Positions 1 to 64,000 of a DNA stretch of 64,000 bases are shown here, piece by piece. Where the stretch lies: contig NZ_CP053836.1 of NCBI RefSeq assembly GCF_013201825.1, forward strand, positions 558,001 to 622,000. The letters run 5' to 3'. The notes beneath the pieces were generated by a model. The model made no database searches. It was not told the origin of the DNA and saw only the letters and a list, made by a program, of their open reading frames with translations. The stretch is from Halarcobacter ebronensis. Its GTDB lineage: Bacteria; Campylobacterota; Campylobacteria; Campylobacterales; Arcobacteraceae. Numbering within the stretch: the stretch's first letter is position 1; every line of letters begins with the position of its first letter. The position numbers and the translations under genes are program-made.

Positions 1-1
1 G

Positions 2-1903
2 AGTTTTTACCCAGTTAGCCAAAGCTTTAAGGGTAATAACTTTCTTCCTATTACTAACAAAGATTTAGAACTACATTTAAGGGGTCAAGTTCAACTTGCC
101 TCATACTTAATTGATGATGAAAATAGAGTTAGATTTGTTGTTTTAGAACTGTTGCAAAGTGATATTCCAAAGATTTTAAACTCTTTTACTCTTTTAAAAG
201 AGAACTTTTTATTTGAATATAGTTCTTATAATTCTGTTTTTGCATGGCTCTTTTTTGAAAGGAGCATTAGTGCAAAAGAGGCAAGAAAATTTGCAGAGTA
301 TATTTTAAGAAAAACAAATATTAGTGCAAAAATATATCCAAACAAAGAGTTCTCATCAAAAGCCTCTTTAGAAGAGCCAATTGAATTACCTCTACATCTA
401 AAATTTAGAGATGAGAATAGAACAGTATTTTTTGATGCTTTTACAAATTCTATTTATGATGACCAGTGGGAAGTTTTGCAAAAAATAAAAAGATTGCCTT
501 TGAAAACTGTAGAAAAATATATAGATTTTGAGAGTGTAAGTTCAATAAATCCTATTTTAGAAGATATAGAGACACCAAGTTTTAGATTGGAGATAAAACT
601 TTATGATTTTTTATATATACCAACAAAAAATCTCTCAAAAACTTTTATTAATAGGCTTAAAGCTTTTGCCTCTTTTGATAACCCACAAATAAAAGTTTTA
701 TTGAAATTAAGAAAACCTTTGTATAACACTCCAAAGGTTATAAAAAATTTTGAAGAGGACGAAAAGTATCTAAAACTTCCACGGGGTTTAATTTATCAAA
801 TAAAAGAGTTTTTTAGAGAGTATAGTGTAGATTATCTGATAGAAAATAGAACATATTTAGAAAAAATTGAGACAAAAAAAGTTGAGTTTACATTAAGACC
901 TGAGCAACAAGAAGCAATAGAAAAAATATCTAAAAATGATTTTTGTATTTGTGTAGCACCTCCTGGTTTTGGGAAAACTTTGCTTGGAGCAAAAATGTTT
1001 GAATTAAGAGAGTGTTCAACCTTGATAGTTGTAAATAAAAATATGTTACTTGATCAATGGAGACAGAGATTTGTTGACTATTTTGGCTATAAAAAGAGTG
1101 AAATAGGATATTTGGGTAAAAGTAAAAATAGTCTAAATGGTAAAATAGATGTGGCAACAATGCAGAGTTTAAAAAATTCCCCTGATATTATCAATGAGTA
1201 CTCTTTTGTAATAGTTGATGAGTGTCATCACATTCCAGCAGTTACCTTTGAACAAATTGTTAAAAACTTTTTTGGAAGATATATTTTAGGACTTAGCGCA
1301 ACTCCAAATAGAAAAGATGGTCTTCAACCAATACTTTTTCAACAGCTTGGTGAAATTGCCTATGAATATAAAAGTAAAAGGGATGGAACAAATCATCTAA
1401 AGGTTATAAAAACAGAGTTTAGAAGTAGTAGTGAAACCTATGCAGAACTTATAAATGATTTATCAAGAGATGAAAAAAGAAACGGTTTGATTCTTGAACA
1501 AATTATTTTAAATAGTAAAAGGAAAATTTTACTTTTAACTGATAGAATAGAACATATTAATATTTTAGAAGAGATGTTAAATGCCAAAAATATTGATTAT
1601 GTGTCTATCCATGGGAGTTTAAGTAAAAAAGAGCAAGAAGAGAAAATCAAACTTGTTGAAGAGAAGAGTTTGATTTTGGCAACTACTTCATATTTTGGTG
1701 AAGGGATAGATTTTCCCCATCTAAATACAATAATTTTTGCAACACCAATCTCATATTATGGTAGACTAGTTCAATATCTAGGAAGAATAGGTAGAGGAAA
1801 TCAAGAGTGTTTAGCAATAGATTTCCTTGATAATAAAAACGCAATGCTTAATTCAGCTTATAAAAAAAGACTTGAAGGGTATAAGCAGATGCACTACATT
1901 TAG
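2..1903 (+). CDS. SF2 helicase with TOTE-type primase-like N-terminal region (5' partial)
   Basis: Predicted ATP-dependent DNA helicase. The frame stays open to base 2 without a start codon, and the TTG at 152 lies inside conserved-looking sequence, so the gene begins before the window. The C-terminal half has all core superfamily 2 motifs: Walker A PPGFGKT at 959-979, DECHH at 1217-1231, SATP near 1293, and QYLGRIGRG at 1771-1797. The upstream part resembles the archaeo-eukaryotic primase domain of TOTE-type primase-helicases: a WLFFE-like strand, an ARKFAEY helix, then YPNKE, LPL and a FFDAF strand. Where such primases carry catalytic aspartates the text reads VVLEL, so the primase fold looks inactive; this is inferred from memory of the family. 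The helicase call is firm; the primase-like label is moderate. The next gene starts 13 bases downstream. Confidence 0.8.
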   Translation, partial: SFYPVSQSFKGNNFLPITNKDLELHLRGQVQLASYLIDDENRVRFVVLELLQSDIPKILNSFTLLKENFLFEYSSYNSVFAWLFFERSISAKEARKFAEYILRKTNISAKIYPNKEFSSKASLEEPIELPLHLKFRDENRTVFFDAFTNSIYDDQWEVLQKIKRLPLKTVEKYIDFESVSSINPILEDIETPSFRLEIKLYDFLYIPTKNLSKTFINRLKAFASFDNPQIKVLLKLRKPLYNTPKVIKNFEEDEKYLKLPRGLIYQIKEFFREYSVDYLIENRTYLEKIETKKVEFTLRPEQQEAIEKISKNDFCICVAPPGFGKTLLGAKMFELRECSTLIVVNKNMLLDQWRQRFVDYFGYKKSEIGYLGKSKNSLNGKIDVATMQSLKNSPDIINEYSFVIVDECHHIPAVTFEQIVKNFFGRYILGLSATPNRKDGLQPILFQQLGEIAYEYKSKRDGTNHLKVIKTEFRSSSETYAELINDLSRDEKRNGLILEQIILNSKRKILLLTDRIEHINILEEMLNAKNIDYVSIHGSLSKKEQEEKIKLVEEKSLILATTSYFGEGIDFPHLNTIIFATPISYYGRLVQYLGRIGRGNQECLAIDFLDNKNAMLNSAYKKRLEGYKQMHYI

Positions 1904-1916
1904 TTTGGGGTAAAAG

Positions 1917-3557
1917 ATGTTAGGTATTATAGTATGGACACTTTTAATTGCAATTATTGTAAACATAATATTAAAAAAAGTTCATTTGCCAACTATTATT
2001 GGTTATATAGTAACAGGAACTATAATAGCCTATGTTTTTGATTTACATAATGCAGTTAATAATCATGATCTAAAAGAGATTGCAGAGTTTGGTGTAGTCT
2101 TTTTAATGTTTACAATTGGTTTAGAGTTTTCTATTGAACATCTAAAGAGAATGAGAAAAGAGGTATTTATAACAGGAAGTTTGCAAATTATTGTAACAAC
2201 TACCTTTGTGGTACTTATTTGTATGTATATTTTAGGATTTGATTTAAAAACCTCTTTAGTAATTGGTGCAGCTTTATCTCTATCTTCAACGGCAATTGTT
2301 TTAAAAACTTATAATGAGACAAATGAGATAAAAAAACGTCATGGTCAGCGAGTTCTTGGAATTCTTATTATGCAGGATATTGCAGTAATTCCAATTTTAC
2401 TTATGCTTAGTTTTTTTACCACAACAGGAAAAGATGTTGTAGGGCTTATTTTTAATACAACAGTTGCAGCCTTTGTTTTAATAGCTTTATTATATATAGT
2501 TGGGAAATATCTTTTAGAGCCTTTTTTTGAACATGTTACAAAGGCTGAATCAGATGAGCTTTTTGTTGCTTCTGTTCTACTAATTGCAATTGGTGCCTCT
2601 TTTTTAGCAAACCATTTTGGCTTTACCTATTCTCTTGGAGCATTTGTTGCAGGTATGATGATTAGTGAAACAAAATTTAAACATCAAGTAGAAGCTGACT
2701 TAACCCCTTTTAGAAATCTTCTTTTAGGGGTTTTCTTTATAACTGTAGGGATGCAGATAAACTTCTCTGTAATTGCTAACAATATTTTGATTATTCTTGT
2801 TTTACTTCCAGTTTTACTCTCTTTAAAATATATAATTATATATGCCATTGTTAGAATAGATGATACAAAAAGAGTTGCTTTTAAAACAGCACTTTCACTT
2901 GTTCAAATAGGAGAGTTCTCTTTAGCAATTTTAGAACTTGCACGAAGTTCAAGTTTGATAAATCCAACCTATTCTCAAATACTTATTGTAACAATAGTGA
3001 TCTCTATGATATTAACCCCAATAGTTTTAAAAAATATGTCAAATTTGGCAGGGAAGTTGATACCAGAAGATACTCTTGCCATATCAAATACTTACAATAT
3101 AGATAAAGATACAAAAGGTCATATTGTTGTTATTGGATATGGACATTTAGGACAAGAGATAGCAAGTAATTTAAGAGTTGATGGACATGAGTATGTAATA
3201 GTAGAACACAACCTAAAATATTTTGAGATGGGATATTTGGATGATGAACCAATTATTTTTGGAAATGCAGCTCATAAACATATTTTAGAATCGGTTAATA
3301 TTAAACAAGCTTGTGCAGTTATTGTTGCCATTGATAATCCTGAAAAAGTTCATCTAATATGTGAAGTTATTAATGATTTGACACTAAATACAAAAACTAT
3401 TGTAAAAGTTACAAGATTTTCAGAGAAAGAGGAGCTTAAGAATTTACATTTGGAGCATATTATTGTTGAAGATGATATTGTAGCAAGAGCTTTGGTTAAT
3501 GAAACAAAAGAGTGCAAAATAGACTTTATTGAAGATAATATTATAAAAAGAGATTAG
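1917..3557 (+). CDS. Cation:proton antiporter, KefB/KefC (CPA2) type with RCK domain
   Basis: Inner-membrane monovalent cation/proton antiporter. Residues 1 to about 380 form a run of roughly twelve hydrophobic segments typical of the Na+/H+ exchanger domain, including the family-like stretches FLMFTIGLEFS and YSLGAFVAGMM. Near residue 401 a cytoplasmic TrkA-N (RCK) Rossmann domain begins with VVIGYGHLGQE, a GxGxxG nucleotide-binding loop, followed by an acidic strand end (VEHN). The length of 546 residues is normal for KefB/C-like proteins. No gene for a KefF/G ancillary oxidoreductase lies next to it, so glutathione gating cannot be inferred. It lies 13 bases after the helicase gene and converges on the acyltransferase gene, sharing a hairpin at the 3' ends. 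Confidence 0.88.
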   Translation: MLGIIVWTLLIAIIVNIILKKVHLPTIIGYIVTGTIIAYVFDLHNAVNNHDLKEIAEFGVVFLMFTIGLEFSIEHLKRMRKEVFITGSLQIIVTTTFVVLICMYILGFDLKTSLVIGAALSLSSTAIVLKTYNETNEIKKRHGQRVLGILIMQDIAVIPILLMLSFFTTTGKDVVGLIFNTTVAAFVLIALLYIVGKYLLEPFFEHVTKAESDELFVASVLLIAIGASFLANHFGFTYSLGAFVAGMMISETKFKHQVEADLTPFRNLLLGVFFITVGMQINFSVIANNILIILVLLPVLLSLKYIIIYAIVRIDDTKRVAFKTALSLVQIGEFSLAILELARSSSLINPTYSQILIVTIVISMILTPIVLKNMSNLAGKLIPEDTLAISNTYNIDKDTKGHIVVIGYGHLGQEIASNLRVDGHEYVIVEHNLKYFEMGYLDDEPIIFGNAAHKHILESVNIKQACAVIVAIDNPEKVHLICEVINDLTLNTKTIVKVTRFSEKEELKNLHLEHIIVEDDIVARALVNETKECKIDFIEDNIIKRD

Positions 3558-3581
3558 GAGATTACTCTCCTATATATCTCT
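3549..3581. terminator. Hairpin between convergent genes
   Basis: An inverted repeat covers both stop codons: the inner stem TAGGAG/CTCCTA (3555-3560 with 3567-3572, six-base loop) and an outer stem AGAGAT/ATCTCT (3549-3554 with 3576-3581) separated by a 3-base bulge. Read on the minus strand it is followed by a short U run (complement of 3545-3548), so it best suits the minus-strand gene. On the plus strand no T run follows. Confidence 0.55.
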
Positions 3582-5271
3582 TCCTTGCACTTGCTTTTAG
3601 TGTAGAAACATCAACTAAAATCATTCCATCTATGCAGTTTGAAAAATCTGGATCAACATTAAATGCTAAGAATTTAACTCCCCCATCCTCACAAACATCT
3701 GAGTATTGTTTAAATAAAGTAGGCACTGCAACACCCATATCATTTAGTGTAGATTTTAAAACTTTAAAATCTTTTTTTCTATCATCAAGTTGGAATACAT
3801 TTTTTAAATCCATAATATGTGATGAGTATTGGTAAGGAAGTTTTGCTTCAACTATCTCTTCATCATTTGCAAAGTAGTGTGAATAATAAAATATCATCAT
3901 ATCTTTTGCAAATGAAGGAAAGGTTCCAGAAATAGATACAGGTCCAAACATATATTTTATTTCCTTATGTGCTTTTAAATAAGCTCCAATTCCATACCAC
4001 AAATAATCTAAAGCTCTAGTTCCCCAATATTTTGGTTGAACAAAACTACGTCCAAGTTCGATTGAGTCTTTTAAATAGGGTTCAAATTTGGTGTCATATT
4101 TAAAAAGAGTATTTGAGTAGAATCCTTTTAAGCCTTTTTTTTCTAAGATAAGGTTTCCATTACCAATTCTATATGAGCCAACAATCTCTAAATCATTCTC
4201 ATCCCAAAGAATAATATGTTGGTAATAGATATCATATTTATCTGTGTCACTTTTTGCGTTTATTCCTTCACCAACTCTTCGAAAACTAAGCTCTCTTAAT
4301 CTTCCAAGTTCCCTTAAAACAACAGAATCTGTTTCATAATCATATAAATAGATTTTTTTCCCATCAAGGGTTTCACCTAAGAGTTGAGACTTCTTTAACT
4401 CTTTTAAAATCTCATCTTTTTTTTGTGGGTGGGCAATAGCTTTTTGTGTTAGAAAAAAAGATTTTTTACCTTTTTTTAGGGCATAAATATGTCTTTTATA
4501 AAGATTTACAATAACTTTTTTATCCAATCCTCTTGGTTTTATGTTCTCATTTGGGATAATCTCACCAATTTTGATATTTATATTTTTTGATTGTTTTTTA
4601 AACATCTCATTAGATAAAAGAAGGGTTGAAAATGTTTTATTTATTAAAGACATAGTATAAAAAGTTTTAGAGTTTTTCCCTCCAATAAAAATAGGAAGAA
4701 TTGGTGAGTTTGAGTTCATTGCAAAGTTTAAAAATCCTTTGTTCCAAGAAGGATCTTTCACCCCATTTGCACTTGCTCTGCTTACTTCACCAGCTGGAAA
4801 AATAATAACAGCTTGTTCGTTGTTTAAAGCTTCATAAACCTTTTGAATATCTTTTTTTGATTGCCTCATTTTATAGTTATCAATAGGGATTAAAAGTGAA
4901 CTTAAAGCATCTATTCCAACTAAAAAATCATTGGCAACAATCTTTACATCTTTTCTAACTGTACTTACAAGTTTAAGTAAAGATAGGGCATCAAGTCCAC
5001 CTAAAGGGTGATTTGCAATAATTACTACTTTGCCTGATGAAGGGATATTTTGCAAATCATTACTTGAAACAGTATAATCAAACTCAAAATAATCAAGTAC
5101 AGCATCTATAAACTCTAAACCTTTTAAGTGCGAGTTCTTCTCTAAAAACTCATTTATTGAGTTTTCATGGATCACTTTTTTTGCAATCTTTATTAAGGAC
5201 TTACTTAAAAAGTTTGGTTTTTTTGCAACCTTTGGGAACTTTTTCTCAATCTCTTTTTGCACATCAATCAT
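3562..5271 (-). CDS. Two-domain acyltransferase (PlsC-like + GNAT/OlsB-like), OlsF-type
   Basis: Probable bifunctional acyltransferase of membrane lipid synthesis. The N-terminal domain is PlsC-like: NHPLGGLD at residues 87-94 is the HX4D acyltransferase motif, and FPAGEVSR near residue 155 matches the acyl-acceptor block. From about residue 310 the protein resembles the OlsB/haemolysin-like N-acyltransferase family, with RELGRLRELSFRR, an ILWD strand, a YRIG strand and LGRSFV. This domain order matches OlsF, known from Serratia proteamaculans to make ornithine lipid by N- and then O-acylation of ornithine; applying that here is inference. The start is well supported by AAGGAG just upstream of the ATG. 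The gene stands alone, divergent from the cytochrome-like gene and convergent with the antiporter gene. A lysophospholipid acyltransferase with a second lipid substrate remains possible. Confidence 0.75.
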   Translation of the reverse strand: MIDVQKEIEKKFPKVAKKPNFLSKSLIKIAKKVIHENSINEFLEKNSHLKGLEFIDAVLDYFEFDYTVSSNDLQNIPSSGKVVIIANHPLGGLDALSLLKLVSTVRKDVKIVANDFLVGIDALSSLLIPIDNYKMRQSKKDIQKVYEALNNEQAVIIFPAGEVSRASANGVKDPSWNKGFLNFAMNSNSPILPIFIGGKNSKTFYTMSLINKTFSTLLLSNEMFKKQSKNINIKIGEIIPNENIKPRGLDKKVIVNLYKRHIYALKKGKKSFFLTQKAIAHPQKKDEILKELKKSQLLGETLDGKKIYLYDYETDSVVLRELGRLRELSFRRVGEGINAKSDTDKYDIYYQHIILWDENDLEIVGSYRIGNGNLILEKKGLKGFYSNTLFKYDTKFEPYLKDSIELGRSFVQPKYWGTRALDYLWYGIGAYLKAHKEIKYMFGPVSISGTFPSFAKDMMIFYYSHYFANDEEIVEAKLPYQYSSHIMDLKNVFQLDDRKKDFKVLKSTLNDMGVAVPTLFKQYSDVCEDGGVKFLAFNVDPDFSNCIDGMILVDVSTLKASARKRYIGE

Positions 5272-5290
5272 TTTTTCTCCTTGAAATATA

Positions 5291-5318
5291 TTGTAATTCT
5301 AAATGAAATTCATTACAA
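5291..5318. promoter_or_regulatory. Dyad in divergent promoter region
   Basis: Perfect 7-base arms TTGTAAT (5291-5297) and ATTACAA (5312-5318) sit between two divergent genes, and a third TTGTAAT copy occurs at 5359-5365. The minus-strand sequence TACAAT at 5290-5295 could be the -10 box of the acyltransferase gene, so a protein bound here could block it. In AT-rich DNA such a dyad can arise by chance. Confidence 0.3.
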
Positions 5319-5411
5319 AAAAGTTACATAAATGAAAGATTTAAAAACTGTTATCAACTTGTAATAATGAAAAAGTAGAATGGAAGATTGAAAATTTAAA
5401 AAAGAGAGAAA

Positions 5412-7082
5412 ATGATTAGATTTTTACTGTTATTTAATTTATTATTTTATACCCATTTTGCAAATGCATTTGATTTGAAAAACAGAGTTTTATATAATCC
5501 AACTGCCTATATTACAAGTCAATGTTATACAAAAACAGTGGATGAAACAAATAAAAATATTTTACATAATCCCTGCTTTTCTTGCCATACAAAAAATAAA
5601 GAGCCAAACTATACTTTAGGTGATGAAGAGTTACAAGAGAGTTATGATTTCCCGGAGAGTGCTTTAAAAAATCCTTGGATAAATCTTTTTAAAGATAGAA
5701 CCAAAGAGGTAAAAAATATAAGCGATAAAGAGATATTAAAATATATAAGGGAAGACAATTACAAAGATAAAAATGGAAATATTATTTTAAAATCAAAATT
5801 GGAAAATCTTGATAAGAATTGGGATTCTAATAATAATGGAAAATGGGATGGATATATTCCAGATGTAAATTTTAGTTTTGATAAAGAGGGGTTTGACAGA
5901 ACAAACAGTAAAGAGTTTACAGGTTGGAGAGCCTTTGCTTATAGACCTTTTTTAGGAACTTTTTGGCCAACAAATGGAAGTACTGATGATGTTCTAATTA
6001 GACTTCCAAAACTTTTTCAAACAAATGAAAAAAAAGCTTTTGATTTAGAAGTTTACAAACTAAATCTTTCAATTATTGAGTCTCTAATAAAACAAAAAGA
6101 TATAAGTATTGATGAGGTTGATGAAAAAGTTTATGGGGTAGATTTAAATCAAAATGGAAAACTAGACCTTGCTTCAAAAATAGTTTTTAAATGGCTAAAA
6201 CCTAAATATGATTTTAAAGCAAAAAAAATAAAAGATTTTTCAATGAGTTATGTGGGAGAGGCAAGGCAAAAACTTCTTAATAGTGAAATTTTAATTGCCC
6301 CAGGTCTTTATCCTGTTGGAACAGAGTTTGCTCATACTGTTAGATATATAGATATTGAAGCTGATGAAAAAATAAAAATGGCAGATAGAATAAAAGAGTT
6401 TCGATATGCAAAAAAAACCTCTTGGTTTACCTATGGAGAACTAAAAAATTTAGGAATGGAAGAGATAAAAGAAGCACATGATTTTCCAGATAGAATTGAT
6501 GTTTATATTGGAGATATTGAACGTGGTCTTAATAATAAAAAGGGTTGGTATTATCAAGGTTTTATTGAAGATGCTAAAGGAGAACTTCGACCACAAAGTT
6601 ATGAAGAGACACTTTTTTGTATGGGGTGTCATAGTAATCTTGGGGTAATTGCAGACTCAACATTTGTTTTTCAAAGAAAACTTGAAAATGACTCTTTTGC
6701 TAATGGTTGGTATCATTGGAGTCAAAAAGGTTTAATAGGAATAAAAGATAAAAAGCTTAAAGATGAAAATACTGAGTATGTAAGATATTTAAAAGAGAAT
6801 AACTCAGGAGATGAATTTAGAGCAAATAGTGAAGTGAAAAATAGATTTTTTACTAAAGAGAATAGAGTAAAAAAAGATGAAATAGAAAAAATAAAAAATG
6901 ATATTTCATATTTAATTTTACCCTCAAAAAGTAGAGCTTTGGAGTTAAATAAAGCATATAAAATAATAGTTGATGAACAAAGCTTTATATATGGAAGAGA
7001 TGCTCATGTAAAACCATTAATAAATGTATATAAAAAAGTAGAAAAGGGTGAGCCTACAAAGCTAGAAAAAATTGACAACTAA
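5412..7082 (+). CDS. Secreted dihaem c-type cytochrome-like protein
   Basis: Unrecognised exported protein with two haem-c attachment motifs. Residues 1-19 form a signal peptide ending in FANA. CFSCH lies near residue 55 and CMGCH near residue 403. No other CxxCH is visible, so two covalent haems are expected, about 350 residues apart. Between them are two Asp/Asn/Gly-rich loops, DSNNNGKWDG and DLNQNGKLD, which look like calcium-binding EF-hand or dockerin-type loops. The first motif follows a stretch about 35 residues into the mature protein, as in multihaem reductase-like or cytochrome peroxidase-like folds, but I cannot place the family. It should act in the periplasm in electron transfer or redox enzymology. 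The start at 5412 follows AAAGAGAGAAA. It has its own upstream region and no operon partner. Confidence 0.65.
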   Translation: MIRFLLLFNLLFYTHFANAFDLKNRVLYNPTAYITSQCYTKTVDETNKNILHNPCFSCHTKNKEPNYTLGDEELQESYDFPESALKNPWINLFKDRTKEVKNISDKEILKYIREDNYKDKNGNIILKSKLENLDKNWDSNNNGKWDGYIPDVNFSFDKEGFDRTNSKEFTGWRAFAYRPFLGTFWPTNGSTDDVLIRLPKLFQTNEKKAFDLEVYKLNLSIIESLIKQKDISIDEVDEKVYGVDLNQNGKLDLASKIVFKWLKPKYDFKAKKIKDFSMSYVGEARQKLLNSEILIAPGLYPVGTEFAHTVRYIDIEADEKIKMADRIKEFRYAKKTSWFTYGELKNLGMEEIKEAHDFPDRIDVYIGDIERGLNNKKGWYYQGFIEDAKGELRPQSYEETLFCMGCHSNLGVIADSTFVFQRKLENDSFANGWYHWSQKGLIGIKDKKLKDENTEYVRYLKENNSGDEFRANSEVKNRFFTKENRVKKDEIEKIKNDISYLILPSKSRALELNKAYKIIVDEQSFIYGRDAHVKPLINVYKKVEKGEPTKLEKIDN

Positions 7083-7105
7083 TGCACAACTAATAGATTC
7101 TTTAA

Positions 7106-7111
7106 TATAAT
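7106..7111 (+). promoter_or_regulatory. -10 box TATAAT directly upstream of cysQ
   Basis: A perfect TATAAT ends seven bases before the cysQ ATG at 7118. Transcription would then begin at or next to the start codon, giving a leaderless or nearly leaderless mRNA; no Shine-Dalgarno sequence is visible there. Confidence 0.4.
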
Positions 7112-7117
7112 ATTATT

Positions 7118-7873
7118 ATGATTAAAAATATTAATATTGAAGATATAAAAAAAATAGCAATTGAGGCTGGAAAAGCAGTGATGGAAATCTATAATGAAGA
7201 TTTCGATGTTTGTTATAAAGAAGACAGTTCACCTTTAACAAAAGCAGATTTACAAGCAAATGAAATTATCTGCAACTCTTTATATAAACTCTATCCTAAT
7301 ATCCCAATAATGTCAGAAGAGAATAAACAAGTTGATTTTGAGATTAGAAAAAATTGGGAGTATTATTTTTGTATTGATCCAATTGATGGAACTAAAGAGT
7401 TTATTAAAAAAAATGATGAGTTTACAATTAATATTGCACTTATAGAAAAGAGTATTCCTGTATTAGGTGTTGTTTATGCCCCAGCTCTTAATGATTTATA
7501 TTGGGCAAAGGAAGGTGAGGGTGCTTTTAAAAATGGAATTAAGTTACCAATAAAAATAAATAAGAATAAGAAAAGTCTATTACATGTAGTTTCTTCAAGG
7601 TCTCATCAAACGAAACAGACGCAAGAGTTTATAGATAATTTGGAAACAAAAGAGATAGTTCAAATTTCAAAAGGAAGTTCACTAAAGCTTTGTATGGTTG
7701 CTAGTGGCGAGGCAGATATCTATCCAAAACTTGGACCAACAATGGAATGGGATACAGCAGCAGCTGATGCAATAGTTAGAGAGAGTGGAAAAATGACTTA
7801 TCAATTTGAAAATAAAAAACCACTTTATTATAACAAAATTGACTTATTAAATCCCTGGTTTATTGTAAAGTGA
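7118..7873 (+). CDS. cysQ: 3'(2'),5'-bisphosphate nucleotidase CysQ
   Basis: Member of the inositol monophosphatase-like family that removes the 3'-phosphate of 3'-phosphoadenosine 5'-phosphate, a by-product of sulfate activation or PAPS-dependent sulfation. The metal-binding signatures are present: MSEEN near residue 66, DPIDGTKEF at about residues 87-95, and the C-terminal MEWDTAAADAI block. At 251 residues it has the usual length. It is the first gene upstream of the polysaccharide locus and runs in the same direction with a 79-base gap. CysQ homologues are often found at such loci in Campylobacterota. No sulfotransferase is visible in the window, so a link to sulfated sugar is not supported here. 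Confidence 0.88.
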   Translation: MIKNINIEDIKKIAIEAGKAVMEIYNEDFDVCYKEDSSPLTKADLQANEIICNSLYKLYPNIPIMSEENKQVDFEIRKNWEYYFCIDPIDGTKEFIKKNDEFTINIALIEKSIPVLGVVYAPALNDLYWAKEGEGAFKNGIKLPIKINKNKKSLLHVVSSRSHQTKQTQEFIDNLETKEIVQISKGSSLKLCMVASGEADIYPKLGPTMEWDTAAADAIVRESGKMTYQFENKKPLYYNKIDLLNPWFIVK

Positions 7874-7901
7874 ATTTAGTAAAAAAAAAGCTTATATTAG
7901 T

Positions 7902-7907
7902 TAAAAT
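7902..7907 (+). promoter_or_regulatory. Probable main promoter of the polysaccharide locus (gtTAAAAT)
   Basis: TAAAAT preceded by gt fits the gnTAtAAT-type -10 box seen upstream of other genes in this window. It lies in the 79-base gap before the 33-gene run, 45 bases before the TTG start at 7953, after an A9 tract at 7881-7889. Confidence 0.4.
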
Positions 7908-7952
7908 CGCATTTAATTTAAATACAACAAACACATAATAAAGAGATTAATA

Positions 7953-9137
7953 TTGAATAATAAAAAGTATAAAATAACTATTGCTGGTACAGGATATGTT
8001 GGACTATCAAATGGGCTTTTGTTGGCTCAACATAATGAAGTGATAGCTTTGGATATAATTTCTGAAAAAGTTCAATTATTAAATAGAAAAATCTCTCCCA
8101 TTGAAGATAAAGAGATAGAAGAATATTTAAAAAAAGATAATTTAAATTTTAGAGCTACTTTAGATAAAAAAGAGGCTTATAAAGGTGCTGATTTTGTAAT
8201 TATTTCAACGCCAACTGATTATGACACTGAAACAAACTACTTTAATACAAAATCAATAGAGTATGTAATAAAAGATGTGTTAGAGATAAATCCAAATGCA
8301 ACAATGGTAATAAAATCAACAATTCCTGTTGGTTATACAAAAAAAGTAAGAGAAGAGTTTCAAACAGATAATATTGTTTTCTCACCTGAGTTTTTAAGAG
8401 AGGGTAAAGCCTTATATGATAACTTATACCCTTCACGAATAATAGTGGGTGAAAAATCAGAACGTGCAGAAGTTTTTGCAAATCTTTTGGCTCAAGGGGC
8501 AATTAAAAAAGATATCTCAATACTCTTTACAGACTCAACTGAGGCTGAAGCTGTTAAACTGTTTTCAAATACATATTTAGCAATGAGAGTTGCATATTTT
8601 AATGAACTTGACTCTTATGCACAAATGCATAATTTAAATACAAAAGAGATTATTGAAGGAGTAGGATTAGATCCAAGAATTGGAAACCACTACAATAATC
8701 CAAGCTTTGGTTATGGTGGTTATTGCCTACCAAAAGATACAAAACAACTACTTGCAAATTATAAAAATGTACCAAGTAATATAATAGAAGCAATAGTAAA
8801 TGCTAATACAACAAGAAAGGATTTTATAGCAGATTCAATAATTGTCAAAAATCCAAAAATTGTAGGAATTTATAGACTTGTTATGAAAGAAGGTTCTGAT
8901 AACTTTAGAAGTTCTGCAATACAAGGAATAATGAAAAGAATAAAAGCAAAAGGTATCCCTGTTGTAATTTATGAACCAAATCTGAAAGATGAGAGTTTTT
9001 TTAATTCTAAAGTTATAAAAGACTTAGATGAATTTAAAAAGGTCTCTGATGTTATAGTAGCAAATAGGTTGTCTAAAGAGATAGAAGATGTAAAAGAGAA
9101 GGTCTATACTAGAGATCTTTTTAATAGTGACTTATAA
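7953..9137 (+). CDS. ugd: UDP-glucose 6-dehydrogenase
   Basis: NAD-dependent oxidation of UDP-glucose to UDP-glucuronate. The N-terminal Rossmann motif [10 protein letters not shown] starts near residue 11, the central block carries STIPVGYT and FSPEFLREG, and the catalytic cysteine is Cys258 in GGYCLPKD. At 394 residues it matches the short E. coli-type Ugd. The start is TTG after AAAGAGATT. It is the first gene of the long co-directional polysaccharide run, and its product is the direct substrate of the 4-epimerase encoded two genes downstream. That pairing supports UDP-glucose over UDP-ManNAc as substrate, though specificity is not proven by sequence alone. Confidence 0.85.
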
Positions 9138-9154
9138 TAAAAGAAAGGATATGC

Positions 9155-9739
9155 TTGGAGAATAAAGATATAATTCAAAATGACGAAATAGATTTAAAAG
9201 AATTAATAAAACTGCTTTGGAATAATCGAATGTTTATAATGCTTTTTACTTTCTTTGTTACATTAATGTCAATTTTATATTTGTTTTATTTTAAACCCTA
9301 TATTCCAATTTTTAAAGGAACTCTTTTAGTTCAAATTGGAGAATACAATAATCAACTAGATAGTGTTAATTTGATTGAAAAACCATATAATTTAAAATAT
9401 ATTTTAGAAAAAGATTTCAACTGTATTATTGAAATTCCAAATAGAAGTTATGGATTACTTGAAATAAGTGTAGAGGATAATGCAAGAGAAAAAATAGAAA
9501 ATAAAATAAATGAAATTTATAATAAAATAATAGAGATTGAAAAAGAAAAAATTAATTTATATAAAGATAAAGAATATTTTAATACTAAAAAAATTGGAAA
9601 AATAAAAATTGGAGATCAACTAATTAATAAACCAAAAAAAAGATTAATGATTATTATTAGTTTTGTAACTTCTTTTTTATTATCTATTTTTTTAGTATTT
9701 TTTATTAATTTTCTAAAAGATTTAAAAAGAGAAATGTAA
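9155..9739 (+). CDS. Short Wzz-like chain-length determinant / polysaccharide co-polymerase
   Basis: Small inner-membrane protein with the Wzz topology: an acidic cytoplasmic N-terminus containing DEIDLKELIKLLW, a membrane segment at about residues 28-49, a periplasmic part of about 115 residues rich in helix-forming Lys/Glu/Ile, and a second membrane segment at about 166-188. Wzz proteins set the length of polymers built by Wzy. At 194 residues it is far shorter than usual (around 300 or more), mainly because the coiled-coil periplasmic domain is reduced. The gene starts with TTG and ends one base before the next start. It could instead be a tyrosine-kinase adaptor-type co-polymerase without its kinase part. 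Confidence 0.7.
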   Translation: MENKDIIQNDEIDLKELIKLLWNNRMFIMLFTFFVTLMSILYLFYFKPYIPIFKGTLLVQIGEYNNQLDSVNLIEKPYNLKYILEKDFNCIIEIPNRSYGLLEISVEDNAREKIENKINEIYNKIIEIEKEKINLYKDKEYFNTKKIGKIKIGDQLINKPKKRLMIIISFVTSFLLSIFLVFFINFLKDLKREM

Positions 9740-9740
9740 T

Positions 9741-10835
9741 ATGAAAATACTAGTTACAGGAACAGCAGGTTTTATAGGTAGTCATTTGGCTTTAAAATTA
9801 CTTCAAAGAGGTGATGAGGTAGTTGGACTTGATAATATAAATGACTACTATGACCAAAATGTAAAGTATGGAAGACTTCAAAGATGTGGAATTATTGATA
9901 CTTTGGAGGAGGGTAAAGATATACCTTACGGTAAACTTTTAACTTCAAATAAAAATTCTAACTATAAATTTATTAAGCTAAATCTTGAAGATAAAGAAGC
10001 TTTAATGAGTCTTTTCAAAAATGAAAAATTTGATGCAGTATGTAATCTTGCAGCTCAAGCTGGTGTTAGGTATAGTTTGACTAATCCTGATGCTTATATT
10101 GATAGTAATATTGTTGGATTTATAAACATTTTAGAAGCTTGTAGACATAATAATGTTAAAAACCTTTGTTATGCTTCCTCTTCATCTGTTTATGGATTAA
10201 ATGAAGAGTTACCTTTCTCAACAAATCATAATGTGGACCATCCAATATCTTTATATGCAGCTACAAAAAAATCAAATGAGCTTATGGCTCATACTTACTC
10301 TCATCTTTATGGTATAGCTACAACAGGACTTAGGTTTTTTACTGTTTATGGGCCATGGGGAAGACCTGATATGGCGCTTTTCCTCTTTACAAAAGCAGCT
10401 TTAGAAAACAGAAAAATTGATGTATTTAATAATGGTGAAATGTTACGCGACTTTACATATATTGATGACATTGTTGAAGGCGTTCTTAGGGTTATAGATA
10501 ATCCAGCAAAAATAGATAAAAATTGGAACGGGAAAGGTGGGCAAGTATCTACTTCATCTGCACCATATAAAATTTATAATATAGGGAATAATAATCCTGT
10601 AAAACTTATGGACTTCATCGAAGCTATAGAAAATAAACTAGGTAAAAAGATAGAAAAAAACATGATGCCAATTCAAGCAGGAGATGTACCTGCAACATAT
10701 GCTGATGTAAGTGATTTGGTAGAAGATTTAAATTATAAACCCCAAATTTCAGTACAAAATGGGGTGAATAGTTTTATTGATTGGTACTTAGACTTTTTTG
10801 GTTTTGACAGTAAAGGAAATAAAATAGATGATTAA
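9741..10835 (+). CDS. UDP-glucuronate 4-epimerase
   Basis: Extended short-chain dehydrogenase/reductase that interconverts UDP-glucuronate and UDP-galacturonate. Visible motifs are [12 protein letters not shown] at the N-terminus, [18 protein letters not shown], the catalytic YAATKKSNE (Tyr and Lys), and [15 protein letters not shown]. The last two, with the long N-terminal insertion around the NDYYD loop, are typical of the GlcA 4-epimerase (CapI/GlaE) group. Length 364 is normal. With the Ugd made upstream it gives the cell UDP-GlcA and UDP-GalA. It overlaps the following dehydrogenase gene by 8 bases. Confidence 0.88.
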
Positions 10836-12078
10836 AATTTGTGTGATAGGTTTAGGATATGTTGGGCTACCTTTAGCCCATGCATTTTCTTCAAAATATA
10901 GCGTAGTTGGATTTGATATCTCTTCTTGGAGAATAGATGAATTAAATAGTGGATATGATAGAACTTTGGAGTTAAATGAAACTCAAGTAAAAGAGGCTCT
11001 TTCTAATGGAATGAAATTTACACTTGATATGGAAGATATAAAAGATTGTAATATTTATATAGTGACTGTTCCAACTCCAATTGATAAAAATAAAAGACCA
11101 GATTTAACTCCTTTAATAAAGGCAAGTGAAACAGTTGGAAAAGTTCTTAAAAAAGATGATATAGTAATTTATGAATCAACAGTTTATCCAGGAGCTACTG
11201 AAGAAGAGTGTGTGCCTGTACTTGAAAAGTTTTCAAATCTTATTTTTAATAAAGATTTTTTTTGTGGATATAGCCCAGAGAGAATTAATCCAGGTGATAA
11301 AGAACATACAGTTACAAAAATACTTAAAGTTACATCTGGAAGTACACCTGAAATAGGGAAAAAGGTAAATGAGCTTTATGCTTCAATTATTACGGCAGGT
11401 ACTCATCTAGCCCCAACTATAAAAGTTGCAGAAGCGGCAAAAGTTATTGAAAATTCTCAAAGAGACATTAATATTGCATTTGTAAATGAATTAGCAATTA
11501 TTTTCAATAAATTAGGGATTAATACAAATGATGTTTTAGAAGCTGCAGGTACAAAATGGAACTTTTTACCTTTTAGACCGGGGCTTGTTGGGGGTCACTG
11601 CATTGGTGTTGATCCATATTATTTAACTCATAAAGCTCAAAGTGTTGGTTATAATCCTGAAATTATACTAGCAGGTAGAAGACTAAATGATAATATGGGA
11701 ATTTATGTTGCTAATCAAGTTATAAAACTTATGATAAAAAGAGGACATAAAATTGAGGGCTCAAAAGTTTTAGTATTAGGAATTACCTTTAAAGAAAATT
11801 GTCCAGATATTAGAAATAGTAGAGTTATTGATGTTATAAAAGAATTAGAAGAGTTTGGATGTGATGTATCAGTTACTGATTATTGGGCTGACTCAAAAGA
11901 CGTTAAAAGAGAGTATGGTTTTGATTTAATACCAAATAATAGTTTAAATTTGAAAGAGTATATTGCAATAGTGTTGGCAGTTGCACATAATGAGTTTAGA
12001 AAATTAAAATTAAAAACAAAAAAAAATGTAGTATTTGATATTAAATCAATTTTAGATAAATCAGATGGGAAATTATAA
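10828..12078 (+). CDS. UDP-HexNAc 6-dehydrogenase, TviB/WbpO type
   Basis: Nucleotide sugar dehydrogenase that probably oxidises UDP-GlcNAc or UDP-GalNAc to the uronic acid. [10 protein letters not shown] forms the NAD site, TVPTPID and [12 protein letters not shown] follow, and Cys258 in [11 protein letters not shown] is the catalytic residue. The 416-residue length and the strings GTKWNFLPF and [14 protein letters not shown] fit the TviB (VipA) branch better than Ugd. It is therefore a second, different dehydrogenase of this locus. Its product would be an N-acetylhexosaminuronic acid, a plausible substrate for the asparagine-synthetase-like enzymes encoded further on. It overlaps the upstream epimerase gene by 8 bases. 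Confidence 0.85.
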
Positions 12079-12083
12079 TAAAA

Positions 12084-12827
12084 ATGAATAGTATAATAAT
12101 AATGCATAATGATACTATTAAAACAGCATTAGAAAAATTACAGAAGAATAAAAAAAGATTTTTAATTTGCCTTGATGATAAAAAATATTTATTAGGAGTA
12201 GTTACAGATGGGGATATAAGGCGTGCATTTTTAAATTCTTTTACTTTAGAAGATAAAATTGATAATGTTTATTGCCATGATTTTCAATATTTATATCTAA
12301 CATCTTCTTTTAGTGAGGTTTGTGAAAAATTTAAATCAGAGAAGATTGATTTTCTCCCAATAATTAATAAAGATAAAAAATTGGTTAATATAATTACAAA
12401 AAGGCAGTTTCATATAATGCTTTTAGAAAATATAGATTTTAATTTAAGTTATGATTTCAGTCAGTTTAATGAAAATACTTTAGAACATGAGATATATAAT
12501 CGACCTTGGGGTTTTTACAAAAGTACTATCTTAACACCTGATGCTCAAAGTAAAATAATAATAGTATTCCCTCACAGTGAGCTAAGTTTTCAGAAGCATG
12601 CAAAAAGAGATGAGCATTGGATAATTATTAAAGGGAAAGGGAAAGTAATATTAGGAGAAGAAGAAATACGTGTATCTCCTGGTAAATATGTATATATTCC
12701 AAAAGAGTGCAAGCATCAAATAATTAATGAAAGTAGCGAGAATCTAATTTTTTCGGAGGTTCAGCTTGGTGAATACTTTGGAGAAGATGATATTATAAGA
12801 TATAGAGATAAATATGGTAGAAAATAA
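12084..12827 (+). CDS. CBS-domain pair fused to mannose-6-phosphate isomerase-type cupin
   Basis: Two-part cytoplasmic protein. Residues 1 to about 125 form a CBS pair (GVVTDGDIRRAF, then FLPIINKDKKLVNIITK), a nucleotide-sensing module. Residues about 138-247 match the C-terminal cupin of the AlgA/ManC family: RPWGFYK, SFQKHAKRDEHW with the likely metal ligands Gln, His, Glu and His, YIPKECKH, and the ending LGEYFGEDDIIRY. The guanylyltransferase domain normally in front of this cupin is absent and replaced by the CBS pair. The cupin alone could isomerise fructose-6-phosphate and mannose-6-phosphate; that is inference. It sits directly before the NeuB-like gene, so it may feed a mannose-derived nonulosonate pathway. 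ATG at 12084 or 12102 could be the start. Confidence 0.75.
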   Translation: MNSIIIMHNDTIKTALEKLQKNKKRFLICLDDKKYLLGVVTDGDIRRAFLNSFTLEDKIDNVYCHDFQYLYLTSSFSEVCEKFKSEKIDFLPIINKDKKLVNIITKRQFHIMLLENIDFNLSYDFSQFNENTLEHEIYNRPWGFYKSTILTPDAQSKIIIVFPHSELSFQKHAKRDEHWIIIKGKGKVILGEEEIRVSPGKYVYIPKECKHQIINESSENLIFSEVQLGEYFGEDDIIRYRDKYGRK

Positions 12828-12845
12828 ATATGATAAGGTATAAAA

Positions 12846-13727
12846 ATGAGATTTGAATATGATTATAAAGAACCAAAAATTATTGCAGAGATAGGATGTA
12901 ATCATAAAGGTGAGATTGATATTGCAAAAGAATTAATAGATTTAGCAAAAGATTCTGGAGCAAAATATGTTAAATTTCAAAAAAGAAATAATAAAGAGTT
13001 ATTAACAAAAGAACAATATGATACTCCTCATCCTGTTCTTGAAAATTCATATGGAAAAACATACGGAGAACATAGAGAGTTTTTAGAGTTTACTAAAAAA
13101 CAACATTCCCAGTTAAAAGATTATTGTGATTCTATAGGTGTTATTTATTCAACATCTGTTTGGGATGTAACAAGTGCTAAAGAGATGTGCGAGTTTAATC
13201 CAGAGTTTCTAAAAGTTCCTTCTGCTTGTAATAATAACTTTGAAATGTTAAAAGTCCTAAGAGATGAATATAAAGGACAAGTTCAATTATCTATTGGAAT
13301 GACTACTAAAGAGGAAGTTGAAGGGATAGTAAAGTTTTTTGAAGAAACTAATCAAGCAAAAAGTAGATTATTGATTTATTCATGTACTTCTGGATATCCC
13401 GTACCTGCTAAAGATGTATCTCTTTTAGAAATCAACTGGTTATATGAAAATTATGGAGAAAGAGTAAATGAAATAGGTTTCTCAGGACATCATTTAGGTG
13501 TTGCCTTAGATGTAGCTGCATATACTTTAGGTGCTAGATGGATTGAAAGACATTTTACAAAAGATAAAACTTGGAAAGGTACTGACCATGGGGCTTCTTT
13601 AGAACCTGATGAATTAAAATTGTTAGTTAAAAGTTTAAATGAAGCATATGAATCTTTACATTATAAAAATGATGAGATTCTTCCAATTGAACAAGTACAA
13701 AGAGATAAGTTAAAAAATAGAAAGTAA
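12846..13727 (+). CDS. NeuB-like nonulosonate synthase lacking the SAF domain
   Basis: Condenses phosphoenolpyruvate with a hexose or hexosamine derivative to a nine-carbon acid. The NeuB TIM barrel is clear: IAEIGCNHKG, KYVKFQKR, a CTSGYPVP block, GFSGHHLG and IERHFTKDKTWKGTDH, then SLEPDEL. At 293 residues it stops where NeuB, LegI and PseI (about 335-350) carry a C-terminal SAF/antifreeze-like domain that closes over the partner subunit's active site. With the isomerase-type cupin upstream and the phosphatase-fused cytidylyltransferase downstream, KDN-9-phosphate synthase is the best guess; sialic or legionaminic acid synthesis is possible if precursor genes lie elsewhere. Confidence 0.8.
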   Translation: MRFEYDYKEPKIIAEIGCNHKGEIDIAKELIDLAKDSGAKYVKFQKRNNKELLTKEQYDTPHPVLENSYGKTYGEHREFLEFTKKQHSQLKDYCDSIGVIYSTSVWDVTSAKEMCEFNPEFLKVPSACNNNFEMLKVLRDEYKGQVQLSIGMTTKEEVEGIVKFFEETNQAKSRLLIYSCTSGYPVPAKDVSLLEINWLYENYGERVNEIGFSGHHLGVALDVAAYTLGARWIERHFTKDKTWKGTDHGASLEPDELKLLVKSLNEAYESLHYKNDEILPIEQVQRDKLKNRK

Positions 13728-13732
13728 ATAAA

Positions 13733-14572
13733 ATGAAATGTAAACTTTGTGGTAGTCAAAATCATAAAAAAAGAGAAGGTAGTGTAAGAGACAACAAAAA
13801 CTTAGAGATTTTTGAATGTTGTGATTGTGGATTAGTTTTTTTATCTGAAGATATAATTGATGATAATTTTTATGAGTTATCAAATATGCATGAGAGTTTT
13901 GATTTTCTAAAATGGAGAAAACAAACAAATGAGGATGATACTAGAAGGTTTAATTTCATAAAAAACAGTATTGTAAATAAAGAGATTCTTGATTTTGGTA
14001 GTGGAAATGGTGGATTTTTAAAACAGGCACAAACTTTAGCTAAAGATGTTTGTGGAGTTGAGTTAGAAAAAGCTGTTAAGCCTTATTATGAAAAAGAAAA
14101 TATTGAACTTTATAGTAGTCTTGATCAGTGTAATAAACAGTTTGATATTATCACCTCTTTTCATGTAATTGAACATATAAAAGAGCCTTTAGAAATATTG
14201 GAAAAACTAAAAGAAAAACTAAAAGAAAATGGAAAACTGATAATTGAAGTTCCAAATGCTAATGATGCCTTACTAACAATTTATGAAAGTGAAGCTTTTT
14301 CCAATTTTACTTATTGGAGTTGTCATTTATATTTATATACACAGCATACTCTTTCTATATTGGCAAAACAAGCTGGATTAAAAGTAGAATTTATAAAACA
14401 TATTCAAAGGTATCCTTTATCTAATCATCTTTATTGGCTAAGCAAAAATAAGCCAGGTGGGCATGAAAAATGGGATAATTTTTTAGATTCTGATCAACTA
14501 ACTAAAGCTTATGAAAGTCAACTAGCAAGTTTAGGTGCAACGGATACTTTAATGGCAAGTTTTACATTATAA
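13733..14572 (+). CDS. Class I SAM methyltransferase with zinc-ribbon N-terminus
   Basis: Likely sugar methyltransferase. The N-terminus has a four-cysteine zinc ribbon (Cys3/Cys6 and Cys29/Cys32), then the SAM-binding motif LDFGSGNGGFL near residue 85, an acidic strand end (GVELE) and the FHVIEHIKEP motif. This layout is common in Methyltransf_23-type enzymes of O-antigen and capsule loci, including NDP-sugar C- and O-methyltransferases. It lies 5 bases after the NeuB-like gene and within the nonulosonate cassette, so a methylated nonulosonate is a reasonable guess, but nothing in the sequence fixes the substrate. Confidence 0.78.
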   Translation: MKCKLCGSQNHKKREGSVRDNKNLEIFECCDCGLVFLSEDIIDDNFYELSNMHESFDFLKWRKQTNEDDTRRFNFIKNSIVNKEILDFGSGNGGFLKQAQTLAKDVCGVELEKAVKPYYEKENIELYSSLDQCNKQFDIITSFHVIEHIKEPLEILEKLKEKLKENGKLIIEVPNANDALLTIYESEAFSNFTYWSCHLYLYTQHTLSILAKQAGLKVEFIKHIQRYPLSNHLYWLSKNKPGGHEKWDNFLDSDQLTKAYESQLASLGATDTLMASFTL

Positions 14573-14583
14573 TTTAAAAGTTT

Positions 14584-15210
14584 ATGATAATGAGATACTT
14601 AAGAAATAAATTTTACTACTATAAATATTCTATATCAGAAATGTGTAATTTAGGTGAAGTGTATATAAATGGCTTAAAATATGCAATAAACATTGATGCT
14701 AAGAAAATAGGTGAAAAAGGTTTAAGTAAAACTATCATTACTTCAAAAAATGGTGGACAGATAAAAATTAATAAAAATAGTATTATTCGAGAAGGTTGTA
14801 AAATAGAGAATAATGGTAAAGGTGTAATTGAGATAGGATTTGATACAAATATTAATGAGAATACTATGATAAAAACCAATGGTAATGCTAATATAATTAT
14901 TAAAAATAATTGTGAAATTTCATGGAATTGCCAAATCTTAGGAAGTGATTTTCATCAAATTTTATATAATTCTAAAATAAAAAAAAGTTTTTGTGCAGAT
15001 GTATTTATAGGTGAACATGTATGGATTGGTACAAATAGTATAATTTTAAAAAATACTAAGATAGGAAATAACTGTGTTATACAAGCAAATTCATTAGTAA
15101 TTGGACAATTTCCAGATAATTGTTTAATTGGTGGTAATCCTGCAAAAATATTAAAATATAATATTAATTTTAGAAATCTTAGTTCAGAAGAGAAAAAAGG
15201 ATTTTTATGA
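14584..15210 (+). CDS. Hexapeptide-repeat (LbH) O-/N-acyltransferase
   Basis: Left-handed beta-helix acyltransferase, probably an acetyltransferase using acetyl-CoA. Repeats of the I-[GN]-x-N type run from about residue 45 to 190, with the CoA-site signature IGEHVWIGTNSIILKNTKIG and the terminal IGGNPAKILK. A histidine in SDFHQI near residue 121 is the likely general base. It overlaps the next gene by 4 bases and lies between the synthase and the cytidylyltransferase genes, so acetylation of the nonulosonate or its precursor is plausible. ATG at 14590 is an alternative start with no functional difference. Confidence 0.8.
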   Translation: MIMRYLRNKFYYYKYSISEMCNLGEVYINGLKYAINIDAKKIGEKGLSKTIITSKNGGQIKINKNSIIREGCKIENNGKGVIEIGFDTNINENTMIKTNGNANIIIKNNCEISWNCQILGSDFHQILYNSKIKKSFCADVFIGEHVWIGTNSIILKNTKIGNNCVIQANSLVIGQFPDNCLIGGNPAKILKYNINFRNLSSEEKKGFL

Positions 15211-16373
15211 ATATAGCATTTATTCCAGTTAGATGTGGGAGTAAATCCATCCCTTTTAAAAATATAAAAGAGTTTTGTGGCAAACCATTGGTTTATTGGA
15301 ATTTAAAAGCTATTGAAGAGTCAAAAAATATTGATTTAGTATATGTAGCTACTGATTGTGATGGGATTGCCAAAAAGGTAAAAGAGTTTAATTTTAAAAA
15401 GAGTGTTATATATAAAAGAGATGAAGTAAATGCACAGGATAGTTCATCTACAGAAGATGCGATGTTAGAATTCTTAAGAAAGCATAAACAAAATGATGAG
15501 GACTTTTTTATACTTGTTCAAGCAACTTCTCCTTTAACTCAGGCAAAGGATTTTGATGGGGCAATTAATCAACTAAAAGAGTCTGGTAAAGATTCCCTTT
15601 TAACAGTTGTAAATCAAAAAAGATTTTTTTGGAATAAAGCTGGTGAGTCTTTAAATTATGATTATAAGAAAAGACCTAGAAGACAGAACTTTGAAGGCTA
15701 TTTTTTAGAAAATGGAGCTTTTTATATAAATAGAGTAAAAAATATTTTAGAGAGTAAAAATAGGCTTTCAGGAGAGATCGATTTGTATGTAATGGAAGAG
15801 TTTACCTCTGTAGAAATAGATGAACCTCTTGATTGGCATATTGCTGAAAGCTTAATGAGAGAGCATATATTAAAAGAGAAAAATAGTAAAAAATGCAAAA
15901 AAATAAAACTCTTTTTAAGTGATGTGGATGGGACATTAACAGATGCTGGAATGTATTATAGCTCAAATAGAGGGGAATTTAAAAAGTTTAATACCCATGA
16001 TGGAAAAGGTTTTGAACTTTTAAGAAAAGCAGGCATAAAGACAGGATTAATCACAAGTGAAAAAACAAAAATAGTTGAAAATAGAGCAAAAAAATTGAAA
16101 GTTGATTATCTGTACCAAGGTGTGGAGCATGGAGGAAAGTTAAAAGTAGCAAAAAATATTTGTGAAAAAGAAGGTATTAGCCTTGATGAAGTTGCATATA
16201 TCGGGGATGATATAAATTGTAAAGAGCTTCTTTCAAAGGTAGGTGTAGCAGCTTGTCCAGCTAATTCATTAAGCGAAATTAAAAATATACTAAATATTAT
16301 ACAGTTATCAAAAAAAGGTGGAGAAGGTGTAGTGAGAGAGTTTAGCAAATATATTTTAGGAAATAATAATTAG
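15207..16373 (+). CDS. Acylneuraminate-type cytidylyltransferase fused to KdsC-like HAD phosphatase
   Basis: Bifunctional protein. Residues 1 to about 222 are a NeuA-type CMP-nonulosonate synthetase: FIPVRCGSKSIPFKN nucleotide loop, ATDCDGIAKKV, QATSPLT, and the late EIDEPLDW. Residues about 232-388 are a KdsC/YrbI HAD phosphatase: FLSDVDGTLTD with the nucleophile Asp pair, the LITSEKT block and YIGDDINC. Together they could remove phosphate from a nonulosonate-9-phosphate and activate the acid with CTP. Animal CMP-sialic acid synthetases also carry a KdsC-like C-terminal domain, there without clear phosphatase need. The fusion supports a 9-phosphate intermediate, as in KDN synthesis, over the phosphate-free bacterial NeuB route. 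Confidence 0.88.
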   Translation: MNIAFIPVRCGSKSIPFKNIKEFCGKPLVYWNLKAIEESKNIDLVYVATDCDGIAKKVKEFNFKKSVIYKRDEVNAQDSSSTEDAMLEFLRKHKQNDEDFFILVQATSPLTQAKDFDGAINQLKESGKDSLLTVVNQKRFFWNKAGESLNYDYKKRPRRQNFEGYFLENGAFYINRVKNILESKNRLSGEIDLYVMEEFTSVEIDEPLDWHIAESLMREHILKEKNSKKCKKIKLFLSDVDGTLTDAGMYYSSNRGEFKKFNTHDGKGFELLRKAGIKTGLITSEKTKIVENRAKKLKVDYLYQGVEHGGKLKVAKNICEKEGISLDEVAYIGDDINCKELLSKVGVAACPANSLSEIKNILNIIQLSKKGGEGVVREFSKYILGNNN

Positions 16374-17519
16374 ATGAAAATTTTATTTATAAAAGAGCAA
16401 AGAACTAAAAGCGGTATTGAAGGTAGTGCAAAAAATGTTTTTTATAGGTGTATAGAATTAAACAAAAGAAATATCCCATATTTAGTATTATATAATGCTA
16501 AAGATGAATTTTATACTTTAATGTTAGAAAATAATGTAAATGTCAAATATGTAAATTTTCCTTCAATGTCAATTAAAAGTATTTTTAAAATAAGAGAAGT
16601 AAAGAAAAGAATACAAGACATTATAGAAGAAGAAAAAATTATTCATATTCATGTACACTTTCCTTATCTTTTAAGTTTTTTAGATAAAAAATGGAATATT
16701 CCAATTACTATACATCATCATAATGCATTTAATGAGAACAAGATACTTGAGTTTTTTAATATAAAAGAAATTTTGTATCCAAAGAAAGTTTTAAAAAACT
16801 TATACAATAAATTAATTGGTTTTGATTTTTCTAAAGCTGATAGATGTATAGCAGTTAGTTATGCTGCAAAACAAACTGCTTCGTTTAAATATGGTATGAA
16901 AAGTGATAAAATTGATGTAGTGTATAATGGTATAACACAAATCAATGAAAATAATTATAAAAGTCTAAAAAAAGAATTAGGATACAACGATAGTGATATA
17001 TTGATTTTGTCTGTTGGAAGAGTAACAAAAGCTAAGGGAGTTGAAGACTTTTGTGAGGTTGCAAAATATTTTTCAAATAAGACAAACTATAAGTTTATTT
17101 TTGTTGGTGGATACAATGATATAAATTATTATAATAGCATAATAGAGAAATATAATAAGTATGTTAATTTCCTTGGACTGAGAAAAGATGTTTTTAATTT
17201 ATATAAAACAAGTGATATTTTTTTATTTTTGACACATCGTGAAGCCTGTCCTAATGTTATAATAGAAGCTATGAATTTTTCTCTACCAACTATTGGGTGG
17301 GATGTTGTAGGAGTAAACGAATTAGTAAAAAATGATTTAAATGGTTTGATATGTAAATTTGGTGATATTAAAAGTATTTGTGATTCTTTAGAAAAAGTTA
17401 TTAATGATAAAAAATTGTATGATATATATTCTAAAAATAGTTTATTAGAGGCTAAAAAATATACTATTGAAGAAAATACGGATAAAATATTAGCAATTTT
17501 TAAAAGTTTGGAAAAGTAA
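16374..17519 (+). CDS. Glycosyltransferase family 4
   Basis: GT-B fold retaining glycosyltransferase acting at the cytoplasmic face of the inner membrane. The N-terminal domain begins MKILFIKEQRTKSG; the C-terminal domain has VGRVTKAKGVEDF and the EX7E motif in REACPNVIIEAM, followed by GVNELV. At 381 residues it has the normal size. It starts directly after the stop of the cytidylyltransferase-phosphatase gene. Donor and acceptor are not predictable from sequence. Confidence 0.85.
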   Translation: MKILFIKEQRTKSGIEGSAKNVFYRCIELNKRNIPYLVLYNAKDEFYTLMLENNVNVKYVNFPSMSIKSIFKIREVKKRIQDIIEEEKIIHIHVHFPYLLSFLDKKWNIPITIHHHNAFNENKILEFFNIKEILYPKKVLKNLYNKLIGFDFSKADRCIAVSYAAKQTASFKYGMKSDKIDVVYNGITQINENNYKSLKKELGYNDSDILILSVGRVTKAKGVEDFCEVAKYFSNKTNYKFIFVGGYNDINYYNSIIEKYNKYVNFLGLRKDVFNLYKTSDIFLFLTHREACPNVIIEAMNFSLPTIGWDVVGVNELVKNDLNGLICKFGDIKSICDSLEKVINDKKLYDIYSKNSLLEAKKYTIEENTDKILAIFKSLEK

Positions 17520-17525
17520 TATATT

Positions 17526-19316
17526 ATGTGTGGGATTATAGGTTTTTCTTCACTAAGAAATAATTCACAAGAGATACTAAAAAATATTTTGGACGGGATT
17601 AGGCATCGTGGACCAGATAACAAAAGTTTTAAATTCTATAATAAAGTAGGTTTAGGGCATGTAAGGCTTTCTATAATAGATTTACATCAAGAATCTAATC
17701 AACCTATGTCAAGTTTTGATAAAAGATATACAATTATTTATAATGGAGAAATTTATAATTATAAAGAGATTAAACACGAATTAGAGTTGTTAGGTTATAA
17801 TTTTATAACAAATGGAGATACAGAAGTTATTTTAAATGGCTTTATTGAATTTAAAGAGAAAATTGTTGAAAAATTGAGTGGAATGTTTGCCTTTTCTATT
17901 TATGATAATATTGAAAATATATTTTTCCTTGCAAGAGATAGGTATGGAATAAAACCACTTTTCTTTTATAATGAGAATGAAGACTTTTGGTTTTGTTCAG
18001 AGGTTAAGCCACTCGAAAAATATATTTCCGATGAGAAAAGTTTGGAATCTTCTGTTTTGTTCCTTTTACTAGGATCTTTACCTCCTAAAATAACTATTAA
18101 TAAGTATATTCAAAAATTTCCTTCAGGGCATTATGCTTGGTACAAAAAAAATAATTTAATATTGGAGCAATATTATAATATTGAATATCAACCTAAGATA
18201 AAAGACAGTTATAAAAATATTATTGCAAATATACATGACCTTACAACAAATGCAGTAAAGAATAATTTAGTAAGTGATACTCCGGTAGGAACATTTTTGT
18301 CTGGAGGTTTAGATTCTTCTATAATTACTGCAATTGCATCAAGATACGTTACAAAGTTAAAAACTGTTTCAGTTTCATTTGAAGATAAAATTTTTTCTGA
18401 AGATTATTATCAAAAACTTGTAGTAGACAAATTCAAAACCGAACATTATGATTATCATATTACAAAAGAAATTTTTCAATTAGAATTTCTACAATATTTA
18501 GAAATTTTGGATCAGCCAAATATGGATGGTTTTAATACATATTTAGCATCAAAAATGGCTAGAAAAGCAGGATTAAAATCTATTTTAGCAGGGCAAGGTG
18601 CAGATGAAATTTTTTATAGTTATGATACATTTTTAAATGCAAAAAAACTTCGAGAAAATAAAAGCCCTCTTTATGGGATATTTTTATTACGAAAATTTAA
18701 AGAATTAATAAGATCAAAAAAAATACCTAAAGATATATCATTGTATTTAAAAAATATTGATTTAAGTTTATATTTACCGGGCAAGCAAATTTTTACCCCT
18801 TCACAAATTGCAAATATATTAAACCTTAAAATTGAAAAAGTATTATTAATAATATTAAATTGTTTTATGAAATTTGATAGCTCAAATATCCTTGCGTATG
18901 ATGATAAAGTATCTTATTATGAAGTTAAACTCTATTTAGAAAATCAACTTTTAGCCAAAGATGATATGAGTAGCATGGCAAACTCTTTAGAAATTAGAAT
19001 ACCTTTTTTAGATACGAATTTAGTTGATTATGTAACAAAAATAGAGCCTTCTATAAAATATGATAAAAAAGTATCAAAAGTATTGTTAGCAAAAGCATTT
19101 GAAAAAGAACTTCCTTCTGAAATTATATATAGAGATAAAAAAGGCTTTAGTATACCTTATGGGGAATGGCTTGAAACTATTGTTAATGATATAGGATTTA
19201 ATGAAAATATTTATATTAATTTATTTCTTAATAAAAAAATAGGATGGACAAAATTTATTACACTAGTAATGCTAAAAAAGTTTAATAGCAATATTGAGTT
19301 AAGTGGGGAAATATGA
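17526..19316 (+). CDS. asnB: Asparagine synthetase-type amidotransferase (AsnB)
   Basis: Glutamine-hydrolysing amidotransferase. It starts with MCGIIGFSS, so Cys2 becomes the N-terminal nucleophile of the class II glutaminase, and RHRGPD and YNGEIYN are conserved. The synthetase half carries the ATP pyrophosphatase loop SGGLDSS at residues 259-265. Length 596 is typical. Enzymes of this family in polysaccharide loci, such as WbpS of Pseudomonas and WbtH of Francisella, amidate uronic acid residues; here the TviB-like and uronate enzymes upstream provide suitable substrates. Free asparagine synthesis remains possible, but the position within the locus argues against it. It overlaps the next gene by 4 bases. 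Confidence 0.85.
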   Translation: MCGIIGFSSLRNNSQEILKNILDGIRHRGPDNKSFKFYNKVGLGHVRLSIIDLHQESNQPMSSFDKRYTIIYNGEIYNYKEIKHELELLGYNFITNGDTEVILNGFIEFKEKIVEKLSGMFAFSIYDNIENIFFLARDRYGIKPLFFYNENEDFWFCSEVKPLEKYISDEKSLESSVLFLLLGSLPPKITINKYIQKFPSGHYAWYKKNNLILEQYYNIEYQPKIKDSYKNIIANIHDLTTNAVKNNLVSDTPVGTFLSGGLDSSIITAIASRYVTKLKTVSVSFEDKIFSEDYYQKLVVDKFKTEHYDYHITKEIFQLEFLQYLEILDQPNMDGFNTYLASKMARKAGLKSILAGQGADEIFYSYDTFLNAKKLRENKSPLYGIFLLRKFKELIRSKKIPKDISLYLKNIDLSLYLPGKQIFTPSQIANILNLKIEKVLLIILNCFMKFDSSNILAYDDKVSYYEVKLYLENQLLAKDDMSSMANSLEIRIPFLDTNLVDYVTKIEPSIKYDKKVSKVLLAKAFEKELPSEIIYRDKKGFSIPYGEWLETIVNDIGFNENIYINLFLNKKIGWTKFITLVMLKKFNSNIELSGEI

Positions 19317-20833
19317 ATAGATATTTAGATATAAACTCTTTAATAGTGTTAAATTATTTTGAAAACAATGATAGGTTAACTTGGCATATAAGTCATAAAA
19401 AGTATGATGAATTTGCACAAGATATTTATAAGTGGTTATACGAAATAGATTTAGATGATAAAGAATTTGAGCTTTTTAATATTTCATCACCTATAATATA
19501 TCAATCTTTATCTACATATTTAACACATGTTTATGATTATATAATATTGGAGGAGAAAAGAGAGCATATATTTTACTCTCAAGATAGTAGTATTTATATA
19601 GATAAAATCTGGAAGAAACAAGTTATTGATAGTATATTTTCAATCGAATTAGAGAAAAAAAGATTTAAAAGAAGTAAAATCAAATCTTTGTATTCTTTTT
19701 TAATTAAATATATTCCAAAAAATTTTTTTGATGCAATAATTATTTCTAAAAATCAATTAGTTACGGAGTTTGTAAATAAAAGTAATTTAAAGACTATATA
19801 TCTGTCTCCTAGTTATTATTTTAAAATAAATACAAATAGAAGTTATTTTACAGATAAAATAGCTAAAAAGTTGGCAAATAATTTAATAGAAAAAATAGAA
19901 AATGAATATTTTAAACTATTTGAAGATCATAAAGCATCAATAGAATTTATAATAAATACTCTTTTATCAAGAGCACATAATGATTTAAAAAGTTATAATG
20001 GATTCTTAAAAAGTGCAAAAAATGTAATTACTGGAACAGGGAACAATTACTATAACAGGCTATTATCGACAATCGCTAAAAAAGAAAATTGTAAAGTTTC
20101 TCGTTTTTACCACGGTGGAGACAGGTGCTTTTTTAATGATCCTTGGTACTGGGAAAGTGAATTTTTTCAAACAGATTATTTTTATACATATGGTAAAAAG
20201 TGGGGAAATTTTGCAAAGAATAAAGTCTATGAATTAAATAAAAATATTGATGTGATATCTTTGGGATCTAAATACCATACTAAAATATATAATAAATATT
20301 TTGGTAAGAAAATAGGGAATAGAAAAAGGATACTATATATTCCAAACTCTTTTGTTGGGGAATTAAGACAGTTTCCTTATGCTAAAATTATTGACCCCTT
20401 ATTATTTGATTGGCAAAAATATTTAATTGATATGTTGCAAAAAAATGGTTTTGATGTAATATATAAAAAACATCCAAAAGGCTTTTTTCAAGAGGAAAAT
20501 ATTTTAGGGAAAATAGCAAAGCATGAATCTACTAATCTTATGATAGAAGCTTTAAGTGAAGCAGATATTGTTATTTGTGATATGGCTGGGAGTGCATTTG
20601 TTGAGTCATTATGTGCAGGGAAAGATATAATTCTTATAGATACACTACAACGTCCATTTGATATAAAGAATAAAAGAAATCTACAAAAAGCAGTAAAAAT
20701 AGTAGAAGGATATTGGGAAGATAATATATTAAAAGTAGATGAGAAAATATTAATAGAGACAATAAATTTTTTTAATATTGAAGATAATGACAAAGATGAT
20801 ATTATAAAAGAATACTACATTAATAAGGATTAA
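19313..20833 (+). CDS. Probable GT-B glycosyl- or phosphotransferase of the polysaccharide locus
   Basis: No confident family. The 506-residue protein has no membrane segments. The C-terminal half looks like the donor domain of GT-B enzymes such as polysialyltransferases, KpsC/S and CDP-glycerol phosphotransferases: FYHGGDRCFF near residue 264, a RILYIPNS strand, the KKHPKG motif near residue 385 (an HP motif), then VICDMAGSAFVES near residue 422. The HP motif is shared with several bacterial sialyl- and KDO transferases, so a nonulosonate transferase is a fair guess, not a demonstrated function. The N-terminal 230 residues are lysine- and tyrosine-rich and unlike anything I recognise. Confidence 0.5.
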   Translation: MNRYLDINSLIVLNYFENNDRLTWHISHKKYDEFAQDIYKWLYEIDLDDKEFELFNISSPIIYQSLSTYLTHVYDYIILEEKREHIFYSQDSSIYIDKIWKKQVIDSIFSIELEKKRFKRSKIKSLYSFLIKYIPKNFFDAIIISKNQLVTEFVNKSNLKTIYLSPSYYFKINTNRSYFTDKIAKKLANNLIEKIENEYFKLFEDHKASIEFIINTLLSRAHNDLKSYNGFLKSAKNVITGTGNNYYNRLLSTIAKKENCKVSRFYHGGDRCFFNDPWYWESEFFQTDYFYTYGKKWGNFAKNKVYELNKNIDVISLGSKYHTKIYNKYFGKKIGNRKRILYIPNSFVGELRQFPYAKIIDPLLFDWQKYLIDMLQKNGFDVIYKKHPKGFFQEENILGKIAKHESTNLMIEALSEADIVICDMAGSAFVESLCAGKDIILIDTLQRPFDIKNKRNLQKAVKIVEGYWEDNILKVDEKILIETINFFNIEDNDKDDIIKEYYINKD

Positions 20834-20837
20834 AGTG

Positions 20838-21608
20838 ATGAAAGTATTATTATTAGCAGGTGGTTTTGGAACACGTCTTAGTGAAGAAACAGATTTAAAG
20901 CCAAAACCAATGGTAGAAATTGGTAGTAAACCAATTATTTGGCATATAATGAAAATATACTCAAAATATGGATTTAATGAATTTGTTGTTTTACTTGGGT
21001 ATAAAGGGTATCTTATAAAAGAATATTTTGCTAACTATTTTCTTCATCAAAGGGATATTACAATTAATATGAAAAATGGAAATATTGAAGTATTGAATAA
21101 TACTAGTGAACCTTGGAAAATAACTCTTTTGGATACAGGTATAAATAGTATGACTGGTGGAAGGGTAAAAAGAGCAAAAGAGTTTGTTGGGGATGAACCT
21201 TTTATGTTAACTTATGGTGATGGTGTAAGTGATATAAATATTTTAAAACTTTTGGAATTTCATAAATCACATGGTAAATTAATTACAATGACTTCTGCCC
21301 AACCTGATGGTAGATTTGGTGCACTAGAAATGACCGAGGATAATCAAGTTAAAAGTTTTCATGAAAAACCAAAAGGGGATAGACATTGGGTAAATGCTGG
21401 ATTTTTTGTATGTGAGCCTAAAGTATTTGATTACATAGAAAATGACTTAACTACATTTGAACAGGAACCACTTAAAAATTTAGCATTGGATGGAGAAATG
21501 TTTACTTATAAGCATAAAGGTTTCTGGAAACCAATGGATACATTAAAAGATAAAAATGATTTAAATGAATTATGGGAAAGTGGTAAGGCTCCATGGAAAA
21601 CTTGGTAA
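20838..21608 (+). CDS. rfbF: Glucose-1-phosphate cytidylyltransferase
   Basis: Makes CDP-glucose from glucose-1-phosphate and CTP, the first step of CDP-6-deoxy and 3,6-dideoxyhexose synthesis. The N-terminus LLLAGGFGTRLSEET is the nucleotidyltransferase signature, followed by KPKPMVEIG and the TYGDGVSDI metal site, then the HEKPKGDRHWVNAGFF block. At 256 residues it is full length. I chose ATG 20838 over the GTG three bases before it because AAGGA at 20825-20829 is 8 bases upstream. It overlaps rfbG by 16 bases. Confidence 0.93.
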   Translation: MKVLLLAGGFGTRLSEETDLKPKPMVEIGSKPIIWHIMKIYSKYGFNEFVVLLGYKGYLIKEYFANYFLHQRDITINMKNGNIEVLNNTSEPWKITLLDTGINSMTGGRVKRAKEFVGDEPFMLTYGDGVSDINILKLLEFHKSHGKLITMTSAQPDGRFGALEMTEDNQVKSFHEKPKGDRHWVNAGFFVCEPKVFDYIENDLTTFEQEPLKNLALDGEMFTYKHKGFWKPMDTLKDKNDLNELWESGKAPWKTW

Positions 21609-22708
21609 TAGAAAATTTATTTTCTAAAATATATAAAGACAAAACTGTATTGGTTACAGGACATACGGGATTTAAAGGCTCTTGGCTCAGTTTTTGGCTT
21701 CATAAAATGGGAGCAAAAGTTATTGGATACTCATTAGAAACACCAACAAATCCAAGTCATATAGAACTATTGGCTTTAGATATTATTTCAATTATTGGAG
21801 ATATTAGAGATTTAGATAAGCTAAATGAAGTTTTTGATGAGTATAAACCAGATATTGTATTTCATCTTGCAGCTCAACCACTCGTAAGACTATCTTATGA
21901 AAATCCAATTGAAACTTATGAGACAAATGTAATAGGAACACTGAAAGTTTTTGAAGCTTGTAGAAAACATAATCTAAAGGTTATTGTAAATATAACAAGT
22001 GACAAAGCCTATGAAAATAAAGAATGGATATGGGGATATAGAGAAAATGACCCAATGGGGGGATATGACCCTTATAGTTCATCTAAAGGATGTGCTGATT
22101 TATTAGCATCATCATATAGAAATTCATACTTTAATTTAAAAGAATATAAGAAAACTCATAATACATTACTTGCAACATGTCGAGCAGGAAATGTTATAGG
22201 TGGTGGAGATTGGGCTAAAGATAGACTTATTACTGATATTATGGTTTCAGTTAGTCTTAATAAAAAAGTAAGTATACGAAATCCATATGCTACGAGACCA
22301 TGGGAACATGTATTAGAACCTTTAAGTGGATATTTACATATTGGTCAAAAGCTTTTAGAAGAAAAAAAAGAGTTTGCCCAAGCTTGGAATTTTGGACCAA
22401 GTGATGAAGGAAGTATTACTGTTGAAGAAGTAGTAAAAAATGTAAAGAAACATTGGAATAAAATAGATTATGAGATAAATAAAGATTCAAATCAATTTCA
22501 TGAAGCAAAATTACTTAAACTTGATTGTTCAAAAGCTCATATAAAACTTAAATGGAAAGATGTGTGGGATAGTGATACTACCTTTGAAAAAACTGTAAAA
22601 TGGTATAAAGCATACTATGAAGAAGATAAAAAAGTTTTAACCCAAAAAGATTTAGAAAGTTATATTACTGATGCAAAAGCTAAAAATATTGAATGGGCTA
22701 TTAAATAA
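21593..22708 (+). CDS. rfbG: CDP-glucose 4,6-dehydratase
   Basis: Converts CDP-glucose to CDP-4-keto-6-deoxyglucose. Extended SDR with VTGHTGFKGSWLS for NAD, FHLAAQPLVRLSYENP, NITSDKAYEN with the Thr/Ser-Asp-Lys catalytic group, DPYSSSKGCAD (Tyr and Lys), and CRAGNVIGGGDWA, all characteristic of RfbG. Length 371 is normal. It lies between rfbF and the reductase gene with no gap, as in Salmonella and Yersinia dideoxyhexose clusters. Confidence 0.93.
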   Translation: MENLVIENLFSKIYKDKTVLVTGHTGFKGSWLSFWLHKMGAKVIGYSLETPTNPSHIELLALDIISIIGDIRDLDKLNEVFDEYKPDIVFHLAAQPLVRLSYENPIETYETNVIGTLKVFEACRKHNLKVIVNITSDKAYENKEWIWGYRENDPMGGYDPYSSSKGCADLLASSYRNSYFNLKEYKKTHNTLLATCRAGNVIGGGDWAKDRLITDIMVSVSLNKKVSIRNPYATRPWEHVLEPLSGYLHIGQKLLEEKKEFAQAWNFGPSDEGSITVEEVVKNVKKHWNKIDYEINKDSNQFHEAKLLKLDCSKAHIKLKWKDVWDSDTTFEKTVKWYKAYYEEDKKVLTQKDLESYITDAKAKNIEWAIK

Positions 22709-23581
22709 ATGACCATATTATTGAGTGGTTCAACAGGATTTTTAGGAAGCTATCTTCTTAAATTATTTATAAGAGATGGTTATAAGGTAATTGCTTTAAA
22801 AAGAAGTACTTCAAATATTTCTAGAATTGACAAATTTTTGAACAGTATAGTAATTTATGATATTGATAAAATAGAATTATCACAAATATTTAAAAATCAC
22901 AAAATTAATATAGTTGTTAATACAGTTATAAATTATGGTAGAAAAGATAATAAATTAACATCTGTTTTAGATACAAATTTAATGTTTAATTTGAATCTTT
23001 TGGAAGTATCGATTGCATCAAATATAAAAGCATTTGTAAATGCAGATACACTACTTGATAGGAGAATAAATGCATATGCTCTTTCAAAAGCCCAATTTGT
23101 AGATTGGATGAAATTTCTATCAAATAAAAATACAAAAATGATAAATATAAAAATAGAACATATGTATGGACTTGAAGATGATGAAAATAAATTTATTTAT
23201 TGGTTGGTTAATAAATTAGAGCAAAATGTAGAAAAAATTGATTTAACATCAGGAGTTCAAAAAAGAGATTTTATTTATATTGATGATATTGTTAATGCAT
23301 ATAAAATTATTATTGGAAATATCGATAAATTCTCAAATTATGAGGAGTTTGAACTTGGAAGTGGACATAGTATTGAAGTTAAAAAATTTGTTAAAAAGAT
23401 TTATGAAGAAATTTATAATAAACAAGTTTTAAATACTAAGTTAAATTTTGGAGTAATTCCTTATAGAGATAATGAAAATATGAATATAGAAGTAAATCTT
23501 GATAAAATTTTAAATTTAGGATGGAAACCAAAAGTTTTTTTTGAAGAGGGAATAAAAAGAATAATTGAAGGGAAAAGTTGA
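22709..23581 (+). CDS. CDP-abequose synthase-like reductase (RfbJ type)
   Basis: NAD(P)H-dependent SDR, predicted to reduce the 4-keto group of a CDP-3,6-dideoxy-4-keto sugar. It has GSTGFLGSYLL at the N-terminus, the catalytic YALSKAQ, IEHMYG, ENKFIYWL and KRDFIYIDDIVNAY. The order and wording of the last blocks resemble Salmonella RfbJ (CDP-abequose synthase) more than RfbS or TyvE. At 290 residues it is the right size. Placement between rfbG and rfbH supports the role. The exact product, abequose or another isomer, cannot be read from sequence. Confidence 0.75.
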   Translation: MTILLSGSTGFLGSYLLKLFIRDGYKVIALKRSTSNISRIDKFLNSIVIYDIDKIELSQIFKNHKINIVVNTVINYGRKDNKLTSVLDTNLMFNLNLLEVSIASNIKAFVNADTLLDRRINAYALSKAQFVDWMKFLSNKNTKMINIKIEHMYGLEDDENKFIYWLVNKLEQNVEKIDLTSGVQKRDFIYIDDIVNAYKIIIGNIDKFSNYEEFELGSGHSIEVKKFVKKIYEEIYNKQVLNTKLNFGVIPYRDNENMNIEVNLDKILNLGWKPKVFFEEGIKRIIEGKS

Positions 23582-24912
23582 TGACAAAGCAAGAGCAATT
23601 GAAGCAAGAAATTTTACAAAAAACAAAAGAATATTATGAGTTAGTTCATAAACCACTGCAAGATAAAAAGTTTATTGAAGGTGAATCTAGAGTTAACTAT
23701 GCGGGCAGAGTTTTTGACGAAAAGGAAATGCAATATTTAATAGATAGTTCATTAGATTTTTGGCTTACATATGGAGATTATTCTAAAAAATTTGAAAAAG
23801 ATCTTGCGAAGTTTTTAAATGTACGATGGGCATTTTTAGTGAACTCTGGAAGTAGTGCAAACTTACTTGCCTTTTATGCTTTGACTTCACCACTTTTAAA
23901 AGAGCGACAAGTTAAAAGAGGTGATGAGGTTATTACTGTAGCTGCTGGATTTCCTACTACTGTAGCTCCTATCGTGCAGTATGGAGCAGTTCCAGTGTTT
24001 GTTGATATGGAATTAACTTGTGCAAATATAGATGTAAATGAACTTGAAAAAGCGTTAAGTCCTAAAACAAAAGTTGTTATGATAGCTCATACTCTAGGAA
24101 ATCCTTTTAATATTAAGGTTGTAAAAGAGTTCTGCGATAAACACAACTTATGGTTGATTGAAGATAATTGTGATGCTCTTGGTTCAACATATGATGGAAA
24201 ATTAACAGGAACATGGGGAGATATTGGTACAAGCTCTTTTTATCCTCCTCATCACATGACAATGGGTGAAGGGGGTGCAACATATACAGATAATCCACTT
24301 CTTAAAAAAATTATGCTTTCATTAAGAGACTGGGGGAGAGATTGTTGGTGTGAAAGTGGAATTGATAATACTTGTGGAAAAAGATTTAAACAAGAATTTG
24401 GCAAATTACCCAAAGGATATGATCATAAATATGTTTATTCCCATTTTGGATTTAATTTAAAAGTCTCTGATATGCAAGCTGCTGTTGGTGTTGCACAACT
24501 AGAAAAATTCCCAACTTTTGTGGAAAAAAGAAAAGAGAATCAAAAGAAATTATATAGTGAGCTCAAAGACCTTAAAGAACTTCAACTTGTAGAAATTCAG
24601 CCAAATTCAGATCCTAGCTGGTTTGGATTTATGATGACACTTACAGATGAAGCAAAATTTACAAGAAATGAGATAGTTGAATACCTAGAAAATAATAACA
24701 TCCAAACAAGAAATCTATTTGCAGGGAATATGACAAAACATCCTATGTTTGATAGTATGGTTTTAAATACTGATTATAGAGTAGTTGGGAATTTAAAAGT
24801 AACAGATAAAATTATGAATGATAGTTTTTGGATAGGTTTGTATCCTGGTATGGGTGATGATGCAATTAACTATATGATTAAAAAAATTAGAGAATTTGTG
24901 GAAAGTAAATAA
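23581..24912 (+). CDS. rfbH: CDP-4-keto-6-deoxyglucose 3-dehydrase (E1)
   Basis: PMP- and iron-sulfur-dependent enzyme that removes the C3 hydroxyl to give 3,6-dideoxyhexoses. It has the aminotransferase fold, but the usual lysine is replaced by His224-His225 in YPPHHMTMG, the hallmark of E1, and the [2Fe-2S] cysteines Cys255, Cys257 and Cys265 are visible. I chose ATG 23581, which overlaps the previous stop as TGATG and follows GAAGGG. The reductase partner E3 (RfbI/AscD) is not encoded next to it, so electrons may come from another ferredoxin reductase. Confidence 0.92.
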   Translation: MTKQEQLKQEILQKTKEYYELVHKPLQDKKFIEGESRVNYAGRVFDEKEMQYLIDSSLDFWLTYGDYSKKFEKDLAKFLNVRWAFLVNSGSSANLLAFYALTSPLLKERQVKRGDEVITVAAGFPTTVAPIVQYGAVPVFVDMELTCANIDVNELEKALSPKTKVVMIAHTLGNPFNIKVVKEFCDKHNLWLIEDNCDALGSTYDGKLTGTWGDIGTSSFYPPHHMTMGEGGATYTDNPLLKKIMLSLRDWGRDCWCESGIDNTCGKRFKQEFGKLPKGYDHKYVYSHFGFNLKVSDMQAAVGVAQLEKFPTFVEKRKENQKKLYSELKDLKELQLVEIQPNSDPSWFGFMMTLTDEAKFTRNEIVEYLENNNIQTRNLFAGNMTKHPMFDSMVLNTDYRVVGNLKVTDKIMNDSFWIGLYPGMGDDAINYMIKKIREFVESK

Positions 24913-26166
24913 ATGACTGTAATTTTAGGTGCTGGAATTTCTGGTATATCAGCCAGTTATCATTTAAATCAAAAAGGTATAGAAAACATAGTTTTTGAAA
25001 AAGATGATGACTGGGGTGGACTATGTGGAAATTTTGGAATAGATGGCTTTAGATTTGATAAAGCAATACATTTATCTTTTACAAGTGATGAGTATGTGAA
25101 AGAATTGTTTTCAAAATCTACTGAATATATTACTCATAATCCACTAGCATATAACTATTATAAGGGGAGTTGGCTAAAGCACCCTGCTCAGAATAATTTA
25201 GAACCATTAAGTTTAAATGAAAAAATTAAAATAATAAGTGATTTTGTAGAAAATTCAAATAAAAAATGCAATATAGAAAATTATGAAGAGTGGTTAAGGG
25301 CTCAATATGGTAACTATTTTAGTGAGAAATTTCCTTTAGAATATACTAAAAAGTATTGGACATTAGAAGCAAAGGAATTGAGTATTTCATGGGTTGGAAA
25401 TAGAATGTATCAGCCAAATATAAAAGAAGTTTTAAGAGGTGCATTTGAAAAACAAACGCCAAATACATATTATGCAAATGAAATGCGATATCCTGTAAAA
25501 GGCGGTTATAAATCTTTTTTAAACTTTATGAGAAAAGATTGTGATATTAGATTAAATAAAAAAGTAATTAAGATTGATTCTATAAATAAAATTGTCTATT
25601 TTGAAGATAAAACTAGTCAAAGCTATAGTGAATTAATATCTAGTATTCCATTGCCAGAATATAAAAATTTAATCAAAGATATGCCAACTATAGTAAAAAA
25701 TGCATGTGAAAAATTAAAATACACAAGTATAGCTTTAGTTTCTATTGGTTTAAGAAAACCTAATATCCCGAAATACCTGTGGTTTTATATCTATGATGAA
25801 GATATCTTAGCATCTAGATGTTATAGTCCTAGTATAAAATCTTCAAATAATGTACCAGTTGGATGTAGCTCTTTTCAATTTGAGATTTATTTCTCAAAAG
25901 ATAAAACTTTAAATTTATCTAATAATGAATTAATTGATCATATTATAGAAAAATCCGAAAAAATGAATATTTTTAATAAAGAAGATATATTTGTGAAAGA
26001 TTGTAAAATTTTAAAATATGGAAATGTTATTTTCTACCACTATATGGAAGATGATAGAAAATTAGTTTTGGACTACTTAAAAAAATTAAATATAAAAACA
26101 GTTGGTCGTTTTGGAAAATGGGAATATCTATGGAGTGATCAAAGTTTAAGGAGTGGATGTGAATAG
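24913..26166 (+). CDS. FAD-dependent amine-oxidase-like oxidoreductase
   Basis: Flavoprotein with the dinucleotide fold VILGAGISGISASYHL at residues 3-18, then FEKDDDWGGLCGN, as in the protoporphyrinogen oxidase and UDP-galactopyranose mutase-like superfamily. The C-terminal GRFGKWEYLWSDQS is the second FAD-binding segment. Length 417 is normal for the surface-polysaccharide subgroup. Its substrate is unknown: it could be a lipid-linked or nucleotide sugar, and a UDP-galactopyranose mutase role is possible but not indicated by specific residues. It starts on the first base after rfbH and overlaps the next gene by about 8 bases. Confidence 0.72.
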   Translation: MTVILGAGISGISASYHLNQKGIENIVFEKDDDWGGLCGNFGIDGFRFDKAIHLSFTSDEYVKELFSKSTEYITHNPLAYNYYKGSWLKHPAQNNLEPLSLNEKIKIISDFVENSNKKCNIENYEEWLRAQYGNYFSEKFPLEYTKKYWTLEAKELSISWVGNRMYQPNIKEVLRGAFEKQTPNTYYANEMRYPVKGGYKSFLNFMRKDCDIRLNKKVIKIDSINKIVYFEDKTSQSYSELISSIPLPEYKNLIKDMPTIVKNACEKLKYTSIALVSIGLRKPNIPKYLWFYIYDEDILASRCYSPSIKSSNNVPVGCSSFQFEIYFSKDKTLNLSNNELIDHIIEKSEKMNIFNKEDIFVKDCKILKYGNVIFYHYMEDDRKLVLDYLKKLNIKTVGRFGKWEYLWSDQSLRSGCE

Positions 26167-27082
26167 TGATTCTAAAGTATCAATTTTAATACCGACAAGA
26201 AATAGAACGGATTTATTTAAAAGTAGTTTAGAATCTATACTTAATCAAACATATAAAAATATTGAAATTATAATATCTGATAATTATCCTGATAGTATAG
26301 ATACTGAAGAGTATATTAAAAATATTAAAGATAAAAGAATTATATATATTAAACAAAAAGAATTAATACCTATGGAAGATCATTGGAATTTTTTAATTAA
26401 ACAAGCAACAGGAGAGTATATTTGCATTTATCATGATGATGATATTTATTCTAAAGATATTGTAGAAACTTCATTAAAATATTTTTTAGAAAAAGATAAT
26501 GTTTTGATGTGTCATGTCCTTACAAAACATTTTAGTAATGATATTAATCAAGGGTCAAAAGTTAAGATATTACATACAAAAGATTATATATCAAATATTG
26601 AATACCTTCAATATTGTATTAAAAATAAGCCAAGTATAGTTTGTTCAAGTGTTATGTATCCAAGATGGGTATTTAATAAGTATAAATTTAAAAATGAATA
26701 TAAATCTTTTGATTATCATTTATGGTTTGAACTTTTACAAAATAAAGGATATATTGCTTATAATACTGATTCTTTAATGTATTATAGGAAACATGCTAAT
26801 AATACTTTTAAAAAATTTGATATTTTTAATGTTCAAAAAGAGTATTGTGAAATGTTTGAAAAATGTTTAAGTGATGAGAATAGAAAATTATTATCTTATC
26901 CCACAAATTACATACAAAATTATATTATTGAAAATCTTATTTCTCAAGAATTAGGAATAAAAAGAATGTTAAACCCATATTATACAATAAGATTTTATAA
27001 AAAATTAATTAGCTATAAATTTGAGGTTTCAATAACACATTTTTTTAAAGTTTTATTTCAGAGGTTTAAAAAACGGTGTTGA
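26159..27082 (+). CDS. Glycosyltransferase family 2
   Basis: GT-A fold inverting glycosyltransferase. VSILIPTRNRTDLF, SILNQTYKNIEIIISD and the DXD-like IYHDDDIYS near residue 98 define the family; WFELLQNKGY is the later acceptor-side region. No membrane helices are seen. The GTG at 26159 is preferred as start because AAGGAG lies 5 bases upstream (26148-26153), whereas the GTG at 26153 overlaps that ribosome-binding site. Linkage is unknown. Confidence 0.85.
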   Translation: MNSDSKVSILIPTRNRTDLFKSSLESILNQTYKNIEIIISDNYPDSIDTEEYIKNIKDKRIIYIKQKELIPMEDHWNFLIKQATGEYICIYHDDDIYSKDIVETSLKYFLEKDNVLMCHVLTKHFSNDINQGSKVKILHTKDYISNIEYLQYCIKNKPSIVCSSVMYPRWVFNKYKFKNEYKSFDYHLWFELLQNKGYIAYNTDSLMYYRKHANNTFKKFDIFNVQKEYCEMFEKCLSDENRKLLSYPTNYIQNYIIENLISQELGIKRMLNPYYTIRFYKKLISYKFEVSITHFFKVLFQRFKKRC

Positions 27083-28824
27083 AATTGTACTATTTCTTTA
27101 AAAATAATATTGATCATAGTTTATTATTTCTATTTATATTAGGGATAATAGTAAGCTTCTTTGAATTAATAGGAATGAGTTTATTATTACCTATTTTTCA
27201 ACCTGATTATAACGGTAAATTTGCAGAGTATATTAAATATACACTTTCATTATTTAATATCAATTATAATATAATAAACTTATCAATCTTTATTTTTATA
27301 ATTTTTTTAAGCAAATTTATAATATCTGTATTTCAAGAGTATAAATACCATAAGATTTCGAATATTTTTTTATCGAATATACGGAAGAAAATCGTGGATA
27401 TCATTACGCATGCAGATTATTTAAAAGTTAATAAATATAGTTTTTCTGAAATCAATAATTTATTGACAAAAGAGACAGAAAAAGCTTATGAACTTTTCTT
27501 TTATATTATGCAAATATCTGTTGTATGTACATTAATGATAGGATACTTAAGTATGGCATTTTTTTTAAATGTTAAATATACCTTAGTAATGATCATTTTT
27601 GGTATTTTTATAATGTTGGTTTATAAAAAGTTAAATAGAAAAGTTAAATATTATTCCTATGAAATATTAAATAAATCAGAAAGAATTAATAAATATCTGA
27701 CAGAGTTAATTGTTTATTTAAAATATTTGAAAGTGACAAATTGTATTAATACTTACAATAAATATATGAAAGAATCAAGTGATGAGTATTCACATATAAA
27801 ATATAAACAAGCTTTTTTAGGTGGATTAACAAAACGTTCTAGTGAACCTATAGGTATTTTAATGATACTTTTGATGGTTTCTTATAATAATATTTATGAA
27901 GGGAAATCAAATATTGAAATAGCCTTTGTGGCTCTTTTTTTATATAAAGTTTTTACTACTTTTACAAATTTTCAGTATATGTACCAAAAAATTTTAGCTG
28001 TACATGCATCGACTTTTAAAATTATAGATTTTGAAAATACTTTAAAAAATTCACAAAATAAAAATAATGAAAATAAAATATATTTTAATGAACTACTTAA
28101 AACAATTACACTAAATAATTTATCTTTCAAAATAGAAAACAAGAAAATTATAGATAATATTTCTTATAAGTTTGAGAGAAGTAAAATTTATGGAATAGTC
28201 GGTAATACTGGGGCAGGTAAAACAACATTGATTAATTTGATAAGCGGTTTATATATAGCAGAAGATAATTGTATGAAATATAATAATACAAATGTAAATC
28301 AAATTGATATTAGAAAATTATCTGAAAAAATTGCATATGTTTCACAAGAAAATTTTGTTTTTGAAGATACTTTGTTGAATAATATAATAAGTTGGAATAA
28401 AGAGTATGAAAAGGATGTAGAACAATATATTAAAATATCAGCGCTAAGTAAATTGGTAGATGATCTTGGTTTGGAGTCAAATATAGGAAGTTTTGGAACT
28501 ACATTGTCTGGTGGACAAAAACAACGGATTTGTTTAGCTAGAGAATTAATTAAACAGCCTGATGTATTAATTTTAGATGAGGCAACAAGTGCATTAGATG
28601 CAAATACTGAAAAAGAGATTATGGGAAATATTATCTCTTTAAAAGATGATAAAATTACATTTGTTATTGCCCATAGGCTATCTACTTTATTTAAAATGGA
28701 TGAAATAATTTTTTTAAAGAATGGTAAAATTGAAGCTAGTGGCAATTTCTTTGAACTGTACCACACAAATTGTGAATTTAAAAAAATGTGTAATAATCAA
28801 AATATAAACTTGGATAATGAGTAA
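27076..28824 (+). CDS. ABC transporter (permease + ATPase), PglK-like lipid-linked oligosaccharide flippase
   Basis: Half-transporter that homodimerises in the inner membrane. About six hydrophobic segments fill residues 1-310; the ATPase has Walker A GNTGAGKTT near residue 377, signature LSGGQKQR near 476 and Walker B DVLILDEATSALD near 497, with the H-loop AHRLST. Its layout and length (582) match Campylobacter PglK, which flips undecaprenyl-linked glycan. No Wzx-type flippase gene is visible in the locus, so this is the best candidate for moving the repeat unit. The start is GTG, overlapping the previous gene by 7 bases. Confidence 0.8.
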   Translation: MLKLYYFFKNNIDHSLLFLFILGIIVSFFELIGMSLLLPIFQPDYNGKFAEYIKYTLSLFNINYNIINLSIFIFIIFLSKFIISVFQEYKYHKISNIFLSNIRKKIVDIITHADYLKVNKYSFSEINNLLTKETEKAYELFFYIMQISVVCTLMIGYLSMAFFLNVKYTLVMIIFGIFIMLVYKKLNRKVKYYSYEILNKSERINKYLTELIVYLKYLKVTNCINTYNKYMKESSDEYSHIKYKQAFLGGLTKRSSEPIGILMILLMVSYNNIYEGKSNIEIAFVALFLYKVFTTFTNFQYMYQKILAVHASTFKIIDFENTLKNSQNKNNENKIYFNELLKTITLNNLSFKIENKKIIDNISYKFERSKIYGIVGNTGAGKTTLINLISGLYIAEDNCMKYNNTNVNQIDIRKLSEKIAYVSQENFVFEDTLLNNIISWNKEYEKDVEQYIKISALSKLVDDLGLESNIGSFGTTLSGGQKQRICLARELIKQPDVLILDEATSALDANTEKEIMGNIISLKDDKITFVIAHRLSTLFKMDEIIFLKNGKIEASGNFFELYHTNCEFKKMCNNQNINLDNE

Positions 28825-28854
28825 TAATCAAAATACTAAATATAAGGAAATAAA

Positions 28855-29757
28855 ATGTATGAAGAAGTTAGTGCTAAAAAGTTTTTATTAGGTTATATTA
28901 AATCAAAACTTATAGATATTGGACTAATTAAAAAAGTTGATACTGAATATTGTGGACAAAAAATCATGCTTAATGATATAGGTTCAAATGCAGTTCTTAA
29001 GCAAATAGCATCTTACGGATGGTGGGGGCATGAGCCAGAATTGAAAATATTTATGGAAAAGTATAATTTTGACATAGATACCTTTGTTGATGGTGGAGCA
29101 AACATAGGGTTTTATTCAATCGTATTTTCACTTAACCACAATAGTGTAAAGTGTATAGCAGTAGAAGCACTTGATAGAAATATAGACTATATTACAAAGT
29201 TGAAAAGTCGTAATAACTTTGACTTTGATATTGTTTCAAAAGCAATAGACGCTAATGATGATAGAAGTGTAGAATTTTATATACCCTTAAACATGGGGGA
29301 AAATAAGCTTTCCGCAATTGGCTCAGTAGATAAGGATTTTAGGAGTTCTCAAGGAAATAAGCTTATACAATATGAAATAAAAACTGTAAAAACTATTAGT
29401 TTGAAAACATTGTTAACCAATAGTAAAAGAAGCTTAGTCAAATTAGATATTGAAGGCAATGAACTAAATGTATTAGAAAATAGTTTAGATACATTAGATA
29501 CAAATAATATTGATTTTATTTTAGAAATTATGATTTTAGATAGAGATAAATATAAGTTGTTCAATCTTATGAAAAGTTTTGGCTATAAAGCATATTTGAT
29601 TACAAACAAAGGACTAGTAGAAGAAAATAAGCCTTTGACTATGCCATATCCATATCCTGACACAAATGGTACTCTCTGGAGAAATCATTATTTTACAAAA
29701 AAAGATTCTATTGAAGTTGAAGATTTTTCTAAAAAAACATATGGACACTTCATATAA
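28855..29757 (+). CDS. FkbM-family methyltransferase
   Basis: SAM-dependent O-methyltransferase. FVDGGANIGFYSIVF near residue 79 is motif I, AVEALDRN the acidic strand, and KLDIEGNELNVL near residue 197 the FkbM-specific block. Length 300 is normal. A good AAGGA precedes the ATG after a 30-base gap. In polysaccharide loci this family methylates sugar hydroxyls; the target here is unknown. It opens a group of decorating enzymes that runs to 34.9 kb. Confidence 0.85.
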   Translation: MYEEVSAKKFLLGYIKSKLIDIGLIKKVDTEYCGQKIMLNDIGSNAVLKQIASYGWWGHEPELKIFMEKYNFDIDTFVDGGANIGFYSIVFSLNHNSVKCIAVEALDRNIDYITKLKSRNNFDFDIVSKAIDANDDRSVEFYIPLNMGENKLSAIGSVDKDFRSSQGNKLIQYEIKTVKTISLKTLLTNSKRSLVKLDIEGNELNVLENSLDTLDTNNIDFILEIMILDRDKYKLFNLMKSFGYKAYLITNKGLVEENKPLTMPYPYPDTNGTLWRNHYFTKKDSIEVEDFSKKTYGHFI

Positions 29758-29768
29758 GGAAAAAATAA

Positions 29769-31082
29769 TTGTTAAAAGTAAACAATGCAAATTTAAGAGT
29801 AAATGATACTGAAGATTATAAATTTACAAATATATTAAACATAAACATCACAGGAGATTGGGCTCCTTCTCTTGGCAATATTTCAGATATCTTAATAGAA
29901 AAAGAAGAAGCTTATTATGGAGAATTGGTTAAGTATTTTCATAATGGAGATCTAAATATTGTAAACCTTGAAACAGTTATAGATACTCAAGAAAGAGATT
30001 TTGAAAAAAGTGCTGTAAGACTTATTGATAAACCAGAAGTCTTAAGTTCTCTAAAAAGTATTAATACTCATCTTGCATGTCTGGCAAATAATCATATTCT
30101 GGACAATGGGGCTAAAGGATTAACGGAAACTATCAAACACTTAAGAGAATATAAAATTGAATATGTAGGAGCAGGATTATCAAAAGTGGATATTTATAAA
30201 CCTTATCTATTTGAAAAAAATAGTCAAAAAATAGCAGTTATAAATACAGCAGAAGGCGAAGAATCAAATGAAAAATACAATGGGCATATTGGAGCTTCAG
30301 ATATTGAATCTTATAATATAATAGACCAAATAAGAGAGTGTAAACAACAAGGATATTTTACTATCCTTATTGCACATGCTGGGGTTGAATTTATCCCGAC
30401 TCCTCCTCCTCATATACAAGAACTATATAGAACTTTTGTTGATGAGGGGGCTAATTTAGTTGTTGGACATCACCCTCATGTTCCACAAGGGCTTGAAATA
30501 TATAAAGATGTTCCTATATTTTATTCATTAGGAAACTTTGGAATATTTAGAAAAAAGAGCAGATATATGGAGACAATAGGGTATTTGCTAAATATCAACA
30601 TTATTAATAATAAGATATTTGAGATAAAGATAATTCCTTATAAAATAAGTGCAATGAGTATTAGTATCTTAAGGAATCAAGAATTTGAGAATTTTAGAAT
30701 AAATTTTAAAAAAAGTTCTGAATATATACAAAATAATTCTATTTTAAAAACTATTTGGAGAGAATATATTTTCTTTAGATATCTTGATGTAAGATTAAAG
30801 AATATTGTAAAGGAATATTCTCTAAACAGTAAAAAGTTTAAATCTTCACAAATTAATTTTGTATCTCAATATTCAGAAAAATTTATGTTTTTAGAAGAAA
30901 CTAACAAAATTTCTAAGTTTGAATATCTTGATTATTTAAAAGAATTTGGATGCATTAAGAAATTAAAATTTTCGGAAAAAATATTTTATTTTACAAAAGA
31001 TAAATTATACTTTTTTGAAACTTTTAGAAAAAAAATATTGAAGTTCTTAGTTAAAATTGAAAGGTTAATAAAAAATGTTTAG
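29769..31082 (+). CDS. CapA-family metallophosphoesterase-like protein
   Basis: Belongs to the CapA/PgsA family, whose founding members take part in poly-gamma-glutamate capsule formation. Motifs are INITGDWAPS near residue 26, NLETVID, ACLANNHILDNG, IAHAGVEF and VVGHHPHVPQG, then FYSLGNFG, matching the metallophosphatase-type core. No signal peptide or membrane anchor is visible, unlike typical CapA, so it may be cytoplasmic. There are no capB or capC genes here, so poly-gamma-glutamate synthesis is not supported; removal of a phosphate or attachment of an amino acid during polysaccharide assembly is more likely. Residues 290-437 form a lysine-rich extension. Start is TTG after AAGGA. Confidence 0.8.
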   Translation: MLKVNNANLRVNDTEDYKFTNILNINITGDWAPSLGNISDILIEKEEAYYGELVKYFHNGDLNIVNLETVIDTQERDFEKSAVRLIDKPEVLSSLKSINTHLACLANNHILDNGAKGLTETIKHLREYKIEYVGAGLSKVDIYKPYLFEKNSQKIAVINTAEGEESNEKYNGHIGASDIESYNIIDQIRECKQQGYFTILIAHAGVEFIPTPPPHIQELYRTFVDEGANLVVGHHPHVPQGLEIYKDVPIFYSLGNFGIFRKKSRYMETIGYLLNINIINNKIFEIKIIPYKISAMSISILRNQEFENFRINFKKSSEYIQNNSILKTIWREYIFFRYLDVRLKNIVKEYSLNSKKFKSSQINFVSQYSEKFMFLEETNKISKFEYLDYLKEFGCIKKLKFSEKIFYFTKDKLYFFETFRKKILKFLVKIERLIKNV

Positions 31083-31644
31083 AAAAATTTTTTCTCGTTT
31101 ATTTAAATTAATGCTTTTTTTTAACAAAAATATTAAAACTCATGGCAAAATCTCAATTATAAAAAAACCAATAATTAATATTAAAAATGGGTGCTTACTA
31201 GAATTGGGAAATGGTGTTAAGTTAAATTCTGATAATTTGAAATATCATTTAAATATGTATACTCCTGTTAAATTATATGCAGATAGAGAAGGCGCTAAAA
31301 TTATTATAAAAGAAAATACTAGAATACATGGTAGTTGTATTCATTCATATGAATATATTGAGATTGGGAGAAATTGTTTGATTGCAGCAAATTGTCAAAT
31401 CTTTGATGGAAGTGGTCATGATTTGTATGTTGATAATCCTCAGAATAGAATAAATACAGAAGGAAACTCAAAACCAATTATCATTGGAGATAATTGTTGG
31501 ATTGGGGCAAACAGTATAATTTTACCAGGTTCAAGATTAGGTAACAATTGTGTAGTTAGTGCTGGATCAATAGTAAGAGGTATATTTGTGGATAATAGTT
31601 TAATTTCTGGGAATCCAGCTAAAATTGTTAAGGAATTAACTTGA
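31075..31644 (+). CDS. Hexapeptide-repeat acetyltransferase (WbbJ-like)
   Basis: Left-handed beta-helix O-acetyltransferase. The fold's repeats run from about residue 30, with HSYEYIEIGRN, a likely catalytic His in DGSGHDLY near residue 119, and the CoA signature IGDNCWIGANSIILPG, ending in ISGNPAKIVK. Length 189 fits WbbJ and NodL-like enzymes. It overlaps both neighbours by a few bases and belongs to the decoration group. Confidence 0.83.
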   Translation: MFRKIFSRLFKLMLFFNKNIKTHGKISIIKKPIINIKNGCLLELGNGVKLNSDNLKYHLNMYTPVKLYADREGAKIIIKENTRIHGSCIHSYEYIEIGRNCLIAANCQIFDGSGHDLYVDNPQNRINTEGNSKPIIIGDNCWIGANSIILPGSRLGNNCVVSAGSIVRGIFVDNSLISGNPAKIVKELT

Positions 31645-33383
31645 ATTTTCTAACAATATTAAATGAACCTATTAATATTCTAACAGATATAGAATTTAAT
31701 GGAAAATTCATCCATTTAGAACAAAATTATTCTTTAGAACATTGGAATGAATTTTTTGATATAGAATTAAATGTTAGAATGATTATTCTTGGTAGACCTG
31801 TTATTGAAATTAGTGAATGGTGTAATTATAAAGAGAATGAAAAATCTTATATAACAAAACATTTAATTAATAAATATTGTAAAAGTAAATTAAATAATTT
31901 TTGTAAAAATTTAAATGGAGCATTTACAATAGTTATTTTAGATTATAATAAAAATAAAATGATATTAATTACTGATAAAGTAGGCGTCTTTCCTGTTTAT
32001 ATTAACGAAGCTGAAGATATATATAATTTTCAGATTTCTACAAATCCAGATATTTTATCGAGATATATCAATAAAAAAACTCTAGATAAAGTTTCTATAG
32101 CAGAGTTCATAAATAAGGGATTTATCTATCATCCAAACACGTATTATAGTGAAATTAAAAGTTTAGATAATTCTAGTTATATTTGTTGGGACTTTTCAAA
32201 AAAAACTTATAATAAATATAAATATTTTGATTTCAAATTTAAATTTATTTTTGACAAACAAGTTTTGATTGATAAGTTTGCAAAGGCATTAATAATGTCA
32301 ATACAAAGAAGAACTACTAAATGGTATGGTACACAGGCAGTAATGCTAAGTGGTGGAGGTGATTCTCGAACTATTCTTACTAATAGCTTGAATAATGATA
32401 TTGAGGCAATAACATTTTATGATGAAGAAAATTTTGAACTTTATATTTCTAAGCAAATTACAAATAGGTTATCAAAAAAACATATTTTAATAAAAAGAAA
32501 TAAAGATTATTATGTAGATAGCTTATATGATTCTGTTAAAAATAATTGTGGTATGTCTTGTTTCAGACATGATCATTTTATTCATGAAAAAGATAATAAA
32601 ATATTAAAAAAATATAGTTCCATTTTAACGGGATGTTTTGCAGATTGGATGTTTAAAGGTATAGCCTTGAATACACATAAAATAAAAATTTTTAATAAAG
32701 AATTTCCAATTAGTAAATTAGATAATTATAAGAGATCTTTTTTTGGTACGGATGTAGAAGTAGAGAAATATTATTTTCAAAAAATATTAAATAGAGAAAA
32801 AAAAATATTTAACAATAATTTTGATTTACCATTTGAAATTGAACAGAGAAGAATTTTTCCCTTGTTTCAGGAAGAAACGTTTACTACAAGGATTTCTTTA
32901 CAAAGAGAATTTGATTGGGATATTGTATTTGTAGATAATGATATTATTGAAGTATATTTAAATACTCCTATTATGTATAAAATTGATGGTGATTTATATA
33001 ATGAAGTTTTGAAAAAATTGAATATTCTTACTTTAGATATTGTACATTCTGATAAAAAAATGAGAATAGGAACTAATAAATACGTTGCATCATTATTACT
33101 TATTTTCAAAAAATTTAAAAATATTTTGCAGTCTAATAAAAATAATTCAAGTGGCTCTTGGTTAGACTATAAGAAATATATGAAAAATAATAAAAAAATT
33201 AGTATGATTTTTGATAATATAAACGAGGATGTTAAAATAATAGTTAATGATATTTTAGGTTATGATTTGTGGGAAATGAGTTTAGATGAAATAATTAAGA
33301 ATGATTTTAGGACCTATTATAATGTAATAAATTTCAGTTTTTGGTATGATAACTTTTTTAAAGGTGATAAAAATGAAAAATAA
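31641..33383 (+). CDS. Asparagine synthetase-like protein without glutaminase cysteine
   Basis: Second member of the asparagine synthetase superfamily in this locus. The N-terminal region keeps the Ntn-like order (LNGAFTIVILD, then a VGVFPVY stretch) but the protein begins MNFLT, with no Cys at position 2, so it cannot use the usual glutaminase chemistry. The synthetase-like half has the ATP loop LSGGGDSRT at residues 236-244 and GCFADWM downstream. It may take ammonia directly or form another amide or peptide-like bond, as beta-lactam and lasso cyclases of this superfamily do. TTG 31641 overlaps the previous TGA. Residues 450-520 are strongly lysine- and asparagine-rich. Confidence 0.7.
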   Translation: MNFLTILNEPINILTDIEFNGKFIHLEQNYSLEHWNEFFDIELNVRMIILGRPVIEISEWCNYKENEKSYITKHLINKYCKSKLNNFCKNLNGAFTIVILDYNKNKMILITDKVGVFPVYINEAEDIYNFQISTNPDILSRYINKKTLDKVSIAEFINKGFIYHPNTYYSEIKSLDNSSYICWDFSKKTYNKYKYFDFKFKFIFDKQVLIDKFAKALIMSIQRRTTKWYGTQAVMLSGGGDSRTILTNSLNNDIEAITFYDEENFELYISKQITNRLSKKHILIKRNKDYYVDSLYDSVKNNCGMSCFRHDHFIHEKDNKILKKYSSILTGCFADWMFKGIALNTHKIKIFNKEFPISKLDNYKRSFFGTDVEVEKYYFQKILNREKKIFNNNFDLPFEIEQRRIFPLFQEETFTTRISLQREFDWDIVFVDNDIIEVYLNTPIMYKIDGDLYNEVLKKLNILTLDIVHSDKKMRIGTNKYVASLLLIFKKFKNILQSNKNNSSGSWLDYKKYMKNNKKISMIFDNINEDVKIIVNDILGYDLWEMSLDEIIKNDFRTYYNVINFSFWYDNFFKGDKNEK

Positions 33384-34230
33384 AATAATTGTTGTTATGT
33401 ATCATGAAGTTCTCCCAATAAATACAGAGTTTTTAGATAATTCATTATGTACAAGTATCGATAATTTTATAGATCATCTAGAATTTTATAGGAATACTTT
33501 TGAAATAGTTGATGTGAATAATATTTATAAAAAGACTTCTAAAATAAAGTTATTGATTACTTTTGATGATGGATATGTTGGAAATTTTAAGTATGTTTTC
33601 CCCTTACTAAAAAAGTATGAAATACCTATATTATTTTTTATATCAACTGATTTTGTATCAAAGACAAATGGCTATTGGATTTTATTATTGAAATATGTTA
33701 AACAAAAAAAATCTTCTTTTATCTTTTTATCAAAAATTAATATTTTCTTAACTCCATTATTAATTAAGTATAATATTGTCAATATTTTAAAATTATTTTT
33801 TAAGTATAGTTATATTGAAAAAATAAACTTCTATATAAAGAATAGTCAAATTAGAGATATGTTTATGGATTGGAATCAAATTTTTGAAATGAACTCTTCA
33901 AACTTAGTGACTTTTGGCGCACATACAAAAACTCACCCAATTTTATCAAAATTGAAATATGAAGAGCAACATGAGGAAATAATTGGATCAATAAATGTAC
34001 TAGAAAAAAAATTGAATACAAAGATTTCTAATTTTGCTTACCCTTTTGGGAAAGCCATACATTTTAATTCTGATAGTATAAAAATTTGTCAATCAAGAAA
34101 GTTAAATATTTTTACTACAGAAAAAGGGGATAATAATTTATTTGATAAATATTATATAAAAAGAATAGGTATTCATAATGAACCAGTAAGTATTTTACAA
34201 GAAAAATTGAAGGCATATTATGAAATGTAA
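33373..34230 (+). CDS. Polysaccharide deacetylase (NodB-like, CE4)
   Basis: Metal-dependent deacetylase of the NodB homology group. Visible are VVMYHEV at the N-terminus, LITFDDGY near residues 60-67 with the catalytic Asp and metal-binding Asp, and a GAHTKTHP block with the two metal-ligand histidines, then FAYPFGK. There is no signal peptide, so it probably acts on a lipid- or nucleotide-linked sugar in the cytoplasm. I chose ATG 33373, preceded by AAAGGTG and matching family N-termini; the ATG at 33346 lies well inside the upstream gene. Confidence 0.82.
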   Translation: MKNKIIVVMYHEVLPINTEFLDNSLCTSIDNFIDHLEFYRNTFEIVDVNNIYKKTSKIKLLITFDDGYVGNFKYVFPLLKKYEIPILFFISTDFVSKTNGYWILLLKYVKQKKSSFIFLSKINIFLTPLLIKYNIVNILKLFFKYSYIEKINFYIKNSQIRDMFMDWNQIFEMNSSNLVTFGAHTKTHPILSKLKYEEQHEEIIGSINVLEKKLNTKISNFAYPFGKAIHFNSDSIKICQSRKLNIFTTEKGDNNLFDKYYIKRIGIHNEPVSILQEKLKAYYEM

Positions 34231-34855
34231 TCTTTCTCTTATTATGTTAAAAATTCTATTTTACAGTGGTATGCTACATTTTGTGAATAATTTATTTAGT
34301 AGATTAACATATATGAAATTTATAAGGTTTTTTAATTTATGTAGAAAAAATGGTTTAGGAAGAAAGTATTTAGAATTAGAAATAATGCCTAAGTACTATC
34401 CTTCATCAAAAAATGAAAAAATACTACTTATTGGTTCAATGAAGTATAATTTACATTATTCTTATTTTTACTTAAATAATGATGTATATATTATTGAACC
34501 TAATAATAAAGAAGAAAAATGTTCAGGACGTGCCTTTTTTATTAATGATTATATTGAGAACATTGATAAATATATTCAAAATAATTTTATTGATATTATA
34601 CAATTCAATGGAGTTTATGGGTGGGGATTAAATGAAAGTGATAAATTAATAGAAGCAATTGATAAAATTTATAATGTGATGAATAATGATGCAATATTAA
34701 TATTTGGACATAATAGTAAAACTAATAATCCATTAAATATATCGGATAAGTATGATTACTTTTTCAATAAGTATAAGCAAGAATCTAATGAAATTCTTCC
34801 CAAAATTGAGTTTAATAATGTGGATCAAATATACATAGGATTTAAAAAGAAATGA
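34220..34855 (+). CDS. Hypothetical protein with methyltransferase-like fold
   Basis: Not recognised with confidence. The 211-residue protein has a Rossmann-like order: KILLIGSMK strand-loop, an acidic strand end in VYIIEP, then DIIQFNGVYGWGLNE and AILIFGHN. This resembles class I SAM methyltransferases of O-antigen loci, in which NGV-[FI]-G-[WY]-GLN strings occur. The glycine-rich SAM loop is poor, so activity is uncertain. The first 30 residues include a hydrophobic stretch that may be a mis-set start; ATG at 34244 is an alternative. It overlaps both neighbours. Confidence 0.5.
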   Translation: MKCNLSLIMLKILFYSGMLHFVNNLFSRLTYMKFIRFFNLCRKNGLGRKYLELEIMPKYYPSSKNEKILLIGSMKYNLHYSYFYLNNDVYIIEPNNKEEKCSGRAFFINDYIENIDKYIQNNFIDIIQFNGVYGWGLNESDKLIEAIDKIYNVMNNDAILIFGHNSKTNNPLNISDKYDYFFNKYKQESNEILPKIEFNNVDQIYIGFKKK

Positions 34856-36018
34856 AAGTATTAGTGGTGAGTAGCAAATTTCGTCCTGAATACTCAGGAT
34901 CAGGGTATCGTGCTGAAAATACTTATAAAAGACTTTCAAAAAAGTTTAACGTTGACTATAGTATCGTAACTAATTCTTTAATATATAAAAATGATAAATA
35001 TTATGATAATGTGTATAGAATAGGCAGAAAATTTAAAGTTGATAATTGTAATCTCATAAAAAGAAAAATTTTCACTCTATTTAATATGATAAGAGAGCTT
35101 TATAAATCATGGAAATATATAAAAGATAGAAAAGATGAATTTGACTTAGTTCATACTTTTGGAAATAGTTGGTCAGTTACTTTTTTTACACTTTATTTTA
35201 ATTATTTAGATAAACCAATAATAAGAGAACTTTGTAATGAAATGGATAATCCTCTTTATCCACCTATATTTGAAAAACAGATGAGCAAAACTTTTAAAAA
35301 AGAGAATACATTAATGGTGGCTATCTCAAAAAGACTTGAATATGTATGCAAAAGATTTGATATAAAAAATATATGGCAAAGACCAAATCCAATTGACGAA
35401 AAGAAGTTTTTTATAAACTATGACAAAAAATATATGTTAAGGGCTAATCTATCTAAATTTAGTCAAGATGATATAGTATTAGTACACTTAGCTAACTATA
35501 GACCTTCAAAAAATCATATCTTTCTTGTAGAGATGATGAAGTATCTTCCTAATAATTTTAAATTGCTTTTAGCTGGACCTCTAAAAAAGCAGGATATTGG
35601 TAATTTTCAAAAGATAAGTAATAAAATAAGAGAGTGTCATTTAGAGAATAGAATTGATTTACAAAGTGGATTTATAGATAATTTTAATGAATATATACAA
35701 ATGAGTGATATTTTTTTATTTCCTTCTCTCTCTGAAGGGTTAGGGACACCTATATACGAAGCACAGGCATGTGGTGTCCCTGTAGTTTCAAATTTTATAG
35801 AAGATGTAACTAATCTAGCGATTAAAGATAACATTGGAGGTTTTGTTTTAGAATTAAATGAAGAAGAATTTGCCAAAAAGGTTATAGAAGCGAATAAAAT
35901 AACTAGAGAAAATTTAATATATAATAGTAAAGAAATATTAGAAAAAACATCTTCTGAAGTTATTGATGAAGAATATTTTAATATAATCAACAAAATAAAA
36001 AATGAAAACAGATATTAA
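34852..36018 (+). CDS. Glycosyltransferase family 4
   Basis: GT-B retaining glycosyltransferase, 388 residues. N-terminal VLVVSSKFRPEYSGSGYRAE fits the acceptor-domain start; RPNPIDEKKF, LANYRPSKNH and the EX7E motif in SEGLGTPIYEAQACGVPVV mark the donor domain. It overlaps the previous gene by 4 bases and the next by 17. The sugar is unknown. Confidence 0.86.
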   Translation: MKVLVVSSKFRPEYSGSGYRAENTYKRLSKKFNVDYSIVTNSLIYKNDKYYDNVYRIGRKFKVDNCNLIKRKIFTLFNMIRELYKSWKYIKDRKDEFDLVHTFGNSWSVTFFTLYFNYLDKPIIRELCNEMDNPLYPPIFEKQMSKTFKKENTLMVAISKRLEYVCKRFDIKNIWQRPNPIDEKKFFINYDKKYMLRANLSKFSQDDIVLVHLANYRPSKNHIFLVEMMKYLPNNFKLLLAGPLKKQDIGNFQKISNKIRECHLENRIDLQSGFIDNFNEYIQMSDIFLFPSLSEGLGTPIYEAQACGVPVVSNFIEDVTNLAIKDNIGGFVLELNEEEFAKKVIEANKITRENLIYNSKEILEKTSSEVIDEEYFNIINKIKNENRY

Positions 36019-37207
36019 AAAAATAGCACTCTTAACTTCTACCTTTTTTCCTTCTATTGGTGGAGTGGAGGTTGGAATTCATAATATTGCTCTAAGGCTT
36101 ATATCAAAAGGACTTGAACCTGTTGTAATAGCTCCATATAACTCTAAAAATTTCAAATATTTAGATAAATTACCTTATGAGGTATATATTTTGCCTCCAA
36201 AGATATTTCATCTTTTTAGTTATCTTTCAGAGTGTGTGGCTAAAGCCATATATACTTTTGTTTATAGTTATTTACAAAAAAAATATAACTTTGATATTTG
36301 GCATATCACTATGGGGTATCCTGCTGGTGTTTCATTTGTTGATTATGCAAAAAAATACAAAATTCCCTATCTTGTAAGATGTGCAGGTTCTGATATACAA
36401 GTCTCAGATAGAGGAGACTATGGGGTAAGAAGAAATAGCAAAATAGATGAGTTTATAAAAATAAAACTAATTCAAATGCCATGCTTGATATCTATTTCAA
36501 ACTCAGTATATGAAGAGTATAAAAAACTAAATGTATCTGATGAGAGTATAGTGAATATCACAAATGGAGTAAGTACAAATTTATTTGATGAAATACAAAT
36601 AGACAAAGAAAAAATATATACAAAATATAATATTCCAAAAGATTTCAAACTATTTTTATCTGTAGGCAGAAACCATCCAAAAAAGAATTTCAAACTGCTA
36701 TTTCAAGTGGCTAAAGGATTAAGAGATAGAAATTTTACGAAATTTATTTTTGTAATAGTAGGAGACAATTCAGATGATCTATATCAATATTTAACTGATG
36801 ATATAAAAGAAAATATTTTACTTTTAGATTCATTTGGGATAGACTTTGAAGATGGGGTTCCTGTAATTCCGCATAGGGATTTGATTAGTTTATATAAAGC
36901 AAGTGATTTGTTCGTATTTCCAAGCTACATAGAAACTTTTGGAATAGTTCTCATAGAAGCAATGGCGGCAGGGTTGCCAATAGTTACGACTGATGTTGAA
37001 GGATGTAGAGATTTAGTTAGTGATGGAGAAAATGGGTACCTATTGGATCCTGAAAGTAGTGTTGATTTTGTTTATAAAATCATCCATATTATGAATGATG
37101 ATAATTTATATAAAAAGTTTGCTCAAAATAATATTTTAAAAGCCAAAGAATTTGATTGGGATATTATTGTCGATAAATATATTGAAACTTATAAAAAATT
37201 AGGATAA
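36002..37207 (+). CDS. Glycosyltransferase family 4
   Basis: GT-B retaining glycosyltransferase of 401 residues. STFFPSIGGVEVGIHNIA is the typical N-terminal glycine-rich loop, and NGVSTNLFD, SVGRNHPKKNF and the EX7E motif in IETFGIVLIEAMAAGLPIV are present. It follows another GT4 gene with a 17-base overlap; the two are only distantly alike. The fifth probable transferase gene of the locus, counting from 16374. Confidence 0.86.
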   Translation: MKTDIKKIALLTSTFFPSIGGVEVGIHNIALRLISKGLEPVVIAPYNSKNFKYLDKLPYEVYILPPKIFHLFSYLSECVAKAIYTFVYSYLQKKYNFDIWHITMGYPAGVSFVDYAKKYKIPYLVRCAGSDIQVSDRGDYGVRRNSKIDEFIKIKLIQMPCLISISNSVYEEYKKLNVSDESIVNITNGVSTNLFDEIQIDKEKIYTKYNIPKDFKLFLSVGRNHPKKNFKLLFQVAKGLRDRNFTKFIFVIVGDNSDDLYQYLTDDIKENILLLDSFGIDFEDGVPVIPHRDLISLYKASDLFVFPSYIETFGIVLIEAMAAGLPIVTTDVEGCRDLVSDGENGYLLDPESSVDFVYKIIHIMNDDNLYKKFAQNNILKAKEFDWDIIVDKYIETYKKLG

Positions 37208-37214
37208 TTATAAT

Positions 37215-38489
37215 ATGCTTAGTTTGTACAAAGTCTATAATTTTTTAATTACAATTGCATTATTACATTTTTTATTTGTGGATTTTACTATTTTCCCATA
37301 TCTAGTAAAGTTTGGATTTATAGATGCATATCATCCTACAATAGTAAATATAGCTTTAATGCTTGCCATTTTACTAGTTTTCTCACGATTGAAAAAAACA
37401 CGAATAGCTTTTCCTATTACTACAATTAATTTACTTTTTTTCAGTTTCTTTTTTTTACTCATTTTTGAAAATATTAATGCAGTAGTAAGTATGGATTTTC
37501 CTTCAATGACATTTAACACAAAAATCATTCTTAATGCTATGACAATTTTAGTTGTCTTATTTAGTATGAAATATATTTATGAAAAAGAGAAAATTCTTGA
37601 TTTAATATTAAAACCATATATTTATTTAGTGATAATAATGTCAATATTTTCTTTTGTAGCATTTATTTTGATTATATCAAATAGTGTTGATTTGACAGCG
37701 TGGATAGTCGATAAATCTTTAGTAAGAGGGATAGATAATGATCCAAGAGGAATATATAGTTTCCCATTATATTTATCACTTTTAGATATAGACTCAAATA
37801 ATTCTTTTACCATTTTTGGATTACCTACTTTAAAGTTATCATCATGGTGTAAAGAACCACAACAATTTGCATTTTTAGCTTCTCCTGTTATATTTTTAAT
37901 ACACTTAATAAATATAAAAAGAAAAGTTTTATTTCAATTTTTTATTATATTTGCCGTTATTTTAACTTCATCACTTACAGCTTATATTATTTTATTGATG
38001 ATATTTATTTTATATACATTATTTAAGAGCAAGTTTTCATTTAAAGTTATTGGTTTGGTGTTTATAGTGTTTTCAACTATTTGGCTAGTTGATTATATAG
38101 AAAATACGACTTTTGAAAAATCTATTTTCAATAAATTTACTTCGTCAACAGGATTACAAAGTATAGGAATACATCATAAGATGTTAATTTCAGAGAACTT
38201 CATTGGAACTAGCATCTCAGGATTTAATACTAACTATGATGATTCTGAAGGAAGTTTCATTACATCTATTTTGTATTATTCTTTTGTGGGGATTATTCTT
38301 GTATTGGCAATGCGATTAATAATCTTGAATAAAAATAAAGAACGATATTTACTAGGATTTACACTCTTATATTTCATTGTACATTTTACAAAAAGTACAT
38401 CATATCTTTATATCACTTTTGTATTTTATATTTTATTTATTTCAAGTATGGTGATGGAAAGTAAGAAATTAAAAGAAAGTAGCTTATAA
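37215..38489 (+). CDS. wzy: Wzy-like O-antigen/polysaccharide polymerase
   Basis: Integral membrane protein of 424 residues with about ten to twelve hydrophobic segments and a larger loop around residues 160-215 that contains the short string LSSWCKEPQQFAF. Wzy polymerases are poorly conserved, so the call rests on topology, size, and being the only such protein in a locus that also has a Wzz-like protein and a flippase. It would join undecaprenyl-linked repeats in the periplasm. The alternative is a WaaL-type ligase, but those are usually encoded outside such loci. Confidence 0.65.
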   Translation: MLSLYKVYNFLITIALLHFLFVDFTIFPYLVKFGFIDAYHPTIVNIALMLAILLVFSRLKKTRIAFPITTINLLFFSFFFLLIFENINAVVSMDFPSMTFNTKIILNAMTILVVLFSMKYIYEKEKILDLILKPYIYLVIIMSIFSFVAFILIISNSVDLTAWIVDKSLVRGIDNDPRGIYSFPLYLSLLDIDSNNSFTIFGLPTLKLSSWCKEPQQFAFLASPVIFLIHLINIKRKVLFQFFIIFAVILTSSLTAYIILLMIFILYTLFKSKFSFKVIGLVFIVFSTIWLVDYIENTTFEKSIFNKFTSSTGLQSIGIHHKMLISENFIGTSISGFNTNYDDSEGSFITSILYYSFVGIILVLAMRLIILNKNKERYLLGFTLLYFIVHFTKSTSYLYITFVFYILFISSMVMESKKLKESSL

Positions 38490-39709
38490 TGAAAATCTCA
38501 TACATAAGTATGCAGTTTCCAGTACCAAGTGAAACCTTTGCTTCTTTAGATGTAAATGCACTTTTAAAGTTAGGTAACAAGATAGATGTTTATTGTCTTA
38601 GACCAAAGCATAAACAATTTAATCAATTGATGAACCAAAGGCATAAAGATTGTGATGATTTAACTATTAAGCATCTAGATTTCTTAAACTTTGTGATGGC
38701 AATAATATTTATGATATCTAATCCTTTAAAATTATTTTCAATAATAGAATGGATTATTAAAGTAAATTGTAATCTAAAAGATATTATAAAAAGTATTGTT
38801 CTGTTACCTTCAATATTTTTTATTTATAGACTACTTAAAAAAAATAAACCTGATATTGTGCATCTATTTTGGGGACATTATCCATCTATGCTTTTATATC
38901 TTTTAGAAAAGTATATGCCCGATGTTCCTTTTACTATGTTTTTGGGTGCTCATGACTTAGAGACAAAATACCAAGGAAGTGTAGAAATGTCACACTATGC
39001 CAAAAAAGTATTTACTCACTCTTATGATAATGTTGAAGCACTCATAACTATGGGAGTAGAAAAAGAAAAAATAGAAGTATTACATCGTGGAACGGTAGTA
39101 AGTGATGAAATAATAGATAATGTAAATGAAAAAAAACTTGAAAGTGGAAATATCACTTTTTTAATAGCATCAAGACTTATTAAAGAGAAAGGGATTGATG
39201 AAGTTATTGATGTATTTGCAGATTTTGTTAAAAAGTATTCTTCTTCAAAGCTTTTTATTGCAGGTGCTGGACCTTATAAAGAAAATTTGCAAAAAAGAAT
39301 TGAACAATATTCTTTAAAAAAGAATATTATATTTTTAGGTCATATATCGCAGAATGAATTATTCAATTATATGAATAAAACAAACTTTTTTATTTTAATG
39401 TCAAGATATAAAGCAGAAAGATTACCAAATGTTCTGAAAGAAGCAATGCTTAGAAAATGTATTTGTATTACTACCTATACAATAGGTATCGAAGAGCTTA
39501 TAAAAAATAAAGAAAATGGATTTATTTTTGAGAATAAAGAACAAGTGTGTAACTTTCTTAATAATATTGATTTTGATCATAATTCTTTAGAAAATATTAC
39601 AAAAAAAGGTCAAAAAAACATAATAGAAAAATTTGATGTTAATAAAATTATGCAAAAATATTTCAATACTTGGGAAAATATAATTAAGGATAAAAATAAT
39701 GCAAAATGA
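38489..39709 (+). CDS. Glycosyltransferase family 4
   Basis: GT-B glycosyltransferase of 406 residues. The N-terminus ISYISMQFPVPSETF resembles the start of colanic-acid WcaL-type transferases; HLFWGHYP and FLGAHDLETKY follow in the acceptor domain. The donor domain has ASRLIKEKGIDEV and the EX7E motif in AERLPNVLKEAM. It starts on the last base of the wzy stop and overlaps the next gene by 11 bases. Confidence 0.86.
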   Translation: MKISYISMQFPVPSETFASLDVNALLKLGNKIDVYCLRPKHKQFNQLMNQRHKDCDDLTIKHLDFLNFVMAIIFMISNPLKLFSIIEWIIKVNCNLKDIIKSIVLLPSIFFIYRLLKKNKPDIVHLFWGHYPSMLLYLLEKYMPDVPFTMFLGAHDLETKYQGSVEMSHYAKKVFTHSYDNVEALITMGVEKEKIEVLHRGTVVSDEIIDNVNEKKLESGNITFLIASRLIKEKGIDEVIDVFADFVKKYSSSKLFIAGAGPYKENLQKRIEQYSLKKNIIFLGHISQNELFNYMNKTNFFILMSRYKAERLPNVLKEAMLRKCICITTYTIGIEELIKNKENGFIFENKEQVCNFLNNIDFDHNSLENITKKGQKNIIEKFDVNKIMQKYFNTWENIIKDKNNAK

Positions 39710-40445
39710 ATTAGTTTCTATAATTACACCATCTTATAATTCAGCTAAGTTTATATCTGAAACTATAGAATCAGTTTTAGCTCAAACTTATAAAAATTGG
39801 GAAATGATAATAGTAGATGACTGTTCTCCTGACAAAGCTAATGATATAATAAATAAATATATTAAAAAAGATAATCGTATTAGATTAATAAAACTGAAAA
39901 AAAATAAAGGTCCTGCCGTTGCAAGAAATATTGCAACTAAAGAAGCAAGAGGTAAATATATCGCATTTTTAGATAGTGATGATATTTGGTTTAATAATAA
40001 ACTTGAAAAACAAATTGATTTTATGAAAAAGAATAATTTAGTTTTAACATATAGTGCTTATGAAACAATTAATGAAAATAACAAGCATATTAATACAAGA
40101 TATATAAAAGAAGTTATAACTTATAAAGACATGTTAAAATCGAATCGAATAGGAAATTTAACAGGTATATATGATACTAATAAAATTGGTAAATATTATA
40201 TGGATGATGTAAGACATGAAGATTATACTTTATGGCTTAAGATAATGAAAGATATAAACTATACAAAAGGATTAAATGAATCATTAGCTAAGTATAGAAT
40301 TTTAAATAAATCTATTTCTTCTAATAAAATTAAAGTATTAAGTTGGACATGGAATATATATAGGAATAATTTGAATTTAAATATTTTTAAAAGTAGTTAT
40401 TATTTTATTCATTATATATATTATTCTTTGATAAAAAGATTTTAA
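39699..40445 (+). CDS. Glycosyltransferase family 2
   Basis: GT-A inverting glycosyltransferase of 248 residues. VSIITPSYNSAKFI, SVLAQTYKNWEMIIVDD and the DXD block AFLDSDDIW near residue 94 are clear, then RHEDYTLWLKIM. It resembles the WfgS/WcaA-like group of short O-antigen transferases. It is the last glycosyltransferase gene before the genes that make and load the first sugar. Confidence 0.86.
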   Translation: MQNELVSIITPSYNSAKFISETIESVLAQTYKNWEMIIVDDCSPDKANDIINKYIKKDNRIRLIKLKKNKGPAVARNIATKEARGKYIAFLDSDDIWFNNKLEKQIDFMKKNNLVLTYSAYETINENNKHINTRYIKEVITYKDMLKSNRIGNLTGIYDTNKIGKYYMDDVRHEDYTLWLKIMKDINYTKGLNESLAKYRILNKSISSNKIKVLSWTWNIYRNNLNLNIFKSSYYFIHYIYYSLIKRF

Positions 40446-40450
40446 TTATA

Positions 40451-40534
40451 TTGAAAAAAATACTATATATGCACATCTTATACGTAAGAATTGGAGATCT
40501 CAAACTAAATGAAATTATTAATAACAGGAAGTAA
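40451..40534 (+). pseudogene. Possible remnant of a glycosyltransferase N-terminus
   Basis: A TTG-started frame of 27 codons encodes MKKILYMHILYVRIGDLKLN and then stops; the opening resembles the first strand of GT4 enzymes. It fills the only gap over 50 bases inside the locus and runs into the start of the next gene in another frame. It is very short, so chance is a real possibility. Confidence 0.2.
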
Positions 40535-41360
40535 TGGGTATGTTGGAAGAAATTTTATAAATTATATTAAAAATAAATATGTTATTGCAAAATTTTCACT
40601 ATTAAACCAAGAATTAAAGAATATAGATTTTACAGAAATTGATGTATTAGTACATTGTGCTGCTCTTGTACATCAAAAAATAGAGCATAATTATGAAAAA
40701 TATTATCAGATAAATGTAGATTATCCTGTAAAATTAGCAAAACTAGCAAAAGAAAATGGTGTAAAACAGTTTGTATTTATAAGCACTATTGCTGTTTATG
40801 GTGAAGAAAAAGAAAAACTAGATGAAAATACTATTTGTAATCCAATAACACCTTATGGAAAAAGTAAGCTAGAAGCAGAAAAAGAGCTTTTGAAACTAAA
40901 TGAGGATAATTTTGTAGTAAGTGTTATAAGAGCACCTATGGTTTATGGTAAGGACGCACCTGGAAATATAGATAGTTTAGTAAAACTAGTAAAAAAAATT
41001 CCTATCATACCTCTTGGTGGAATTGAAAATAAAAGAAGCTTCATATCTATTCAAAATTTATGTCATATGATTGATGAAGTTGCAACTCAACAAAAAAGTG
41101 GAATTTTTTTGGCTAGTGATGATGAGCCAATAAGTACTACTAGACTTATTGAATTAATAGCTAAAAATCTTGATAGAAAGATATATCTAATAAAAGTACC
41201 ATTTTTTGAATTTTTATTAAAACTATTAAAACCAAGCTTTCATAAAAGACTTTATGGCAGTTTAGAAGTTAACAATACTCTTACGAAAAAGAGATTAAAT
41301 CTAAAAAATCCTTATAGAATTGAAGAGGGAATAGAGTTTATGATAAAAGGAGAAAAATAG
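40509..41360 (+). CDS. NAD-dependent 4-reductase/epimerase, WbpV-like
   Basis: SDR of 283 residues, predicted to reduce UDP-4-keto-6-deoxy-GlcNAc. ITGSNGYVGRNF forms the NAD site, VHCAALVHQ, STIAVYGE and the catalytic YGKSKLEAE follow, then IRAPMVYG and the SIQNLC block typical of the WbpV/WreQ group. Position directly before the WbpL-like transferase and WbpM-like dehydratase genes matches the Pseudomonas WbpV-WbpL-WbpM order. The product would be UDP-QuiNAc or UDP-FucNAc, the likely first sugar of the repeat. Confidence 0.75.
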   Translation: MKLLITGSNGYVGRNFINYIKNKYVIAKFSLLNQELKNIDFTEIDVLVHCAALVHQKIEHNYEKYYQINVDYPVKLAKLAKENGVKQFVFISTIAVYGEEKEKLDENTICNPITPYGKSKLEAEKELLKLNEDNFVVSVIRAPMVYGKDAPGNIDSLVKLVKKIPIIPLGGIENKRSFISIQNLCHMIDEVATQQKSGIFLASDDEPISTTRLIELIAKNLDRKIYLIKVPFFEFLLKLLKPSFHKRLYGSLEVNNTLTKKRLNLKNPYRIEEGIEFMIKGEK

Positions 41361-42323
41361 TTGTTTTATTTACTTCTTTTTATTTTCTCTTTTATTTTAA
41401 CTTATCTAATAAAAAACTATGCTATCAAAAAATCTTTAGTTGCATCGGTAAACGAAAGAAGTTCACATACCACTCCAACTCCACATGGGGGAGGAATTGC
41501 AATTGCAATTACTTGGTTTATAGGACTTGTTTATTTAAAGTTTACATCTCAGATTGATGAAACACTTTTTAATACACTTTTAGTAGGATTTATTATCTCT
41601 TTTGTTAGTTTTTTTGATGATATTTATGAATTAAGTGCCAAATTTAGACTTCTTATTCAGGCTTCTGTTGCAGCTTTGGCTTTATTCTTATTAGGTGGAT
41701 TTAATAGTTTAAATTTAGGCTTTTTTACAATCGAAAATCATTTTGTTACAAATATTTTTGCATTTTTTATGATTATTTGGTTTATAAATCTATATAACTT
41801 TTTAGATGGCATTAATGGTTATTCCGGAAGTGAAGCAGTATTTTTAGGTCTTGCTGGTTTACTAATTTTTGGTGGTTATCATTTTGGTATATTAGTCGTT
41901 GCAGTTCTAGGTTTTTTATTTTGGAATTATAATAAAGCTAAAATTTTTATGGGAGATGTGGGAAGTACACTTTTAGGTTTTAATATTGCAATATTTACAA
42001 TCTATTACACAAATCAAGATTCTTTAAATTTTTGGATTTGGATCACTCTTTTTTCTCTTTTTTGGTTTGATGCAACTTATACTCTTATAAGAAGAAAATT
42101 AAACAAAGAAAAACTTTCCCAAGCACATAAAAAACATGCTTATCAAAGACTTACTCAAGCAAACTGGAGTCATTTTAAAGTTACAAATTATTCAATTATT
42201 ATAAACCTTATTATTTTGGGATTTGTTTACTTTATTCCTAATATTTACGTAGCTTTTTTATTATCTTTAATATTATTATTTAGTATAATGCAATTCATAA
42301 ATAGTAAAAAGGCTTTTTCATAA
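41361..42323 (+). CDS. Polyprenyl-phosphate HexNAc-1-phosphate transferase, WbpL/WecA-like
   Basis: Membrane enzyme that transfers the first sugar-1-phosphate onto undecaprenyl phosphate. About ten to eleven hydrophobic segments; SSHTTPTPHGGGIAI near residue 33, FFDDIYELSAKFR near residue 88, NFLDGINGYSG near residue 146 and FMGDVGSTLLG near residue 195 are the conserved acidic motifs of the MraY/WecA family. Length 320 is short but normal for WbpL. Start is TTG at 41361, directly after the previous TAG. Confidence 0.87.
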   Translation: MFYLLLFIFSFILTYLIKNYAIKKSLVASVNERSSHTTPTPHGGGIAIAITWFIGLVYLKFTSQIDETLFNTLLVGFIISFVSFFDDIYELSAKFRLLIQASVAALALFLLGGFNSLNLGFFTIENHFVTNIFAFFMIIWFINLYNFLDGINGYSGSEAVFLGLAGLLIFGGYHFGILVVAVLGFLFWNYNKAKIFMGDVGSTLLGFNIAIFTIYYTNQDSLNFWIWITLFSLFWFDATYTLIRRKLNKEKLSQAHKKHAYQRLTQANWSHFKVTNYSIIINLIILGFVYFIPNIYVAFLLSLILLFSIMQFINSKKAFS

Positions 42324-44053
42324 TGTATTTTATTGATAAACGTATTTTAAATTTTGTAGTTATTATTTCACTTTCTATTATAACTTTTTGGTGGACATTT
42401 TTTATTTTTCATCTTCACTTCTCTTTAGATGTTGTATTTGGTGTAGTCTTAATACGAGCTCTTTGCTCTTTTCTTATTTTTAGAGATTACTCTCTGTCTT
42501 GGAGTAAAGCTAGTCAAAAAACTTTTTTAATGAAAAGTACTGTTTATATAATAGCTTTTTGTATCTATATGCCTTTTTATTATGGAGAATATAGATTTGC
42601 TTTTATGGCTTCGGAACTTGCTTTTTATCTTTTTGGTATAAACTTTTCAATGTATTCATATTACTATTTAGTAAATAGAAGTAGAGTTGAAAAAACAAAA
42701 AAGGCAGTTATTTATGGAGCTGGTAAGGCTGGTATTAAACTTGAAGAAGAGTTTAAAAACAGTAAATATAAAGTTAAATACTTTGTAGATGATGATAGGA
42801 TTTTACAAAAAAGAACTATTGACTCTATTCCTATAATTTCGCCAAAAGTATTAAAAGAGAAGCTTGCTAATCAAAGATATGATATGCTCGTAATAGCTAT
42901 GCCTAGTACCTCAAAAGATAGAATTAAAGAAATCTATGAGAAATTAAGTCCATACTTTAAAGAGATTAGAATTCTTCCTTCTCTTTCAGATATCTTATCA
43001 AATAAAGCTTTTAGTGAACAGCTTAAAAACATCTCAGTTGAAGATTTGCTGGCAAGGCATCCAAAAGATTTAGATAAGAAAAAAATAGAAACTTTTATAA
43101 AAGATAAGGTAGTTCTTATAACTGGAGCTGGTGGAAGTATAGGTAGTGAGATAAGCAGACAGTGCAAAAAATATGGAGCTAAACAGCTTATTTTAGTTGA
43201 CCATAGTGAATTTAATCTTTACTCGATTACAGATGAGCTCAAAAGTGATATTGTAGTTCCAGTTATGCAAACAGTTAGAAATTTTGAACTTCTAGAGACT
43301 ACTTTTGAAAAATATAAACCTCAGATAGTTATTCATGCAGCTGCATATAAACATGTTCCTTTGGTTGAAAGCAATATTTTAGAAGGAATTTCAAACAATA
43401 TTATTGGAACTAAAAATGCTATTGATTTAGCCATTAAATATTCGATTCAAAAGTTTGTTCTAATCTCAACAGACAAAGCAGTTCGTCCAACAAATGTGAT
43501 GGGTACTACAAAAAGAGTTTGTGAGCTTTATGCTCAAAATGTGAACAACAAAAATACAGAAATAGTCTCAGTTCGATTTGGAAATGTTTTAGGAAGTAGC
43601 GGAAGTGTAATCCCTAAGTTTAAAACACAAATTGAAAAAGGTGGACCAATTACTGTAACTCATCCTGATATTACAAGATACTTTATGCTTATCCCAGAAG
43701 CTTGTGAGTTAGTACTTCAAGCAGCCTCTATTGGAAAGGGTGGTGAGCTTTTTATTTTGGATATGGGAGAGCCTGTAAAAATTGTAGATTTAGCTAAAAA
43801 AATGATAGAGTTAAGTGGTAAAGAGGGGATAAATATTGAATTTTGTGGTTTAAGACCAGGAGAAAAACTCTATGAAGAACTTCTTATTAATGATAGTGAT
43901 AAAAAAACTGACTATGAATCAATAATGGTTGCAAGCTCTACAGCATATGACATTACTAAACTAAATGCAGATATTCAAGAACTTCTTATATGTAAAGATA
44001 AAATCTCTAAATTAAAAGAGATAGTTCCTGAATTTAATCATCAAACAAATTAA
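42323..44053 (+). CDS. UDP-HexNAc 4,6-dehydratase, WbpM/PglF type
   Basis: Membrane-anchored dehydratase making UDP-4-keto-6-deoxy-GlcNAc. Four hydrophobic segments lie in residues 1-115, a CoA-binding-like Rossmann domain at about 125-240 (VIYGAGKAGIKL), then the catalytic SDR domain from 265: ITGAGGSIGSEI, HAAAYKHVPLVE, the Thr383-Asp384-Lys385 group in STDKAVRPTNVMG and GLRPGEKLYEELL. At 576 residues it has the usual WbpM/PglF size. It is the last gene of the locus and is followed by a hairpin terminator. It may also serve other glycans of the cell. Confidence 0.88.
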   Translation: MYFIDKRILNFVVIISLSIITFWWTFFIFHLHFSLDVVFGVVLIRALCSFLIFRDYSLSWSKASQKTFLMKSTVYIIAFCIYMPFYYGEYRFAFMASELAFYLFGINFSMYSYYYLVNRSRVEKTKKAVIYGAGKAGIKLEEEFKNSKYKVKYFVDDDRILQKRTIDSIPIISPKVLKEKLANQRYDMLVIAMPSTSKDRIKEIYEKLSPYFKEIRILPSLSDILSNKAFSEQLKNISVEDLLARHPKDLDKKKIETFIKDKVVLITGAGGSIGSEISRQCKKYGAKQLILVDHSEFNLYSITDELKSDIVVPVMQTVRNFELLETTFEKYKPQIVIHAAAYKHVPLVESNILEGISNNIIGTKNAIDLAIKYSIQKFVLISTDKAVRPTNVMGTTKRVCELYAQNVNNKNTEIVSVRFGNVLGSSGSVIPKFKTQIEKGGPITVTHPDITRYFMLIPEACELVLQAASIGKGGELFILDMGEPVKIVDLAKKMIELSGKEGINIEFCGLRPGEKLYEELLINDSDKKTDYESIMVASSTAYDITKLNADIQELLICKDKISKLKEIVPEFNHQTN

Positions 44054-44076
44054 TTAAACAATATAGACAATTAAAA

Positions 44077-44105
44077 AGGGGCTTCTAAATGAAGCTTCTT
44101 TTTTA
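44077..44105 (+). terminator. Rho-independent terminator of the polysaccharide locus
   Basis: Stem AGGGGCTTC (44077-44085) with GAAGCTTCT (44091-44099) around a five-base loop TAAAT, nine pairs including two G-U, followed by a T run. It lies 24 bases after the WbpM-like stop and before the receptor gene's control region, and marks the 3' end of the long transcript. Confidence 0.75.
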
Positions 44106-44201
44106 TATCTATTTTTCTACATATATAATCAGTACTTATAATTATTTTATAAATTTATGTAATATTTAAGAGTAATCTAATTCTTTATTAATTATTATAT
44201 T

Positions 44202-44214
44202 GATAATAATTATC
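44202..44214. promoter_or_regulatory. Fur-box-like operator
   Basis: GATAATAATTATC is a perfect inverted repeat (GATAAT-A-ATTATC) matching the core of the Fur consensus. It ends 16 bases before the start codon of the TonB-dependent receptor gene, where a bound repressor would block transcription or translation start. Confidence 0.6.
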
Positions 44215-44230
44215 ATAATAAAGGATAAAG

Positions 44231-46285
44231 ATGAATATTAATAGATTATTTCTTTCAAGTGTAGTTTCATCAATGTATTTGTACTCAGAAGGTCTACAAT
44301 CTTTTAATGATGTAGTAATAACTGCAACGAAGACTGAAAATAGTGCAAAAGAGCTTACTACTGCTGTACAAATTATATCTGTAGAGCAAATTGAAAATAG
44401 TGGAGCTTCAAATCTATCTGAAATATTAAGTAGTGTTGCAGGTGTATATATTAATCCTTCAGGTAGTACATATCGTATTAGGGGAATGGAGCATGCAGAT
44501 ACATTAATACTAATTGATGGAAGAAGAGTAAATGGTGAATTTTCAAAAATTTTTGAATTAGAGAGAATTGCAGCGGATATGATTGAAAGAGTTGAGATAC
44601 TAAAAGGTACTTCAAGTCTACTTTATGGTAGTGATGCTATGGGTGGAGTAATTAATATTATCACTAAAAAAGCAACAAAAGACAAACTTCGTGGGTCTAT
44701 ACAAGTTATTGGTGGAGAATACAAAAGAAGTGCTGATTTTATTGTCTCAAAAAAGTTTAAAGATACTTCATTTACACTTTTTACTAACTATATAAATAGG
44801 GATAGCTATAGTAAAGATAAAGTTGCAAATATAAAAATTATGCATTCAGGGGTGGAAAAATCACCTTCAAATTCTACTCTTCCTGCCACAGGTAATTATG
44901 GCACATTAGCTTCAGCATTATCAGATTCTTATAGTGTTAATAATGACTATTTATATAACCTAGAAGTTAAAAATATTGGAACAAAAATTTCTCATAATTT
45001 AAATGATGCAATATCTTTATATTTTGATTTTTCATATTTAGAAGAGGAAAAAGATGGGGAGTATATAAGTGATAGTTATGCTACTGCTTATGCAGGAGGT
45101 TCTGGAAATATTATGACAAAGTATGTTCCTGCACATCAATATAACAAAAACAAAAGATTAGATATTGCCTCAGGATTAGACTACTTTATTAATGACAATA
45201 TGCATTTAAATTATAATATAGCATATTCAAGATATAAAAAAGATAGAAAATCATATACTCCTTTATATTCACAACTAGGTTACTCATCATATGAAGCATC
45301 TGCTTTTAGTGTGAATGAGTCGGTAATTAAATATTTAAATAACAACCTTCAATTTACACATACTATAAGTGAAAATAATAGATATATTTTAGGTGCAGAA
45401 CATAGAATAAATGATACTACTTCAACAGCATTTAATGTAAATAATAGAACATATACTTCATTTTTTGCTCAACATGAGTATGATATTTTAAAAAATTTAA
45501 AACTTATTTATGGTGCAAGATATGATAAAACATCAATTGATGAGGATGAAGTCTCTTTTAGTTTTGGGGGAGTATATAGATTAACTAATAATCTATTTTT
45601 AAAAGCAAACTACTCAGAAGGTTTTAGAAGTCCTGATGATAGAGAACTCTATGTTGATCAAACAACACCTACAGGAAAGAAGAAGCTTGGAGCTGAAGTT
45701 ATTGATTCTTCGCATGGTAAAACTTCACAATATAAGCTTAAATCTGAAAAGAGTAAGAGCTTTGAAGTTGGATTATTAGCAGATTTTGATATTGCAGACT
45801 TTGAAATTAATGCATATCAAACGGATGTAGATGATAGAATTTCAGAAGTTACATATAGTAACTATACTAGTTTTGAGAATATAAGTGATACTAAAATAAG
45901 AGGAGTTGAATCTGCTCTTTCATTCTCCCCTTTAGAAGATTTTTATATTGATATGAGTTTTGCTTATGTTGATGCAAAAAATGAAATAGAAAACAAAGAG
46001 TTAGTAGAAATTCCTAAATCAATTGCAGGTCTAACCTTAAAGTACAAACTAACAAAAAGTGTAGAATTAAAAACAATAACAAAATATGTTGGAGAACAGT
46101 ATAGTAGTGATGAGGTTAAACTTGGTGGATATACAATTACAAATTTGAAACTAAATGTGACAAATATTATGAAAGATACAGACTTTTTTGTTGGAGTTGA
46201 TAATATCTTTGACAAGCAAATGGATGACTATTTAGGCTTAATCCCACAATCAAACTTTTATGCAGGGATAAAATATAAATTTTAA
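44231..46285 (+). CDS. TonB-dependent outer-membrane receptor
   Basis: Outer-membrane barrel importing a chelated metal or similar ligand, powered by TonB. After an N-terminal export sequence, the plug domain shows DVVITATKTENS (TonB-box region), LSEILSSVAGV, YRIRGM, LILIDGRRVNG, ERVEILKGTSSLLYGSDAMGGVINII. The barrel fills the remainder with alternating strands and ends in Phe (AGIKYKF). Length 684 resembles the CirA/FepA/BtuB-like group. The Fur-box-like site upstream points to iron-regulated siderophore or haem uptake, though no ExbBD or ABC genes lie next to it. AAAGGA precedes the ATG. Confidence 0.88.
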   Translation: MNINRLFLSSVVSSMYLYSEGLQSFNDVVITATKTENSAKELTTAVQIISVEQIENSGASNLSEILSSVAGVYINPSGSTYRIRGMEHADTLILIDGRRVNGEFSKIFELERIAADMIERVEILKGTSSLLYGSDAMGGVINIITKKATKDKLRGSIQVIGGEYKRSADFIVSKKFKDTSFTLFTNYINRDSYSKDKVANIKIMHSGVEKSPSNSTLPATGNYGTLASALSDSYSVNNDYLYNLEVKNIGTKISHNLNDAISLYFDFSYLEEEKDGEYISDSYATAYAGGSGNIMTKYVPAHQYNKNKRLDIASGLDYFINDNMHLNYNIAYSRYKKDRKSYTPLYSQLGYSSYEASAFSVNESVIKYLNNNLQFTHTISENNRYILGAEHRINDTTSTAFNVNNRTYTSFFAQHEYDILKNLKLIYGARYDKTSIDEDEVSFSFGGVYRLTNNLFLKANYSEGFRSPDDRELYVDQTTPTGKKKLGAEVIDSSHGKTSQYKLKSEKSKSFEVGLLADFDIADFEINAYQTDVDDRISEVTYSNYTSFENISDTKIRGVESALSFSPLEDFYIDMSFAYVDAKNEIENKELVEIPKSIAGLTLKYKLTKSVELKTITKYVGEQYSSDEVKLGGYTITNLKLNVTNIMKDTDFFVGVDNIFDKQMDDYLGLIPQSNFYAGIKYKF

Positions 46286-46294
46286 GGAGAGAAA

Positions 46295-46723
46295 ATGAAG
46301 AAGATAAAGACAATAATATTGGTAATGCTTTTTGCGCTAACATTAAATGCTCAAGAACAAAAGAGTAAAACAGATAAATTTAAAATTAATGAGTTAATAA
46401 TTTTACCTCATATTGGTAAAGTGTTAAAAGATAATCTAAAAGAGTTAAATGTAACTGATATACAGATGCAACGTGTTTCAAAAGAGGTAAAACAAATATT
46501 TCCTCCAAAGTTTCAAGCTTTGATTAGAGAGGCTTTTCCTATTGAAAAAAGAGTTCAAAGAAAAGTTTTAAAAGGAGCAACTCCTGATGAATTAAAAGAG
46601 GACTTAGATAAAATTGCACAATTAAAAAGGGAAGCCATAAATATAAAAATTGAGGCTCTAAATGCTTTTAAAAAGATATTTACACAAGAGCAGTGGAGCA
46701 TGATAACAAAGCTTTCAAAATAA
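46295..46723 (+). CDS. Small secreted helical protein (Spy/CpxP-like)
   Basis: 142-residue protein, not firmly assigned. Residues 1-19 are a signal peptide ending in LNA before QEQK. The mature part is highly charged and helical, with KELNVTDIQMQRVSKEV and a KKIFTQEQWSMI segment that resembles the LTxxQ repeats of Spy/CpxP periplasmic proteins. The gene lies 9 bases after the receptor gene with its own AAGGAGAG, so it is probably co-transcribed and perhaps iron-regulated. Its job may be as a periplasmic chaperone or metal-binding partner; this is inference. Confidence 0.55.
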   Translation: MKKIKTIILVMLFALTLNAQEQKSKTDKFKINELIILPHIGKVLKDNLKELNVTDIQMQRVSKEVKQIFPPKFQALIREAFPIEKRVQRKVLKGATPDELKEDLDKIAQLKREAINIKIEALNAFKKIFTQEQWSMITKLSK

Positions 46724-46761
46724 TACTGTAGAATTGTTATTATCTTGTAACTCTTCATCAT

Positions 46762-46767
46762 TATAAT
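46762..46767 (+). promoter_or_regulatory. -10 box TATAAT upstream of the phosphodiesterase gene
   Basis: A perfect TATAAT in the 74-base gap, 30 bases before the ATG at 46798. The inferred start of transcription is near 46774; AAGGA at 46787-46791 serves as ribosome-binding site. Confidence 0.4.
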
Positions 46768-46797
46768 CATCCTTATTATAAAAATGAAGGATGAAAA

Positions 46798-48027
46798 ATG
46801 GGAAAATACGCAAAAATTTTCTTTGGTTTAGTTTTGGCTTTTTTCTCTTCTGCTTTTGCACAAGAGAATATTCAACTAGGTGTTAGACCCTACTATTTAG
46901 TAGAGGATATGGATGAGGGAATTCTAAAAAAAGAGTTACAAGCTTGTGTTGATAAAACTCCATCTAGAACACTTTTTTCTATTGGACACAGAGGTGCTCC
47001 ACTACAGTTTCCCGAACATACAAAAGAGTCTTATATGGCTGCAGCTAAAATGGGTGCAGGAATTTTAGAGTGTGATGTTGCTTTTACAAAAGACAAAGAG
47101 TTGGTATGCAGACACTCTCAATGTGATCTACACACTACAACAAATATTTTGTCAACTCCTTTAGCTAAACAGTGTACAAAAGAGTTTACTCCAGCAGTTT
47201 TTGATAAAGATGGAAAGCTTATCAAAGAGGCAAGTGCTTTATGTTGTACCTCTGATATTACTTTAAAACAGTTTAAATCTTTAAAAGGAAAAATGGATTC
47301 AGAAGATAAAAGTGCAAAAACAGTTGAAGAGTATATGAACTCAACACCATCTTGGAGAACTGACCTTTATACTCAAAATGGAACTTTAATGACTCACAAA
47401 GAGAGTATAGAACTTTTTAAAAAATTAGGAGTTAAGATGACTCCTGAACTTAAAACTCCAAGTGTAAAAATGCCATTTGATGGAAACTATACCCAACAAG
47501 TTTATGCTCAACAGATGATTAATGAGTATAAACAAGCGGGTGTTAAAGCAAGTGATGTTTTTGCACAATCTTTTGATATAGAAGATATAAAATATTGGAT
47601 TAAAAATGAACCAGAGTTTGCAAAACAAGCCGTATATTTAGATGATGATGTTTATGAAGAGAAAGATGGAATGCAAAAACAGATTTCAAGTATGAAAGAG
47701 TTTTCTAAAATGGGTATTAAATATATTGCTCCACCTCTTCAAATCTTAGTTACTCTTGATGAAAATAAAAAAATTGTTCCGTCAAAGTATGCCCTTGAAG
47801 CTCAAAAATATGGTATTGGAATTATAACTTGGAGTATGGAGCGTTCAGGACCACTAGCAAATGGAGGAGGGTGGTATTACTCTTCAATAAAAGAAGCCAT
47901 AAACAATGATGGTGATATGTATGAATTAATTGATGTATTAGCTCAAAAAGTAAAAGTAAAAGTAAAAGCAATATTTTCAGATTGGCCAGCAACAATTACT
48001 TACTATGCAAACTGTAAAGGTCTTTAA
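46798..48027 (+). CDS. glpQ: Glycerophosphodiester phosphodiesterase, exported
   Basis: Periplasmic enzyme hydrolysing glycerophosphodiesters to glycerol-3-phosphate and an alcohol. Residues 1-21 are a signal peptide ending in [19 protein letters not shown] (catalytic His and Arg, Glu) and [19 protein letters not shown] with the metal-binding Glu-Asp and second His define the GDPD family; ITPELKTP-like [10 protein letters not shown] gives the third metal ligand. At 409 residues it is longer than E. coli GlpQ through an insertion rich in Cys and Thr (CCTSD, LHTTTN), which suggests a disulfide. An in-frame tandem repeat lies near the C-terminus. Confidence 0.85.
47946..47969 (+). repeat. Hexamer tandem repeat within the phosphodiesterase gene
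   Basis: AAAAGT three times followed by AAAAGC, encoding an alternating Lys-Val stretch near the C-terminus. Gain or loss of a unit would keep the frame. Confidence 0.6.
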
Positions 48028-48051
48028 ATAGATTCATTACTTAATTTATGA

Positions 48052-48057
48052 TAAAAT
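48052..48057 (+). promoter_or_regulatory. -10 box gaTAAAAT before the DUF445 gene
   Basis: TAAAAT preceded by ga, in the 62 bases between the phosphodiesterase stop and the ATG at 48090. It overlaps the ATG at 48048, which argues that this ATG is not used. Confidence 0.35.
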
Positions 48058-48083
48058 CCCTTTTTATTACAAAAAGGGGTTTT
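48058..48083 (+). terminator. Hairpin after the phosphodiesterase gene
   Basis: CCCTTTTT (48058-48065), loop ATTAC, AAAAAGGGG (48071-48079), then TTTTG. It looks like a rho-independent terminator with a short T run, but it also lies just downstream of a possible -10 box and so may be a 5' hairpin of the next mRNA. Confidence 0.5.
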
Positions 48084-48089
48084 GTCAAA

Positions 48090-48797
48090 ATGAACAAATC
48101 AACTATAACAAACTTAGTAACAATCCTTCTTTTAGCCTTTGGTTATGCAAATAACTATGAGCTTATTTACTATATTGGACTTTTTGCTTTTAGTGGTTCC
48201 ATTACAAATACTTTGGCTATTCATATGCTTTTTGAAAAGGTGCCTTTTTTATACGGTTCAGGAATTATAGAGAAGAAATTTGAAGCTTTTAAAACTTCTA
48301 TTCATAATTTGATTATAAATCAATTTTTCTCTAAAGAGAACTTAAAAAACTTTTTTGAAGTTGAAATTAATAGTGCAAAAAAGAGTGTGGATTTTGAAAA
48401 GATTTTAGATAAAACAGATTTTACACCTGCTTATGATTCCCTAAAAGAGGCAGTTATGCAATCAAGTTTTGGTGGAATGCTTGGGATGTTTGGTGGTGAA
48501 GCTGCATTAGAACCTCTAAGGGAACCTTTTGTAGAAAAACTGAAAAAATCAATTATTGATATAAGCAAAAGTGACTCTTTTCAAAAGATTTTAAATGAAA
48601 CACTAAAATCAGAAAATTTAAATGAAGATATAAATGAAAAAATAAGTCTAATAGTAAATAAAAGATTGGATGAATTAACTCCCAAAATGGTAAAACAGAT
48701 GGTACAAGATATAATCAAAGAGTATCTTGGTTGGCTTGTTATTTGGGGAGCAGTTTTTGGTGGTCTTATTGGACTTTTAAGTAGATTGGTAGGATAA
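48090..48797 (+). CDS. DUF445-family membrane protein
   Basis: Conserved family of unknown function (YheB-like), 235 residues from the chosen start. A hydrophobic N-terminal region of two segments contains the family string GSITNTLAIHMLFEK; a helical cytoplasmic or periplasmic middle follows, then a C-terminal membrane segment (LVIWGAVFGGLIGLLSRL). ATG 48090 is preferred to 48048 because the latter would place a promoter-like box and a terminator-like hairpin inside the coding region. It lies one base before the next gene, and mfd follows. Confidence 0.75.
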   Translation: MNKSTITNLVTILLLAFGYANNYELIYYIGLFAFSGSITNTLAIHMLFEKVPFLYGSGIIEKKFEAFKTSIHNLIINQFFSKENLKNFFEVEINSAKKSVDFEKILDKTDFTPAYDSLKEAVMQSSFGGMLGMFGGEAALEPLREPFVEKLKKSIIDISKSDSFQKILNETLKSENLNEDINEKISLIVNKRLDELTPKMVKQMVQDIIKEYLGWLVIWGAVFGGLIGLLSRLVG

Positions 48798-48798
48798 A

Positions 48799-49113
48799 AT
48801 GGAAGAAAAACAAATAGAGTTATTGGTATTATTGGAAATTGAAGGGTTAGAGGATAAAGCAAGATTTGAAAAACATCTGAAAAAAGAGGGTTTTATTGTT
48901 GTTGAAGGAGAGTCATTTGCATATACAGGAAAATCAACTACAACTCTTTTTTCTACAAAAGCTTTTATTTTGGAAGTTTTTAAAGTTGCTTTGCAAAAAC
49001 AAGAGTTTAAAGGAAAAGCAAATCTAATTTTTCTTTTAAATGAGATGCCTTATCCAGCTTATTATTATGATTTAACAACAAAAGAGTTTGAGTTAGCACA
49101 AGAAGAGAAATAG
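48799..49113 (+). CDS. Conserved hypothetical protein upstream of mfd
   Basis: Unrecognised 104-residue cytoplasmic protein with no signal or membrane segment. It alternates strand and helix (IELLVLLEIEGL, EKHLKKEGFIVVEG, YTGKSTTTLFSTKAF, NLIFLLNEMPYPAYYYD), which suggests a small ferredoxin-like alpha-beta fold. It starts after the DUF445 stop with a single-base gap and ends overlapping the GTG of mfd, so it is translated together with them. Confidence 0.6.
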   Translation: MEEKQIELLVLLEIEGLEDKARFEKHLKKEGFIVVEGESFAYTGKSTTTLFSTKAFILEVFKVALQKQEFKGKANLIFLLNEMPYPAYYYDLTTKEFELAQEEK

Positions 49114-52100
49114 TGAATAGTATTTATGAATTTTTAAAAAATTTACAAGAGCAAAATAGTTTAAAAAAGTGTCAACTTCTTGTTGTAAATGATGATCTTC
49201 AAGCTCAAATGGCTTCAGATATTGTCTCTTTTTTAGGTTTTAAACCTTTTGTTCTAAGTGATTTTAGAGCAAACTTTGGAGATGATTTACTCTCTTTTTC
49301 AACTGAACTTCAAGAGATAACAAAAGTTTTAAATGAGTATTACTCATATAAAAAAGAGGATAAAATTTTAATCTCTCCACTTAGAACAATCTCTTTTCCT
49401 TTGCCAAAAGAGAAATGTTTTGACTCTTTTGAAATCTCTTTTGCAGATACAATAAATATTGAAGAGTTAAAATCAAAACTATACAACTGGGGATATTACT
49501 TTGTAGATATTGTAACCTCTGAAGCAGAAGCCTCTATTAGAGGAGATATTATTGATATTTGTCCATTAGGCAGTGATAGTGGATATAGAATCTCACTCTT
49601 TGATGATGAAGTTGAAAGTATTAGAAAGTTTGATATAGAAGACCAAAAATCTTCTAAAGAGGAGATAGATTCTTTTAAAATAACCCCAGCTTTTTTAGCT
49701 TTAGATGAACAAACACTTGAAGAGATAAATGAACAAATAGAAAAAGTAGAATCTGATGCTTTTATCAAAGATATTCACTCTTTGGGATTTTGGTATTTAG
49801 GTGAGCTTGGAGAGTATCTTCCTCAAAAACTAAACTCTTTTATAAGCCAAGAAGCCTTAGATGAGTTAGATGAAGCTTATGTTTTTGAAGAGAAAAGAGT
49901 AAATAAAGATAAGTTTTTAACCCTTCCTCAAATATACAAAGCTAAAGAGTATCAAGAGATTGCACCAGCAAATATAAAAGAGTTTTTAACTTTCCATGAA
50001 GGTAAAAAAGTAACTATTATCTCATCCACTGAAGCCAAAGTAAAAGCCTTTGATTTGGATCTAACAAATAAAGAGATCAACTATGTTTTTGATTCATTTA
50101 TTATAAATGTTGTTGGAAATAGTGAAGTTGTTATCTCTTTAAATAAAGAGATAAAAAAGAGAAGAAAAAAGAGAATTAAACTTGTAATTGATGAGCTTCA
50201 AAATGGTGATTTTGTTGTCCATGAAAAACATGGTATTGGTCAATATCAAGGAATAGAGCCTGTTGTTGTAATGGGAGCAAAAAGGGATTTTGTTGTAATT
50301 ACTTATGCAGGAAATGACAAACTTCTTTTGCCTGTTGAAAACATAGATTCCATAGATAGATATGTTGCCGATGGAAACTCTTATGCTGTTGTTGATAAAC
50401 TAGGGCGTGGAAGTTTTGCAAAACTAAAAGAGAAAGTAAAAGAGAAACTCTTTGCAATTGCTAATGATATTATAAAAATAGCAGCAGCAAGAGAGCTTGT
50501 AAATGGTATAAAAATTAATACAGATAAAAAAATCTTAAACGACTTTGTTCTTACTTCTGGTTTTGAATATACAAAAGATCAAACTAGAAGTATAAGAGAA
50601 ATCTATGAAGATTTAAGCTCTGGAAGAGTTATGGATAGACTTTTAAGTGGTGATGTTGGTTTTGGTAAAACAGAAGTTGCCATGAATGCAATACTTGCAA
50701 CAGTTTTAGATGGATATCAAGCTATTTTTGTTTGTCCAACTACACTTTTGGCTTCACAACACTTTTTAAGTATGAGAAAAAGATTTGAAAGTTTTGGTGT
50801 AAAAATGGCAAAACTAGATGGTAAAACATCTGCAAAAGAGAAAACCTCTATTAAAAATGCTCTTTTAAATGGGGAGTTGCAACTTGTTGTTGGAACTCAC
50901 TCTTTACTTGGAATCAAAACAAAAAATCTTGCCCTTGTAATAATAGATGAAGAGCACAAGTTTGGTGTAAAACAAAAAGAGAAACTAAAAGAGTTAAGGG
51001 AAGATGTACATATTTTCTCTATGAGCGCAACGCCAATCCCAAGAACTCTAAATCTTGCTTTATCTAAACTAAAAGGTATGAGTTCACTTTTAACTCCTCC
51101 AAAAGAGAGATTAGGAGTGCGAACTTATGTAAAAGAGTATAGTGACAAACTTATCAAAGAGATTGTTTTAAGGGAAAAAAGAAGAGGAGGACAACTCTTT
51201 TATGTTCATAATAATATTGCTTCAATAGAGGCAAAAAAAGCTGATATTTTAGAACTATTGCCAAATATAAAAGTAGAGATAATTCACTCAAAAATAAAAC
51301 CAGAAGAGGCTGAAAAGATAATAGAAAGATTTGATAATAAAGAGTTTGATATTTTATTGGCAACCTCTATTGTTGAGTCAGGACTTCATCTTCCAAATGC
51401 AAACTCTATTATAATAGATGGAGCTGATAGATTTGGTATTGCAGATCTACATCAGCTTCGAGGAAGAGTTGGAAGAAGTGACAAAGAAGGGTTTTGTTAT
51501 TATGTGGTTGAAGATAAAAAGAAAATCACAAATGATGCAATCAAAAGACTTGTAGCACTAGAATCAAACTCATATTTAGGAAGTGGAACGGCTCTTGCTC
51601 ACCAAGATTTAGAGATAAGAGGTGGGGGAAATATCATAGGTGAAGCCCAAAGTGGACATATTAAACAAATAGGTTATGGTCTTTATTTAAAAATGCTTGA
51701 AGATGCTTTGGCAACTTTAAGTGGAGAGCTAAAAGAGCAGAGTAAAACTGTTGATATAAAACTTGCTATTTCAGCCTATATTAGCAGTGATTATATTTAT
51801 GAAGATAGAGTAAGGCTTGAATTATACAGAAGACTCTCTAAATGTCAAAATAGAGATGAGGTTTATATAATAGAAGAGGAGATGGAGGATAGATTTGGTA
51901 AACCAGATACTCCAACTAAACAATTTTTAGAGTTAATTATTATAAAAATACTAGCTTTATCAAAAGGAATTAAAACAATTAGTTCTTATGAGATGAATAT
52001 TACTTTTACAAAAGCTGATGATACAAAAGAGACCATAAAATCGCCATCAAAAGATGATGATGACATAATATCAACTACTTTACAATATTTAAGAAAATAG
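49113..52100 (+). CDS. mfd: Transcription-repair coupling factor Mfd
   Basis: Removes RNA polymerase stalled at DNA lesions and recruits UvrA. Order of domains: a UvrB-like module (residues 1 to about 330), the CarD-like RNA polymerase interaction domain near 360-430 (FVVHEKHGIGQYQG), SF2 translocase domains with Walker A GDVGFGKTE near residue 512, DEEH near 611, SATPIPRTL, QLRGRVGRS near 787 and the TRG region, then a D7 domain to the C-terminus. At 995 residues it is short compared with about 1,150 in E. coli, as is usual in Campylobacterota. Start is GTG overlapping the previous TAG. Confidence 0.97.
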   Translation: MNSIYEFLKNLQEQNSLKKCQLLVVNDDLQAQMASDIVSFLGFKPFVLSDFRANFGDDLLSFSTELQEITKVLNEYYSYKKEDKILISPLRTISFPLPKEKCFDSFEISFADTINIEELKSKLYNWGYYFVDIVTSEAEASIRGDIIDICPLGSDSGYRISLFDDEVESIRKFDIEDQKSSKEEIDSFKITPAFLALDEQTLEEINEQIEKVESDAFIKDIHSLGFWYLGELGEYLPQKLNSFISQEALDELDEAYVFEEKRVNKDKFLTLPQIYKAKEYQEIAPANIKEFLTFHEGKKVTIISSTEAKVKAFDLDLTNKEINYVFDSFIINVVGNSEVVISLNKEIKKRRKKRIKLVIDELQNGDFVVHEKHGIGQYQGIEPVVVMGAKRDFVVITYAGNDKLLLPVENIDSIDRYVADGNSYAVVDKLGRGSFAKLKEKVKEKLFAIANDIIKIAAARELVNGIKINTDKKILNDFVLTSGFEYTKDQTRSIREIYEDLSSGRVMDRLLSGDVGFGKTEVAMNAILATVLDGYQAIFVCPTTLLASQHFLSMRKRFESFGVKMAKLDGKTSAKEKTSIKNALLNGELQLVVGTHSLLGIKTKNLALVIIDEEHKFGVKQKEKLKELREDVHIFSMSATPIPRTLNLALSKLKGMSSLLTPPKERLGVRTYVKEYSDKLIKEIVLREKRRGGQLFYVHNNIASIEAKKADILELLPNIKVEIIHSKIKPEEAEKIIERFDNKEFDILLATSIVESGLHLPNANSIIIDGADRFGIADLHQLRGRVGRSDKEGFCYYVVEDKKKITNDAIKRLVALESNSYLGSGTALAHQDLEIRGGGNIIGEAQSGHIKQIGYGLYLKMLEDALATLSGELKEQSKTVDIKLAISAYISSDYIYEDRVRLELYRRLSKCQNRDEVYIIEEEMEDRFGKPDTPTKQFLELIIIKILALSKGIKTISSYEMNITFTKADDTKETIKSPSKDDDDIISTTLQYLRK

Positions 52101-52118
52101 TATTTGTTAATATATGGT

Positions 52119-52124
52119 TAAAAT
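52119..52124 (+). promoter_or_regulatory. -10 box gtTAAAAT of the Cpx-like operon, with downstream direct repeat
   Basis: TAAAAT preceded by gt, 86 bases before the first gene of the three-gene module. A direct repeat ATGTCAT (52151-52157) and ATGTAAT (52165-52171), 14 bases apart, lies between it and the gene and could bind the response regulator; this is speculative. Confidence 0.35.
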
Positions 52125-52209
52125 AGAATTAAAAATGAGTTAAACCCTTGATGTCATAATTTCAATGTAATTAAAAGAAGATTACTAAAAAAAGACAAAA
52201 GGATTTAAA

Positions 52210-52677
52210 ATGAAAAATAAACTTTTACTCTCTGTAGCACTTACAGGATTATTAGGAACTGGACTTTTTGCTTATGGTAATGGAATGCCAGGAATGCAAA
52301 ATGGTGGTATGCCTTCACCTATGGGTATGTGCAATGCTAAAATGAAAATGGGAAAACCATTTATGGGTCATGGAATTATCTCTTTATTAAGAGAATTAAA
52401 TTTAACTCCTGAGCAAATGAATGAGATTGCTTTATTAAGACAAGAGATGTTTAAAAATAGAGTAAAACCATCAACAGCATTTACTAAAAATAGTTTTGAT
52501 GAAGATAAATATCTTGAGTTAATGAAACAACAAAGAGATAATATGTTAGAATCAAGAGCAAAAATGGTTGGTAAAATTTACAAAATTTTGACTCCTGAAC
52601 AAAAAGAGCAGTTAAAAGTTTTGATGGATTTAAGAGATAATAGAATGCCTCCAATCTCTCCAATGATGAATAGATAA
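52210..52677 (+). CDS. Met-rich Spy/CpxP-family periplasmic protein
   Basis: 155-residue exported protein. Residues 1-21 are a signal peptide (LFA before YGNG). The next about 33 residues hold eight Met, one Cys and one His in short GM-x-GM-like spacing, and the C-terminus also ends in Met-Pro repeats (MPPISPMMNR). Two LTxxQ-type helices follow: LNLTPEQMNEIALLRQEM and ILTPEQKEQLKVLM. Spy/CpxP proteins are periplasmic chaperones and can restrain the sensor kinase; Met-rich tails often bind copper(I) or silver. It is 10 bases upstream of the response regulator gene, so it is likely the sensor accessory of that system. Metal sensing is inference. Confidence 0.8.
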   Translation: MKNKLLLSVALTGLLGTGLFAYGNGMPGMQNGGMPSPMGMCNAKMKMGKPFMGHGIISLLRELNLTPEQMNEIALLRQEMFKNRVKPSTAFTKNSFDEDKYLELMKQQRDNMLESRAKMVGKIYKILTPEQKEQLKVLMDLRDNRMPPISPMMNR

Positions 52678-52687
52678 AAGGATTAAT

Positions 52688-53371
52688 TTGATAAAAATTG
52701 CTATGGTAGAAGATGATTTAGAACTAGCAGAAGTTTTAACTCAATACTTAAAGCAGTATAATATTGAAGTAACTAACTATGAAGAGCCATTTTTGGCTCT
52801 TAGTAGTCTTAGAATAAAGAAGTATGATTTAATTATACTTGATTTAACACTTCCTGGAATGGACGGACTTGATGTTTGTAAAGAGATAGTTAAAAACTTT
52901 AATATCCCAATTATAATATCTAGTGCAAGAAGTGATATAACTGACAAAGTCACAGCTTTACAGCTTGGAGCTGATGATTATCTACCAAAACCATACAATC
53001 CAAGAGAACTTGAAGTTAGAATAAAAACAATACTTAGAAGATTTAATAATAACAGTGAAGATATAAAAGAGGAAAAAGTAAAACTATTCCACCTAGATAT
53101 GGATAAAAAAGAGATTACAAAAAATGGTAAATATATTAAATTGACTGCTGCTGAATATGAGGTTTTATCTTTAATGATGAAAAGAGAAGGTTTTGTAATA
53201 AGTAGAGACGATATTTTTGAAAACTCAGATTTATTAAATTCAGATTACGATAGTTCAGGTTCACTAGCTGTAATTATAAACAGAATAAGACATAAAATAG
53301 AAGATAATCCAAAAGAGCCTAAATATCTACATACAATAAGAGGAATGGGGTATAAGTTTACAAATGAATAG
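52688..53371 (+). CDS. OmpR-family response regulator (CpxR-like)
   Basis: DNA-binding response regulator, 227 residues. Receiver domain with Glu8-Asp9-Asp10, phospho-acceptor Asp52 in IILDLTLPGMDG and the conserved Lys in LPKPYNP near residue 102; winged-helix output domain from about 132 with LTAAEYEVLSLMM and HTIRGMGYKF at the end. Start is TTG at 52688. It overlaps the kinase gene by 8 bases and is encoded directly after the Spy/CpxP-like gene, whose promoter is the likely target. Confidence 0.9.
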   Translation: MIKIAMVEDDLELAEVLTQYLKQYNIEVTNYEEPFLALSSLRIKKYDLIILDLTLPGMDGLDVCKEIVKNFNIPIIISSARSDITDKVTALQLGADDYLPKPYNPRELEVRIKTILRRFNNNSEDIKEEKVKLFHLDMDKKEITKNGKYIKLTAAEYEVLSLMMKREGFVISRDDIFENSDLLNSDYDSSGSLAVIINRIRHKIEDNPKEPKYLHTIRGMGYKFTNE

Positions 53372-54605
53372 ACAATCAATATTTTTTACAATTACAATAA
53401 GTTTTATAATTTCAATTATTCTTGTGATAATCAGTTTTTCTATTTTAATGATAGTAAATGAAAAAAGAGTTGAACACTATCTTTTTGAAAAATATAGACC
53501 CGTTGCACAAATGGTTATGCGATACCATTTTAGAAAAGATATAGAAAATAAAAAATTTACAGAAGATCTAAAATCAGTAAATTTTGATTTGATTACAAAT
53601 AGAGACATAATAAATAAAATCTCTTATAACCCAGATACAGAAGTTCTTGCCCAAAGGGAGTTTAAAAATATACTTTTTAGAGTATTAAAACTAAAAGATA
53701 AACAATATTTGTATCTTAAAAAAAGAAATATTCTATTTTTAATTGAGGATAAAGAGGAAACAACAACAGATCCAAAAATATATATTATATTAGGTTTCGT
53801 AATTGTCTTAATTGCACTTATTTTATCTTTTCTAGTAACTCTTAGAAAACTTATACCTCTTAAAATTTTAAAAGACAAAGTAAGTACTTTAGGTGATGAA
53901 AATTTTGATTTTGAGTGTTGTGATACAAATAGAAAAGATGAGGTCTCTTTGCTTGCAAAAGAGTTTAAAAGAAGTGCCAAAAAACTCCAAAATCTTAAAG
54001 AGGCAAGAAATGTATTTATAAGAAATATAATGCATGAACTAAAAACTCCAATTACAAAAGGTAAGTTTTTAACTGAGCTTGAGAGAAATGAAGAGAACTA
54101 TGAAAAATTAAAAGAGGTATTTAACAGATTAGAGACTTTAATTAATGAGTTTGCTTCAATAGAAGAGTTAATTTCATCTTCAAAAATTCTTGAGAAAAAG
54201 AACTATTTTATAAATGATATTGTTGATAATGCAAAAGATATTTTAATGTTAGATGATAATTTAGTTATTGAAAAATATCAAAATATAAAACTAGAGATAA
54301 ATTACAAACTCTTTTCAATTGCTGTTAAAAATCTAATTGATAATGCAATTAAATATTCAGATGATAAAAAAGTGATGATAAGTAATGAAGATGAAAATTT
54401 AATATTTGAAAATAGTGGAAAACCTTTGGAATATAGTTTGGAAAGTTATTATGAACCATTTTTTGCAAATGAAGATAAACAGAAAAATTCATTTGGTTTA
54501 GGACTTTATATTGTAAGTAATATTTTAAGAGCAAACAACTATCACCTTGAATATGAATATAAAGATAATAAAAATATTTTCAAATGCATAAAGGAAAAAA
54601 AATAG
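53364..54605 (+). CDS. Sensor histidine kinase (CpxA-like)
   Basis: Membrane kinase of 413 residues: first membrane segment at about 6-30, a periplasmic part of roughly 100 residues, a second segment near 138-160, HAMP-like linker, then the dimerisation domain with phospho-accepting His224 in NIMHELKTPITKGK, and an ATPase domain with LIDNAIKYSDD (N box) and GLGLYIVSNIL. It is the partner of the overlapping response regulator. Its gene overlaps the following flavoprotein gene by 22 bases. Confidence 0.9.
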   Translation: MNRQSIFFTITISFIISIILVIISFSILMIVNEKRVEHYLFEKYRPVAQMVMRYHFRKDIENKKFTEDLKSVNFDLITNRDIINKISYNPDTEVLAQREFKNILFRVLKLKDKQYLYLKKRNILFLIEDKEETTTDPKIYIILGFVIVLIALILSFLVTLRKLIPLKILKDKVSTLGDENFDFECCDTNRKDEVSLLAKEFKRSAKKLQNLKEARNVFIRNIMHELKTPITKGKFLTELERNEENYEKLKEVFNRLETLINEFASIEELISSSKILEKKNYFINDIVDNAKDILMLDDNLVIEKYQNIKLEINYKLFSIAVKNLIDNAIKYSDDKKVMISNEDENLIFENSGKPLEYSLESYYEPFFANEDKQKNSFGLGLYIVSNILRANNYHLEYEYKDNKNIFKCIKEKK

Positions 54606-55756
54606 TATTTGATATCGCAATAATAGGTGCAGGAGCAAGTGGTTTAATGCTTGCATCCAATTTAAAAAACCAAAATATCTGCATAATTGATTCAAACTCA
54701 AAAATTGGCGAAAAAATAAGAGTTAGTGGTGGAGCAAAATGCAATATAACAAATGAAAAAGTAAAAGCTTCTAACTATTTAGGTGATAAAAGTTTCTGTG
54801 AAAATATTCTAAAAAACTTTTCAAATAAAGAGCTTTTAAATTTTTTAAATCAAAATGGCGTTCATCCTAAAATAAATCCAAAAATTGTAAAAGGAACATA
54901 CTTTTGTAACTCATCAAAAGATGTAATAGAGATGTTCTCAAAACTAACAACCCATGTAAAAAAATATTTAGATACAAAAGTTTTAGATATTGAATATGAT
55001 AGAGATTTTACAATTATAACCGCAAAAAATACAATCAAAGCAAAAAGAGTTGTTGTAGCAAGTGGTGGTTTATCTTATGAGAGTTTAGGAGCCTCTTCTT
55101 TTGCTTTTGATATTGCAAAAAAGTTTGGGCATACACTAGCAAATACAAAACCAGCACTTGTTGGATTTACAGTTCAAAAAGAGCAGTTTTGGTTTAAAAA
55201 CTTAAGTGGTATTTCAACTCCTGTTGAGATAAAAGTGGATAATAAAAGTTTTTTTGGAAGTTTACTTTTTGCCCACAAAGGTTGTTCTGGACCAGCAGTA
55301 TTAAATAGCTCTTTATATTGGCAAAAAGGAAAAATTGTAATTGATTTTTTACCTAATAAAAAGATTGGAAGTTTTTTACAAGGAAATAAAAAAATAAGTA
55401 CAGCTTTACCTCTTCCAAAAAGATTCTTAAGTGAGTTTTTAACTTCAATCTCTTTAGAAGATAAAAGTGTGAATAGTTTAAGCAAAGAGGAAAAAAATAA
55501 ACTTGAATTATTGAAAAATTATCAGTTTAGTCCAGCTGGAACCTTTGGATACACAAAAGCAGAAGTTACAAGTGGAGGAATTTTACTCGATGAAATTGAT
55601 AATAGCACCTTTGAAAGTAAAAAACAAAATAGATTATTTTTTATTGGTGAATGCCTTGATCTGACGGGAGAATTAGGGGGGTATAATTTTCAAATAGTCT
55701 TCTCAGAGGCAATACTTTGTTCAAAACACCTAAACAGTGAAGTTAAAGATTCATAA
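54584..55756 (+). CDS. BaiN/HI0933-family FAD-binding oxidoreductase
   Basis: Flavoprotein of 390 residues. IIGAGASGLMLASNL near residue 13 and the RVSGGAKCNITN block near residue 45 mark the HI0933-like family; VASGGLSYESLG, FAHKGCSGPAVL, GGILLDEID and GELGGYNFQ are its other signatures. Some members reduce bile-acid double bonds (BaiN), but for most the substrate is unknown, as here. It starts within the end of the kinase gene, so it is probably co-transcribed, although a functional tie is not evident. Confidence 0.85.
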   Translation: MHKGKKIVFDIAIIGAGASGLMLASNLKNQNICIIDSNSKIGEKIRVSGGAKCNITNEKVKASNYLGDKSFCENILKNFSNKELLNFLNQNGVHPKINPKIVKGTYFCNSSKDVIEMFSKLTTHVKKYLDTKVLDIEYDRDFTIITAKNTIKAKRVVVASGGLSYESLGASSFAFDIAKKFGHTLANTKPALVGFTVQKEQFWFKNLSGISTPVEIKVDNKSFFGSLLFAHKGCSGPAVLNSSLYWQKGKIVIDFLPNKKIGSFLQGNKKISTALPLPKRFLSEFLTSISLEDKSVNSLSKEEKNKLELLKNYQFSPAGTFGYTKAEVTSGGILLDEIDNSTFESKKQNRLFFIGECLDLTGELGGYNFQIVFSEAILCSKHLNSEVKDS

Positions 55757-55798
55757 TTATTTAATAATAAATTAATTGATTAACCCATAAAAAATAGT

Positions 55799-55804
55799 TA
55801 TAAT
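55799..55804 (+). promoter_or_regulatory. -10 box gtTATAAT before the chemoreceptor gene
   Basis: A perfect TATAAT preceded by gt, 40 bases before the chosen ATG at 55845. It lies next to the in-frame ATG at 55806, which would be at the very 5' end of the message and without a ribosome-binding site. Confidence 0.5.
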
Positions 55805-55844
55805 AATGCCGTTAAAGATATACATGATTTTAAAGGTATTAAAA

Positions 55845-57248
55845 ATGTTTTTCTCAAATACAAAAATAAAAGATGAGGAGATATCAAAGCTTAAAAAAGA
55901 GATAGAAAATCTTAAACTTGAGATATCAAAAAGGGATGAAAAAGTTGCACACCTTGAAGCGCAGAATGCAAAAGCTGTAACAAAAGATGAGTTTGATTTA
56001 CTTAAAAATGAACTGCAATTATACAAAGGATGTGTAGGTTTCTCACAATCAGAAGGGCTTCTTTTATTTGATAAAAACAATCACTTACTTTTTAAAAATA
56101 AAAATGCAAAAAATCATGAAGTTGACGAAGCTGTAGTTTTAAAAGCAATCGAAGAGAAGTTAGATACAGTTGTTTTAAATGATTGTGAAGCTTCAATTGT
56201 CACAAAAAATGTAAATAACTATAAAATAGTATCTTTAAAACAGACTTCAATTCATGATAAAAAAGATGGAAGTTTGTTAGAGAGACACAATAAAAATATG
56301 ACAAACTCTCTTACAACCACGCAAAATACTTATTTAGTTTTACTTGATGAACTTAAATCTATGATGATAGAATCAAAAGAGACAGCAGAAGGTTCAACAA
56401 ATGGACTTAATCTTACAAATAGTATAGTTAATGATACAGAGAAATTGCATAATGAAATTAAACTTGAACACGAAATTGTAAATTCACTTGTTGCAAAGAG
56501 TAAAGATATCTCTGATGTAATTAATATTATTCAAGAGATAGCTTTTCAAACAAACATTTTATCTTTAAATGCAGCAGTTGAAGCAGCAACGGCAGGGGAA
56601 GCGGGAAAAGGTTTTGCAGTTGTTGCCCAAGAGGTTAGAAATCTTGCAAATAGATCAGCTGAAGCAGCAACTCAAATTAAAACTGTTGTTGACTCAATTC
56701 AAAGTGAAACAAACAAAATCAAAACAAGCTCTGAAAATGTTTCTGTGGTTGTAAATGAGACAAAAGATAGAGTTCTAGTTTTAAGTGATTTAATGAATGG
56801 TTTTCAAAAAAATTCAAATAGAGCTGTTTTTGAGGTGGAGAGTATTTCAAATAGAATCTTTATCAACTTAGCTAAATTAGACCATGTTATTTATAAAAAC
56901 AATCTATATCAATTAATTTTTGGTGGAGCGCATAACTTTAATCCTGTTGATCATCATAATTGTAGATTAGGTAAATGGTACGAAACAGGACTTGGTAAAG
57001 AGCAGTTTAGTATGGTTCCATCTTATAAAAATTTAGAAAAACACCATTCAGTTGTACATAATGAAGCAAACTCTTTGGCAAAAGAGTGTTCAGGGCACTC
57101 TGTATCTTGTTCTAAAAAACTTATTGAAGAGAAAGTAGATTTAGTTGAAAGTGCAAGTGAAAATGTATTTGTTTATTTGGATAAAATTTTAGATGAGAAA
57201 AACAATCTAATAATGAGAGATGCTGCAGAAAAACTTTTTGATAATTAA
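55845..57248 (+). CDS. Soluble methyl-accepting chemotaxis protein with CZB domain (TlpD-like)
   Basis: Cytoplasmic chemoreceptor of 467 residues with no membrane segment. A coiled coil at residues 5-60 is followed by a small sensory region, then the signalling hairpin around residue 230 ([34 protein letters not shown]). The C-terminus is a chemoreceptor zinc-binding (CZB) domain: [15 protein letters not shown] and HHSVVHNEA supply the zinc His and Cys residues. Such receptors, for example TlpD of Helicobacter, respond to redox state or hypochlorous acid. ATG 55845 is chosen for its MFFSN start and AGGT upstream. It is followed by a receiver and two kinase genes. Confidence 0.88.
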
Positions 57249-57257
57249 GGAAATATA

Positions 57258-57635
57258 ATGAGTGAAAAAATTTATGAAATTGCTGTAATTGATGATGAAC
57301 TAGAGATATTAAAAATGATTCAAAAATATTTGGAAAAGAGTGCAAAATATAAAGTTACAACATTCTCAAATCCAGTAGTAGCTGTTAATTCAATTGAAAA
57401 AGGAAAGTTTGACCTTATTTTATTGGATATTATGATGCCTCAAATGAATGGACTTGAAGCATTAGAGAAAATAATGGAAAAAAATCCTTCTCAAAAAGTT
57501 TGTATGATGACGGCATACTCTACCTTAGACAAAGTTCTAAAGTCGCACAAAGAGGGTGCAACAAATTATGTAATGAAACCTTTCTCTTCTCTTCAAGCAT
57601 TAGAGAGTAAGGTTCAAAAGATATTAGTTGATTAA
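57258..57635 (+). CDS. Single-domain response regulator
   Basis: Stand-alone receiver of 125 residues, without an output domain. Asp12-Asp13, phospho-acceptor Asp57 in LILLDIMMPQMNG, Thr85 and Lys107 in YVMKPF are all present, so it should be phosphorylated and act by protein contact. It lies 9 bases after the chemoreceptor gene and 5 before the first kinase gene. It may accept phosphate from the kinase encoded at 59776. Confidence 0.9.
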   Translation: MSEKIYEIAVIDDELEILKMIQKYLEKSAKYKVTTFSNPVVAVNSIEKGKFDLILLDIMMPQMNGLEALEKIMEKNPSQKVCMMTAYSTLDKVLKSHKEGATNYVMKPFSSLQALESKVQKILVD

Positions 57636-57640
57636 TAATT

Positions 57641-59779
57641 ATGTCTATTAAGAGATATATAAATGTTTATACTCTCTTAGCTATTTTTTCAATACTTCTT
57701 ATAATAATAGGTATAAGAGATATTGAAAATAGAAAAAAAGAGCATATACTAACAAAATACTATTTTGAAACTACCAAAAAGTATAAAGACTATTTAAATG
57801 GTGTAGAAGAGTATAGCGATATATATTTTTTTAATCATATTTATAAAAACAGTGAACTTATAGCTCTTCTTAAAAGTGAAGACAAAGATAGGTTTACAAA
57901 GATTGATAAACTTTTAAAAGATAGTTATAGTTTTTTCAAAAACTACTATATAAAGGGAATCTCTTTATATAAGAAAGATTACAATCTCATTTTTAGTAGT
58001 TTTGGCAAATATGAAATAATACCTACACATAGAGAATTCCTTGATAACTATTTACAAGAGAAAAACAGTCAAATAACTTTGGCTTCATATGGTATTTATT
58101 TAAATTTTCTAAAACCTGTTTTTGATGATAAATATAATCTGCTAGCAATCTTTGAAAGTTCAATTGATTTACCTAAATATTTACACAATCTAAGTTTAAA
58201 TCAAGAGCTCTCTACGCAACTTATTTTTAGTAAAAATATTTTAGATAGTCTAAATAAAAAAGCCTTTGAAAACTATCAGGAATACAATCTTGATTCAAAT
58301 TATGTTTATGAAAAATCTTTTTATAGTAGTAGAGTTGATAATCTAAATTTATCTTTAAATAGAAATGATTTAAAAAGAGGATTTGCAAGCAATAGAATAT
58401 TTTCTGTTTTTTATGAAAATCAAGATTTGGAATATATAAAAATATTTTTGCCAATAATTGATACAAAGAGTAATAATAAACTTGGCTATTTTGTTGTGGA
58501 TAGAAAAGCAGATGAATATGCACATTTAGCTTTTAAATATGATTTGATTTCAATCACAATAGCCCTTTTTGCACTAATGTTTGGTCTGTTTATCTATTTT
58601 TATAATCTTAAAAAGAGTAAATGTTTAATAATACAGAGAAAACTTCAAGAGATAACAAAAAGTATTGATAAATATGTGATTATAGCTGAGACAGATTTAC
58701 AAGGGATAATAACCTATGCCTCTGAAGCTTTTTGCAAAATTAGTGGTTATAAAAAGAGTGAAATAATAGGTAGACCAATAAGTATAATAAGAAACCCAGA
58801 TATCTCTAAAAACTTTTTTGAAAAGATGTGGTATAAGATTTCCAAAGGTGATATTTGGGAAGGTGAAGTGAAAAATCTGGATAAGAATGGAAATTCTTAT
58901 TGGGAAAGAGGGAATATTACTCCTATATATAATAATGATGAATCAGAGGTGATTGGTTATAGGGCAATCAAAGTTAATATTACAGATGAAAAACAACTTC
59001 AAAAAGTTAATTCTTTGCTTAAAAAAGAGCTTTTTTTGAGACTAAATGAGATTAAAACGATGGATAAGTTAAAAGTTGATGAATCAAAAATTAAACTTAT
59101 GAGTAGAATTTTAGACACTTTTTCAAATGAGTGGAAAAAACCAATCTCAAATATAAATGCAAGTCTTTTAGATTTTGATAGTAGAGTTGATAAGGCAAAA
59201 TATACAAAAAAAGATTTGAAAGATTTTATTTTTTTATTAAAAGATGAGATTAGACTTTTATCAAAAAACTTAAATGAGTTTAGAAAATTATTTATTGAAG
59301 ATGAAGATAATGATAAATTTAATGTGTATGGGCTAATAAATTCTGTATTTGAATCAGTCTCTAGTAAAGAAGTACAACTCTCTTTGGTGGGCTCAAAAGA
59401 GATAGAAATTTATGGAATTTATCATGACTTAAAAAAAGTTATTTTTGGAATAATAACTAACTCTTTAGATGCTTTTCATTCTAAAAATATAAGTAATGGA
59501 AAAATTCAAATAACGCTAAGTGAAGAGAATAAAAAAGTTTTAATCAAAATAAAAGATAATGCAGGAGGAGTAGAAAAAGAGATTCTCCCAAAAATCTTTG
59601 ATTATAATTTTAGTACGAAGTATTATACAAAAGTTGATGGGTTACCCCTTTATCTTGCAAAACTTATAATAGAGAAATCAAATGGAAAAATTTGGGCAGA
59701 GAATGAAGATGATGGATGTAGCTTTTTTATTGAGTTAGATATTAATGAAAGAGAAAAAGAGAGTAAGAGAGTATTATGA
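57641..59779 (+). CDS. PAS-containing histidine kinase-like sensor lacking the phospho-accepting His
   Basis: Membrane sensor of 712 residues: a hydrophobic segment at about 8-25, a large periplasmic domain to about 300, a second segment at about 301-325 (ITIALFALMFGLFIYFY), a PAS domain at about 343-448 (YVIIAETDLQGIITYASEAF) and a kinase-like C-terminus. Where Campylobacterota kinases have AHQWRQP, this reads SNEWKKP, with Asn496 in the place of His. The ATPase part keeps IITNSLDAF and DNAGGVE, but the G2 loop reads DGLPLYLAK. It overlaps the intact kinase gene by 4 bases. Likely a pseudokinase partner of that protein. Confidence 0.82.
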   Translation: MSIKRYINVYTLLAIFSILLIIIGIRDIENRKKEHILTKYYFETTKKYKDYLNGVEEYSDIYFFNHIYKNSELIALLKSEDKDRFTKIDKLLKDSYSFFKNYYIKGISLYKKDYNLIFSSFGKYEIIPTHREFLDNYLQEKNSQITLASYGIYLNFLKPVFDDKYNLLAIFESSIDLPKYLHNLSLNQELSTQLIFSKNILDSLNKKAFENYQEYNLDSNYVYEKSFYSSRVDNLNLSLNRNDLKRGFASNRIFSVFYENQDLEYIKIFLPIIDTKSNNKLGYFVVDRKADEYAHLAFKYDLISITIALFALMFGLFIYFYNLKKSKCLIIQRKLQEITKSIDKYVIIAETDLQGIITYASEAFCKISGYKKSEIIGRPISIIRNPDISKNFFEKMWYKISKGDIWEGEVKNLDKNGNSYWERGNITPIYNNDESEVIGYRAIKVNITDEKQLQKVNSLLKKELFLRLNEIKTMDKLKVDESKIKLMSRILDTFSNEWKKPISNINASLLDFDSRVDKAKYTKKDLKDFIFLLKDEIRLLSKNLNEFRKLFIEDEDNDKFNVYGLINSVFESVSSKEVQLSLVGSKEIEIYGIYHDLKKVIFGIITNSLDAFHSKNISNGKIQITLSEENKKVLIKIKDNAGGVEKEILPKIFDYNFSTKYYTKVDGLPLYLAKLIIEKSNGKIWAENEDDGCSFFIELDINEREKESKRVL

Positions 59780-62268
59780 AACTAAAATTCTCTACAAAAC
59801 TTTTTTTCTCTTTTCTCTTTTTTAGTACAATTGTATTTTTCTCTTTTCTATATTTTGGTTATGGATTATTTGAGAATAAAATTCAAGAAAATAGTGTAAA
59901 TAAGTTTTTATCTGAGGTTAAAAGTTTAGATGAAAAATTGTTAAAAACAAAAGAGAATTTAGAAGATATTGTTAACTCTGTTACTCTATTAAACTCACTA
60001 AAAAGATTTGATAAAGATAGTTTAAAAAACTCAATAGAAGCAATCTTACTTAGTAACAAAAATATCTTAGAGATTTCAGTTATAAATAGCAAACTAAACT
60101 ATGAAGTTAATGTAAAAAAAGAGAAATATAAAGATAGTCTGACTCAAAAATTTGTTAAATTATCAAAACTAAAAGAAAATGAACTTCTTTTTAGCAATAT
60201 TGAATTATTAAAAGATAAAAATGAGATAACTCTGCCTATAGTTCATCTTTTAGAAGTTTTTAAAAAGATTAATGATGAAGAGATTATTGTAGTAAAAACC
60301 AATATTAATGGGATAATTGACTCTTTTAAAAATATCTCCTATTTAATTGAAGATGATAAAATTATTTATGATAGAAACTCCCTTTACACTTGGTCAAAAT
60401 ATTATAATCCAAATTTAAAAATTGAAGCTCTTTTCCCTTCTATAAATAAAAACAGTAAAGAGTTTTTTGTTAGTGAAAAATATATTTTCAAATATTCAAA
60501 ACTAAATAGTAATAGGGATTTACTCTTAGTTGGAGAGTTTGAAACTCTTTATTTAAAATACTTTTTAATAGACAACTTGGAAGAGTTAATTAGTATTGCA
60601 TTTTTAATGTTTTTAATTTCACTTGTATTATCAACAGCGCTAACTTTACCTATTTCAAGTATGAATAAAAAACTTATTAGTGAAAAAGATGTTCTTTTTA
60701 GCTCAATAAAAGAACAAAGTCTTGAATTAAGTGAGAGTCTTCATATTATAGATCAACATGTGATGTATTTAAAAATGGACAAAAAGTATATGATTGAAGA
60801 TGCAAGTTCATATTTTTGTAAAGTCTATGGTTATGAAAAAGAGGAGTTAATAGGACATCATTACTCTATTTTATATTCACAAGAGAGATATGATCAGATA
60901 GAGAATGAAATATTAGATATTGTGAAGAAAAAAGGCTTTTGGAAGGGTGAGATTTTAGCAAAAAGAAAAAATGGTGAAGAGTATTGGGTTGAGTCTTATA
61001 TTCAAGCAAATTATAGTGATAAAAAAGTTATCTCTTACACAATTATTAGAAAAGATATTAGTGATAATAAAAAAGTTGAAAAACTGTATGAAGATCTGTT
61101 TTATCAAATAGAGCAGTTAAATGCAATTTTCCAAAGCGTATATAGTGGTATTGCACTAATTGATTTAAGCGGTGAAATCAAAAAATCAAATTCTGCTTTC
61201 TGCGATATTTTTAACTACAAAGATGAAGAGATTATCTCTGTAAATATTTTTAAACTTGTAGATGAAAGTAGTAAAAAACTTCTTGAGAGAATAATTGAAG
61301 AGTTGAAAGATTTTGGTTCTGTAACAAATATGGAACTAATCTTTTTAACAAAAAATGAGGAAGAGATATATTTGAATCTCTCATTAAAAATGCTTCCAGA
61401 TAGATCAAATATTGTTCTAGTTGTAAACTCATTGGAAGATAAAAGAAAACTTCAAGAATTAAATCAAAACTTGGAAAAAAGAGTTAAAGAGGAAGTTAGA
61501 AAAAATATAGATAAAGACAAAGCTCATCAAGAAGAGAAATTAAAAAGTGCAAAACTTACTTCAATTGGTACTCTTGCCGCAGGAATAACCCATGAAATAA
61601 ATACCCCTCTTACATATCTAAAGGGAAATTTTGAGATGTTGCAAATGGATATTGATGATGTGAAAGATGAAAAATTGAAAGAGGAGATGATTGAAAGCTG
61701 CACTAAAATATCTGATGCAATAGATAGAATTTCAATAATTGTTGAATCGATGAGAGAGATGTCTCAACAATCTTCAGAGGTTAAAGAAAAAACCAATATT
61801 TTTGCAACTCTTATTACCTCTTTAAGTATGGCATACAATGTCTCAAAACTAATAACAAGAGTCTATTTAAATAACCAAGAGTTTAAATTAACGAATATTG
61901 GAAAAAATGATTTTGAAATCTTTGCAAAGGTTCAAAAACAAAGACTTGAGCAAGTTTGGATTATTATAATTAACAATGCTTTGGATGAGCTAAAAAATAT
62001 TGAAGATTATGAAAAAAGAGAGCTTAGAATTGATATATTTAGAGAAAATGGCGAAGTAGTTGTAAGGTTTTGTGATAATGCAAAAGGGATAGATGAAACT
62101 ATTTTGCCAAATATTTTTGAACCTTTTATGAGCACTAAAGAACATAGTGGAATGGGTGTTGGATTAAATATTGCAAAAAAAATAATTGATGAACAAAAAG
62201 GGGTAATCAAAGCATACAATAGTGACAGTGGTGCAGTATTTGAAATAAGATTACAAGAGATAAACTAA
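59776..62268 (+). CDS. Hybrid-free sensor histidine kinase with two PAS domains
   Basis: Membrane kinase of 830 residues. Hydrophobic segments lie near 8-28 and 275-295, flanking a periplasmic domain of about 240 residues. Two PAS domains follow (about 325-438 and 450-555), then a coiled coil and the dimerisation block with His606 in GITHEINTPLTYL. The ATPase domain has IINNALDEL, DNAKGIDE and GMGVGLNIAKKII, all intact. No receiver domain is attached. With the His-less homologue upstream and the single-domain regulator it forms one transcription unit with the chemoreceptor gene. Confidence 0.9.
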   Translation: MKLKFSTKLFFSFLFFSTIVFFSFLYFGYGLFENKIQENSVNKFLSEVKSLDEKLLKTKENLEDIVNSVTLLNSLKRFDKDSLKNSIEAILLSNKNILEISVINSKLNYEVNVKKEKYKDSLTQKFVKLSKLKENELLFSNIELLKDKNEITLPIVHLLEVFKKINDEEIIVVKTNINGIIDSFKNISYLIEDDKIIYDRNSLYTWSKYYNPNLKIEALFPSINKNSKEFFVSEKYIFKYSKLNSNRDLLLVGEFETLYLKYFLIDNLEELISIAFLMFLISLVLSTALTLPISSMNKKLISEKDVLFSSIKEQSLELSESLHIIDQHVMYLKMDKKYMIEDASSYFCKVYGYEKEELIGHHYSILYSQERYDQIENEILDIVKKKGFWKGEILAKRKNGEEYWVESYIQANYSDKKVISYTIIRKDISDNKKVEKLYEDLFYQIEQLNAIFQSVYSGIALIDLSGEIKKSNSAFCDIFNYKDEEIISVNIFKLVDESSKKLLERIIEELKDFGSVTNMELIFLTKNEEEIYLNLSLKMLPDRSNIVLVVNSLEDKRKLQELNQNLEKRVKEEVRKNIDKDKAHQEEKLKSAKLTSIGTLAAGITHEINTPLTYLKGNFEMLQMDIDDVKDEKLKEEMIESCTKISDAIDRISIIVESMREMSQQSSEVKEKTNIFATLITSLSMAYNVSKLITRVYLNNQEFKLTNIGKNDFEIFAKVQKQRLEQVWIIIINNALDELKNIEDYEKRELRIDIFRENGEVVVRFCDNAKGIDETILPNIFEPFMSTKEHSGMGVGLNIAKKIIDEQKGVIKAYNSDSGAVFEIRLQEIN

Positions 62269-62327
62269 AAGAGAAAACTAACCTTATACTAGATACAATT
62301 GCATAATTTAGAAAGATAAGGGTAACT

Positions 62328-63137
62328 TTGAGAATAGCATTTATAGGCGATATTGTTGGACGTCCAGGTAGAAAAATCATTAAAGAGAATCTTGAAAAAA
62401 TCCGAAAAAATTACAATATTGATTTTGTAATAGCAAACGCAGAGAATGCTAGTCATGGTTTTGGACTTACTGTTAAAAACTGTAATGAACTTTTAAAAAT
62501 GGGTATTGATGCAATAACTGGTGGGAATCACTCTTTTGATAAAAAAAGTGATATGTTTGCACTTTTAGAGAATAACAATATCCTAAGACCTCACAATTAT
62601 CCAGAAGGATTAGTTGGTTCTGGTTGCAAACTCTTTGATGTAAATAATGAAAAACTTGCTGTTATAAACCTTATGGGACAGTTTGGTATGCCTATTGTTG
62701 AAAATCCTTTTAATGTAGCTAGAAAATTGCTTGATGAACTAAAAGAGAAAAATGTAAAAAATATTTTTATAGATTTTCACGGTGAAGCTACAAGTGAAAA
62801 AAGAGTAATTTTTATGATGTTAAAGGGTGAAGTAAGTGCTATTTGTGGAACTCATACCCATGTTGGAACAGATGATTTGGAAGTTTGTGAAGGTACAGCC
62901 TATTTAACAGATATTGGGCTTACAGGATGTAGAGATAATGTAATTGGAATGGATGAGAGAATTCCAATTCAAAAAGCAACCACAGGAATAGGTGGACATT
63001 TTGAAGTTCCAAACAGTTGTAAAGCAGTTTTTCAAATGATGGTTGTAGATATAGAAAATGGAAAAGCAAGCAATGCCTTTAAACTAAAAAAATATTGCAA
63101 TAAAGATGAGATAATAAAAACAGATGCAATTATCTAA
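62328..63137 (+). CDS. YmdB-family metallophosphoesterase
   Basis: Calcineurin-like phosphoesterase of the TIGR00282/YmdB family. IAFIGDIVGRPGR, NAENASHGFGLT, TGGNHSFDK, FHGEATSEK and CGTHTHVGTDD are the metal and phosphate-binding blocks. Length 269 is standard. In Bacillus, YmdB hydrolyses cyclic nucleotides and affects RNA turnover and biofilm choice; the role here is unknown. The start is TTG at 62328 after AAGGGTAAC. It overlaps magIII by 14 bases. Confidence 0.9.
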   Translation: MRIAFIGDIVGRPGRKIIKENLEKIRKNYNIDFVIANAENASHGFGLTVKNCNELLKMGIDAITGGNHSFDKKSDMFALLENNNILRPHNYPEGLVGSGCKLFDVNNEKLAVINLMGQFGMPIVENPFNVARKLLDELKEKNVKNIFIDFHGEATSEKRVIFMMLKGEVSAICGTHTHVGTDDLEVCEGTAYLTDIGLTGCRDNVIGMDERIPIQKATTGIGGHFEVPNSCKAVFQMMVVDIENGKASNAFKLKKYCNKDEIIKTDAII

Positions 63138-63789
63138 TGAGATAAGCAATAGTTATGAGCTATTAGAGTTTCTAAAAAAACAAAATCTTTTGAAAGAAGA
63201 GCCTTCTTATTGGTGGCCTAGCAGTAGTGATTTTGAAATTTTAATAGGTGCTATTTTAACTCAAAATACCAAATGGACAAATGTAGAAAAATCTCTAGAA
63301 AATCTAAAAAAATTAAACATACTTAATTTCGAAGCTATTATTGAAGTAAATAGCACAGTTTTAGTTGAGGCTATTGCCCCAAGTGGTTTTAAAAATCAAA
63401 AATCTCAAAGATTAAAACTTTTAGCAAAAAATATTTTAGAAGAGTTTGGCTCTTTTGATAATTTTTGCCAAAGTGTAAATAGAGAGTGGCTTTTAGAGCA
63501 AAAAGGAATAGGCTTTGAAACAGCAGATGCAATACTTTGTTATGCCTGTCATCAAGAGTTTATGGTAGTGGATAAATATACCCAAAAATTAGTCTCATAT
63601 ATGGGTTTTGAATTTGAAACCTATGAGGATTTACAAGCTTGGTGTGAATATGGAATTAATGAAAATTTAGATAAAATATTTGAACTTTACGGTTACGAAA
63701 TATCTTTAAATAAACTATATTGCAGATTTCATGGAAAGATTGTTGAGTTTATGAAAAGTAATAGATTAAAAGCAAGGGTAAAAGAATGA
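63124..63789 (+). CDS. magIII: 3-methyladenine DNA glycosylase MagIII
   Basis: Monofunctional alkyl-base DNA glycosylase of the endonuclease III superfamily. It matches Helicobacter MagIII block for block: WWPSSSDFEILIGAILTQNTKW, SGFKNQKSQRL, REWLLEQKGIGFETADAILCYAC (helix-hairpin-helix), MVVDKYTQKL with the catalytic Asp, and the C-terminal YCRFHGKIVEF. It has no iron-sulfur cysteine cluster, as expected for this family. At 221 residues it is full length. It overlaps the start of the ParA-like gene as ATGA. Confidence 0.93.
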   Translation: MQLSNEISNSYELLEFLKKQNLLKEEPSYWWPSSSDFEILIGAILTQNTKWTNVEKSLENLKKLNILNFEAIIEVNSTVLVEAIAPSGFKNQKSQRLKLLAKNILEEFGSFDNFCQSVNREWLLEQKGIGFETADAILCYACHQEFMVVDKYTQKLVSYMGFEFETYEDLQAWCEYGINENLDKIFELYGYEISLNKLYCRFHGKIVEFMKSNRLKARVKE

Positions 63790-64000
63790 TTATTATTCCA
63801 CAAACTAAAGGTGGTGTAGGTAAATCCACTGTTGCTATGCAAGTTATTGCGCCATATCTATATAAAAAACATGGCAAAAAAGTAACATATATTGAAATTG
63901 ATGACGAGAACAATGATAGTAAATCTTTTACAAGAACTGAAATTGTTGACAAAAGAATGTTAGGCACAAATAAACTAATAGAACTAGATGAACTTATTTT
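63786..64000 (+). CDS. ParA/MinD-family ATPase (3' partial)
   Basis: The first 71 codons of a gene that runs off the window. The opening IIIPQTKGGVGKSTVAMQV holds the deviant Walker A motif KGGVGKST of the ParA/MinD family, and YIEIDDEN is the following acidic strand. The start overlaps the magIII stop by 4 bases. Whether it serves chromosome or plasmid segregation, or positions another cargo, cannot be judged from this fragment. Confidence 0.8.
   Translation, partial: MIIIPQTKGGVGKSTVAMQVIAPYLYKKHGKKVTYIEIDDENNDSKSFTRTEIVDKRMLGTNKLIELDELI

Follow-up and report, generated by a model that had tools for sequence, protein, structure and literature searches.

Introduction

KDN is a relative of sialic acid that is known from few bacterial glycans, among them the KL1/KL2 capsule of Serratia marcescens and, as 5-O-methyl-Kdn, a polysaccharide of Sinorhizobium fredii (PMC9000132). 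In Bacteroides thetaiotaomicron (Q8A710-Q8A712, cited in PMC6200933; phosphatase structures 3e81/4hgo), the route to its activated form leads from mannose-6-phosphate (Man-6-P) through KDN-9-phosphate (KDN-9-P) and KDN to CMP-KDN. The alga P. parvum likewise proceeds via Man-6-P, for which its Kdn-9-P synthetase is specific; Neu5Ac is not a substrate for the CMP-Kdn synthetase of this alga (PMC6200933).

The DNA analyzed here, referred to as the window, is a stretch of 64,000 nucleotides from Halarcobacter ebronensis (NZ_CP053836.1, positions 558,001 to 622,000). A preliminary description had proposed that five consecutive genes at window positions 12084 to 16373 form a self-contained route to a KDN-like sugar. 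All five genes are present there, on the + strand and contiguous or nearly so. Three of them, encoding a putative isomerase, a NeuB-family synthase, and a fusion of a CMP-synthetase with a phosphatase, constitute a conserved core that, judged by the relationships of its sequences, very probably makes activated KDN; the methyltransferase and acyltransferase that had been counted in the same route do not belong to that core. As a whole, we consider it probable that the genome encodes a CMP-KDN pathway with phosphorylated intermediates that feeds a polysaccharide from this copy and flagellin from a second copy.

Results

Enzymes of the predicted pathway. Domains of the cassette genes were called with Pfam and NCBIfam profiles. 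The first gene (12084 to 12827) encodes a type-II phosphomannose-isomerase-like cupin (PF01050, 90 bits) preceded by a CBS pair (PF00571) that the preliminary description had overlooked. With its PF01050 domain and a modeled phosphomannose isomerase fold, this CBS-cupin is the candidate source of Man-6-P for a KDN pathway and would form it from fructose-6-phosphate. The solved phosphomannose isomerases 7zvm/7zvy were the best fold match to the model of the cupin domain (Z score of 17.4; 1.3 Å over 101 residues), and residues Q170, H172, E177, and H211 are invariant in 16 homologs. The two cassette copies are the only phosphomannose isomerase (PMI) candidates in the complete genome, which contains no PMI of type I. 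A role of the cupin in supplying GDP-mannose alone is disfavored because three loci also encode a full GMP/PMI nearby and nevertheless keep the CBS-cupin. The CBS-cupin is absent from alphaproteobacterial and some other loci.

The second gene (12846 to 13727) encodes a NeuB-family enzyme (PF03102, 220 bits) that is a predicted KDN-9-P synthase and would use Man-6-P and PEP. The NeuB catalytic residues are retained. There is no SAF match in Pfam, and the AlphaFold2 model likewise ends without an SAF domain. The synthase scored 196 bits against NeuB_NnaB (NCBIfam cut-off, 399.65) and 135 bits against PseI (NCBIfam cut-off, 340). Its identity to the SAF-type enzymes found in other Campylobacterota does not exceed 38%, and its clade shares only about 28 to 30% identity with every solved NeuB. 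We presume that Arg314, in the SAF domain of Neisseria NeuB, has a role in N-acetyl recognition. Met42 of the human synthase, which we take to be a single-site marker, corresponds here to L33, a position that varies among homologs (L/T/V/I) and was left out of the evidence.

The distance of this synthase clade, whose activity is a prediction, from all solved relatives, together with the versatility of cupins, could accommodate an isomerase that yields a sugar phosphate other than Man-6-P, in which case the product would be a stereoisomer of KDN or a related 3-deoxy-ulosonate. CapF and other cupins fit the cupin model nearly as well as phosphomannose isomerase does, and DddK and lyxose-isomerase cupins also match it. 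We regard this outcome as unlikely, however, given that the domain is specifically PF01050, that phosphomannose isomerase is its best fold match, and that the phosphatase encoded in the same cassette carries residues of the KDN-9-P type.

That phosphatase is the KdsC-like HAD domain at the C terminus of the fusion (15890 to 16373), which would convert KDN-9-P to KDN; the N-terminal CMP-sialate synthetase domain (15207 to 15889; PF02348, CTP_transf_3) is a predicted CMP-KDN synthetase that would then use KDN and CTP. The HAD domain and the solved KDN9PP of B. thetaiotaomicron (3e81) share 51% identity. Residues E285 and K296 of the fusion align with E56 and K67 of KDN9PP and are invariant in 16 homologs; two KdsC-type chains carry R and S/A at these sites. 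The significance that we assume for Glu56/Lys67 derives in part from mutated PDB entries. Because the domain, at 170.6 bits, narrowly missed the NF058599 cut-off of 180, it was filed as a variant and not as an equivalog of that family. The other cassettes scored 162.7 to 176.3 against the same profile, and a rhizobial fusion scored 102.6. The best solved match of the CMP domain was PpNeuA (9t4z; 37% identity), which is presumably the P. parvum CMP-Kdn synthetase. The NYD motif is missing in the rhizobial relatives.

At the level of sequence, the reading of the cassette as a KDN pathway is thus well supported because the isomerase, the phosphatase, and the CMP-synthetase each have, as their closest solved or curated relative, an enzyme that fits the step, and it is from these relatives that we infer substrate and product.

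Absence of recognized alternative routes. The preliminary description had called for a search of the rest of the genome for leg, pse, and neuC genes, on the grounds that a full leg or pse set lacking its own synthase and cytidylyltransferase would contradict a KDN pathway. The complete genome contains no match to UDP-GlcNAc 2-epimerase (Epimerase_2, PF02350), and hence no LegG-type UDP-sugar 2-epimerase of the legionaminic acid pathway; 11 of 14 control genomes had an Epimerase_2 match. Neither NanE nor PseB at the equivalog level was found in the complete genome. Its two NeuB genes are both of the cassette type, with no NeuB-type synthase of any other kind, and a leg or pse set in need of a synthase was thus not found. 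On these whole-genome searches, a Leg/Pse pathway with its remaining genes elsewhere was rejected. A KDO route for the cassette was rejected because KdsB and KdsD are encoded separately from it and serve KDO in this genome.

An animal-like route from ManNAc-6-P to Neu5Ac, with a CMAS-like arrangement of phosphatase and CMP-synthetase, would account for the CMP domain being nearly as close to mouse CMAS (Neu5Ac; 36% identity) as to PpNeuA, and the human synthase produces both acids (PMC9000132). In a genome without NanE and Epimerase_2, however, there is no recognized source of ManNAc or ManNAc-6-P. The cassette also includes a mannose-type isomerase, and its synthase is missing the SAF domain, the site of Arg314 in Neisseria NeuB; we therefore consider Neu5Ac a very improbable product.

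The earlier statement that no LegB, LegC, PseB, or PseC homolog is visible in the locus was too strong with regard to LegB and PseB. A PglF/WbpM-type 4,6-dehydratase is encoded at 42323 to 44053, but its score of 179 bits is far short of the PseB cut-off of 408; RfbH (23578 to 24912) also scored below the PseC and LegC cut-offs. The occurrence of such a dehydratase and an aminotransferase within the same window might suggest that a pathway for pseudaminic or legionaminic acid, with its genes at another site, draws its synthase and cytidylyltransferase from the cassette. This is nearly refuted by the genome content, that is, by the lack of a PseB equivalog and of a LegG-type Epimerase_2; moreover, neither route needs a 9-phosphatase or a mannose isomerase, and the synthase is far (38% identity or less) from the SAF-type enzymes of other Campylobacterota.

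Distribution and accessory genes. The synthase type occurs in 10 of 397 Campylobacterota genomes, and the cassette reaches well beyond that phylum: the isomerase, synthase, and fusion genes are colocated in Campylobacterota, Gracilibacteria, Bacillota, and Actinomycetota. Because these three genes stay together across phyla, their grouping is not a matter of chance. Plasmids of S. fredii carry a synthase of the same clade (53 to 54% identity); no member of the clade was found in the phage collection.

The SAM-dependent methyltransferase (13733 to 14572; Methyltransf_23) is predicted to modify KDN, as perhaps also does the hexapeptide acyltransferase (14584 to 15210; Pfam/NCBIfam). The methyltransferase is kept in several Campylobacterota cassettes, mainly those linked to Maf, and is missing in most cassettes in polysaccharide loci; it is a property of one lineage and not of the core. 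The acyltransferase was seen in the window copy only, with no counterpart within the other cassettes compared.

A second copy linked to Maf and flagellin. The window copy would supply a surface polysaccharide. A second cassette in the same genome lies at one end of a gene run of about 33 kb; the run terminates with genes for a Maf glycosyltransferase and two flagellins, and Maf and cassette are about 25 to 30 kb apart. In seven other Campylobacterota loci (L003, L004, L006, L070, L071, L072, and L075), Maf lies within 10 kb of the cassette, and flagellin genes are also beside it in all of these except L004. The position of the second cassette at the edge of a flagellum-glycosylation island suggests that its product probably serves flagellin glycosylation via Maf and that this group may coat its flagella with KDN rather than, as is usual, with pseudaminic or legionaminic acid. 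Three cassette-bearing genomes, including that of the window, have Maf and flagellin and no other NeuB-type synthase, and KDN is therefore likely to be the flagellin sugar in those three; no Pse/Leg-type synthase was found in genomes G000, G256, or G343.

CBS pairs of the KdsD type are thought to sense CMP-Kdo, and the CBS pair of the cassette aligned with that of KdsD with a score of 79, against a maximum of 49 for shuffled sequences. No CMP-Kdo-bound CBS structure was among the fold matches listed for the CBS-cupin. By parallel, CMP-KDN might exert feedback on the cassette's CBS pair. We suggest tentatively, with somewhat more doubt than confidence, that in this Campylobacterota group Maf puts (methylated) KDN on flagellin where Pse/Leg would otherwise stand, and that the CBS pair of the phosphomannose isomerase with which the pathway begins senses CMP-KDN.

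Discussion

What is new here is the second cassette and its tie to Maf and flagellin genes; KDN on flagellin was not reported in the open literature searched. If the proposed function is correct, a compact and widely scattered CMP-KDN cassette predicts KDN in many more bacteria, the combination of an SAF-less synthase with a CMP-synthetase/phosphatase fusion would provide a genomic marker for it, and the natural use by Maf of a nonulosonate other than Pse/Leg becomes testable.

The predicted pathway follows the same logic as that of B. thetaiotaomicron, with which sequence was compared for the phosphatase domain, but here the phosphatase is fused to the CMP-synthetase, and the gene set additionally includes a CBS-cupin isomerase of its own. 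In P. parvum, which has the closest solved relative of the CMP domain, a KDN-9-P phosphatase homolog was not found, and the CMP enzyme ends in a membrane segment and not in a phosphatase (PMC6200933). The fusion mirrors vertebrate CMAS, which has the same domain order (CMP-synthetase, then KdsC-like) but activates mainly Neu5Ac and whose C-terminal domain is described as having an unknown role (PMC8636478). In S. fredii, the clade synthase and a KDN polysaccharide are linked at the level of the species, and the strain of the solved polysaccharide structure was not among the matches. In the Maf systems of Campylobacter and Aeromonas, flagellin is glycosylated with Pse/Leg, whereas the Maf- and flagellin-linked cassette described here is predicted to provide KDN.

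Gene content of the window cassette

The five genes named in a preliminary description are present on the forward strand (12084-16373). Domain searches found in their products a CBS pair with a MannoseP_isomer cupin, a NeuB domain, a Methyltransf_23 domain, a hexapeptide acyltransferase, and a CTP_transf_3 domain fused to a KdsC-like HAD domain; the CBS pair on the isomerase had been overlooked. The neighboring genes are of the Wzz, UDP-sugar dehydrogenase, glycosyltransferase, RfbFGH, and WecA types and so point naturally to a surface polysaccharide as the destination of the product. A PglF/WbpM-type UDP-sugar 4,6-dehydratase (42323-44053) in the same polysaccharide locus had escaped the earlier list of absent genes. 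A 506-amino-acid protein (19313-20833) with zero Pfam matches may be a transferase using CMP-KDN, since a relative with 52% identity lies near the cassette of another locus (L012, 15044-16576).

Evidence for a predicted KDN pathway

Across 157 aligned columns, the phosphatase domain of the fusion shares 51% identity with the solved Bacteroides thetaiotaomicron enzyme 3e81, which we take to be its KDN-9-phosphate phosphatase, consistent with NF058599; the domain scored just below the cut-off of that model (170.6 versus 180). Compared with 3e81, the PDB sequences 4hgq and 4hgr carry E56A and E56A/K67A, respectively. The equivalents of Glu56 and Lys67 are invariant in 16 cassette homologs, and three fusions from alphaproteobacteria retain them as well. 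In contrast, Arg and Ser/Ala occupy these positions in the two KdsC-type chains of the alignment (3mn1 and 3n07). The solved chain closest to the CMP domain was PpNeuA (9t4z), presumably the P. parvum CMP-KDN synthetase, followed by mouse CMAS. An NYD motif that PpNeuA also has is invariant in 16 homologs but is not universal, as it is missing from the alphaproteobacterial fusions aligned. In previous work the B. thetaiotaomicron phosphatase served as a characterized enzyme, and the P. parvum synthetase made no CMP-Neu5Ac (PMC6200933).

The synthase model (mean pLDDT, 91.4) is a NeuB TIM barrel. Of the active-site residues of Neisseria NeuB that were compared, all are conserved apart from the positions of Glu134, which is Cys, Ser, Thr, or Met in KDN-type synthases, and Asn184, which is Ser there and Ser or Thr in other synthases too. 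The SAF domain is absent from the synthase, and with it the position of Neisseria NeuB Arg314, a residue mutated in 4ipi and 4ipj that takes part in recognizing the N-acetyl group.

A search of the remaining genome had been proposed in the preliminary description. In the complete genome (a single contig of 3.17 Mb, 99.99% complete), no Epimerase_2, NanE, type I PMI, or PseB equivalog was found, and both NeuB genes are of the KDN type. The only two PF01050 cupins are encoded one per cassette, and KDO is served by a separate KdsB-like cytidylyltransferase and KdsD. Given this inventory, acids based on ManNAc or diacetamido sugars would have no recognized precursor route, while mannose-6-phosphate has a dedicated one. 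Together with the phosphatase match, the genome-wide absence of other recognized routes supports the predicted KDN pathway, which is the best explanation of the cassette on sequence grounds and a probable one.

The AlphaFold2 model of the CBS-cupin protein (mean pLDDT, 88.5) placed its cupin part nearest phosphomannose isomerases (Z, 17.4; 1.3 Å over 101 residues); since CapF and other cupins trail by just 1 to 2 Z units, the family match weighs as much as the fold. At three loci (L010, L011, and L074), the CBS-cupin gene persists with the synthase despite a bona fide GMP/PMI gene a few kilobases away, which argues that the CBS-cupin is dedicated to the cassette's sugar. In its CBS pair, the protein is similar to KdsD-type arabinose-5-phosphate isomerases, and its TDGDIRR motif corresponds to SDGDLRR in the genome's own KdsD; in a kpsF search of the genome, both cassette proteins ranked next after the true KdsD, through the CBS region only, with other CBS proteins scoring nearly as high. 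CBS pairs of such isomerases bind CMP-Kdo. By analogy, feedback by CMP-KDN on the cassette isomerase is a hypothesis, possible but rather tentative.

Distribution of the cassette

A scan covering 84,980 species, with a single genome per species, found 24 loci encoding a synthase relative (46 to 88% identity); because it looks for exact short peptides, this count is a lower bound. The CBS-cupin and CMP/phosphatase genes usually adjoin the synthase gene, in variable order, across Campylobacterota, Gracilibacteria, Bacillota, and Actinomycetota. The five genes had been proposed to form one self-contained route; these three usually stay together, but the methyltransferase is confined to a subset of Campylobacterota cassettes and the acyltransferase, among the cassettes compared, to the window copy. 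In one genome (G236), a KDN-type synthase frame, adjoined by CBS-cupin and CMP/phosphatase genes, has an internal TAG stop (L077, 9913-10575) and is perhaps a decayed or phase-variable copy.

Plasmids of Sinorhizobium, Ensifer, and Pseudorhodobacter (L092, L093, L094, and L095) encode members of the same synthase clade (53 to 56% identity). The alphaproteobacterial synthase (in Sinorhizobium, Ensifer, and a Pseudorhodobacter) usually occurs with a fused CMP/phosphatase gene, and no CBS-cupin was seen at these loci. Two of them have nearby genes annotated as alpha-2,3-sialyltransferases, one with a Pfam CST-I match. A 5-O-methyl-Kdn polysaccharide is known from the species S. fredii (PMC9000132).

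Some synthase relative occurred in 342 of 397 Campylobacterota genomes. Among the matches listed, which include the weak ones only in part, identities were bimodal, at 61 to 100% in 10 genomes and at most 38% in the rest. The predicted KDN-type pathway is thus uncommon in the phylum, as had been expected (10/397, ~2.5%).

A second cassette and probable flagellar glycosylation

The genome has a second KDN cassette beside recA and enolase (L027, 7719-11370; contig positions 2945718-2949369, 2.9457-2.9494 Mb). A run of minus-strand genes for glycosyltransferases, methyltransferases, radical SAM proteins, and a split transketolase connects it to the genome's only Maf transferase (2.918-2.920 Mb) and two flagellin genes (2.916-2.918 Mb). 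The cassette and this region (L038/L039, 2914000-2946000) together likely form an island for flagellin glycosylation, about 33 kb long.

In relatives, a Maf gene lies no more than 10 kb from the cassette at seven loci, those of Malaciobacter halophilus (L003), Poseidonibacter lekithochrous (L004), and a Sulfurimonas (L006) and four others (L070, L071, L072, and L075); all except L004 also have flagellin genes there. By Pfam count, H. ebronensis and two other genomes (G256 and G343) have Maf and flagellin, and all their NeuB genes are of the KDN type; a further genome (G126) likewise has NeuB of that type alone. KDN is predicted to be the sole nonulosonate obtainable in such genomes by a known de novo route. 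Maf enzymes move nonulosonic acids onto flagellin, and one is promiscuous (PMC11339370). Flagellar use of the pathway is probable; no report of KDN on flagellin was found in the open literature searched. The Methyltransf_23 gene is accompanied or replaced by a gene for a TylF-type O-methyltransferase in several of the flagellar cassettes (L003, 4385-5047; L004, 10887-11549; L005, 1865-2527; L071, 9355-10017), which suggests differently methylated KDN.

In phylogenies, the window synthase clusters, at 99/95 support, with those Arcobacteraceae copies that are flagellar or linked to recA, but the window CBS-cupin falls outside the 100/99-supported group holding the cupins of those copies and beside cupins mainly from polysaccharide loci. 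DNA identity to the second copy is also lower for the cupin gene (65%) than for the other three (78 to 83%). The window cassette is thus a mosaic (12084-12827 versus 12846-16373), formed via recombination or partial duplication.

Compared with the known KDN pathway, the one predicted here is a variant, with a phosphatase fused to the CMP-synthetase, a dedicated isomerase with a possibly regulatory CBS pair, and a synthase without the SAF domain.
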